From a virus: a stretch of DNA of 35,234 nt. The DNA is taken from positions 1-35,234 of the IMG/VR virus record IMGVR_UViG_3300035188_000731; one strand, 5' to 3'. A model generated the notes under the pieces. It saw only the letters and a list, made by a program, of their open reading frames with translations, was not told where the DNA came from and made no database searches. The translations under genes were made by a program, and so were the position numbers. Positions 1 through 35,234 of the stretch are shown in pieces. Position 1 is the first letter of the stretch. Every line of letters begins with the position of its first letter.

Positions 1-28
1 GGTCCGATGGCCTAAATTGTAAATCGAT

Positions 29-325
29 ATGCCAAACATCACATGCGACGAGGCGGAGACGCTGATCAATGAGGCGGCGTCGCTGGGGTGTCGTTCTCCG
101 TGGGAGATTGAGCTAGCGAAGCTCGCTCTGGAGAATCGCATTGCGACATATCTCCAGGGCGGTGGCGCGACGCGCGGAACGTATCGTAGCGTGAGCGCGA
201 CGGGGAATGTTCAGAGTGGAGATTATCTTCTGCTCTGCGATTCCACGGCTGGAGCGGTGACGATTACGTTGCCGCAGGCTGCTCTGGTTCCTGGCCGGAT
301 CTATGTGTTCAAGCGTACACGCTGA
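29..325 (+). CDS. Small fibre/knob-type protein, C-terminus apparently lost by deletion
   Basis: The 98-residue product starts with a helical module (about residues 1-42) carrying the pattern C-x-EA and C-R-SP-x-E, which is shared with the next gene. A short linker leads to a beta-rich segment with SGDYLLLCDSTAGAVTITLP and then GRIYVFKRT, typical of the beta-stranded end domain of phage fibres. In such domains the strand after GRIYVFKR is followed by about 15-20 residues and then a closing motif like S-Q-W-x-G-V-T-V-x-S-N-G-T-x-W-F-I. Here the frame stops three codons after VFK, and the closing motif lies just downstream in another frame (316-387). The ATG follows an AT-rich leader with no Shine-Dalgarno sequence. 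The domain assignment is from recall of fibre sequences, not from a search. Confidence 0.6.
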   Translation: MPNITCDEAETLINEAASLGCRSPWEIELAKLALENRIATYLQGGGATRGTYRSVSATGNVQSGDYLLLCDSTAGAVTITLPQAALVPGRIYVFKRTR

Positions 326-387
326 GTTCTCAGTGGGCTGGCGTGACGGTTATGAGCAACGGAACCGCTTGGTTCATCATCATCTGA
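316..387 (+). pseudogene. Out-of-frame remnant of the C-terminal strand of the preceding fibre protein
   Basis: This stretch has no start codon of its own. In the frame beginning TAC ACG CTG it encodes 23 residues, YTLSSQWAGVTVMSNGTAWF followed by III, and stops at 385-387. The sequence is the usual last strand of the beta domain whose first half is in the gene starting at 29. The two halves overlap around GTACAC (315-320), and about 15-20 residues seem to be missing between them. A deletion, or an assembly collapse, fits better than a programmed frameshift. Confidence 0.5.
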
Positions 388-388
388 T

Positions 389-598
389 ATGGCTACAATC
401 TCCTGCGCGGAAGCTGCTAATCTGATTGCCGAGGCTTATGGAGCTTCGTGCAAGAGTCCGCGCGAGCGTAATCTGCTGGAGATTGGCCTACTCTGGGAAG
501 CTGCGACTCTTGGCGGAACGGCTGATATCACGGCGGACAACACGGTGATTACCGTAGACACGACGATCATCACGGCGGACATGACCGAATTTCTGTAA
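389..598 (+). CDS. Small fibre-associated protein with paralogous N-terminal module
   Basis: The 69-residue product repeats the N-terminal module of the gene at 29: I-S-C-A-EA, LI-x-EA, then C-K-SP-R-E and a leucine-rich helix (residues 4-40). The rest is a low-complexity beta-like tail of alternating ITAD/VITVD units (TADITADNTVITVDTTIITA). Similar TITADN/VTADQ/VTADG units occur near residue 70 of the tail protein at 14728. The start follows ATCTGAT with no Shine-Dalgarno sequence, two bases after the stop of the upstream remnant. The function is unknown. Its position beside a long fibre suggests a fibre-attachment or head-fibre role. Confidence 0.6.
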   Translation: MATISCAEAANLIAEAYGASCKSPRERNLLEIGLLWEAATLGGTADITADNTVITVDTTIITADMTEFL

Positions 599-624
599 CC
601 CGAAACCAAATCATTTAATTCGAT

Positions 625-2112
625 ATGGCACAGCAAACCATCAATGTCGGAACGTCCCCCAATGACGGGACGGGAACGCCGCTGCGTACGGCTTTCCAGT
701 ACACGAACAGCAACTTCAGCGAGCTGTACACGGCTGTCGGCCCGAGCGGCAATAACATCGTCGTACCGGGAACCGCCACCATCACCGGCGATCTGACGGT
801 GGATACGAACGTGTTGAAGGTGGACACGTCGAACAATCGGGTGGGTATTTGTACTGCGAGTCCTGCTCTTCCGTTTGTTGTTTCAAATGCTGGAGCGCAA
901 GGATTTGAAATCAATCCTACTGGATCGATTATTTCTGGTGGCATTGATATCCTTTCGTACAACCGATCAACCTCACTTTACAAAGGGGCTGGTTTTGGTG
1001 CTGAAAGCTATCTTTTCAGGATTGGAACAAGCTCCCTTTCCGACGCCATGACCCTGAACGCGACGGGGCTGGGCGTGGGGGTTACGCCGACGCAGAGGTT
1101 TCATATCAAACTAGACCAGAACGCATACACATACGCTCGTGTTGAGAATCAAAATACGAGTTCTGGAGCGTTTGCCGGTTTGATGCTCGCGGCATCTGGC
1201 AACACTTGGGGCATCGCCAACGGATCGACTGCCGCGAACTCAAACTCGCTTGCGTTCTACAACGATGCCGGTGGAACCAATTCGGTCAAAATGTTGATCG
1301 ACTCCTCCGGCAACGTCGGCGTGGGGGTTACGCCGAGTGCGTGGACTATTGGCAAAGCGATTGAGGTTGGTGGTGTTGGAAACGCTTTGTGGTGGCCCGC
1401 TTCTGCCGATCTGCGGGTGATGAACAACGCCTACTTCGCATCCAGCCAGTACAAGTACGGCGTGACTGGTTACGCTGGTATGTACCAGCTTCAGAATGGC
1501 CAGCATCAATGGCACAACGCCCCCAGCGGCACCGCTGGCAATCCTATCAGTGGTGCAAATGCATTTGTCCAAGCAATGACGCTCGACGCGAGCGGGAATC
1601 TTCTTCTTGGTGGAACCAGCCAGATTGCTTCTTGCCGAAGCTCAATCACGAATGCTGGTGGCGATCAACTCGCCATCAACGCGACGAACACCAGCACTGG
1701 ACAGTCCGCCATCAAGTTCTGCAATGCTGGCACCGCTTACGGTTACATCTGGTGGGACAAGTCTGATTCTCGTTTGTATGTCCAGAACACCAGCGGCGGC
1801 GTTTATCTCGCTTCTACTGCAACTTCTTGGACCGCGAACTCGGACGAGCGTCTGAAGGACATCATCGAACCGATCAGCAACGCTGTTTCTAAGGTTGGTT
1901 CGCTCCGAGCCATCATCGGAAAGTACAAGAACGATCAGACCAACACTCGCCGCTCGTTCCTGATTGCTCAGGATGTCCAATCAGTTCTTCCCGAAGCGGT
2001 CGATGCGTCGAATCCCGATCAGCTTGGCGTGGCCTACACGGATGTTATTCCGCTGCTGGTTGCCGCCATCAAGGAACTCACCGCCCGTGTTCAAACTCTT
2101 GAAGCTAAGTAA
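625..2112 (+). CDS. Tail fibre/spike with C-terminal S74-type intramolecular chaperone
   Basis: The product has 495 residues. Residues 1-35 (QQTINVGTSPNDGTGTPLRT, then NSNFSELY) are a common N-terminal attachment segment of phage fibres. The shaft carries repeated turns such as NNRVGICTASP, GLGVGVTPT, SSGNVGVGVTPS and ASGNLLLGGT. The last 90 residues are a peptidase S74-type chaperone: SDERLKDIIEPI, SFLIAQDVQSVLPEAV, YTDVIPLLVAAIKEL. In this family the domain trimerises the fibre and cleaves itself just before the serine of the SDxRLK motif, here Ser406. The mature fibre would then end near residue 405. The fibre presumably binds the host surface. It is followed four bases later by a small DUF7936-like gene. 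Confidence 0.88.
   Translation: MAQQTINVGTSPNDGTGTPLRTAFQYTNSNFSELYTAVGPSGNNIVVPGTATITGDLTVDTNVLKVDTSNNRVGICTASPALPFVVSNAGAQGFEINPTGSIISGGIDILSYNRSTSLYKGAGFGAESYLFRIGTSSLSDAMTLNATGLGVGVTPTQRFHIKLDQNAYTYARVENQNTSSGAFAGLMLAASGNTWGIANGSTAANSNSLAFYNDAGGTNSVKMLIDSSGNVGVGVTPSAWTIGKAIEVGGVGNALWWPASADLRVMNNAYFASSQYKYGVTGYAGMYQLQNGQHQWHNAPSGTAGNPISGANAFVQAMTLDASGNLLLGGTSQIASCRSSITNAGGDQLAINATNTSTGQSAIKFCNAGTAYGYIWWDKSDSRLYVQNTSGGVYLASTATSWTANSDERLKDIIEPISNAVSKVGSLRAIIGKYKNDQTNTRRSFLIAQDVQSVLPEAVDASNPDQLGVAYTDVIPLLVAAIKELTARVQTLEAK
1072..1336 (+). repeat. In-frame 19-bp direct repeat in the fibre shaft
   Basis: The 19 bases GGCGTGGGGGTTACGCCGA occur at 1072-1090 and again at 1318-1336. They are 246 bases (82 codons) apart and in the same frame, each encoding GVGVTP in a shaft turn. 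The exact nucleotide identity suggests recent duplication or gene conversion between shaft repeats rather than protein-level similarity alone. Confidence 0.8.
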
Positions 2113-2115
2113 GCC

Positions 2116-2562
2116 ATGATTACCCTCTCTTGGATCATCGAACGCCTTCTCGTTAAGCCGACCGAAGGCACTCTCACCGATGTTGTCATCACCGCCGACT
2201 GGAGGTGCAACGGCACTCAGGATCAGTACAGCGGCACCTGCTACGGCAGCGCGTCGTTCGCTCCGCCGACCGAGAACTTCACGCCTTACGATCAGCTCAC
2301 GCAGGATCAGGTGCTTGGCTGGTGCTTCGCCAATGGCGTCGATCAGACGGCCATCGAAGCGAACGTCGCCGCGCAGATCGCTGACCAGATCAACCCTCCG
2401 ATCATCGCTCCGCCGCTGCCGTGGGCGGCGCAGCCTTCATCGCCGCCGGTTGAAATCGTCCCGCCGATGTTGCCGCAGGTGGAGCCGCCGCTCGTCGATG
2501 CGGAAACTCCTGTCGCCGCTGTTGACGAACAGCCGGTTGTTTCGGATGCTCCGGCGGCATGA
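2116..2562 (+). CDS. Conserved phage protein, DUF7936-like N-terminus, proline-rich tail
   Basis: The product has 148 residues. The first 95 (SWIIERL, VVITADWRC, GSASFAPP, NFTPYDQLTQDQVLGW, IEANVAAQIADQINPP) match the pattern I associate with DUF7936, a small protein often found near phage fibre genes. The remaining 50 residues are proline- and valine-rich (for example PPVEIVPPMLPQVEPPLVDA) and probably unstructured. The role is unknown; fibre assembly or attachment is a guess from position. The gene begins four bases after the fibre stop, and its own stop overlaps the next start. Confidence 0.6.
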   Translation: MITLSWIIERLLVKPTEGTLTDVVITADWRCNGTQDQYSGTCYGSASFAPPTENFTPYDQLTQDQVLGWCFANGVDQTAIEANVAAQIADQINPPIIAPPLPWAAQPSSPPVEIVPPMLPQVEPPLVDAETPVAAVDEQPVVSDAPAA

Positions 2563-2717
2563 TTAAAATCGAACTCACCACCGAACAAGCGAACAACCTC
2601 CTGCAACTCATCGACATCGCCATCAAGGCTGGCGGCTTCCAGAATGCGAAGGTCGGCGTTCCTCTGGCCGAACTGATTTTGGAAGCTGCCAAGCAGTCGC
2701 AGGCGGACGCTAACTAA
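2559..2717 (+). CDS. Small conserved phage protein, helical
   Basis: The 52-residue ORF starts at ATG 2559, in the ATGA that overlaps the upstream stop, and ends with TAA at 2715-2717. The sequence begins IELTTEQANNLLQLIDIAIK, then AGGFQNAKVGVPLAELILEA. It matches a widespread small phage family with the pattern Lt-x-Eq-a-nxLLxLID-x-A-x-K-x-G, whose function is not known to me. It is predicted to be cytoplasmic with two amphipathic helices and no membrane segment. Translational coupling to its neighbours supports it being real. Confidence 0.7.
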   Translation: MIKIELTTEQANNLLQLIDIAIKAGGFQNAKVGVPLAELILEAAKQSQADAN

Positions 2718-2726
2718 CCAAGCACG

Positions 2727-2924
2727 ATGACGGACCACCACGCTTTCATTCGAGATATCTCAATCGGCGTCGGTGGTCCGGTCATCGGCATCATGGGGAA
2801 CGCCATGTTCTCCGATCCGAATCTAAAGACGGCATCTCTCGCGCTCGGCGCTTTTGCCGCGTTTCTGACATGTGTTGTCAAGCTGGTTGACCTGTACCAG
2901 AAATTCAAAAATAGAAATAAATGA
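2727..2924 (+). CDS. Small membrane protein, candidate holin
   Basis: The 65-residue protein has two hydrophobic stretches, IGVGGPVIGIMGNAMF (about 12-27) and TASLALGAFAAFLTCVVKLV (about 35-54), followed by a basic tail (YQKFKNRNK). Size, topology and its place directly before a second holin candidate and a lipoprotein suit a holin or holin partner. The stop overlaps the next start as ATGA, so the two are translationally coupled. It has no family name that I recognise, and a non-lysis membrane role is possible. Confidence 0.55.
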   Translation: MTDHHAFIRDISIGVGGPVIGIMGNAMFSDPNLKTASLALGAFAAFLTCVVKLVDLYQKFKNRNK

Positions 2925-3115
2925 ACCCGAACATTTCCTCTCTTCTCCGCCACGGTCTTAGCGCGCTCGGCGGTTTCCTCGTTGCCAAGGGGTTGGCCAG
3001 TGCTGATCAGGTTGCTGAGATTGCTGGCGCGACTGTCACTCTGATCGGCGCTGTCTGGTCGATCTGGAAGAACAAGCAATCAGCCGCTGCCGCACCCGCC
3101 AAACAGACGGAATGA
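2921..3115 (+). CDS. Putative holin, Pam3-gp28-like
   Basis: The 64-residue protein resembles the Pam3 gp28-type putative phage holins: a short N-terminus (ISSLLRHGLSALGGFLVAKG), a hinge ASADQVAEIAG, a second hydrophobic helix TVTLIGAVWSIW, and a charged/alanine-rich tail. Holins of this kind insert in the inner membrane and trigger the timing of lysis. It overlaps the genes on both sides (ATGA at 2921-2924; next start at 3112), which makes a compact lysis cassette. No endolysin is recognisable beside it. Confidence 0.72.
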   Translation: MNPNISSLLRHGLSALGGFLVAKGLASADQVAEIAGATVTLIGAVWSIWKNKQSAAAAPAKQTE

Positions 3116-3291
3116 ACTTCCTGGCCGACTTCGTGATGAAGCTGGTCATCTGGCTTCATTCGCTGACGAAGCAGGACACGACGAGCGAAGATGCTAAGAA
3201 GCAACCCGATCTTAAGCGCGGCCTTCTTGATCGTGTGCGCGAGCATGAGCGTGAGCTGCGCGAGCCGGGTGATTTACGTCCCCCACGGTGA
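3112..3291 (+). CDS. Small lysis-cassette protein, possible inner spanin-like partner
   Basis: The 59-residue ORF starts at ATG 3112, overlapping the upstream stop, and ends with TGA at 3289-3291. It begins with a short hydrophobic segment (FLADFVMKLVIWLHSL). A strongly charged region follows (DLKRGLLDRVREHERELREP), ending in LRPPR. The last 101 bases also encode the start of a lipoprotein in another frame. This nested arrangement is the classic layout of Rz/Rz1 spanin pairs. The hydrophobic segment is short for a transmembrane helix and the protein lacks the long coiled coil of typical inner spanins, so the role is only suggested. Confidence 0.55.
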   Translation: MNFLADFVMKLVIWLHSLTKQDTTSEDAKKQPDLKRGLLDRVREHERELREPGDLRPPR

Positions 3292-3415
3292 GCCTGTGCG
3301 CCTCGCTGAGGACGTTAAGGCTAAGGTTTGGGTCGTTGACTCCAGCGGCAAAACGGTGCGTAGTAAGAACCGCATTACCATCCATGAAGGCTGGTATGCG
3401 CTTCCAAAGGAATGA
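3191..3415 (+). CDS. Lipoprotein nested out of frame, outer-spanin-like
   Basis: The 74-residue protein has an N-terminal signal (NPILSAAFLIVCASMSVSC) with a probable lipidation cysteine at residue 23. The serine at -3 makes the lipobox imperfect; Cys16 is an alternative. The mature part is short and beta-like: VIYVPHGEPVRLAEDVKAKV, WVVDSSGK, ITIHEGWYALPKE. The gene starts inside the preceding ORF in another frame, as in Rz1-type outer spanins, but it continues 124 bases beyond that ORF. In spanin systems such a lipoprotein sits in the outer membrane and helps fuse the membranes at lysis. If correct, the host is diderm. The stop overlaps the next start. Confidence 0.6.
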   Translation: MLRSNPILSAAFLIVCASMSVSCASRVIYVPHGEPVRLAEDVKAKVWVVDSSGKTVRSKNRITIHEGWYALPKE

Positions 3416-3576
3416 GCTACAACGCACCATACAAAGGTTCTCCCGCCGTCCGATCATCCGGTAGCGGACCTTACAAGCAGTCGCCGCCGCCAAAGCCTCC
3501 GGTTAAGCCGAAGCCGAAGCCGATTCCCAGTGGAAGCGGTCCTTATCTAGGCGGTAGCGGTCCTTACCGTAAGTGA
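3412..3576 (+). CDS. Tiny Pro/Lys-rich protein with SGPY repeats
   Basis: The 54-residue ORF begins at ATG 3412 in an ATGA overlap and ends with TGA at 3574-3576, just before a terminator. It contains three copies of a GSGPY motif (SGSGPYK, SGSGPYL, GGSGPYR) around a PPPKPPVKPKPKPIP linker, so it is basic and probably unfolded. I do not recognise the family. A small structural or decoration peptide is conceivable but unsupported. The coupled start and its place at the end of the operon favour a real gene. Confidence 0.5.
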   Translation: MSYNAPYKGSPAVRSSGSGPYKQSPPPKPPVKPKPKPIPSGSGPYLGGSGPYRK

Positions 3577-3587
3577 TTCAAACGAAA

Positions 3588-3620
3588 ATCCCCCGGTGGT
3601 AATGAAAACCATCGGGGGAT
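3588..3620. terminator. Bidirectional intrinsic terminator between convergent units
   Basis: A 13-bp stem pairs ATCCCCCGGTGGT (3588-3600) with ACCATCGGGGGAT (3608-3620), with one G-U type mismatch and a 7-base loop. T-rich runs flank it on both sides: AATTGTTTTA after it on the plus strand, and ATTTTCGTTT after it on the minus strand. It lies in the 51-base gap between the ends of the lysis operon and the scaffold gene, so it can stop both. Confidence 0.88.
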
Positions 3621-3627
3621 AATTGTT

Positions 3628-4800
3628 TTAGCGTCCTAACGACTTCATCACGCTGGCAACGAAGTCCTCGCTCTTCGCAGCATTCGTGTTGGCAGGCCTG
3701 GAACCGCCGGTCGTCGCGCGCGAGCTGACTCCAGGTTCGCTTCCGCGATACTTGGATAATTCAGCCTGGAGACGCTTGTTCACCTCGACCTGGGCATAGA
3801 GCAGCTCGCGGTACTTAGGGGCAGCGGCAGCCCAGAGAGCGGCCTTTGCCAGATCCTCTTCGCTGTTCTCACCGTTGAAGATTTGCTGAGCAAGACTCAG
3901 GCGCTGGTTGAGTTCGCTGTTCCATTCCTCGTCGTTCTCGCGCGGTTCAAAGATTTCGAGCGAACGAGCGTCGCTTGAAACCTTCTGCCAAGTTTTCGTG
4001 GCCGACTCCAGTGCAGCCTTTGTTCCATCCTCGTTGTCCTGCTGGTACTTGGAGATGACCGCATCGTAATCGGCCTTAGCCTCGGACAATTCGGACGCGC
4101 GTTCGCCATTGATTTCGTCGTACTTGACGATGAGAGCGCCAAGTTTGGCCTTCTTGGACGGTGAAAGACCTTCAACGATGTCGTCGATCTGCGAGTTGCG
4201 ATAGTCGCTCTCGGGCGATTTCAGAAGCGAAACAAGACGTTCTCCGTCGGTTCCGACAAGACTCTTCACAGAATCGAACACGCCGCTGATCTTGCCCTCG
4301 TACTTCTTGATGAAGTCGGGATGACGCTCGATGTCCAGCAATCGGACACGCTCGGAAAGCGCATCACGCTCTTCCTGCAACGCCTTGAGCTGCGATTCGA
4401 AGTCGGGGTTGGTGGATTTGCCAGCCTTCAGCTCGTCCAGTTGCTTGGCAAGCTGCGCCTTCTCTTCCTTGATCTTGCGGAAAGCATCAGCGGCTTTCGT
4501 AGACTTGATCGTCTCGGGGATATCCGCGTCGTCGGCAGCAGGAGCGGCGGCGGGTTCAGCCGTCTTTTTGCTGCTACCGAACATCCGCTCGATGTCCTTC
4601 TCAGCTTTACTGAGCTTTGGAGATGTATCGTCGGTCTTCTGCTGCTTTTTCGGCTGCTCGGTAACCTGAGTCGCAGTGTTTGCGGCTTCATTGGCCGACG
4701 CAGCATCATCGATTCCGCTGGCCTTGAAGGCGTCGATGAACGAGCTGCCAAAGTCGGGATTCTGGCTATTGACGAGAGGTGAATTCAGGGGTTCTTCCAT
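3628..4800 (-). CDS. Candidate capsid scaffolding protein
   Basis: The 390-residue protein is strongly acidic and helical. It has a low-complexity N-terminus (AANEAANTATQ, PKKQQK), a coiled coil around residues 105-160 (AFRKIKEEKAQLAKQLDELK, then ALQEERDALSERVRLL) and a C-terminal tail ending ATTGGSRPA, then EDFVASVMKSLGR. Composition, length and location as last gene of the portal unit fit phage scaffolding proteins, which guide procapsid assembly and leave before DNA packaging. No catalytic motif is visible. The usual partner, a major capsid protein, is not downstream; a terminator is. The start follows CTAAAAAT with no Shine-Dalgarno sequence. Confidence 0.65.
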   Translation of the reverse strand: MEEPLNSPLVNSQNPDFGSSFIDAFKASGIDDAASANEAANTATQVTEQPKKQQKTDDTSPKLSKAEKDIERMFGSSKKTAEPAAAPAADDADIPETIKSTKAADAFRKIKEEKAQLAKQLDELKAGKSTNPDFESQLKALQEERDALSERVRLLDIERHPDFIKKYEGKISGVFDSVKSLVGTDGERLVSLLKSPESDYRNSQIDDIVEGLSPSKKAKLGALIVKYDEINGERASELSEAKADYDAVISKYQQDNEDGTKAALESATKTWQKVSSDARSLEIFEPRENDEEWNSELNQRLSLAQQIFNGENSEEDLAKAALWAAAAPKYRELLYAQVEVNKRLQAELSKYRGSEPGVSSRATTGGSRPANTNAAKSEDFVASVMKSLGR

Positions 4801-4811
4801 ATTTTTAGAGA

Positions 4812-5144
4812 TTAGTACGATTTCTCAAAAGTCGCTTCAGGTTCTTTCGCTGTTTCAATTACGGCCAATTTACGGAGGTTTTCAAGACAATGCGCGTAGC
4901 CAGCGGTTACACCGGCAGCGAAAATAATGTCCGATTCCTTGCTGCCATGAGACGGCATCGGCACCGGAATTGACTCCGATACGATTCGAATAGCCATCCG
5001 AAGGATCGGATTCCTCATAATCGCAGCAAGCTCAGCCTGTTGGCCATCGTTCTGCCAATCGCTCAGGTTTACTTCAGGCAGATTCAGCAGATCCTGCTTC
5101 GTCTGATTGCTTGGGTTCTTCGTCAAGCCTCTTAGCCAGTTCAT
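4812..5144 (-). CDS. Small conserved phage protein between portal and scaffold
   Basis: The 110-residue protein has LLNLPEVNLSDWQNDGQQAE, LAAIMRNPILRMAIRIVSES, and a C-terminal helix DIIFAAGVTAGYAHCLENLR. I recall similar small proteins just upstream of scaffold genes in other phages, but no function is known to me. Its start lies 71 bases inside the end of the propeller gene, and the scaffold start follows 11 bases after its stop. Conserved patches and position make it probable. Confidence 0.6.
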   Translation of the reverse strand: MNWLRGLTKNPSNQTKQDLLNLPEVNLSDWQNDGQQAELAAIMRNPILRMAIRIVSESIPVPMPSHGSKESDIIFAAGVTAGYAHCLENLRKLAVIETAKEPEATFEKSY

Positions 5145-6429
5145 TGTATTTAGACTTCTTGTTTCGTTTCAGTTTGTGCCGCTCGGGAATCGGATCGAGA
5201 ACGTCCACCAGGGTCGGCGGGTTCTCCTTGTTGACCACATCGCGCTTCGGTCGAATCACCTTCGTCACCTCAAGCAAGTCGGCCAGCGGCAGCTTCATGT
5301 AGCCGCAATCGACATCGTTGATGCCGTAAGAAATGACAAAGTTGTTCTTCGCGCTGTCGAAGAAAGCACCGCACGGGAACACGACCGCTGGCAATCCCGG
5401 CCACCAGTCTTGCTGATTCGTGCCGGTGAGAAGCGGCAACGTCGTCATTCGAACGATGCGGAACGGAGCTTTGGCTTCAAAGGCGTATGCTCCCATGTAA
5501 TACCGGCGTTTATTGTTGATCCATGGCAGCGAGCTGTGGAAGAAGGTCCAGTACAGGCCGTCGCAGAGAATGGGGTTTGTTCCGCCTCGAACCTCGCCGA
5601 ACTTCCAGAGGGGATTGAACTCGTCGGTGACGTACTCAGCTTCCTTCTCTAACCGCCCGTTGAGGCGCACAACGACATGAGGATTGGCCGAATACACCAT
5701 ATGCGGCGCGTTGTCGTGGACGAAGTAGAGCCAGTTCTTCTCATGGCCATCGTTGATCATGGCCTGCGCGTAGTTGTTGCCGTAGATCGGATCGAAACGG
5801 CCAACGTTCAGGAACTGCTTATCGAGCAGGAACATCGCCTGATGCGCGTAGCTCTTGAACGGAACGAACGTGCAGCAGCTAATGCCGTACTTATCGCCGA
5901 ACTTCACGACACGCGGATCTTCGAACTGTTCGTTCGGGTAGCTGGCCGTGAGCTGGAGGATCGACTTTTTTGTGGCTCGTAAATCTTTACTCAGCTCGAA
6001 GGCAACGATGTCGTTCTTTTCGACGTAGACATCCTCGTCCTTCTCGCGCTTGTTGCGGCAGCGACGGGCGAAGAGCATGATTCGTCCATCTGCCTCCTGC
6101 ATGATGGCAGGGTTGAAGTAGTACGTCCCGGTTTCAGCCGGTAGAACGATTTTGCCAACCTCCCAATCGGTCTGTTCGGCCAGCTTGGGGACATCATTTT
6201 TTGCGTAGCTCATTAGAAACTCGGCTGCAAATTTGACTTCATCGTACAGTGAAAGCCAATGATCGCGCTCCTCGCGGACCTCGGTGAGATGCTCCTCATG
6301 CTCCTTGGTGCGAATCTCCAGCGTTTTGCGGAGGTCTTCGATCTGCATGAGAAGATCGGCATGACCATCGCCACCATTGGCGAAGCGTTTAAGAGCCTTG
6401 AGGCTGATATCTCGGATGATGTCTCTCAT
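5074..6429 (-). CDS. GH130-like five-bladed propeller glycosidase/phosphorylase homologue with N-terminal coiled coil
   Basis: The 451-residue protein has a coiled coil at about residues 24-70 (LLMQIEDLRKTLEIR, EHLTEVREERDHWL) followed by a propeller with GH130 family landmarks: FNPAIMQEADGRIMLFARR (105-123), FEDPRV (169-174, with the characteristic Asp171), EKNWLYF (230-236), RGGTNPILCDGLYWTFFHSS (281-300) and YYMGAYAFEAKAPFRIVRM. GH130 enzymes cleave or phosphorolyse beta-mannosides. This divergent branch may act on another sugar or only bind it. The C-terminal tail is charged and overlaps the next gene by 71 bases. A GGAG about ten bases upstream supports the start. The gene lies in a glycan cassette inside the head operon. 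Confidence 0.7.
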   Translation of the reverse strand: MRDIIRDISLKALKRFANGGDGHADLLMQIEDLRKTLEIRTKEHEEHLTEVREERDHWLSLYDEVKFAAEFLMSYAKNDVPKLAEQTDWEVGKIVLPAETGTYYFNPAIMQEADGRIMLFARRCRNKREKDEDVYVEKNDIVAFELSKDLRATKKSILQLTASYPNEQFEDPRVVKFGDKYGISCCTFVPFKSYAHQAMFLLDKQFLNVGRFDPIYGNNYAQAMINDGHEKNWLYFVHDNAPHMVYSANPHVVVRLNGRLEKEAEYVTDEFNPLWKFGEVRGGTNPILCDGLYWTFFHSSLPWINNKRRYYMGAYAFEAKAPFRIVRMTTLPLLTGTNQQDWWPGLPAVVFPCGAFFDSAKNNFVISYGINDVDCGYMKLPLADLLEVTKVIRPKRDVVNKENPPTLVDVLDPIPERHKLKRNKKSKYNELAKRLDEEPKQSDEAGSAESA

Positions 6430-6442
6430 TTTTATGCGCTCC

Positions 6443-7042
6443 TCAGTCTGGAATCTCAGTTTCGAACTGATCTGCCACCCTTGGAAGAATGGAGTAAGAG
6501 TTCAAAAGATGCCTCGTTTTGAAGTAGATAAGCAAATCAATGTGGGCAGAAATTTCGGCGGTTGTTTCCAGCAGCGGTTTCAGCGCTTTCCTGCGGACAA
6601 TGTAAGCGTGAGTGCAGAGCGGATGGCATCGATACAGGTTGTGGCCAACCTGCTCTTCAACACGCCCGACGGAGCAACATGAACCGACAAAGATCATGTC
6701 CCAATTTTCTGGAACTTCTTTCAGCGCAAGATCGACAGCAGCTCGCCATCCATCTCTGAAAACAACATCGTCCTCAAGAACCAGCCAGTAGTCATCCTCC
6801 CTGGTCATCTCAAGCGCGGACCAGAGCATGATGTGTGACATCGTGCATCCGACATGCTTTGAGCAAATGTAGTATGGATCTAGTCTGTTATCCTCGATGT
6901 ACGGAATTGTTGCCTTAAGCCCAGATTTTTCACCGTTCAATCCATGGAAGAACCGATAGTCTTCAATTCCAGCTTTCTTGAGGCTCTCGGTGACAAATTT
7001 AATCCGCTTAGATCCGCGCTGGGTGATGACGATTGGAATCAT
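6443..7042 (-). CDS. Glycosyltransferase family 25-like (LPS-type) protein
   Basis: The 199-residue protein has the GT25 layout: IPIVITQRGSKRIKFVTESL at the start, FFHGLNGEKSG, GCTMSHIMLWSALEM (66-80) and the acidic motif VLEDDVVF (88-95, E90-D91-D92) that binds the metal and nucleotide sugar, then ENWDMIFVGSCC. GT25 members transfer galactose or related sugars in LPS outer core or onto proteins. The predicted location is cytoplasmic. Its start overlaps the stop of the upstream methyltransferase (ATGA), and the propeller gene begins 13 bases after its stop. The acceptor is unknown: host surface glycan or a virion protein. Confidence 0.8.
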   Translation of the reverse strand: MIPIVITQRGSKRIKFVTESLKKAGIEDYRFFHGLNGEKSGLKATIPYIEDNRLDPYYICSKHVGCTMSHIMLWSALEMTREDDYWLVLEDDVVFRDGWRAAVDLALKEVPENWDMIFVGSCCSVGRVEEQVGHNLYRCHPLCTHAYIVRRKALKPLLETTAEISAHIDLLIYFKTRHLLNSYSILPRVADQFETEIPD

Positions 7043-7659
7043 TTTTTAGTCTTCTGGTAGATCGAAAACACGCTTTCCTTTAGGTCGTACCGTTGAACCA
7101 GCGTACAGTATTTCTCCGCGAATCGGATGGCTGTTTGCGTGGATTCCCAGTTCACATCGTCCATGATCAAATAGCCGCCAACCTTGAGCTTCGGAAGCCA
7201 GTTGACGACATCGCTCGTAGAAGGCCATTCGGCGTGGTTGGCATCGATGTGAACCATATCCATGTCGGGCAGAGAGCGTGAAGCATCCCAGCTCGACATG
7301 CGGCAGAACTGAATGTGACGGACAACCTGCGCGCGGACGGTGTGTCCAACGAAGGCTTCGTAATGACCATCGAGGTCGAGCTTGGACCACCATTCCTGAT
7401 TGCCGCTCACCTCGTCGTCGATGCAGTCCTCTTTCTTCCAAGAGTCGATGGCGTAAACGGTTCCGCTACCGTTCAGCTTGCAGGCGTAGGCCAGCGCGAG
7501 CGTTGACTTGCCTTCGAAGACGCCGACTTCGGCGATTCGTTGTGGCTTGTTGTCGATAACGAGTTTTCCAATCTCGAATCCCTTTTCTGGATCGCACCAG
7601 CCGCCCATTTTCGGGAACTGTTCGGAGACGAAGTTTTTAAGCGCGTCATGCGTTGTCAT
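7039..7659 (-). CDS. Class I SAM-dependent methyltransferase (Methyltransf_24-like)
   Basis: I place the start at the ATG at 7659, which overlaps the upstream stop (ATGA). This gives 206 residues beginning MTTHDALKNF; the longer reading adds a basic, uncharacteristic leader. Motif I is AEVGVFEGKSTLALAYA (44-60). The acidic end of the next strand is YAIDSW, a later strand is MVHIDANHAEW, and GGYLIMDDVNW follows. This pattern fits the Methyltransf_24 group often found with sugar-modifying genes. The probable reaction is O-methylation of a sugar, made in the cytoplasm; the substrate is inferred only from neighbours. Confidence 0.75.
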   Translation of the reverse strand: MTTHDALKNFVSEQFPKMGGWCDPEKGFEIGKLVIDNKPQRIAEVGVFEGKSTLALAYACKLNGSGTVYAIDSWKKEDCIDDEVSGNQEWWSKLDLDGHYEAFVGHTVRAQVVRHIQFCRMSSWDASRSLPDMDMVHIDANHAEWPSTSDVVNWLPKLKVGGYLIMDDVNWESTQTAIRFAEKYCTLVQRYDLKESVFSIYQKTKK

Positions 7660-8222
7660 TTTGGGTGGATGTAGGTGACTGATTTTCTGAACAGCGGATT
7701 GGTGAAAACCTTGATGACCGTTGCCCGTGGCCAACACAAAGGTTCAGCAACGATGCTCAGCGGCCTGTACTGACCGTTCTTGATATCGTTCGATGCCGGA
7801 GGATGCTCGTTCACAACAAGCGCCGACTTGTGTCGGGACGAGATGATTTCAAGGATTCTTCGGCACTCAGAAAACTCCAGATGCTGGAGAACATCCTTGA
7901 TGTGAACCAAGTCAAAGGACTCGGTGATGTTCTCAATGTTTTCGTTGCTGATGTCAGCTTTTGCCGGAGCTTTTGACCTCGCAAGAGATGTGGCAACTGG
8001 GCTGATGTCGATGCCCTTGTATCGAACTCCAGACAGGTCAACCATCGACATCAACTGCCAATCTCCACAGCCGATATCCAGAATCGACTTGATCGAGTTC
8101 TCTCGAATGAACGAATTGAGGAACTTGACGTATTTTGCGGTGTTGGACGGATGCGAACCAGGACCGGAACCACCGTTCCATTCGTCAGTCAGGTAGATTC
8201 GATCAAAGATATTTTGAAGCAT
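7656..8222 (-). CDS. Class I SAM-dependent methyltransferase
   Basis: The 188-residue protein shows SAM-binding motif I SILDIGCGDWQLM (46-58), a second strand YKGIDISPVATSLAR with the ribose-binding aspartate, and FDLVHIKDVLQHL as motif IV. The N-terminal GGSGPGSHPSNTAKYVKFL is typical of methyltransferases found in glycosylation clusters. It overlaps the glycosyltransferase gene before it by 20 bases and the next methyltransferase by four. A sugar or lipid substrate is likely from context, but a protein substrate cannot be excluded. Confidence 0.75.
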   Translation of the reverse strand: MLQNIFDRIYLTDEWNGGSGPGSHPSNTAKYVKFLNSFIRENSIKSILDIGCGDWQLMSMVDLSGVRYKGIDISPVATSLARSKAPAKADISNENIENITESFDLVHIKDVLQHLEFSECRRILEIISSRHKSALVVNEHPPASNDIKNGQYRPLSIVAEPLCWPRATVIKVFTNPLFRKSVTYIHPK

Positions 8223-8934
8223 GCAGGCAGTAGGTGTTTTCGCGTTTCAAAATTTCATTCTCGGTAAGCGCGCGCATCTTCTGATCGTGATAGGTGCGCC
8301 ACAGGTGGGCGATGACACATCCATCGAGAGAGTGGATTCCCTCCCAGTATTTGTAAGAGCCGCAGTGGATAAACCCAAGCATTTCGAAGTCAACCGACTT
8401 GGCTAAGCCGGGGTTTTCGTTGTGGATCTTCAGCGGATATTGAACCGAAATCTCGTTCCATCCGCTGCCGTCAAACTCCTGCCATTTCTGAAGCCACTTC
8501 CATTGGAATCGGCTGTGCATCTGCGAGAACATCACAGCGTTGCAAAGCCCAATCGTCGGCTCGTTGCCGCAGAACTCACGGCCAATCACCGTGTCGTGGT
8601 TCAGCCAATCTTCAGGAAACGGAGCAACCGTGATTGTATCGGTGTCCGCATAAACGCCACCCATCGCATACAAGATGGTATGGCGAATAAGGTCGGCTCG
8701 ATGTTGATGCTGCGGGACATTTTTGCCGTTCCATGTCTTCGGGTTTCCAATCGGCATCACCCGAACCGGAACCTTCGCCTTCAGCTTCTCCCATTGCTCG
8801 CCGACCGGCTCATTCGGACACCACAGGAAAACGCTCCAGTCTGGATTGTTCATCCACGCCGAAGCGATTGCGATTCGCTCGCAGATGTTGAATCCGTCGT
8901 CGTGAAGACCGTGTACGAAGTGTATGTTTTTCAT
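8203..8934 (-). CDS. GT32-like glycosyltransferase with DXD motif
   Basis: The 243-residue protein begins KNIHFVHGLHDDGFNICERI. It carries the sugar-transferase DXD block HRADLIRHTILYAMGGVYAD followed by TDT, with the metal-binding D97-T-D99. Later segments are NAVMFSQMHSRFQWKWL and HLWRTYHDQ. This is the layout of GT32/capsular polysaccharide-type transferases that use nucleotide sugars. The start overlaps the portal stop (ATGA), tying its translation to the portal. It is the first gene of the glycan cassette. Donor and acceptor cannot be read from sequence. Confidence 0.8.
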   Translation of the reverse strand: MKNIHFVHGLHDDGFNICERIAIASAWMNNPDWSVFLWCPNEPVGEQWEKLKAKVPVRVMPIGNPKTWNGKNVPQHQHRADLIRHTILYAMGGVYADTDTITVAPFPEDWLNHDTVIGREFCGNEPTIGLCNAVMFSQMHSRFQWKWLQKWQEFDGSGWNEISVQYPLKIHNENPGLAKSVDFEMLGFIHCGSYKYWEGIHSLDGCVIAHLWRTYHDQKMRALTENEILKRENTYCLHASKYL

Positions 8935-11180
8935 CCCTGACGCGCCAAGTTCGACTCAGCAGTTGCGTTCGCTCGTTGAATGTCCGCCGTCGTCTTCGCA
9001 TTCCGGCGAGCCAAGTCGGCCATCGCCTTCGTGTTCTGACGCTGAATGTTGGCCATAGTCTCGGCGTTCTGGCGAGCGATTTTCGATTGAACTTCCGCGT
9101 TAAGAACAGCGGTCTTCGGATCGACACCCTGCTGAATCGCCATCGCCTGCTGTTGCTGCGCCATCGCTTGAGCTTGCTCCTGAATCAACTGTCCAAGCTG
9201 TTCGATAGTCTGGCTAAGCATCTGGAGCTGCTGCGTGTAAGCCTCGACCTGCGGACGCCGCGTAGGATCAGTGGACAGGCGTTGCAGATGATCCTGAACG
9301 TGCTGACCGATGCCCTGAAGGAAGAGGACAATCTCTTGCGGATTGCCACCCTGCTGGAGCGATGAAGCAGCTTCGTTCGCAGCCGCCAGATGCGTGTCGA
9401 TGTGGACGATGTGATTCTGCGTATCGGTGACGACCGCCATGTTGCCCTGGCGCAGCGAGGAATGTTCGAGGACAGCCAGAGCGGTCTGATCCTGAATCTT
9501 CGAAGTCTGCAACTGACTCGGCAGATACCGATCAACCATCTGCTGGCCAACCTGAGCTGCGATGTAGTCCTGCAAGAGGTTAACCTTGCCACCCTCGGGG
9601 AGAGAACCGAGCAGGCCGAGGAGCGAGCCAAGAAGCTGCTGTTTAGCGAACTGAGAACCTTGGCCAACAGTACGAGTCGCTTCGACGTAATCGATGTCGA
9701 GCATGGCCTGAACCGGAACGCCACGCTCTTTGCATCGACGCTGGAACTCAATCGCGTCCTTATCCGAGCGGGTAATCGGATTCAGATTGGGATTCGAAGC
9801 GCGGCGATACCGTTCCTCGAAGAAAGAATCGAGCTGCGCGTAATACCGGCTCAACTGCGTCTTACCGATTGCTGACTGCTGTGCCACGATGGCCTGGACT
9901 TCGGTGGCAGTTCGGGGATTGCCGGTCGGCTTGTTGAGCGATTGGCGGTACTGAGAGAGATTGCCTTGAAGAACATTTTCAAGGTCCGCGTTGACCGCCA
10001 TAGGAGCGTCCAGAACGCCAGCAATGTTCTGCTGGATGACCTCGTAGTCGGGCGGAAGTATCGCATACGGTCCTTGCTGAACGACGCTCGTCTTGCTGAG
10101 CGCATTGGGGTTGAGCGGACGGAACAGGATCTGGGTGCGAGCGAACGCGCTATCGACCATCGAGCAGCGCAGACGATTCTTCAGCTCCATCGCCTGAAGC
10201 ATCTTGATTCCCAAGCCTTTGACGCCGTGATGCTCGCCGTCACCACGGTCGTAGTACATCGGATGAATCACCTGCTCCCACTTCTTGAAGCGGCGGAGCT
10301 TGCGATACATGAAGTCCTGGCTGTCACGCTCATCGATGATGGCGTGGCTGATCTGACCATCGAACTCCTTGTAGAAAACGTGGCACATCAGCACCACCTC
10401 GGAACGAGCCGAGAAGGTAATGTCGTTCGAGCGAAGCTGGCGCTGGAAGAACTCCCAGTCGTACTGAACACCGGAGCGATACGGCTCGGGCATCGCAGCT
10501 CGGATACGCTCACGAACGTAATCGACATTCCAGCCAGCAGCACGGGCAGCTTCCTCATCCTGAATCTTCTCGAACAGGTCATCGACACCCATGCGAGTGC
10601 GGACGCAGGCCACCTTCCAATCGCTGACATTCGACTTGGTGCCATCGGGGACGAGAAGATCCGTCGCCATGATGGCCTTGCAGCGCCAGTTGGTATTGTC
10701 TTCGAAGATCAGCGGACCATCGCCAATGAGAACCATCTCGCGCTGAGAGAGCTGCACGATGTAATCGAAATCCTTGTCGAGCTTTTGAAGCCGGTCGAAC
10801 TCCTCGGTGATGATCTTCGACCATTCCTCCCGCTTATCCATGTCGTTGCCGTAAGCGGTACGGACATTCGCGTAGGTCGGAACCTCAGCGAAGACATCGT
10901 AGAAGGCAGACATGGCCAACGTGAGGAACGCTTCCGACTCGCGGAAGTTCACATTGGTTCGGAACGCCTGATTGTTACGGCGCAGTTCGGAGGGGTTGTA
11001 CGGAGGATTGCCATCAACCAGACCGCGCAGCTTAGCCCGAGTATTGTTACGAAGCTCGTCGGCCATGATGAGCTTCTGGAAGATTTCACGGGCCGATGCC
11101 GCGTCGGCTATGCGCGTCTCTGGCGCTTTACCGTCTTCGTTGAGGGTTTCAAGCGGCAGTTGGGCTATTGATCCGTACAT
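8931..11180 (-). CDS. Portal protein
   Basis: The 749-residue protein forms, by family expectation, the dodecameric ring at the packaging vertex. It has a helical N-terminal region (AREIFQKLIMADELRNNTRA), a wing/clip region with FRTNVNFRESEAFLTLAMSA and SQREMVLIGDGPLIFED, a long stem-like part (MELKNRLRCSMVDSAFARTQ) and a Q-rich C-terminus (EQAQAMAQQQQAMAIQQG). Its length suits podovirus-type portals. The last 45 residues form four 11-residue repeats. The gene lies between the cysteine-rich gene (16-base overlap) and the glycosyltransferase gene (4-base overlap). I infer the portal role from length, order next to the terminase and sequence style. Confidence 0.82.
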   Translation of the reverse strand: MYGSIAQLPLETLNEDGKAPETRIADAASAREIFQKLIMADELRNNTRAKLRGLVDGNPPYNPSELRRNNQAFRTNVNFRESEAFLTLAMSAFYDVFAEVPTYANVRTAYGNDMDKREEWSKIITEEFDRLQKLDKDFDYIVQLSQREMVLIGDGPLIFEDNTNWRCKAIMATDLLVPDGTKSNVSDWKVACVRTRMGVDDLFEKIQDEEAARAAGWNVDYVRERIRAAMPEPYRSGVQYDWEFFQRQLRSNDITFSARSEVVLMCHVFYKEFDGQISHAIIDERDSQDFMYRKLRRFKKWEQVIHPMYYDRGDGEHHGVKGLGIKMLQAMELKNRLRCSMVDSAFARTQILFRPLNPNALSKTSVVQQGPYAILPPDYEVIQQNIAGVLDAPMAVNADLENVLQGNLSQYRQSLNKPTGNPRTATEVQAIVAQQSAIGKTQLSRYYAQLDSFFEERYRRASNPNLNPITRSDKDAIEFQRRCKERGVPVQAMLDIDYVEATRTVGQGSQFAKQQLLGSLLGLLGSLPEGGKVNLLQDYIAAQVGQQMVDRYLPSQLQTSKIQDQTALAVLEHSSLRQGNMAVVTDTQNHIVHIDTHLAAANEAASSLQQGGNPQEIVLFLQGIGQHVQDHLQRLSTDPTRRPQVEAYTQQLQMLSQTIEQLGQLIQEQAQAMAQQQQAMAIQQGVDPKTAVLNAEVQSKIARQNAETMANIQRQNTKAMADLARRNAKTTADIQRANATAESNLARQG
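8943..9074 (-). repeat. Four 11-residue (hendecad) repeats at the portal C-terminus
   Basis: Portal residues 703-746 are four consecutive 11-mers: RQNAETMANIQ, RQNTKAMADLA, RRNAKTTADIQ and RANATAESNLA. Arg is fixed at position 1, Asn at 3, Asn/Asp at 9 and Ile/Leu at 10. Eleven-residue periodicity is typical of right-handed coiled coils, so this could form an extended helical barrel on the portal. Confidence 0.85.
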
Positions 11181-11794
11181 GGTCGTTTTTTCCAGCAGTG
11201 GGCCGGAAGGTTTTTGTTCTCTGTAGCGTCTGTAAATTTATGGAGCGTTTCAATGGGAAACCACACCATGCTCCTGATAAAGCAACCGCAAAATTCGCAG
11301 CTTTGCAGGCTTTCGTCTAGGGGTGTGCTGCCATGCTGAGAAAAAGTTTTTACCGCTTCTTTCAGCACCCGAGCATTGCATCCGGTGCATCCGAGCGGTT
11401 TGCGGTTGTACATGCAGCTCGAGCAGATCGACGCCCTTCGCGTCGCTTCAGCCTGATCGACTTTGCCTCCGCCAACGGTCAACCCATGAAGCAAACTCAT
11501 GCTGAAGCGGATAACATCGCCAATCTGGAGCGATTTACGGCCTTCAGGCTTTGGAATTTCTACCTCGTTGAACGCGCAATCTGCACCGTTACGACACGCA
11601 TACTCGGTGATTAACGTGTCGAGATTGGACGGGATAGGTATCGCGTTGGCCGTGTAATGGTTACGAACGAACTCATGGAGTTGCGGCCATGATCCGCCCA
11701 TGATTTCAATGCCGGTTTCGGGGACGCGATAATGCCATCCGCCAGGGATGACCATGTGTTCGTTCAGGACTTTGTATCCGGTGACTTTGCTCAT
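11165..11794 (-). CDS. Cysteine-rich, probable zinc-binding protein of unknown role
   Basis: The 209-residue protein has a beta-rich N-terminal half (VIPGGWHYRVPETG, GGSWPQLHEFVRNHY) and a C-terminal half dense in cysteines: ASICSSCMYNRKPLGCTGC, then SCEFCGCFIRSM and a late CWKKRPC. The CxxC-x(8)-CxxC and CxxCxC groups would suit two structural zinc sites. I recall similar proteins between terminase and portal genes in other uncultured phages but no assigned function. It overlaps both neighbours (terminase stop by four bases, portal start by 16), so it is produced with the packaging machinery. A packaging or portal-assembly accessory is an inference from place only. Confidence 0.65.
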   Translation of the reverse strand: MSKVTGYKVLNEHMVIPGGWHYRVPETGIEIMGGSWPQLHEFVRNHYTANAIPIPSNLDTLITEYACRNGADCAFNEVEIPKPEGRKSLQIGDVIRFSMSLLHGLTVGGGKVDQAEATRRASICSSCMYNRKPLGCTGCNARVLKEAVKTFSQHGSTPLDESLQSCEFCGCFIRSMVWFPIETLHKFTDATENKNLPAHCWKKRPCTDQ

Positions 11795-13467
11795 AAGTCG
11801 TCGTAATAGATTGAATCAGCGTCTCTAACGAGCTTTTCCCAAACTTTATCCATCTTGGTTGCTCGCGGTTCGAGGACGGCGGTTTTGCGGACTAGATCAA
11901 GCAAGACTACAGCAGCGTCGGCCAAGTCAGGCGATTTTCCGGTGCGCTGCTTCATCACGGTCTTGGATTCGACCGATATCTTCCGCTTCGAATCATCGAA
12001 CATGCGCGAGCAGAACTCTTGCAGCGTCTCGATGTCCGCTCCGCCAATACGCTCCTCGATGACCCATTTCCGCATCGAGAACCAGAGTTCCGTCACCTTC
12101 CGGTCGTACGCTTCATTGCATGGCCGACTATCCTCGTCGCTGACCGGAATGGTTGATGGGGAACCGCCGAACTCGACGCGATGAACCACGCCCCACTCGC
12201 GGGTCAGAATGTCGGCCAAGCCGCCTCCTTCACCGCTTGAATCCAGACCAAATTTGTCCGGTGCAACGCCGCGCTTGGCGCATTCCTCTTTAACCCGATT
12301 GGCTATCTGATAATGCACCGGCTCCGTTAGCTGAGCGTTGACGGATATGTGGATGATGTCCTGAAAAAGTATGCTGACCTTGTCGTTTGCGGTGCCAACC
12401 TTGGCAAAGCGAAGGATACATCTGTCGCCACCGAAACCAGGATCGAGAGCAGCCACCTGCTCGACATTGGTCGTGAACGTCAACTTTCTCGTAGGCGTGT
12501 GCGTCTCAATCAGCGACTCGGAAAGCACCGTTTTGACCATACCGTCCGGCGCCCAGAATCCGCGCGTGTACTTCCAGAATGTAGGGCTTTGTTCGCCCTC
12601 ATGTCGCATAGCGGATAACACCTGATCATGCGTTATGAGGTATGGATACTTTGTCCGCCCTTCGCTGATGTTCGGCGACTTCATGCCGTCGAACCGTCGG
12701 CACATGCCGCGCTCGGTCAGCCAATGTTGATCTTCAATCGTGACGCTGCGCCAACCCTTTGCCGGTGTGCAGAATCGACCGTGCGGATCGTACTTCGAAG
12801 CGGGGTTTCCGATGACCAGCATCTTGAACTCGCGGCAACCCTTGGAAAGGTTCGTGCAAGCCTCGAAAGCCGCTTCGGGCGTATCCGTCGCTTCGTCGAT
12901 GATGACCATCACTCGCTCGGCGTGGATACCCTGGATGTTGGCCACAGCCTTCGCCGTATTACCTTCCGCGACAGCAATGGCCGATATCGAGTGCCGGTCG
13001 TCACCTTTGATAGCCTGCAAGGCCATCTTCGAATCGACCATGTTGCCAGGGAATCCGCGCGACTTACGGACCAGATCTTGAAGATTGGCCCACATACGCT
13101 TGCGGATCATCTTTGCGGTCGTCGAGGTTAGGACAACGGTGGACTTGGAAGGATTGGCCAACCACCAGACGGTAGCGAAAAGAGTCGCTCCGAACGTCTT
13201 GCCGGACGCGCCGCATCCAGCCCAGCCGACATAATCATGCTCGCAGAGACTTTCGACCTGAGCTTCCAGCCATGGATTCCAGCTCAGCTTAGGCCAAAGC
13301 ATCTTGGTGGCGTTAACAAAATGGTCGAAAGTGCCTAAACCACCCTCGTTTGGCTGGAGCCGGTTTCGGAATGCGTAAAGTTCCAGTTCTAGGTCTGGAA
13401 TCTTGACGGGTGAACGTATCCCGTACTTATGCTGAATCAGTGGATGCTCGGACGCTTGCTCTGCCAT
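11791..13467 (-). CDS. terL: Terminase large subunit
   Basis: I take the start at the ATG at 13467 (MAEQASEHPLIQ, 558 residues); an upstream ATG at 13533 would overlap the divergent fibre gene and adds an unlikely leader. The ATPase has Walker A GCGASGKT (84-91), Walker B VMVIIDEA (186-193, D191-E192) and a coupling-type region KMLVIGNPAS. The RNase H-like nuclease has VAALDPGFGGDRC (Asp342), FGLDSSGEGGG (Asp409) and SPDLADAA (Asp514/Asp517). It drives DNA into the procapsid through the portal and cuts the concatemer. No small subunit is recognisable in the window. Confidence 0.93.
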   Translation of the reverse strand: MAEQASEHPLIQHKYGIRSPVKIPDLELELYAFRNRLQPNEGGLGTFDHFVNATKMLWPKLSWNPWLEAQVESLCEHDYVGWAGCGASGKTFGATLFATVWWLANPSKSTVVLTSTTAKMIRKRMWANLQDLVRKSRGFPGNMVDSKMALQAIKGDDRHSISAIAVAEGNTAKAVANIQGIHAERVMVIIDEATDTPEAAFEACTNLSKGCREFKMLVIGNPASKYDPHGRFCTPAKGWRSVTIEDQHWLTERGMCRRFDGMKSPNISEGRTKYPYLITHDQVLSAMRHEGEQSPTFWKYTRGFWAPDGMVKTVLSESLIETHTPTRKLTFTTNVEQVAALDPGFGGDRCILRFAKVGTANDKVSILFQDIIHISVNAQLTEPVHYQIANRVKEECAKRGVAPDKFGLDSSGEGGGLADILTREWGVVHRVEFGGSPSTIPVSDEDSRPCNEAYDRKVTELWFSMRKWVIEERIGGADIETLQEFCSRMFDDSKRKISVESKTVMKQRTGKSPDLADAAVVLLDLVRKTAVLEPRATKMDKVWEKLVRDADSIYYDDL

Positions 13468-13521
13468 AGTTTGGCCTTGCAATAGTTCACTCTGGACTTG
13501 ACCGTCTGGCAAAGGAAAAAT
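13468..13521. promoter_or_regulatory. Divergent control region between head and tail units
   Basis: This 54-base gap separates the terminase start (minus) from the fibre start (plus), so late transcription should begin here or come from further upstream on each strand. I see no convincing -35/-10 pair for either direction. AAAGGA about five bases before the ATG at 13522 is the only clear ribosome-binding signal. Minimal space suggests overlapping promoters or a phage-specific element. Confidence 0.35.
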
Positions 13522-14724
13522 ATGCCGTCGCAACTTGTTTCTTCATCCGGCTGTTGCCAGCCTTGCGACTCCGAGCCGGTTGTCGTGAATATCCCCGGCC
13601 CTCAAGGTCCGGCTGGAACCAACGGCACCAATGGAACGGACGGAATTGACTCGTTCACCTACACGACCGCTCCGTTTTTTGTCCCTGCTCTCGGTTCGAG
13701 TGTCCTCGTTTTCGTTGATAATACCGAATTTCTACCGGAATCGGTTGCTGGCCAGTTCTTCGTCTCGATTCAGGGTCTTGGATACATGCAGGTGCTGTCG
13801 GTTGACGGCCTGCAACTGACGCTTCAAAACCCCGCTGCGGGTGTCCTGGGAATCGCCAATGCTATTCCTACCACCCTGATTCCGACTAATTCCCTTATCA
13901 CTCTGGCTGGTGCGATTGGGGCGACTGGCGCTGCTGGTGCATCGGGCGGCGCTCCGGTTGGCGCGTCGTACATTTGTCGCACTTCAGACGCCACGCTGAC
14001 GAACGAGACTGCTCTTGATTCGTTGTCGGCTGGCTATCTCAAGACTCAAGGATCGGGCGGTTTTGGTGCTGTTTCCACGGTTGCCACGATTCCGATTGCC
14101 GATGTCACCGGCACGGTTCCGATTGCCAAGGGCGGAACGAACCTGACGACCGCTCCCGCAAACAAGATTCCGGTTGGCGACGGCTCGACCTATCTCCAGA
14201 AGGAGATTGTTGGAACGTCTCCGATTGTTGTTACGAACAGCGCCGGAAACATCACACTGTCGGCTCCGTCGATTGTCCCGTTCAGCTACGTCACGTTTAC
14301 GCGGAGGTTGACCGGAACTAACCTGATTGCGTCTGGAACAACCAAAAATCCGTTTAGCCTTACAGATTTTCCTTCTGGATCTTGGGCAAACTTAGATCCG
14401 TCTTCTGGCTTTGTTGCCGCGACTGGTCGATTTGTGGTTCCGTACACTGGATACTACAAAATTGAAGGTCTGTTCAATCTTCTTGGTAGTGGCGGCGTTG
14501 CTCGGGTTGTTGTTTTCTTGCGGAAAAATGGGTCAAATATCTTTCAAACGCTTGATTTCAACGCCACTAACGCATCCCCACAATCGTTGCCTGCTGTGTC
14601 GTTTTCTTACGTCGATCAGGCGTCTGTAGTTGGCGATTACTACGACATCTTGATTCAGACAACTTCACACGATGTAATCGTCGAAACCGGCTCCTCATTC
14701 TCTGTCCAGCGTATTCAGGCTTAA
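13522..14724 (+). CDS. Fibre protein with collagen-like tracts and C1q-like C-terminal domain
   Basis: ATG 13522 with AAAGGA upstream is preferred to the TTG eight codons earlier; it gives 400 residues. A cysteine-containing N-terminus (SSSGCCQPCDSEPV) is followed by six Gly-X-Y triplets at 26-43 (GPQGPAGTNGTNGTDGID), a beta domain (VPALGSSVLVFVDNTEF), a second short Gly-X-Y tract near 130-143 (GAIGATGAAGAS), the fibre motif IAKGGTNLTTAPANKIPVGD, and a jelly-roll-like C-terminus (ATGRFVVPYTGYYKIEGLFN, NGSNIFQTL, VGDYYDILI) like C1q/TNF trimer domains. It is probably a trimeric host-binding fibre. It is the first gene of the tail unit. Confidence 0.78.
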   Translation: MPSQLVSSSGCCQPCDSEPVVVNIPGPQGPAGTNGTNGTDGIDSFTYTTAPFFVPALGSSVLVFVDNTEFLPESVAGQFFVSIQGLGYMQVLSVDGLQLTLQNPAAGVLGIANAIPTTLIPTNSLITLAGAIGATGAAGASGGAPVGASYICRTSDATLTNETALDSLSAGYLKTQGSGGFGAVSTVATIPIADVTGTVPIAKGGTNLTTAPANKIPVGDGSTYLQKEIVGTSPIVVTNSAGNITLSAPSIVPFSYVTFTRRLTGTNLIASGTTKNPFSLTDFPSGSWANLDPSSGFVAATGRFVVPYTGYYKIEGLFNLLGSGGVARVVVFLRKNGSNIFQTLDFNATNASPQSLPAVSFSYVDQASVVGDYYDILIQTTSHDVIVETGSSFSVQRIQA

Positions 14725-14727
14725 ACC

Positions 14728-16590
14728 ATGAGCGAACGCGCACCACGGAGGTACACGGACGGAACTGTCACCTTTGAGGGTGGCATTGACGCTGGCGTGA
14801 TGCCGTCTGAGGTGGACAAGAATCAGGTGGCGTTCGCGGTCAATGCCAACTTCCGACAGGGGTTTGTCTCATGCCGCCCCGGCTTCGTTCAGAAGAATTA
14901 CGATCTGTGTGTCACCATCACGGCTGACAACGATCAGGTTACCGCTGACCAGACGAACGTCACCGCTGATGGCTGGTCGGAAGACTGTTACGGACCTCAA
15001 TCGATAAGCGGCACGTTCCAGTGTGCGCTTCCTTACATTGCCGACGATGGACGCACGTTCATCCTGATGCTGATCAGCGGCGAGGTCTGGTTCTACGACG
15101 TTGCCCAGAACAAGGCTCAGAACCTGAGTGTTTCTGATGATCTGAAGAATCCGTCGAATCTGCTCGATGGCTGGATGGTTCAGGCTGAAAACTTCGTCGT
15201 CATTCAGGATGGATTCAGCAGGCCGCTGATCTTCAACGGAACGAATCTGCGCCGTGCTGCGGATGACGAAATCAAGTGCGGCAAGGTCATGGCCTACGTC
15301 AATGGCCGCATCTGGTACGCGCTGCCGAATGGATTCTCTTTCCGAGCGACTGACATCGTTTATGGGGATGGAACGCGAGCCAGTGTTCTCAAAGAAACCG
15401 AGAACACCTTCCTTAATGAGGGCGGAGACTTTGCGGTTCCGTCGGATTCAGGCGGCATCACGGCGATGGCAGTCCCAGGCGATCCTGACACATCGCTCGG
15501 CCAAGGTCCGCTTTTAGTCTTCACACCTCGATACGTCTTCTCGGTTCAAGCGCCTGTTGATCGTGATGTTTGGAAGAACCTGAACTATCCGATTCAGGCT
15601 ATCAGCTTGCTTACGAGCGGCGCACTCGGCGCTCGTTCCGCCATTACCATCAATGGCGATGTCTTCTACCGCGCTGTCGATGGCGTTCGTTCGTTCATCA
15701 TCGCTCGACGCTCGTTCACCGATTGGGGCAACACCCCGATCAGCAGCGAGATGCTCAACGTCATTGAGAACGATCAGACGAATCTCCTGTGGGCCAGTTC
15801 TGCGGTCGTGTTCGACAATCGGTTGCTGATGACCTGTCAGCCTCGGTACGATGCCGAGGGCGTCATTCACAAGGCGATGGCGGTCTTGGACTTCGACCTG
15901 ATTACGTCGATGCGGAAGAAGTTTCCGCCTGCTTGGTCTGGAATCTGGACCGGACTTGATGCGCTTCAGGTTGTTAAGACTGAGAACGCCTACGGCGATC
16001 AGTGCTTCTGCATCGCTCGCGGATCGGACGGAACGATTCAAATCTGGGAGATTACCAAGGGCGAGAAGTTCGACAACAACGTCGCCGAGGGTAAGAAGGA
16101 AATCGAATGGCTGGTTCAGAGCCGTGCCTACAACTTCGAGGTTCCGTTCGGTCTGAAGCGTCTGGACTCGGGCGACTTGTTCATCGATCAGCTTGAGGGC
16201 GATGTTTCGTTCAACGTCACCTATCGCCCCGATCAGTATCCTGGTTGGATCGAGTGGATCGACTTCTCCGAATGCGCGACGACGACGCAGTGCTTGGATC
16301 TGTGTCCGCTGACGAACTTCAAGCCGCAGTATCGCCCGAAGATGCGCTTTCCGACGCCTTCGGATCTGCCGTGCAATGAGACGATCAGCACACCGGCTCG
16401 CAACCTTTACGAGGTTCAGGTGATGCTCAATATCATCGGGTATTGCCGGATCAAGAGCTTGCGAGTTCACGCTTACGATGTTCAGGAACCGAGTGTCGGT
16501 GAGTGCCGGACAGTGTATCCGGCCTGCACACCGCTTGATGTCTGTGATATCAACCCGCTGACCTACACCTCGGAAGCCGTTAACCCTTAA
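14728..16590 (+). CDS. Propeller-like tail hub/nozzle candidate
   Basis: The 620-residue beta-rich protein begins with TVTFEGGIDAGVMPSEV and FAVNANFRQGFVSCRPGF. An insertion of repeated TITADN/VTADQ/VTADG units follows (about residues 69-86). The rest has many short strand blocks of propeller type, such as FQCALPYIADDGRTFILMLI, GEVWFYDV, LLVFTPRYVFSVQ and ITINGDVFYRAVDGVRSF. Proteins of this style in uncultured short-tailed phages occupy the place of tail tubular protein B/nozzle, but I assign this by size, fold impression and neighbours only. The C-terminus is cysteine-rich (ECATTTQCLDLC). It follows the fibre gene by three bases and has no Shine-Dalgarno sequence (TTAAACC before ATG). Confidence 0.6.
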   Translation: MSERAPRRYTDGTVTFEGGIDAGVMPSEVDKNQVAFAVNANFRQGFVSCRPGFVQKNYDLCVTITADNDQVTADQTNVTADGWSEDCYGPQSISGTFQCALPYIADDGRTFILMLISGEVWFYDVAQNKAQNLSVSDDLKNPSNLLDGWMVQAENFVVIQDGFSRPLIFNGTNLRRAADDEIKCGKVMAYVNGRIWYALPNGFSFRATDIVYGDGTRASVLKETENTFLNEGGDFAVPSDSGGITAMAVPGDPDTSLGQGPLLVFTPRYVFSVQAPVDRDVWKNLNYPIQAISLLTSGALGARSAITINGDVFYRAVDGVRSFIIARRSFTDWGNTPISSEMLNVIENDQTNLLWASSAVVFDNRLLMTCQPRYDAEGVIHKAMAVLDFDLITSMRKKFPPAWSGIWTGLDALQVVKTENAYGDQCFCIARGSDGTIQIWEITKGEKFDNNVAEGKKEIEWLVQSRAYNFEVPFGLKRLDSGDLFIDQLEGDVSFNVTYRPDQYPGWIEWIDFSECATTTQCLDLCPLTNFKPQYRPKMRFPTPSDLPCNETISTPARNLYEVQVMLNIIGYCRIKSLRVHAYDVQEPSVGECRTVYPACTPLDVCDINPLTYTSEAVNP

Positions 16591-16596
16591 AACAGC

Positions 16597-17319
16597 ATGC
16601 CAAACCTTACGCTCATCACGCTGACTCCGCCGAGTTTGCCCATCGGGTATTGCCCGTCCAACTACCAGCAGTTGGCCAACGATGTCATCAGCGGTACCCA
16701 GGCGAACTTCAACAGCGCCATTGGAAACTCGTTCTTCAACTTTGGTCCGACGACTCCGACGCTGAACAATCAGGTTTACCCGTGGTTGGACAACAACGGT
16801 AACTGGTGGGTCTTTCAAGGTGGGTATTGGTCGAGGGAGAATCCTGTCGCCGCAAACAGCAGCGAACGCCGCATCTTTGTTGGAACGAGTGCCGATGTCC
16901 TCTCTTACGATGGTGGCGACGGAACGGTTTACTCTGGCAATCCTTACGCCGGTTCGATGTGGGCTATCGATACGAATTTCGAAGCTCGATTCCCGGTTGG
17001 CGCTGGAACGTTCGCTGCAAGTGGCGTGGTTAGTGTCAATGGAACGACCACCTCGACCGCTGTTGCCGGTGAGGACAAACACACGCTTGTCACCGCCGAG
17101 ATGCCGTCGCACACGCATCAGATTCTCGACCAGTACATCAACCTTACTCAGCGCGGATCGGCTGATACGAGTGTGTTCAGCGCGACGAACCGTTCGGAAG
17201 GCGTGGCCAACCTGTTGCCGACCACTTCGTCCGGTGGTGATGCGCCGCACAACAACCTGCCGCCGTTCTACGGTGTTTACTTCATCAAGCGAACCGCCCG
17301 AGTCTACTACACCAAATGA
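16597..17319 (+). CDS. Collar-type fibre/receptor-binding protein
   Basis: The 240-residue protein has a specific N-terminus (PSLPIGYCPSNYQQLANDVI), an aromatic-rich middle (WLDNNGNWWVFQGGYWS) and a C-terminal collar-type pattern: FEARFPVGAG, DKHTLVTAEMPSHTHQI, GGDAPHNNLPPFYGVYFIKR. This ExPSHTH...PHNNLPPFxxxYFI signature is shared by tail-collar and microcystin-dependent-type proteins, where the histidines bind metal inside the fibre trimer. It probably forms a short adhesin on the tail. The stop overlaps the next start. Confidence 0.75.
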   Translation: MPNLTLITLTPPSLPIGYCPSNYQQLANDVISGTQANFNSAIGNSFFNFGPTTPTLNNQVYPWLDNNGNWWVFQGGYWSRENPVAANSSERRIFVGTSADVLSYDGGDGTVYSGNPYAGSMWAIDTNFEARFPVGAGTFAASGVVSVNGTTTSTAVAGEDKHTLVTAEMPSHTHQILDQYINLTQRGSADTSVFSATNRSEGVANLLPTTSSGGDAPHNNLPPFYGVYFIKRTARVYYTK

Positions 17320-18287
17320 AGCTGATCGTCCAAGATATCAGGTCAACGATTGCTCGGGCTATCGGCGTTTGCGTCGATGACGCGCGCGTTTACGACTACA
17401 TCAATCAGGCTTGCCGCCGACTGCTTCACAAGGGCCTGTGGGCTGGTGCGTACGGACGTTTCACGATCCACACGGTCGGTGGATGCATCACTTGGCCGCG
17501 TCAGATCGAGACGATTGAAGCTATCGCCGATTGTTGCGGAGTTGGAACGGTTCGCAATCAGTGGTTCGAGTTTCAGGAAACCGGATATGGCCTTCTCAAT
17601 GGAAATCAAGTGTGCGTCGGCAAGCAGCTTATTGATCGTGGCACTGTGGTTAGTTACCGCGACATGTCTGGCGGTACTAACAGCTATCTTCGAGTCTACC
17701 CTGGCGACGCTTCGGATGTCGGCAAAACCATCACCTTGCAGGGCGTCGATCAGAACGGGCAGTGGATTCGAACCCAGAGCGGTGGAGTCTGGATCGATGG
17801 CGAGAAGCTGACGCTCGCTTTGCCGTACGTTCAGTCTACCAAGAAATTCATCGAACTGACAGGAGTCATTCGTGAGGCGACGAACACGGTCAGTCGTTTG
17901 TACGAGTACAATGCGACGACTGCTCTGGAGACGGATCTGGCAGTTTACGACCCCGATGAAACTTTGCCGCAGTATCGTCGCAGCTACCTCGCGGATCGTT
18001 GCAACAACGAGGAGGACAAGCCTGTAACGGTGATGGCGAAGATGCGCCATATCAACGCGACGAGCGTGAATGACTACCTCATTCCTCCGTGTCCTGATGC
18101 CATCAAGCTGATGGTCATGGCGATTCGGAAGGAAGAGAACGATTTGATTCAGGAAGCAGTGGCCTACGAAGCCAAAGCTGTTCAAGCTGTGCAGGAGCAG
18201 ACGATGCAGTATTTGGGCGACGCTGTTCACACGATCCGAATGGTCGGAGTCGGGTTGAATGGCGGTGGGTTTTCACAATGGTTCTGA
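17316..18287 (+). CDS. Head-to-tail connector/adaptor candidate
   Basis: The 323-residue protein starts with a helical part (IRSTIARAIGVCVDDARVYD, YINQACRRLLHKGLW) and continues with a long beta region (RFTIHTVGGCITWPRQIETI, SYLRVYPGD, ITLQGVDQNGQWI). It ends in a helical segment PDAIKLMVMAIRKEENDLIQ, then EAVAYEAKAVQAVQEQT. This helix-beta-helix layout resembles tail tubular A/adaptor proteins that join portal and tail in short-tailed phages. The assignment rests on layout and on its neighbours. The start overlaps the previous stop (ATGA), and the next gene follows after a clear AAAGGA. Confidence 0.55.
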   Translation: MKLIVQDIRSTIARAIGVCVDDARVYDYINQACRRLLHKGLWAGAYGRFTIHTVGGCITWPRQIETIEAIADCCGVGTVRNQWFEFQETGYGLLNGNQVCVGKQLIDRGTVVSYRDMSGGTNSYLRVYPGDASDVGKTITLQGVDQNGQWIRTQSGGVWIDGEKLTLALPYVQSTKKFIELTGVIREATNTVSRLYEYNATTALETDLAVYDPDETLPQYRRSYLADRCNNEEDKPVTVMAKMRHINATSVNDYLIPPCPDAIKLMVMAIRKEENDLIQEAVAYEAKAVQAVQEQTMQYLGDAVHTIRMVGVGLNGGGFSQWF

Positions 18288-18300
18288 TAAAGGATAATTT

Positions 18301-19131
18301 ATGGCAATAGGACTTGGAGCTGCAATTCTGGGTGGAGCGGGAATCTCCGCTGCCGGTAGTTTGCTCGGCGGGCTTTTCGGCGGACGCAAGCCGAAGGTGC
18401 CTGAGCTGAAGCCGATCAACTTCGAGCAGGAACAGACCAACGCTATCCGGCAAAACATTGCCGCGCTTGAACCTGCCACGAAGTTGGCTGAGAAGACGAC
18501 CGCAGCCGAACAGTCATTGCTTGAAACCCAGCTTCGTCGCGCGATTCCCGGTTACGATCAGATCGTGCAGCAGGCCAGCAAGAATATCGGTGCCGCTCTG
18601 TCCGGCGAGCTTTCGCCCGAGGTTTCAGCTCAGGTTCAACGCTCGACCGCTGGACGCGCTCTTTCTGGTGGATTTGGTGCTGGTTCTGGATTCGGTCGTT
18701 CGCTTACCGCGCGCGACTTGGGTCTGACATCGATGCAGCTCCAGAATCAGGGTCTTGCTCAAGCTCAGAACTTCATCCAACAGCAGCGCGCATTCGGAAT
18801 GGCTCAGCCGTTCTCGGTGAGCAGCATGTTCATTACTCCTGCTCAGCGGATCGGTGCAATTCAGGAGCAGCAGGCCAGAATGTACGGACGCGATTTGACA
18901 GCCGCCCAGGTTGCTGCTGCTCCGTCGCCGATGGCTCAAGCTGCTCAGACTGCATTCACCAATTTTGGTGGAACTGTTGGCGGCGCTTTAACACAGTATG
19001 GACTGTCGCAAGCGTTGATGTCGGACTACTCCAACATGATGCGTCAAACGCCTCAAGTCGCTGCTCCGAATCTGATGGCTCCTCCGCCGTCTTTAACCGC
19101 TCCTTCCGTTGGCTTTGGTGGAACTCCCTGA
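18301..19131 (+). CDS. Internal virion/ejection-type protein with glycine-rich hydrophobic N-terminus
   Basis: The 276-residue protein opens with a Gly/Ala-rich hydrophobic stretch (AIGLGAAILGGAGISAAGSL, LGGLFGG) able to insert into a membrane. Helical, glutamine-rich sequence follows (QTNAIRQNIAALEPATKLAE, AQNFIQQQRAFGMAQPF), with a loose methionine/proline-rich tail (NLMAPPPSLTAPS). This is characteristic of small internal virion proteins released with the DNA. One of the clearest ribosome-binding sites in the window (AAAGGA, seven bases before ATG) precedes it. Three such proteins in a row resemble the ejection-protein block of short-tailed phages. Confidence 0.55.
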   Translation: MAIGLGAAILGGAGISAAGSLLGGLFGGRKPKVPELKPINFEQEQTNAIRQNIAALEPATKLAEKTTAAEQSLLETQLRRAIPGYDQIVQQASKNIGAALSGELSPEVSAQVQRSTAGRALSGGFGAGSGFGRSLTARDLGLTSMQLQNQGLAQAQNFIQQQRAFGMAQPFSVSSMFITPAQRIGAIQEQQARMYGRDLTAAQVAAAPSPMAQAAQTAFTNFGGTVGGALTQYGLSQALMSDYSNMMRQTPQVAAPNLMAPPPSLTAPSVGFGGTP

Positions 19132-19134
19132 TTT

Positions 19135-20442
19135 ATGGCCGACCAATCTCTTCAAGCATTTCAGCTAGGTGCAAATCTGTTCGACCGCGCGCAGACGCAG
19201 GCGCGATTGGTGGAGCAGTTCCAGATGCAACTGGCTGATCAACAGATGCGTAAGCAACAGGCGGATCTTCAGAATAAGATTCAGCTCAACGCTTACAATC
19301 AAGCACTGGATGAGCAGGCCAAGCTAACTGAAGATTACGGCAACATGCAGACCAATCTGCAACTGCGCGACGAATTCTTCAGGAATCCAAAGGCTGAGTT
19401 TCCCAAATTTCTTCCGGTTAAGTCCAAGGCAAATCAGAACGTCATGTTCCAGATAAGCCAACAATTGGACAATTACGCTCCGCGCGCGCGACTCCAGAAA
19501 TCGCTGCAAACCATAGAAAACAAGCAGCTCAGCGATGCCGCTGATATTCAGGAGTTGTTCAATGTCAAAGTTGTAACCCCAGAAGGTTCTATTGATCAGG
19601 CTGTTTTTGATCAGTACATGCCGAGGCTTTTGGAAACCCGAAAGCTGAAAGATTACAGCCCAGACGTAAGGGCGGCGTACACCCAGACAAACAGCACTCT
19701 TCCGTTTGAACAGCGTATTGGAGATGCAATCAAGCTGGCCAAGGAACGCGGAAAATCTTCAACTGAAAGAACCCAGGAGAGGAACGCTGAACTCGCCATC
19801 TCTGAGTACACATCTGCATTTGGAAAACCGGACGAGCAAACTGATGCGTTTATCAGAAACAACGCTTTGACCGGAAAATGGAAAACACCAGATGGAGATG
19901 CAGAAAAACGACTCACCGCAGACGAAACTATTTCCAGAAAATCTAGCGATTTGGTCAAAAAACTTGATGAGTTTGAGAATAACTATGGACCTCAATCCAT
20001 TCAAAAGTATGTCGGCATCATCGATGGAAGGGTGACTGACATTAAAAAGCGTTTGGCTGGAGCAAAGACTCAAGAGGAAAAAGATGCTTACGCTTTGCTG
20101 CAACGGTTCCAAGATGAGTTTAACTCTGTTGCCTTTGCGAAATCTGGAAAAGCTGTAACAAATCAAGAAATGCAGCGCTTGTTGGCTGCTCTTGGCAACG
20201 TCAAGAGCCAAAACTTTGCTGACGATGTTCGCAATTTTGCGGTAATGGCGACTGAAGATTTGTACGGAACAATTCGCTCACTTAAAGATACTTATCGAAT
20301 TCCTCCTACACAGGTCAAATTCGCCAACGAACTTGTCACCCGTTACAAGCTTCCTCTGACTCCGTTTGGTCAGCAGCAATCCACCACTGCCGCACCTTCG
20401 TCTGGTGGCATAAAGATCGAATCCGTTGAAGTCATCCCGTAA
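19135..20442 (+). CDS. Internal virion-type helical protein
   Basis: The 435-residue protein is mostly helical and charged. It has a Q-rich coiled coil at the N-terminus (QFQMQLADQQMRKQQADLQN), a middle with KSSTERTQERNAELAISEYT and VKKLDEFENNYGPQSIQKYV, and a C-terminal low-complexity linker (GQQQSTTAAPSSGG). No enzyme motif is seen. It lies between two other ejection-type genes, starts three bases after the upstream stop, and has no Shine-Dalgarno sequence. By eye its coding sequence around 19750-20200 is richer in A and T than the genes before it, which may mean a separate origin. Confidence 0.55.
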   Translation: MADQSLQAFQLGANLFDRAQTQARLVEQFQMQLADQQMRKQQADLQNKIQLNAYNQALDEQAKLTEDYGNMQTNLQLRDEFFRNPKAEFPKFLPVKSKANQNVMFQISQQLDNYAPRARLQKSLQTIENKQLSDAADIQELFNVKVVTPEGSIDQAVFDQYMPRLLETRKLKDYSPDVRAAYTQTNSTLPFEQRIGDAIKLAKERGKSSTERTQERNAELAISEYTSAFGKPDEQTDAFIRNNALTGKWKTPDGDAEKRLTADETISRKSSDLVKKLDEFENNYGPQSIQKYVGIIDGRVTDIKKRLAGAKTQEEKDAYALLQRFQDEFNSVAFAKSGKAVTNQEMQRLLAALGNVKSQNFADDVRNFAVMATEDLYGTIRSLKDTYRIPPTQVKFANELVTRYKLPLTPFGQQQSTTAAPSSGGIKIESVEVIP

Positions 20443-20448
20443 TAACTT

Positions 20449-23121
20449 ATGCCAAAATTTGCTGTAACGGTTAACGACAACGGCGTTCGCAAGCGCGTTG
20501 TTTTGGAGTCCGACACGCAGCCGACTGAATCCGATGTTCTGTCTGCGTTGCGTGGATCGGCGCAGCCGGAAGTTCAACCCTCTGTTCCGCAGGTTGAAGC
20601 TGCCGCTGCTGTTGGATCGACAGCTCAGTTGAATCAGGCAGTTCAGGATGCTTCTCAAATTGGGCAGAGGCAGTTGGCCACTGGGGCATTCATGCCATCA
20701 GTCGATCAGGAGAAGCTTAGGCAAGATATTGGCACTGCCACTACAACCGCTGCCCGCGTTGCTCCCGCGCTTGCAGCGGCTCCTCTTACTGGTGGCATGT
20801 CAATTCCGGCCATGATGGGAACTGGAGCTTTGTCTTCAGCAATCGGAGAGGCTGTTGGTCAAACGCTCGAAAAGCTTTTTGGAAGGAGAGAAGATTACTC
20901 TGGTCGAGAGATTGCCGCATCCGCTGTTACAGGAGTCGCCCCAATACTTGCCGGTGGAGGAATTCTAAAGCCGCTGGCAAACATTGCCATGCAAGGCGCT
21001 GGTGGTGTTGCCGGAGAGGCTGTTAGAACCGGAGAATTCAAGCCAGAGGCTGGAATTGTTCCTGCGGCATTAACTGCTGGATTTCAAGTTCCCGGTGCAA
21101 TTGCTGGTCGAGCCGGTGCTGGATTTGAACGCGCTGCAGAACGCGCTGCAACGGTCGAAAGAATTGGGGAGGGAGTTCAGCCTACGTTCGGTCAGGCAAT
21201 GCCTCGTTTCGCTGGTCTTGAATCGAGAATTGAATCTCGCGCTGGCATGCCGCCAATCACCGAGCAGCTCGCTCGTCAAGGTGAGCAGATCAAGACCGCA
21301 GTTCAAAAGCTGACTGGTGTTGCAGCCGAAGGAGCTAACACGTTGACTCAAAAACTTCTTGGCGCACTGAGTGCCAATGAAATTGACGACATCGCAAACG
21401 CTTCAAGAAACCTGAAAGATGCGGAAACCGTTTTGGAATCTGCTCGCGGACAAGCGCAGAAACAGGCTCAGCAACGAGCGGTAGATCAGGCGCGTCAGGC
21501 ATATCAGGACACGGTGAAAAACACCCTGTTCAAAGGTCAGGACATTTCCGCGTTTCGCGTTGTGCCTGCTGGCCAACAAATTGAATCGCTCGCCGATCAG
21601 GCGAAGAAGGCAATCAAGGCTGAGGCAAACAGAATCTACGGACCTGCCAATGCGGTTGAAAACTCTCAGAAGTTCGACCTGTTTAAGCCTGTTGGCGACA
21701 ACCCTTCTTTTGCAGCTCAAGCAAATGAACTGTTGGCCCAGATTCCAGACATTCATGCCTCTGGCTTGAAAGAGGCTAGAAAGCTGTTGTCGAGGACTGA
21801 GACGGTAATGACTCCATCGTCGATGGACCCAACTCGGCCTGTGACAGTTTCGGTGCCGCAAAAGGCCAGCTTGAAAGAGCTGAAAGACCTTCGAGATGAG
21901 CTTTACGATTTTGCTGATTATGCTGGTGAAGCCATTGGAACTGGGCAGCAGAGGCAGGTCAAAAATCTCGCAACGACTCTTTCCCAAACGATTGCCGATC
22001 AGGCTCCTGAAGCCATAGGTGCTGAAGCCGCTGCTGCAAGAGCTGCTGGCGATGAGTTTTATGCGGCGACTCGACCGAAGCTGAATCTTTTCGGGGTTCG
22101 CAGGGCGTTTGCTCCAGAAACCATGGAACGTGGCCAACTTGGTCAGGCAATGGTCAGTGGAGTCAAAGCTCAAGGTTTGCTTGCTCCTGAATTTGCCAAT
22201 GTCGAATCGCTTGTTAACACGCTGAAATCCCGTGGAGTTGCAAACGCACCTGATCTTCAGGATGTGTACTCGTCTATCCGGTCTGGAATTGTCAGCGATG
22301 CAACGGACAAGGCCACCGGAGCAATCGATTACAAGAAGCTTGCTGGAACGATCAACAACCTAGAAGCGCAGAGTCCTGGTGCGCTTGAAAAGATCGGTCT
22401 TGGATCAAAAGATCAGCTTTCCAAGTTCGTCGATTTCCTTGAAAGCACCGGCCAGAAAACTGGTCCTCAAGCGTTGCTGGACATCTTACAGACCAAAACG
22501 CCTGCCGGATTCGCTGTCGCATCTGAAGCGGTTCAGTTGCTTCCGAACGTGAAGGATGTCGGATCTGTTGTTCGATATCTTGAACGCGAGGCGGTTGCTG
22601 GAAACAAGTTGGCCAAAGAAGCGTTGATTTCGACTCGGGCCAAAGAGATTGAGGACATCCTTTTGGCCGAGACTGTTCTGGGTGGAAAAGGTCCAAACCT
22701 CAAAGGTATCTCCAAAATCAAGCGGTCTGAACAGATCCTTGGGCCAACTCTGTACAGGCAAATCGTTGACGACATCATTCCTGGCTACAAAACCATCTTG
22801 ATGGCTGAACGGGCTGCTGGTGGTGGCGGTGCGCTTGTCTCTGGCCAAGCGGCTGAAGAGTTGGTTGCTGGAATTCCTCAATCAGCTCTTAAGGTTGCTG
22901 CTGGAAAGCCGGTTGAAGGAATCATGGGCGTCATCGGCAATGCGGTGAATGCTGGATTCTACAATGTCGCTGCGAAGGCGCTGGCTCGTGCATCTGGCTC
23001 TGCTGGATATCGTAGCGCGGCAGATACGGCTCGAATTTTTGAGAAGTTCTCAAACATCCCCAGGGCGTCACTTTATGATGCGTTGAGCAAGTACGCTGAC
23101 ACCGGGGAACTGCCGAAATGA
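20449..23121 (+). CDS. Large internal virion/ejection protein
   Basis: At 890 residues this is the largest protein in the window. It starts with a small beta/alpha segment (KFAVTVNDNGVRKRVVLESD) followed by repeated Gly/Ala-rich hydrophobic stretches around residues 100-230 (APALAAAPLTGGMSIPAMMG, GVAPILAGGGILKPLANIAM, GIVPAALTAGFQVPGAIAGR). Long helical Ala/Gln/Lys-rich regions come next (SARGQAQKQAQQRAVDQARQ, then QSPGALEKIGLGSKDQL). Near residue 790 there is another hydrophobic stretch (AERAAGGGGALVSGQAAEEL). This matches DNA-ejection proteins that form a channel across the host envelope. No lytic transglycosylase motif is visible. The stop overlaps the next start. Confidence 0.62.
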   Translation: MPKFAVTVNDNGVRKRVVLESDTQPTESDVLSALRGSAQPEVQPSVPQVEAAAAVGSTAQLNQAVQDASQIGQRQLATGAFMPSVDQEKLRQDIGTATTTAARVAPALAAAPLTGGMSIPAMMGTGALSSAIGEAVGQTLEKLFGRREDYSGREIAASAVTGVAPILAGGGILKPLANIAMQGAGGVAGEAVRTGEFKPEAGIVPAALTAGFQVPGAIAGRAGAGFERAAERAATVERIGEGVQPTFGQAMPRFAGLESRIESRAGMPPITEQLARQGEQIKTAVQKLTGVAAEGANTLTQKLLGALSANEIDDIANASRNLKDAETVLESARGQAQKQAQQRAVDQARQAYQDTVKNTLFKGQDISAFRVVPAGQQIESLADQAKKAIKAEANRIYGPANAVENSQKFDLFKPVGDNPSFAAQANELLAQIPDIHASGLKEARKLLSRTETVMTPSSMDPTRPVTVSVPQKASLKELKDLRDELYDFADYAGEAIGTGQQRQVKNLATTLSQTIADQAPEAIGAEAAAARAAGDEFYAATRPKLNLFGVRRAFAPETMERGQLGQAMVSGVKAQGLLAPEFANVESLVNTLKSRGVANAPDLQDVYSSIRSGIVSDATDKATGAIDYKKLAGTINNLEAQSPGALEKIGLGSKDQLSKFVDFLESTGQKTGPQALLDILQTKTPAGFAVASEAVQLLPNVKDVGSVVRYLEREAVAGNKLAKEALISTRAKEIEDILLAETVLGGKGPNLKGISKIKRSEQILGPTLYRQIVDDIIPGYKTILMAERAAGGGGALVSGQAAEELVAGIPQSALKVAAGKPVEGIMGVIGNAVNAGFYNVAAKALARASGSAGYRSAADTARIFEKFSNIPRASLYDALSKYADTGELPK

Positions 23122-23429
23122 AAACCTCCCTCTCTAAAAAAGGTAACACCTACAAGGGGCGTAAGGTGACGCTCAACAAGCCGTTCTACACTCCTGGTGA
23201 ACGGAAGAAGAGCGCGGTGTACGTCAAGAATCCGGCTGGCAAGGTTGTCATCGTCCGCTTCGGCGATCCGAACATGGAAATCAAACGCGACAATCCTGAG
23301 CGTCGTAAGAACTTCCGCGCGCGGCATAACTGCGCCAGCGCGAAGGATAAAACGACGCCCAAGTATTGGAGCTGCGCCGCTTGGATTCTGGCGATTGTTC
23401 TGTCGGTTTTAACCTCAAACCCTATTTGA
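23118..23429 (+). CDS. Small basic conserved phage protein with unusual hydrophobic C-terminus
   Basis: The 103-residue protein contains KSAVYVKNPAGKVVIVRFGD, PNMEIKRDNPERRKNFRARH and NCASAKDKTTPKYWSC, a pattern I know from many marine and freshwater phages, where proteins usually end near the YWSCxxW motif. Here 15 hydrophobic residues (ILAIVLSVLTSNPI) follow, possibly a membrane anchor or a read-on after loss of a stop. The His and two Cys could bind a metal. Function is not known to me. The start overlaps the large ejection protein gene (ATGA). Confidence 0.65.
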   Translation: MKTSLSKKGNTYKGRKVTLNKPFYTPGERKKSAVYVKNPAGKVVIVRFGDPNMEIKRDNPERRKNFRARHNCASAKDKTTPKYWSCAAWILAIVLSVLTSNPI

Positions 23430-23433
23430 ATTT

Positions 23434-23622
23434 ATGGACAAGATGAAACTTGGTGGTGGCGGGCGTTACGAAAAGCTGATCGGCAGTCTTGAGAAGAAGG
23501 GTGTGCGCGATCCGAAGGCTTTGGCCGCATGGATTGGCCGTTCTAAGCTAGGTAAAAAAAAGTTTCAGTCTTTGGCGGCAAAAGGCCGTCGCCGAGCGTT
23601 GCGCGAGAAAGCCAACGCTTAA
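23434..23622 (+). CDS. Small basic conserved phage protein
   Basis: The 62-residue, Gly- and Lys-rich protein reads GGGGRYEKLIGSLEKKGVRD, PKALAAWIGRSKLGKKKFQS, LAAKGRRRAL. The GRxxKLxxxLxxKGVxDPxALAAWIGRxKxGKKxFQ pattern is common in phage genomes and may bind nucleic acid, but has no assigned role that I know. It starts four bases after the previous stop. Its TAA overlaps the TAA of the convergent HNH gene within TTAA (23619-23622). Confidence 0.65.
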   Translation: MDKMKLGGGGRYEKLIGSLEKKGVRDPKALAAWIGRSKLGKKKFQSLAAKGRRRALREKANA

Positions 23623-24380
23623 AGTTGGACCAAGCAGCCTTTGCTGCTGTGGATCAGCTTGTGGCACGGAACGCAAACGGTGACTCCGTTTGCGACATCA
23701 TATCTTTTGTCTGGATGGTCTTTCCAGGAGAGGATGTGGTGAGCATGGAGCCTTGAAGATCCGCTGGTACATAGTTTGTTCATGCACTTGTAGGAGTCTC
23801 TTGAAAACACGGACTTCCTCCACTGAACGTACTCTGTCCTTCCCATGTCTGCATGCCTTTCAGTGCCGTAGGTTCCGCCTTTCCAGTTAGGATTATTTTC
23901 ACCGCGCATGTATGGCCTTGGCTTTCCAGCTATTGCCATGGAAATTGATTTTCCTCGATGCTCGCAGTAAACTCCGCTCAGCATTGCAGCACGAACTTTT
24001 TCACTGTTTTGATATCTCCATTTTCCGGCGCAACTAAGTCCGCAAAAATCGTCAGTAGCATCTTTCATCTGTTTTCCACAAAACTTGCAAACGCAGCATT
24101 TCTGGCATCGAATTCTGCTTCCAGATTTTGACTCAAACTTTTGAAAACATGTGTCGCATGTTTTAACAAAAATCCGTTTGTTTATTACTTCTTGTATCTT
24201 TGTGTTATTATGAAAATTGAATTTAGCAGAGCATTTTTTTGAACAAAACTTGTGTCCGAAACAGCGGTTTTGATTTCCACACTGAACGCACTTTCTGCAA
24301 TCAAAACATGTCTTTTTTGCCCCACTTTCGGCGATAAATTCATTCCCGCATTTCTTGCACTTGAGATTGAACTGGCGCAT
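23619..24380 (-). CDS. HNH homing endonuclease with multiple zinc-ribbon motifs
   Basis: The 253-residue protein has a string of Cys pairs in its N-terminal half (CKKCGNEF, CFDCRKCVQCGN, CSKKC, CDTCFQKF, CQKCCVCKFCGK, FCGLSC), a NUMOD3-like ENNPNWKGG segment, and an HNH nuclease core: SRDSYKCMNKLC, LHAHHILSWKDHPD, NGVTVCVPCHKLIHS. Homing endonucleases of this kind cut related phage genomes to spread their own gene. The coding region is clearly richer in A and T than both neighbours, which suggests recent transfer. It lies 36 bases past the primase-helicase stop, at the junction of the early and tail units. Confidence 0.85.
   Translation of the reverse strand: MRQFNLKCKKCGNEFIAESGAKKTCFDCRKCVQCGNQNRCFGHKFCSKKCSAKFNFHNNTKIQEVINKRIFVKTCDTCFQKFESKSGSRIRCQKCCVCKFCGKQMKDATDDFCGLSCAGKWRYQNSEKVRAAMLSGVYCEHRGKSISMAIAGKPRPYMRGENNPNWKGGTYGTERHADMGRTEYVQWRKSVFSRDSYKCMNKLCTSGSSRLHAHHILSWKDHPDKRYDVANGVTVCVPCHKLIHSSKGCLVQL
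23672..23694. other. Perfect hairpin inside the HNH coding end, possible termination or pause site
   Basis: CGCAAACGG (23672-23680) pairs exactly with CCGTTTGCG (23686-23694) around a five-base loop. It lies about 50 bases beyond the last plus-strand stop, where the tail unit would need to end, but no T-run follows on either strand. It also encodes the conserved NGVTVC of the HNH core, so the dyad may be a coding accident. Confidence 0.35.
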
Positions 24381-24416
24381 TCGAAAACCGTAGCAAGAAG
24401 TATGGCGAAGTCAATT

Positions 24417-26255
24417 TCAACGCCTAGGGTATTTCCCTTTGGAGTACGGTTTCTTAGCCGACTCCTTATCAACGACGAACTTCTCAGGTTCTGCGTAGTT
24501 CCATGAGATGTCGCCGTTCGACCCACGCTGGATCATAATCGATCCGGTGATTTTTCCGTCTTTATCAGTCATGCCGGAACGATCAGCCCGTTTCGCCATG
24601 CCGAGCATGAAGCGGCGCGGATTGTTGAATCCAACTTCCTTCATCACAATCACCTCGCGCGCCCAGTTCGTCAGGTCCGACGATCCGAATCCCGAGTAGG
24701 CCAAATCTGCCACGCTCTCAGGCTTGTCGTCCTTACCCTTCGGCTTTGGGAAGTGATGGACAAGCACCAGGACAACGCCTGTCTCCATCATAATCGGCTG
24801 GAGCAGATGCCGCGTGAAGTTCGCGCAGACCTCGATGTCCGACGGATTGCCGCCCATGTAGGAGAGCAGCGGATCGATGTAAACCAGATCGGCTTTTGTC
24901 TTCCTGACTAAGCGGCGCAGCATCACGGCGAAGTCAGCACCCGTTCGAACCGTTTCGCGGAAGAAGAGCATGTTCGCATTCCGCAATCCTCGCTCCCAGT
25001 TCTCCTTTCCGAACGTCATCTGGGCCGCCCCCTTGAGTGCATCATGCTGATCGGCGATGTCGTTCTCCGACTGAATGTAAACCACTTTTAGCGAACGGAC
25101 GGGCCGGACGCCAAACCAAGATTCACCCGACGCCCATTTCAGACCCTGATACGCCGCCATCGAGCTTTTGCCGCAACCACTCTGGCCTACGAAGAGAAGC
25201 GATGAACCGCGTCGAATCCATCTGTCGCCGATCAGATTGTCAGGATCGTTCTTAGGATCGTACTCGATGATGCTATCGAGCGTGAACTCCATCGGCAGAT
25301 CTTGGGCATCCAGATCGTCCCTGAACGCTTCCCAGTTCACCGCGCCGACATTGACCGCAATGAGCTTCTGCTCGGCGCCATTACGCATCACGCCGGGGAG
25401 ACGACTGAACCTGCTCGCGTTCTTGTTCTTCGGATCGATGCCAATGCTCTCAAGATGCCGGTAAACGATGTCACGGCGCTCTGACCACTCCTCCTTGTTC
25501 GCAGCATCCACTCGCACCCAGCCGTGCAGACTCTTGCCGCCTGAATCGATGACGACCGACAGCGGCAGCTTCGACTCCTTCAATGCTGTCCACTGTTCGT
25601 CCTTCGACTTCTCATCCATCTCGATGAGGACATGGCGATAGGCGGAGACACCAGAGTCTGAGCCGCTCTCGTCGAGACACGGGTTGATGCGGACGTAAGC
25701 ACCCTTGCTCTCCTCGCTCGTCCACATCGAGCTTATGGGTGGTGTGAAGTGATTCTGAATCCATTCCTCGCGCTTGAGGAACGTACCCTTGGAAGCTGGC
25801 CTACTCCTGCCTTCCTCGTCGCTCACGATATCGTTGCAGATGCAGACAACTTCGTCCGGCTCGAAGCAGGCTTTTAAGAAATCTATGGTTGAAAATCGGA
25901 AGTCTGATTGCGGAATTGCTTGGATCTTTCGCACCACGAACTTGCCGGTTGGAGACACCGGAGTGCCGCCCTGACCGATGCTTGAGTGTGATTCCAGAAG
26001 CCATCCACGCGGCTTGTCGTGCGAAACGATTTGCGCCTGATTCAGCTTGTGGGCCAGTTCATTCGGTTTCCACGGAGGACTGCACTTCGTGTTGTATTCA
26101 GAGAGAAGCGTCTCAGCTTCCGTTCTGGTCAGCTCAAATCCGTGAACGAGAGCGGTGGCAACAGCGAATGTCGCCCCGTGTCCGTTCTGACCTGCGATGG
26201 CTCCTGGCGTGGCTTTGACCCATGCTCTTGCACGGTCGAATTTCGATTGATTCAT
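24417..26255 (-). CDS. Primase-helicase (AEP-type primase region plus RecA-like helicase)
   Basis: The 612-residue protein has an N-terminal helical module (about 1-75: GAIAGQNGHGATFAVATALV, CSPPWKPNELAHKLNQA) found in phage and plasmid primases. A primase-like centre follows with the acidic pair IEMD (E212, D214), SGGKSLHGWVRVD (238-250, S-x-H) and SRFSRLPGV (281-289), which fits archaeo-eukaryotic-type primases. The C-terminal ATPase has Walker A GQSGCGKSS (357-365) and Walker B DLVYIDPLLSY (Asp461). It would unwind DNA and lay primers at the fork. It ends with a basic tail. No DNA polymerase lies next to it. Confidence 0.82.
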   Translation of the reverse strand: MNQSKFDRARAWVKATPGAIAGQNGHGATFAVATALVHGFELTRTEAETLLSEYNTKCSPPWKPNELAHKLNQAQIVSHDKPRGWLLESHSSIGQGGTPVSPTGKFVVRKIQAIPQSDFRFSTIDFLKACFEPDEVVCICNDIVSDEEGRSRPASKGTFLKREEWIQNHFTPPISSMWTSEESKGAYVRINPCLDESGSDSGVSAYRHVLIEMDEKSKDEQWTALKESKLPLSVVIDSGGKSLHGWVRVDAANKEEWSERRDIVYRHLESIGIDPKNKNASRFSRLPGVMRNGAEQKLIAVNVGAVNWEAFRDDLDAQDLPMEFTLDSIIEYDPKNDPDNLIGDRWIRRGSSLLFVGQSGCGKSSMAAYQGLKWASGESWFGVRPVRSLKVVYIQSENDIADQHDALKGAAQMTFGKENWERGLRNANMLFFRETVRTGADFAVMLRRLVRKTKADLVYIDPLLSYMGGNPSDIEVCANFTRHLLQPIMMETGVVLVLVHHFPKPKGKDDKPESVADLAYSGFGSSDLTNWAREVIVMKEVGFNNPRRFMLGMAKRADRSGMTDKDGKITGSIMIQRGSNGDISWNYAEPEKFVVDKESAKKPYSKGKYPRR

Positions 26256-26476
26256 TAGATTCCAAGGTGTTTGCGCGCTATGTCGCCGCTCTTGCCAATG
26301 TCTGTCGTGGCAATCTGGCGAATGACCGACTTGTGTTCTTCCAACTTTCTGAAAAGCAGAGCCAGCTCTTTGGGTGTTATCAGGTACTTGCTCCAGTGCT
26401 GGATCTTGATGGAGCGATTCTGAAACTTCCCAAAGAGCTGCTCTTGTGCGGCGATGTAATGGTCAGGGCTTATCAC
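26255..26476 (-). CDS. Small hypothetical protein
   Basis: The 73-residue protein starts with GTG (26476) and begins MISPDHYIAAQEQLFGKFQN, then KIQHWSKYLITPKELALLFR, ending AITTDIGKSG-like residues (RQIATTDIGKSGDIARKHLG). It is helical and basic with no motif that I recognise. Its stop overlaps the primase-helicase start, and its start overlaps the previous gene by 14 bases, so it belongs to the replication operon and may be a small DNA-binding or helicase-loading protein, which is a guess. Confidence 0.55.
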   Translation of the reverse strand: MISPDHYIAAQEQLFGKFQNRSIKIQHWSKYLITPKELALLFRKLEEHKSVIRQIATTDIGKSGDIARKHLGI

Positions 26477-26651
26477 CGGATACGGGTGTGAACTTGGCTT
26501 TGAATTCAGCTTTCGTTCGAACGTACACCTTTGATTTGCCCTCTCGCGTGTAGACCACGCCAGCCCACTTCGTTTCTCCGATCCGTATCTCTACGTCGTC
26601 GGAGATGACTTCAACCGATACCGACGGATTTCCTGAGTTTTTGTATTTCAT
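26463..26651 (-). CDS. Small beta-rich hypothetical protein
   Basis: I start the protein at the ATG at 26651 (MKYKNSGNPSVSVEV, 62 residues); an earlier in-frame ATG adds an Arg/Pro-rich leader that looks like antisense coding noise. The product alternates strands: VSVEVISDDVEIRIGETKWA, GVVYTREGKSKVYVRTKAEF, KAKFTPVSGDKP. It looks like a small beta-barrel or SH3-like fold. The function is unknown. It overlaps the upstream gene by 41 bases. Confidence 0.55.
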   Translation of the reverse strand: MKYKNSGNPSVSVEVISDDVEIRIGETKWAGVVYTREGKSKVYVRTKAEFKAKFTPVSGDKP

Positions 26652-26814
26652 CGTCTGTAAGCGTCTGGACCTGACCGGCGTCGTTTGAGTGCCAGGAGCC
26701 ATCAATCATCTTGAGCTTCTTTGGCCTACTCATCCAACCCCGCAGGATAGCATACTCGACGAGTCTCGGAGCTTCCTTCAAGAGCTGTTCTCTGGAGATT
26801 TCAGTCGTTGTCAT
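26611..26814 (-). CDS. Small hypothetical protein
   Basis: With the ATG at 26814 the product has 67 residues: MTTTEISREQLLKEAPRLVE, YAILRGWMSRPKKLKMIDGS, WHSNDAGQVQTLTDDEIQKL, RKSVGIG. A longer reading from 26970 adds a Pro/Ser/Thr-rich leader that overlaps another gene and seems spurious. It has an N-terminal helix pair and no known motif. It is embedded in a run of overlapping small genes between the HELLH gene and the primase. Confidence 0.55.
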   Translation of the reverse strand: MTTTEISREQLLKEAPRLVEYAILRGWMSRPKKLKMIDGSWHSNDAGQVQTLTDDEIQKLRKSVGIG

Positions 26815-27010
26815 GGAAAGCGGTTCGTTTGGCGACACCCCGTAGTTTGGAACGGCGCATTCCAAGTTCCCCGCTATCGGATTCATCGGCAAATCCACGG
26901 CGAACGAGCCATTCCTTGTACTTACGGTCGATGTAGGCGAAGTCGATCTTGGGCGTCGATTCGTCGGCATCAGCGACTCGGACGATTTTGTGTGAGCTGT
27001 TCAGGTTCAT
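26801..27010 (-). CDS. Small hypothetical protein
   Basis: The 69-residue product from the ATG at 27010 reads MNLNSSHKIVRVADADESTP, KIDFAYIDRKYKEWLVRRGF, then a charged end GMRRSKLRGVAKRTAF. It is acidic in front and basic behind and has no family that I recognise. It overlaps the genes on both sides (14 and 41 bases), which supports coupled translation. The longer in-frame ORF from 27103 overlaps its neighbour more and is not favoured. Confidence 0.5.
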   Translation of the reverse strand: MNLNSSHKIVRVADADESTPKIDFAYIDRKYKEWLVRRGFADESDSGELGMRRSKLRGVAKRTAFHDND

Positions 27011-27182
27011 AGGTCTTCTGTATGGTTTTGTATGCTTGTTGTGTTTCTTTGCAGTTGATGCACAGGTCGAGAAACTCTCCACCAACCGTGCATCCGCATC
27101 CAAGAGATTTTGCTAATTCCTTGGAAATCCATTTGTACTCGGCCAACTCCTCGCGGAGGTCGGCTTCGGTTTGCGCGTTCAT
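26970..27182 (-). CDS. Small cysteine-containing hypothetical protein
   Basis: The 70-residue product from the ATG at 27182 has a helix (AQTEADLREELAEYKWISKE) and a possible metal site LGCGCTVGGEFLDLCINC, followed by a charged tail. CGC plus CINC could bind zinc. Its ATG overlaps the stop of the small membrane protein (ATGA). The function is unknown. Confidence 0.5.
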   Translation of the reverse strand: MNAQTEADLREELAEYKWISKELAKSLGCGCTVGGEFLDLCINCKETQQAYKTIQKTYEPEQLTQNRPSR

Positions 27183-27301
27183 TGCTTTAGAACGAAGAGG
27201 ATGAAGTACGCGCTGGTGATGACGACGCCCATTGCAAACGCGGCGACACACGCTTGTTTGAATTCCTCATTAGTTGGACGTTTGTTTTTGAAGAACTTCA
27301 T
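27179..27301 (-). CDS. Tiny single-pass membrane protein
   Basis: The 40-residue ORF reads KFFKNKRPTNEEFKQACVAA and FAMGVVITSAYFILFVLK, with one transmembrane segment after a basic N-terminus. The start at 27301 is used here; an in-frame ATG at 27313 would add MNAP. It ends in TGA overlapping the next ATG. Small inner-membrane peptides in early phage operons often act on host membrane processes or superinfection exclusion, but nothing in the sequence shows the role. Confidence 0.5.
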   Translation of the reverse strand: MKFFKNKRPTNEEFKQACVAAFAMGVVITSAYFILFVLKQ

Positions 27302-27315
27302 GGGAGCGTTCATGC

Positions 27316-27588
27316 GTGAAACGGGCGAAATCCATCACAAGGGTTAAGATCGTTGAGAAGAAGCTCGGGCGTGAGAATGCGTTTGGTCAGGTCTGGATGG
27401 ACACAAGGCTCATCGAAATCGATCCGAGACAGAGCGAGAAGGATCGAATCGACACGGTGATTCACGAACTGCTTCATCTTGCCAAGCCACACTGGTCGGA
27501 AGAACACGTTGTCCGAATTGCCACGTTTCTTGCTCGGGCGTTGTGGAAGGAGGGTTATCGTCGCATTCATCAGCGTCCGCCTCCTTGA
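27316..27588 (+). CDS. Small zincin-like protein with HELLH motif, opposite to its neighbours
   Basis: The 90-residue protein starts at GTG 27316, nine bases after GGGAG. It contains DRIDTVIHELLHLAKPHWSE with the HExxH metal-binding motif (H50, E51, H54), followed by EEHVVRIATFLARALWKEGY. I recall similar small proteins in other phages, usually annotated only as metallopeptidase-like. Catalysis is not proven: the third metal ligand could be His59 or Glu62/63. It is the only plus-strand gene in the 11.5-kb early block. Its end overlaps the RuvC-like gene by 19 bases. Confidence 0.75.
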   Translation: MKRAKSITRVKIVEKKLGRENAFGQVWMDTRLIEIDPRQSEKDRIDTVIHELLHLAKPHWSEEHVVRIATFLARALWKEGYRRIHQRPPP

Positions 27589-28031
27589 GCGTAATGGAGA
27601 ATGAGCAGGGCGTCACAGTTCTTAAGGCTGACATCCAGATGCGGATACAGCTCTTGAGCTTTTGCTCGCAGCTTTCGCTTCCACTCAGGTCCGGTGGCAC
27701 ACGCTTTACGACCGCCAAGACCAAGCGGATCTTGCCAGACTTTCGGCTCTACACGGTGAAGCGCATAGCCTTGAGCGTAGGCCAATCCTTGAATGATGCC
27801 GTAGTTTTCATGGAGCGTGGCAACGCTTGCTGCGGGAGTCAGCTTGCTCACGAACTTGGGAACCTTCTCAATCCACAAGTGGGAGTCGGACAGCTTGAAG
27901 CCGCTTAGAAGTTGCGCCATGTCAGGCAATGATTCGGGCATCGGAAACAGCAGTATTCCATCAGCCGTTTTCACCGCGAAACCGCCACCAACACCAGGAT
28001 CGACTGCGATGATTGTTTGATTCGTTTTCAT
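27570..28031 (-). CDS. RuvC-like Holliday junction resolvase
   Basis: The 153-residue protein has the RNase H-like fold signature of RuvC: TIIAVDPGVGGGFAV with Asp11, a second-strand glutamate in HLWIEKVP (Glu55), and the C-terminal acidic residue in NCDALLILHYA (Asp140). RuvC-type enzymes cut four-way junctions, here probably resolving recombined or branched replicating DNA before packaging. It sits two bases downstream of the SSB-like gene's stop. The start is ATG 28031 after TTATTAACA, with no Shine-Dalgarno sequence. Confidence 0.82.
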   Translation of the reverse strand: MKTNQTIIAVDPGVGGGFAVKTADGILLFPMPESLPDMAQLLSGFKLSDSHLWIEKVPKFVSKLTPAASVATLHENYGIIQGLAYAQGYALHRVEPKVWQDPLGLGGRKACATGPEWKRKLRAKAQELYPHLDVSLKNCDALLILHYAQGGGR

Positions 28032-28033
28032 TG

Positions 28034-28378
28034 TTAATAACAGAGAAGCGTTACATTTTCCGCCGCGATACGCACGGCGCTCTTGGTTTCACCGCCCTCG
28101 CTCCACTTCTCGACTTTCACACGACCCTTAACCCGCACCAGCGCACCGCTCTCAATGGACAGGATCTTCTCAGCAACCTGTCCCCAGGACGACACTTCAA
28201 ACTCGTCGTACTCCTCGCGGAAACGACCGTCGGCGTCTGTCCAGTGACGAGCGATTGAGATGACCCGACGGACCATCAATGCTCCGGTCTTCGTCTCTGT
28301 CTTGCGGCTGACCGTTCGAAATTCTCCGATCAAAAGTACCGTGTTCTCAGTGGGTGTTGGCGATGATTCGTTTGTCAT
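28034..28378 (-). CDS. ssb: Single-stranded DNA-binding (OB-fold) protein
   Basis: With the ATG at 28378 (MTNESSPTPTENTVLLIGEF) the protein has 114 residues. It shows the OB-fold order of SSB: TVLLIGEFRTVSRK, MVRRVISIARH, EEYDEFEVSSWGQVAEKIL, GALVRVKGRVKVEKW, SAVRIAAENVTLL. It lacks the acidic DDDIPF-type tail of host SSB, so interaction with host partners may differ. The start overlaps the stop of the helicase gene (ATGA), and the resolvase follows. It protects ssDNA in replication and RecT-mediated annealing. Confidence 0.75.
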   Translation of the reverse strand: MTNESSPTPTENTVLLIGEFRTVSRKTETKTGALMVRRVISIARHWTDADGRFREEYDEFEVSSWGQVAEKILSIESGALVRVKGRVKVEKWSEGGETKSAVRIAAENVTLLCY

Positions 28379-29454
28379 TGGATGAAGACGCAACCTAGTT
28401 CTCGGTAGCATTTCATTCGCTTTTTGGCGTGAAACGCTCCGATGGGGTGGAACTTGTCAGAGAAGTCTACGATTGTCGCACAGTTTTTGGTTTCTGTTTT
28501 TCGCAATGCACGGCTCGCCCTCTGAATCGTCTTCTGCGACGACCGACCGCCACTCACCATGATGAGCAGTTCCACATTCGGCAGATCGAGTCCTTCGTCG
28601 GCCAGGCTTGTCGCAATCATGGTTCGCAGGTTGCCAGCCTTAAATTCCTCCATGTAGGCGCGTCGGTCCTTCTTCCCAATCTTGGAATGAACGAGCCGAG
28701 AATTCGGAATCTGGCCCTCGTACTCCTCGCCCAGCGTGATGCGCGGGATGAGGATCAGGGTCTGCATGTCCAGATGCTCCAGCGCGTAATTCATGGCGTA
28801 CCGATTGCGCTCGCGGTTCTGGCAGATGCCGATGTCCACAAGCGACTCCCAGGCGCACATGCGTTTCAATTCTTCGTCAGTTATCCGCATGTACCGACGG
28901 CGCGTGGTGAACAGTCGGTCGATGTTATCGTCGATCTTCTGCTGGATGTTGAGGTCGGTGGCATCGCTGATTTCAAGGTAAGCGTCGGCCAATGAATCGC
29001 CTATGTCGCTACGTTTGATTTCGTATGTGCGATAATTGAAGAGCATCTTCGTCACCGCATTTCGATCTTCATCATCGCACCAGGGCGTGGCATCGAAGCC
29101 ATAACGCGCTCCGTTACAGGACTCGATGATGCGTCGCCATCCGGCGGCAGGACTGTGCTTCGCCTCGTCAACGATCAGCATGTCCTTCTTGCTGAAGTCC
29201 ACCGACTCGTGTGGACAGCGGACATCCACAATCTCATCAGGCACACCGGCAACACGGAGCGAAGTGCGCGCTTGCTGACATGTCTCGCGGGTTGGTGCGA
29301 GCCAGCCGAATCGCAAGACAGCCCCGTTCTTGTGGAAGTGCTTGATGATCGACGCTGCAACCCATGTCTTACCGCTGCCTGCGGGTGATATGATCAGGCC
29401 ATCTCTAGTTTTGGCCCACTCTACTGCTTTCTGTTGGTATTCTCTCAGATTCAT
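28375..29454 (-). CDS. Superfamily II helicase
   Basis: The 359-residue protein has a Q-like start (LREYQQKAVEWAKTRDGLII), Walker A SPAGSGKT (23-30), motif II LIVDEAKHS (Asp96-Glu97-Ala98), GFDATPW as motif III, and a C-terminal helicase half with TMIATSLADEGLDLPNVELL and the arginine-finger motif VI QRASRALRK. This is a compact DEAH-like SF2 helicase as in the UvsW/XPB-like groups of phages. It could remodel forks or drive branch migration with the RuvC-like enzyme downstream. The ATG follows TAAAATT without a Shine-Dalgarno sequence. Confidence 0.82.
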   Translation of the reverse strand: MNLREYQQKAVEWAKTRDGLIISPAGSGKTWVAASIIKHFHKNGAVLRFGWLAPTRETCQQARTSLRVAGVPDEIVDVRCPHESVDFSKKDMLIVDEAKHSPAAGWRRIIESCNGARYGFDATPWCDDEDRNAVTKMLFNYRTYEIKRSDIGDSLADAYLEISDATDLNIQQKIDDNIDRLFTTRRRYMRITDEELKRMCAWESLVDIGICQNRERNRYAMNYALEHLDMQTLILIPRITLGEEYEGQIPNSRLVHSKIGKKDRRAYMEEFKAGNLRTMIATSLADEGLDLPNVELLIMVSGGRSSQKTIQRASRALRKTETKNCATIVDFSDKFHPIGAFHAKKRMKCYRELGCVFIQ

Positions 29455-29469
29455 AATTTTAGGAAATTT

Positions 29470-29506
29470 ACCCCTCCGACTACTGCTTCATAGCAGCCGG
29501 AGGGGT
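29470..29506 (-). terminator. Stem-loop between the RHH and helicase genes, terminator or attenuator
   Basis: ACCCCTCCG (29470-29478) pairs with CGGAGGGGT (29498-29506), and an inner CTGCT (29483-29487) pairs with AGCAG (29492-29496) around a four-base loop. On the minus strand AAATTTCCTAAAATT follows, a poor T-run, so it may only attenuate transcription or protect RNA ends. It lies in the 78-base gap before the helicase gene. Confidence 0.6.
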
Positions 29507-29532
29507 TTGTCCGTACCACACGGTACGAATCG

Positions 29533-29715
29533 CTATCGGGCGGTAGCGGCGCAGGGAGTCAACGGTTGCGTCGTATGTTGAGTTTCCATGTACTTCCTTA
29601 GCGCCTCCCGAGCGACAAATTGGATCTTCAGTCCGTTGCGGTTGCAGAACTCCTTGAGGTCTTCATGGAGCTGCGTATCGATGGTGACAACTCGCGTCAT
29701 CTTTTCTTTTTTCAT
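29533..29715 (-). CDS. Ribbon-helix-helix DNA-binding protein
   Basis: With the ATG at 29715 the 60-residue product reads MKKEKMTRVVTIDTQLHEDL, KEFCNRNGLKIQFVAREALR, KYMETQHTTQ. A short strand (RVVTID) followed by two helices separated by NGLK is the RHH fold of Arc/CopG-type dimers, which read DNA with the strand. It is probably a phage regulator of early genes. A longer reading adds a Pro/Ser-rich leader and is rejected. The stem-loop lies just downstream. Confidence 0.72.
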   Translation of the reverse strand: MKKEKMTRVVTIDTQLHEDLKEFCNRNGLKIQFVAREALRKYMETQHTTQPLTPCAATAR

Positions 29716-29719
29716 GGTT

Positions 29720-30265
29720 TCATTCGCAGGTGTAGATTTTGTCGGTGGTTCGCAGGCCGGTGGGCCATTGAGGTTCGGTGAATGACTTCTCGATGAATAT
29801 GACCTTGTCGGTGGGTTGGATGGTGAGTCGTTCGCCATCGGTTCGGATGAACATGAATTCCTTGGCTTGGTTGGGTTGGCGGCTCCAGCTATCGCCGATG
29901 GGAGCTGCGGTGAAGAGGTAGTCGCCGGTGGTGATTTGATCGGCGCATTTGACTTGGCATTCGAGTCCTCGGAGGAATGTGTACTCGATGGTGGTGAAGT
30001 CGGTTCCGTAGCAATCCCATCGCTGGGCTTGCTGTGGTGTCCATAAAAGCTCTGGATCGGAGCTAAACACTATGGCGTGGGGTGGGACGGCGCGATAGAC
30101 CGCTCCGCATTCGAGCATGATGGTGCAGCCCCACATCCTGCCGGGGATGGATACTAGACCGAACCAGACGCATGGGATGAATGCTATCTCGGACAATCCG
30201 AGGAAAGATGCTTCAACGAAGCAGTACTGATGGTGAGGCAATTGGCCTGCTTGTGAGTAGGTCAT
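29720..30265 (-). CDS. Hypothetical phage protein
   Basis: The 181-residue protein has a distinct N-terminal part (HHQYCFVEASFLGLSEIAFI, PCVWFGLVSIPGRMWGCTIM), then YRAVPPHAIVF, WDCYGTDFTTIEYTFLRGLE, and a beta-rich end. Its aromatic and cysteine content and the GLVSIPGRMWGCTIMLECGA stretch look conserved, but I do not recognise the family. It is soluble by appearance. Its start overlaps the previous stop, and the RHH gene starts four bases after its own stop. Confidence 0.6.
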   Translation of the reverse strand: MTYSQAGQLPHHQYCFVEASFLGLSEIAFIPCVWFGLVSIPGRMWGCTIMLECGAVYRAVPPHAIVFSSDPELLWTPQQAQRWDCYGTDFTTIEYTFLRGLECQVKCADQITTGDYLFTAAPIGDSWSRQPNQAKEFMFIRTDGERLTIQPTDKVIFIEKSFTEPQWPTGLRTTDKIYTCE

Positions 30266-30480
30266 GGGTATTCCGTAAGTCTCTTGATGTATCGGTTCCT
30301 CTCAGCCGGTTTGGCGTCGATGATGTACTGCAAAGCACCACAGGCGTTGAGGCTTGCCGTAATCTCCCAGTCCTCCTTCTTGTCGTACAACTCATGCCAT
30401 CGCTCGTTGGAAACGACGACGATCTGGCCGGTTCGTTTGTGCTTGAAGATGAATGCCGCTGGTCCGATTGGAACGTTCAC
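30262..30480 (-). CDS. Small hypothetical protein
   Basis: The 72-residue protein starts at GTG 30480, which has one of the best Shine-Dalgarno sequences in the window (AGGAGG seven bases before). It reads MNVPIGPAAFIFKHKRTGQI, VVVSNERWHELYDKKEDWEI, TASLNACGALQYIIDAKPAE. Its layout of short strands and a helix gives no known family. The GTGA start overlaps the stop of the upstream gene, and its stop overlaps the next ATG. Confidence 0.6.
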   Translation of the reverse strand: MNVPIGPAAFIFKHKRTGQIVVVSNERWHELYDKKEDWEITASLNACGALQYIIDAKPAERNRYIKRLTEYP

Positions 30481-30761
30481 GCTTTCACCTCCTGCTCACG
30501 CCACAGCAGCAGATCGGCGCGGAGAGCGTCGTTCTCTCGCTCTAGTTGGGTGATGCGCTCATTGGCACTCTCAAGATCCTGATAGGCGTTCACCTTGTCG
30601 ATGTTTTCGACGGTACAAAGCGCAGATTCCAAGTTCTTGATGCGCTCCTTCGCCACGTTGAGTTCGCGTTCGAGTTGTCGAGCTACGTCAACATCTACGG
30701 TTGGATAACCATCTCCTCCATCTGGTTTCCACGCTGCATCCGTCCTCGGTGTATCGCTCAT
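30477..30761 (-). CDS. Coiled-coil phage protein with SDTPRTDA start
   Basis: The 94-residue protein begins SDTPRTDAAW and continues VDVARQLERELNVAKERIKN, ANERITQLERENDALRADLL, a clear left-handed coiled coil. Short proteins with this opening are frequent in phage early regions, with no known role. The start has AGGAGG upstream, and its ATG overlaps the ThyX stop. Confidence 0.65.
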   Translation of the reverse strand: MSDTPRTDAAWKPDGGDGYPTVDVDVARQLERELNVAKERIKNLESALCTVENIDKVNAYQDLESANERITQLERENDALRADLLLWREQEVKA

Positions 30762-31405
30762 TTCGCCTCCTGCAATGCGTTGTGAATGTGCGGAAACTCG
30801 ACAGCGAAGATCGTGTCGCGGATAGACTCGGCGATGCGGCGATGCTCAAGCTGAGTACCTTTAGCGCACCTCTGCTCAAGATAGTGAATCCATGAGCGGA
30901 TGTTGCCGGTCATGTACAGCGTTGTTCGAGTAGCGAGCGGAAGAACCATGCGAGCGGTTTCGCGGCTCACGCCTTCCTGCAAGAGCGAGCGGTACGTCTT
31001 GAACGCCAGATCGATTGATTTGGCCATGGCGTCCATAGCCCAGTCCTGAGCGTATGTATCGCCACTGGCCTGACGGTTCTTCAGATCCTGGGTGCGGAGT
31101 TCGACAGGTTCAGCTTCATCAATCGGCGCATACCGTTGGCTGAATTCTTGGAAGCAGAAGCTGCGGTGTCTGATGATCTGGGCGGATATCGCTCGGCTCG
31201 TCTGAATCTCGACGGTCATGCTCGCCTGTTCGAAGATGCTCCAATGGCCGTGTTTGATGCAGTAGGCCAGTAGTTTTGGAGCGGTGAGCAAGCTCATCTG
31301 ATTCGACGGATTGCTGACACGGGCGGCGAACGTGATGAAGTCGGATGCGGTCAGATTACCGTCGCCGACAAGGGGTTTGGTGATAGCTACAAGTTTGACT
31401 CTCAT
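30758..31405 (-). CDS. thyX: FAD-dependent thymidylate synthase ThyX
   Basis: The 215-residue protein has the ThyX signature RHR-x7-S as RHRSFCFQEFSQRY (R79-H80-R81, S89, R91-Y92). Other typical blocks are FAARVSNPS, KHGHWSIFEQASMTVEIQTS, and the C-terminal NIRSWIHYLEQRCAKGTQLE. ThyX methylates dUMP to dTMP with flavin and methylenetetrahydrofolate, boosting thymidine supply during phage replication. It acts in the cytoplasm as a tetramer. A 70-base gap separates it from the DUF669-like gene. No Shine-Dalgarno sequence precedes the ATG. Confidence 0.95.
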   Translation of the reverse strand: MRVKLVAITKPLVGDGNLTASDFITFAARVSNPSNQMSLLTAPKLLAYCIKHGHWSIFEQASMTVEIQTSRAISAQIIRHRSFCFQEFSQRYAPIDEAEPVELRTQDLKNRQASGDTYAQDWAMDAMAKSIDLAFKTYRSLLQEGVSRETARMVLPLATRTTLYMTGNIRSWIHYLEQRCAKGTQLEHRRIAESIRDTIFAVEFPHIHNALQEAK

Positions 31406-31475
31406 GGATGCGAATTGGATGCGTTAGGATTGATCGAGCGTTATCGCGGAATGCGCTCCCCTCCGTGCGTTTGGG

Positions 31476-31898
31476 TTAGAACGGCTTTTCTTCCGCCTCT
31501 GTCGTGGCGATGGGTTTCATCGCCTTGATGCGATAGGCCTTCTTCTTCTCGCCATTGGATTCGTATTCTTCAGCACGGACAACAATGGCCAGCTCAAGAC
31601 CGATCATTCCACGGAGGAAGTTCGCATAGCTGCCCTTCACTCCAAGGAAGTCCACTTCGGTGCCATCCGGCACGTTGTGGTTCGTCGCGGCGACAAGCTG
31701 GTTCACGCGGAACCAGACGTTCTCCTGGTTGATGAAACGGTCAGCGATGCTCGCTCCGTCATCGGTTGCGAACGTCACCTTGCAGACCTCGCGGCCCTTC
31801 GCGTCGAGCGTTTCTTCGACCTTCATCACGGTGACGGTGTACTCGCCTTCGGCATTGATGTAACTGCCTCCAGCGTCCTTACGGTTGACTTTGAACAT
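31476..31898 (-). CDS. DUF669-like protein, probable ssDNA-associated
   Basis: The 140-residue protein reads GGSYINAEGEYTVTVMKVEE, GREVCKVTFATDDGASIADR, VNQLVAATNHNVPDGTEVDF, NFLRGMIGLELAIVVRAEEY. This all-beta pattern, with GEYTVTV near the start and GxxLxxVV in the second half, is typical of DUF669-type phage proteins found beside recombination and ssDNA-handling genes. It lies between a RecE-like nuclease and ThyX. Exact function is unknown. The start follows CACATT with no Shine-Dalgarno sequence. Confidence 0.68.
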   Translation of the reverse strand: MFKVNRKDAGGSYINAEGEYTVTVMKVEETLDAKGREVCKVTFATDDGASIADRFINQENVWFRVNQLVAATNHNVPDGTEVDFLGVKGSYANFLRGMIGLELAIVVRAEEYESNGEKKKAYRIKAMKPIATTEAEEKPF

Positions 31899-31921
31899 AA
31901 TGTGTAGGTTTCGATTTTGGT

Positions 31922-32719
31922 TTAGTTCTCGGATTTATTCAGCACCCATTTTGGGCATGAAAGTGTGATGGTCGTCGTTGGGTAGGCTGGCCAACTGTCC
32001 AGTGCGCGGCATTCGTGGAGCGTTGAGATTGCCTTCCTGCGAAGGTTTTCACCGGCCTGAAGCCATTCGGCGTCGAGGCGATAGATGCCGACGGCGTACG
32101 GAGCCTTACGTTCGACAGCGACGAAGATGAAAGACTCTGCTCCGGTCATCGCAAGATAATGCGCCGCCTGAATGTGGTAGCCGAACGTGGAGATGGTGCG
32201 GCTGAACGCTTCAGGCGATGCGTCGTCCGTTGTTTTAACGTCCACCAGGATTGCTGGTTCTTTAATCCACAGATCGGGACGGGCCTTCAATGGAATCTGG
32301 GTTTCTGCATCTTCAGCAAAAACGCTCGCTTCGATTGAGTGTTCACAATTAATGATGTCCCAGAACGGATGGCGCCGAACAGAGTTGGCCACGCCCTGCA
32401 CATCGATGTCCTCGGCATGCGTCAGATGGATGCGGCTCTTATGCTGCTCCTTCCATTGCTTTCCCTCCTTGGTTCGGTGGTCGATATCCGGCGGAATCAC
32501 GGCGACAACCTGTGAGTACAGATGCGGTTCAAGAACAGCGGTGTGAATCGCCGTGCCAAGCTGCATCGCCTTGCTCGGCTCCTGATGCTCGTCCAGCGCG
32601 GCTTTGTAATGGGCCGGTGACTTGAGGATCTTGGTCATCATCGACTTTGAGAGAGCGTCAACGGCGTGATACTTCTCGGCTGGCATGTCGCAGTTGATGT
32701 GTCGGTTTTGAATGCTCAT
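31922..32719 (-). CDS. RecE-like PD-(D/E)xK exonuclease
   Basis: The start at 32719 (MSIQNRHINCDMPAEKYHAV) overlaps the previous stop and gives 265 residues; the longer reading is disfavoured. The order YHAVDALSKSMMTKILKSPA, SKAMQLGTAIHTAVLEP, PLKARPDLWIKEPAILVDVK, TISTFGYHIQAAHYLAM matches the DUF3799 group of RecE-type nucleases. Key residues are the Asp in ARPD, DVK in LVDVKTT and Gln/His in YHIQAAHY. It would resect double-strand ends to give 3-prime ssDNA for the RecT protein encoded upstream. Confidence 0.85.
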   Translation of the reverse strand: MSIQNRHINCDMPAEKYHAVDALSKSMMTKILKSPAHYKAALDEHQEPSKAMQLGTAIHTAVLEPHLYSQVVAVIPPDIDHRTKEGKQWKEQHKSRIHLTHAEDIDVQGVANSVRRHPFWDIINCEHSIEASVFAEDAETQIPLKARPDLWIKEPAILVDVKTTDDASPEAFSRTISTFGYHIQAAHYLAMTGAESFIFVAVERKAPYAVGIYRLDAEWLQAGENLRRKAISTLHECRALDSWPAYPTTTITLSCPKWVLNKSEN

Positions 32720-32955
32720 TTTGAGTGATGGTATTGAACGCACTTCCCGTTGAGGCAACGCCCCGACTCAACCGGCCACTCGCATGCTTCACAAACAACG
32801 TGTTGGTCGTGTTCAACGCCAACCCAAACAACGCCTGGAATCTTTCCGGCTTCTTTCGCAGCTAATTCACATGCCGCTTCATTCGTTGAGCAGTCGGCAA
32901 TGGTTCCGCAACGAAGCGTAACCCGATAATTTGTTTTCTTAGTTATGGTTTTCAT
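32716..32955 (-). CDS. Small protein with C-terminal zinc-ribbon-like cysteines
   Basis: The 79-residue protein has a beta-alpha N-terminal half (KTNYRVTLRCGTIADCSTNE, AACELAAKEAGKIPGVVWVG) and a cysteine cluster VVCEACEWPVESGRCLNGKC. The CxxC and CxxxxC groups suggest one zinc site. It sits between RecT and the RecE-like gene, eight bases downstream of RecT and overlapping the nuclease start. A recombination accessory is possible but unproven. Confidence 0.6.
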   Translation of the reverse strand: MKTITKKTNYRVTLRCGTIADCSTNEAACELAAKEAGKIPGVVWVGVEHDQHVVCEACEWPVESGRCLNGKCVQYHHSK

Positions 32956-32963
32956 TGGTTAAA

Positions 32964-33794
32964 TTATTCGATTGTAGGAGCTGAAAACGCTTTGGCCTTG
33001 ATGAGGAAGCTATCAGGATCGGAGACGATCATGTTGGCCACCTTGGTCGAGACATCGCGGAAGTTCTGACCTTCCTTGATGAGGTTCTTCGAAAGAAGGA
33101 ACGCATTGGCGATGTCCGCATGCGGTTCGAGAATCTGCTCCAGCTTGTCTGTCAGTGAGAAGGTCGATTCCGGCGTCACATTGACCGTCTGGCGCGTCGG
33201 AGTGGGGGTGGCGGGTGTCGGAGCCGGATTGTTGAAGTCCGCCACTTCCTCCGGCGTGTATCGACCTTGCGTGATTCGCGGATCGAGCATGCGAGTCGCC
33301 TTGCTGATAACACGCGCTCGCAACATCTCAGCAGGAAACTTGGCCCACCCGCTTCCCGGCTTTGCGGGGATTAGACCGGCAATCTTCGCATCATCTGCGG
33401 TGAATGACACCCGGACCTTCTTCGCACCCTTGCTGAAGTCGGCAATCGCCGCCTGGGTATCGAACTGAATCCAGTCGATATCCCACCCAGCATTCATCAG
33501 ACCTGAGAGCATCGACTCGCTCTTCATCGTGATGTTGCCATTGATCAAATGATTCTCTTTCTTCCAGCTCAACGGAGTCTGGCGTGAAGCGAGGCATTCC
33601 ATCGCAAGGACATAGCCCTGCTCAGGCTTGACGCAGCCAAACATGCCAGAGTGGGCAATCCATTCGCCCATCTGCTTGATAGCCTCCATCGGGCTGTCGA
33701 TGCGGTCGTAGAAAGCGGTCGAACCGCTTTGGACTTGGTTGGCCAGCTCAGCAGGTTGCTGGGCCGGAACCGTTACTGTCAGTGCATTGCTCAT
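32964..33794 (-). CDS. recT: RecT-type ssDNA annealing protein
   Basis: I place the start at the ATG at 33794 (MSNALTVTVPAQQPAELANQ, 276 residues); the ORF can be read 26 residues further but the leader is Arg-rich and lies within the HTH gene. RecT features are EAIKQMGEWIAHSGMFGCVK, GYVLAMECLASRQTPLSWKK, SESMLSGLMNAGWDIDWIQF, FPAEMLRARVISKATRMLDP, and the linker NPAPTPATPTPT before a helical tail. RecT-type proteins anneal complementary ssDNA in recombination-dependent replication. The RecE-like nuclease and SSB-like protein complete the set. The AACCA before ATG is shared with neighbouring starts. Confidence 0.85.
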   Translation of the reverse strand: MSNALTVTVPAQQPAELANQVQSGSTAFYDRIDSPMEAIKQMGEWIAHSGMFGCVKPEQGYVLAMECLASRQTPLSWKKENHLINGNITMKSESMLSGLMNAGWDIDWIQFDTQAAIADFSKGAKKVRVSFTADDAKIAGLIPAKPGSGWAKFPAEMLRARVISKATRMLDPRITQGRYTPEEVADFNNPAPTPATPTPTRQTVNVTPESTFSLTDKLEQILEPHADIANAFLLSKNLIKEGQNFRDVSTKVANMIVSDPDSFLIKAKAFSAPTIE

Positions 33795-34020
33795 TGGTTG
33801 TGTTCTCCGATACTGTCGTTTTTTGTTTTCTCGCGAACGGATTCTTTTCTCCCCGCATGCTCTTCGATTCAAGAATCGCGGCCAGATCAGACTCCGTAAA
33901 AAGCACCTTCCGACCCACTCTCCGATGAGAGAAACCCTCCACGCGGACCATTCGAAGGAGCGTCTCCTTGCAGATCCTCAAGCGGTCGGCGGCTTCGGCG
34001 GATGTAAAGCATTGGGTCAT
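33748..34020 (-). CDS. Excisionase/MerR-type helix-turn-helix regulator
   Basis: The 90-residue protein carries an N-terminal HTH: FTSAEAADRLRICKETLLRM, VRVEGFSHRRVGRKVLFTES, DLAAILESKS. This is the form of the HTH_17/excisionase family, with a wing GRKVLF. The C-terminal third is basic and polar. No integrase is present, so it is more likely an early gene regulator than an excision factor. It overlaps the RecT start by 47 bases. The 125-base gap upstream contains an inverted repeat (34035-34115), a candidate binding region. Confidence 0.72.
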   Translation of the reverse strand: MTQCFTSAEAADRLRICKETLLRMVRVEGFSHRRVGRKVLFTESDLAAILESKSMRGEKNPFARKQKTTVSENTTNEQCTDSNGSGPATC

Positions 34021-34034
34021 TGGTTGGGAAATCG

Positions 34035-34115
34035 ACAGCGTTCAAGTGTTCAATCAGGGTGAAAATCTAAAATCCCCGTCGCAGATTCTCGCTGCGCTCT
34101 AAGCCTGAACGCTGT
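34035..34115. repeat. Nested inverted repeats upstream of the HTH gene, candidate operator
   Basis: ACAGCGTTCA (34035-34044) recurs exactly inverted as TGAACGCTGT (34106-34115). Inside it, CGCAG (34080-34084) is matched by CTGCG (34092-34096) with a seven-base spacer. These lie in the only substantial non-coding gap of the early operon apart from its head. They could be binding sites for the HTH product or mark a promoter; I see no good -10/-35 pair. Confidence 0.5.
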
Positions 34116-34145
34116 TAAAATTGTTCCGACACGTTAGCAGTCGTC

Positions 34146-34571
34146 TTAAGTCGTTTCAAGAGGTAAGTTGAAAATTTTTCGACCGAGACGTTCTTCGATC
34201 CTCTGAAGGTAGGCCACCTGCTCCGGTGTTCCGTTCGCGCCGCTGCCGTTGAGGAACGTCACGCGCTGGTCCATGAGATGGTCCTTGCGCCGTTGCCATT
34301 CCTTATTGGATTCGCCGTCGTCGCGTCGGATTGTGTACGGGCCGTGATGAAGTTCCAGGGTGTACGTCTCAGCGTTCGGATTGAACGGTTGCCGCTCGGG
34401 TTTCGGGCCGAAGCCTTCCCAGGTGTCGATGTCGGTGTCGCCACCGGATTCAATTTGCTCCAGGATTTTCTTGTTCGAAGCCTCAATTTCATTGAGACGC
34501 TTCGACATCTTCTCAAGGAATTTTGCGAGCTTATCGAATTTTTCGACGGTAACGAATTGCTGGTTTTCCAT
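34146..34571 (-). CDS. Hypothetical early phage protein with N-terminal coiled coil
   Basis: The 141-residue protein begins with a coiled coil (EKFDKLAKFLEKMSKRLNEI, EASNKKILEQIES) and continues with a short acidic linker and a domain with YTLELHHGPYTIRRDDGES and EQVAYLQRIEERLGRKIFNL. I do not recognise it. The ATG follows CGACAACT with no Shine-Dalgarno sequence. It is the second gene of the early operon, 12 bases past the stop of the first. Confidence 0.6.
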   Translation of the reverse strand: MENQQFVTVEKFDKLAKFLEKMSKRLNEIEASNKKILEQIESGGDTDIDTWEGFGPKPERQPFNPNAETYTLELHHGPYTIRRDDGESNKEWQRRKDHLMDQRVTFLNGSGANGTPEQVAYLQRIEERLGRKIFNLPLETT

Positions 34572-34583
34572 AGTTGTCGGGGT

Positions 34584-35090
34584 TTACTGGTTTCCGAAAA
34601 TTTCCTTTAGGTCTGCGGCAAGATCGTAAGTCGATGGCGACTCCTGCTTGGTTTCCGGTTCGCTCTCAACATTCTTCTCATCACCTCTCTTGCCCTTGCT
34701 TCGCTTCGCAACCTTCCGCTTCAAGTCTTCGACATCATCCTGCAAGCGGCGCACCGTGGACTTCAGAACGGCCAACTGCCGCTCGAACGCACGATGCTCG
34801 CGGATGATCGAAAGCTCGCTTGTCTCCGCATCGCTCGGTCGGAATTCGCAGCCCTTCCACTGCCGCTCAATCTTGTCGAACACCAGCACCCGACACTTCG
34901 GATGCCGCATCGAATTGAACGCCCGTATCGCCGCCGCCAAGTCGCAGCCCATCTCCTGGCCGATGTAGGCCAGAACCTCCGACTTGCTCGGGTCCAGATC
35001 GTGCCGCTTCGGGGGCATCTGGCTGAACATGGTTCGAGGGGTTTTTCCTGACGGTAAATAGCTCATAACGAACTCTAGTCTGCGGTTCAT
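34584..35090 (-). CDS. First gene of the early operon, hypothetical coiled-coil protein
   Basis: The start at ATG 35090 has AGGAG five bases upstream, the best ribosome-binding site of the early block, giving 168 residues (MNRRLEFVMSYLPSGKTPRT). The front part reads RHDLDPSKSEVLAYIGQEMG, CDLAAAIRAFNSMRHPKCRV. The middle has a coiled coil (HRAFERQLAVLKSTVRRLQD, DVEDLKRKVAKRSKGKRG), and the end is acidic (ESEPETKQESPSTYDLAADL). As the first early gene it may be a regulator or host-takeover factor. No family is recognised. Confidence 0.62.
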   Translation of the reverse strand: MNRRLEFVMSYLPSGKTPRTMFSQMPPKRHDLDPSKSEVLAYIGQEMGCDLAAAIRAFNSMRHPKCRVLVFDKIERQWKGCEFRPSDAETSELSIIREHRAFERQLAVLKSTVRRLQDDVEDLKRKVAKRSKGKRGDEKNVESEPETKQESPSTYDLAADLKEIFGNQ

Positions 35091-35112
35091 ACCAACTCCT
35101 GTCAAGACCCAG

Positions 35113-35175
35113 AAGTTAGATTTCTATTTTCTCGGTTAGATTCAACTCTTCCACGGTTAGCTACACTCTCCATCT
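35113..35175. repeat. Three helically phased direct repeats upstream of the early operon
   Basis: The core GTTAGATT occurs at 35115-35122 and 35135-35142, and GTTAGCT at 35156-35162, so the spacing is 20 and 21 bases, about two helical turns. The second and third units share a longer form: CGGTTAG, then a pyrimidine-rich CTCT...CCA. They lie 25-90 bases upstream of the first early gene. This suits an array of protein-binding sites on one face of the DNA, such as an operator or iteron. Confidence 0.55.
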
Positions 35176-35186
35176 ATTTCACTAAA

Positions 35187-35232
35187 ATGAAACCCCCCTT
35201 GGGATTAAAAACCCAAGGAGGGGTGGTTTCAT
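35187..35232. terminator. Strong stem-loop at the right end, probable terminator
   Basis: CCTTGGG (35197-35203) pairs with CCCAAGG (35212-35218) around a loop of mostly A and T. The stem then continues with CCCC/GGGG across a bulged A and further with ATGAAA/TTTCAT across a three-base bulge. It would end an operon entering from the right, or a plus-strand transcript. It separates off-window transcription from the early control region. No gene occupies 35106-35234. Confidence 0.6.
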
Positions 35233-35234
35233 CC

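Follow-up and report, generated by a model that had tools for sequence, protein, structure and literature searches.

An exchangeable glycosyltransferase-methyltransferase cassette beside a fixed GH130-like gene in a phage packaging/assembly unit

Introduction

Why should sugar-modifying genes be located among the packaging and assembly genes of a phage, and on what would their products act? Few cases of virion glycosylation are known in phages, and its purpose in nature is unclear. The question is raised by a 35,234-bp virus record (IMG/VR record IMGVR_UViG_3300035188_000731), the whole of which was analyzed and is referred to here as the window. The record is probably incomplete because its long relatives reach ~45-48 kb. 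An earlier note on the window described five genes for glycosyltransferases (GT), methyltransferases (MT) and a GH130-like propeller as one cassette locked inside a head-assembly operon. The present analysis compares this site with the corresponding sites of related phages.

Genes of the window and the packaging/assembly unit

The unit is located on the minus strand and begins with the gene encoding the large terminase subunit (TerL), followed by genes encoding a 209-aa protein, a portal-like protein, a GT32, two SAM methyltransferases (MT1 and MT2), a GT25, a GH130-like protein, a small conserved protein and a scaffold-like protein (Table 1). The five genes placed by the earlier note between positions 5074 and 8934 are all present on that strand, and Pfam matches agree with the families proposed for them. 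The assignments of the GT32 and the GT25 combine the family match with an acidic motif (DXD and EDD, respectively), and the EDD motif is kept in all three GT25 families (F1, F4 and F8) of the cassettes described below. The window GT25 also matches the structure of glycosyltransferase R655 (PDB 9crz, 1.3e-6). The gene for MT2 starts at GTG 7737 in the list of open reading frames, whereas ATG 7659 is the start common to its homologues. A defense-system reading was rejected, as the matches to mad2 were weak and confined to the methyltransferase domain.

Table 1. Features of the packaging/assembly unit in the window
Feature	Coordinates	Strand	Basis and remarks
Stem-loop, 13 pairs	3588..3620	.	Between convergent genes, just past the scaffold-like gene; candidate terminator
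Scaffold-like protein, 390 aa	3628..4800	-	Position and composition only
Small conserved ORF, 110 aa	4812..5144	-	Overlaps the GH130-like gene; exact start uncertain
GH130-family five-bladed propeller with N-terminal helical region	5074..6429	-	PF04041; right homology arm
Exchangeable cassette	6430..8930	-	Swapped as one unit between close relatives
GT25 glycosyltransferase, family F1, module B	6443..7042	-	PF01755, 3.6e-14; EDD motif
MT2, SAM methyltransferase (Methyltransf_24), family F2, module B	7039..7659	-	PF13578, 2.2e-19
MT1, SAM methyltransferase, family F6, module A	7656..8222	-	Methyltransf_11 (PF08241), 8.8e-9; DIGCGDWQ motif
GT32 (DXD glycosyltransferase), family F5, module A	8203..8934	-	PF04488, 3.8e-12; GGVYADTDT motif
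Portal-like protein, 749 aa	8931..11180	-	Position after TerL; left homology arm for the exchange
Large terminase subunit (TerL)	11791..13533	-	PHROG 2 terminase, 6.7e-23; first gene of the unit

The genes are tightly packed. The portal stop codon overlaps the GT32 start in a shared ATGA, consistent with coupled translation of the two genes, the GT32/MT1 overlap is 20 nt, the MT1/MT2 and MT2/GT25 overlaps are 4 nt each, and the GH130-like gene overlaps the 110-aa ORF (5144-4812) by 71 nt. The 13-nt gap between the GT25 and GH130-like genes is the sole exception, so the junctions are as the earlier note had read them. Its coupling of the genes to the packaging/assembly unit also holds: promoter-like sites are not in excess (2 in the region vs 5.3 in shuffled sequence) and a stem-loop follows the scaffold-like gene, both of which fit the reading of the unit as one long transcript. 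Gene content suggests that the timing of this transcript is late. The location between portal and scaffold is right as to position, except that the 110-aa ORF intervenes before the scaffold-like gene. The name TerL is supported by a profile match, whereas the names portal and scaffold come from gene order and composition only. Searches of PHROG, Pfam and PDB with the portal-like protein returned no match, and family profile searches with the scaffold-like protein returned no reliable match. TerL, the portal-like protein and the 110-aa ORF show 86-98%, 88-99% and 67-100% identity to their relatives, respectively. Structure prediction (AF2) gave a mean pLDDT of 39.5 for each of the propeller and the portal-like protein, probably because the alignments contain close relatives only.

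Replacement borders in close relatives

Relatives were retrieved from IMG/VR contigs with the portal and GH130-like sequences as queries; they form a clade of uncultured phages represented by environmental sequences only. In every contig with enough sequence, some cassette comes after the portal-like gene, and next to it are the GH130-like gene, the small ORF and, last, the scaffold-like gene. The GT genes are thus located between the putative structural genes (portal-like and scaffold-like) in all relatives. An alignment scan and a second portal scan for deeper relatives returned essentially the same clade. One alignment with an erroneous row of 33 aa was left out.

In contigs L003, L005, L007, L013 and L023, homology to the window ends at position 8929 and returns at 6429, a diverged module B excepted. 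In L003, the flank from TerL to the portal stop codon shows 95.6% identity to the window, and the other flank, which begins at the GH130-like start codon and reaches the scaffold-like gene, shows 95.2%. In its cassette, module B is diverged (~72% DNA identity), a second module is present that is absent from the window, and the GT32-MT1 pair is missing. L005 and L007 show a similar pattern, and the cassette DNA of L013 and L023 has no detectable similarity to that of the window. The border sequences are mostly CGCGWCAGGGA, followed across the border by TRA, on one side and ATGARAGAYAT on the other; the borders are codon edges. Conserved flanks that enclose non-homologous or strongly diverged alleles in close relatives are the mark of a serotype-like locus.

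Composition and order of the cassettes

A total of 73 distinct portal-to-GH130 regions, chosen for the presence of both flanking genes, contain nine gene families in ten architectures. Phages that have no GH130-like gene would fall outside this sample, and contigs that have the portal gene without a GH130-like gene end too early to judge. Homologous phages lacking the block, which the earlier note had named as evidence against its proposal, were looked for, and none of the 73 regions is empty (0/73), although their content differs. The families F1, F4 and F8 are GT25, F5 is GT32 and F9 is a GT-A-like family resembling EpsD; F2, F3, F6 and F7 are methyltransferases. Most families are paired in two-gene modules of one GT and one MT each, namely A (F5-F6), B (F2-F1), C (F3-F4) and D (F8-F7), and some cassettes include an unpaired GT or MT.

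The architecture B-C was found in 27 regions, A-B in 15, A-D in nine, F9-C in eight, F5-D in five, B in four and B-C-F7 in two, whereas F5-F6-F8, F1-C-F7 and F9-F2-C were found once each. One slot order is kept throughout: A or F9, then B, C and D, that is, GT32-MT or a single GT, followed by MT-GT25, MT-GT25 and GT25-MT. Each of the 73 cassettes, which range from 1.2 to 3.1 kb, contains at least one GT25 and at least one methyltransferase. The GH130-like gene is the constant neighbor in all of these regions. The one locked cassette of five genes proposed earlier therefore has to be divided into an exchangeable allele of four GT/MT genes and a fixed neighbor, the GH130-like gene.

Cassette exchange and purifying selection

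A tree of 66 portal genes requires at least 25 changes of architecture, compared with 34-41 when the labels are shuffled. Pairs of phages with 95-97.5% portal identity have the same architecture in 43% of cases, and the portal genes of L266 and L040 are 99.7% identical while their cassettes are different. Between nearly identical phages, either the whole cassette or individual slots are replaced. Different cassettes are also present within one metagenome (e.g., L037 and L061 in 3300002835).

The cassette genes are under strong purifying selection. Median dN/dS is 0.05-0.09 in all cassette families (portal, 0.060; GH130-like gene, 0.086) and the catalytic motifs of the cassette families are intact; the alleles are therefore working genes. 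Together with the recurrence of the flanks, the GH130-like gene and some cassette in the relatives, these values establish that the block is genuine and kept by selection.

The GH130-like propeller

The PF04041 match of the GH130-like protein (44.4 bits vs a cut-off of 26) aligns residues 84-390 with positions 17-319 of the 320 in the profile, and all 42 of the 42 homologues match the same family. Its identity within the clade does not fall below 81%. The EDPR motif (E170-D171-P172-R173) is invariant in the homologues, and its aspartate (D171) presumably occupies the GH130 catalytic acid column. The phage protein shares the whole-propeller match and this motif with the GH130 phosphorylases (PDB 5b0p, 1vkd, 7fip and 4udg), but it is remote from them (best PDB match, E 2.4e-5) and has an extra N-terminal helical region. 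In a remote alignment with 5b0p, A221 and D239 stand at the positions of the basic N-K-D and H-R-P motifs, which we take to be the phosphate-pocket residues of the phosphorylases. Ordinary phosphorolysis by the phage propeller is therefore doubtful, and this GH130-fold protein may not be a phosphorylase. It is possibly a GH130-fold transferase or a glycan-binding protein; transferases with the GH130 fold are known from family GT108. Both the GT32 and the propeller match PHROG 28262 (765 positions), the former near the N-terminus and the latter nearer the C-terminus. Although both matches are short, their places at different ends suggest that the two proteins are fused in another phage, which would tie them to one pathway.

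Proposed function and alternative explanations

The presence of different gene sets at one spot in near-identical phages points to a sugar coat that can be interchanged and is most likely carried by the phage particle. That the site is a serotype-like exchangeable glycan-modification locus within the packaging/assembly unit, with a virion protein as the most likely acceptor, is the explanation to which we give slightly better than even credence. The unit would be transcribed late, and its cytosolic enzymes would draw on host sugar nucleotides and SAM to form a short, O-methylated oligosaccharide. The fixed propeller may perform the constant step, which could be transfer of a core sugar, trimming, or docking of the acceptor via the N-terminal helical region, and the cassette would decide the outer sugars and the methyl groups added next. 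The acceptor would most likely be a conserved virion protein produced simultaneously, so that a cassette swap would alter the surface of the particle and leave its proteins unchanged. The benefit would be escape from whatever recognizes or traps particles. More tentatively, and with less than even confidence, the locus may play in phages the part that a serotype locus plays in bacteria: a circulating library of GT-MT modules would fill fixed slots behind the portal gene and specify chemically different methylated coats on virions that are otherwise nearly identical, while the GH130-fold protein would supply the constant step. The methylated glycan on the virion put forward in the earlier note is likewise something that we infer from the locus.

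A candidate acceptor is available. In a 45-kb relative (L159-L161), a 415-aa protein encoded on the opposite strand (L159:11296-12543), past the fiber genes, has the size and place of a major capsid protein (MCP). This candidate MCP hardly varies with cassette type (~87-100% conserved) and could therefore serve as a constant acceptor. Its location qualifies the term head operon used earlier, as TerL and the portal-like and scaffold-like genes are inside the unit, whereas the candidate capsid gene of the relatives is not. The collagen-like fiber encoded beside TerL was rejected as an obligatory acceptor because several relatives that carry a short replacement in its stead retain cassettes. Similar fibers occur in only 4 of 1128 pairs, so the comparison of cassette and tail fiber for co-variation is without power.

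The enzymes might instead modify a host surface glycan, such as the lipooligosaccharide core or a capsule precursor, during infection. Superinfection would then be blocked or progeny kept off debris, and cassette swapping would track the variety of host glycans. The GT25 and GT32 families do include surface-glycan enzymes, those of lipooligosaccharide among them, and F9 is similar to the exopolysaccharide enzyme EpsD. Phage-borne exchangeable glycosyltransferase genes that generate serotype variety are also known from the gtr seroconversion clusters, which contain membrane proteins and act on the host O-antigen from prophages. In contrast, no cassette contains a flippase, carrier-lipid transferase or membrane protein, no cassette family has a segment near membrane hydropathy, and the cassettes are located in an assembly unit. 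This position implies late expression, when little of the surface could be rebuilt. The phage itself looks lytic. Phage-host conflict is known to target variable surface glycans (PMC12143481). Modification of the host surface is judged unlikely, while remaining the strongest of the competitors to a virion acceptor.

Glycosylation and methylation of phage DNA or of another cytosolic target (e.g., a host protein), serving anti-restriction or takeover, appears quite improbable. GT25, GT32 and GH130 are families associated with sugars or protein glycans, and the partial annotation of the 45-kb relative and of the window showed no genes for modified-base synthesis. MT2 and F7 do match the PHROG called DNA methyltransferase, but the match covers the generic SAM fold only. 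DNA-modifying phage glycosyltransferases are nevertheless known (Pyle et al. 2024, as cited in PMC12619734). A general cargo (moron) site, at which unrelated genes arrived by chance and the glycan theme reflects no common function, is highly improbable. In its favor, the GC content of the cassette stretch (~0.50-0.52) is somewhat below that of the flanks (0.53-0.57); against this, 73 of 73 regions contain GT and MT genes only, in one order and always adjoining the GH130-like gene, and the genes are kept by purifying selection.

Comparison with known systems

Bacterial capsule and O-antigen loci resemble the phage locus in their conserved border genes, non-homologous alleles and purifying selection within alleles, whereas the phage cassette is much smaller and consists of paired GT and MT genes. 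Virion glycosylation has been shown in the mycobacteriophages Che8, Corndog and Myrna (Freeman et al. 2023, as cited in PMC12363180 and PMC12619734). Phage-encoded glycosyltransferases and a proposed glycan on a capsid or tail protein are common to them and the present locus; in the mycobacteriophages, the glycan has been demonstrated. The descriptions in the two citing papers, with which the locus was compared, contain no slot-ordered exchangeable GT/MT cassette with a fixed GH130-like gene. The a64r product of chlorovirus PBCV-1 is a GT joined to an O-methyltransferase domain, and methylated sugars are present in the virion glycans; glycans are also described in mimivirus (PMC4691112), whose R655 is the closest to the window GT25 among solved structures. 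Virus-encoded GTs and methyltransferases are common to these systems and the phage locus, but the former are eukaryotic giant viruses with fused domains, whereas the modules of the latter are exchanged at one site.

Virion glycosylation by phage enzymes and the pairing of GT and MT in virus glycans are thus already known. As far as the searches reach, a phage assembly unit in which an exchangeable, slot-ordered cassette adjoins a fixed GH130-fold gene is new. Among 50,697 records, no named phage has this portal, propeller or block; similarity to the propeller is weak there and single relatives of the GT25 and MT are remote. Searches of the open-licence literature found no account of the locus. 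A natural series of near-identical phages that differ in their glycan genes, at exact borders and with simple rules of module order, would allow the purpose of particle glycans, and the selection acting on their variety, to be addressed. The locus also offers small glycosyltransferases and methyltransferases that occur in pairs. One MAG contig provides a weak hint that the host belongs to the Nitrosomonadales.

Exchangeable sites and possible gene links

The two ends of one PHROG profile, phrog_28262 (765 positions), are matched by two separate genes of the window, the GT32 gene and the GH130-family propeller gene, and this two-gene match hints that the two may be fused in another phage. At the place of the collagen-like gene beside the large terminase gene (TerL), some related contigs (L246, L250, L253 and L288) contain a 140-aa protein that looks unrelated, which marks a second exchange site. 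The fibre region is more variable among relatives than the glycosyltransferase/methyltransferase cassette.

Additional features of the window and of a 45-kb relative
Feature	Position	Strand	Remarks
Tail-fibre or spike protein	625-2112	+	C-terminal Peptidase_S74 chaperone domain
phrog_28262 match, propeller	5668-6012	-	PHROG profile
phrog_28262 match, GT32	8611-8706	-	PHROG profile
Cysteine-rich protein, 209 aa	11165-11794	-	Conserved; between TerL and portal-like gene
Collagen-like protein	13522-14724	+	Short G-X-Y repeats; adjoins TerL
HNH-like zinc-ribbon protein	23619-24380	-	Weak Pfam match
ThyX-type thymidylate synthase	30758-31405	-	Pfam Thy1, 1.6e-46
Candidate major capsid protein, 415 aa	L159:11296-12543 (outside window)	Opposite to TerL/portal-like unit	Beyond fibre genes

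Other genes and a possible host

The cysteine-rich protein showed no family match. The HNH-like protein is possibly a homing endonuclease, and its gene has no counterpart at the corresponding place in the gene listing of the 45-kb relative (L159-L161). The capsid candidate of this relative gave no match in family, PDB and named-phage searches; the window seems to start just past its position. L228, a fragment of the same phage clade whose propeller is 87% identical, sits in a metagenome-assembled genome labelled Nitrosomonadales, a label that, allowing for possible binning error, weakly hints at Nitrosomonadales as the host.
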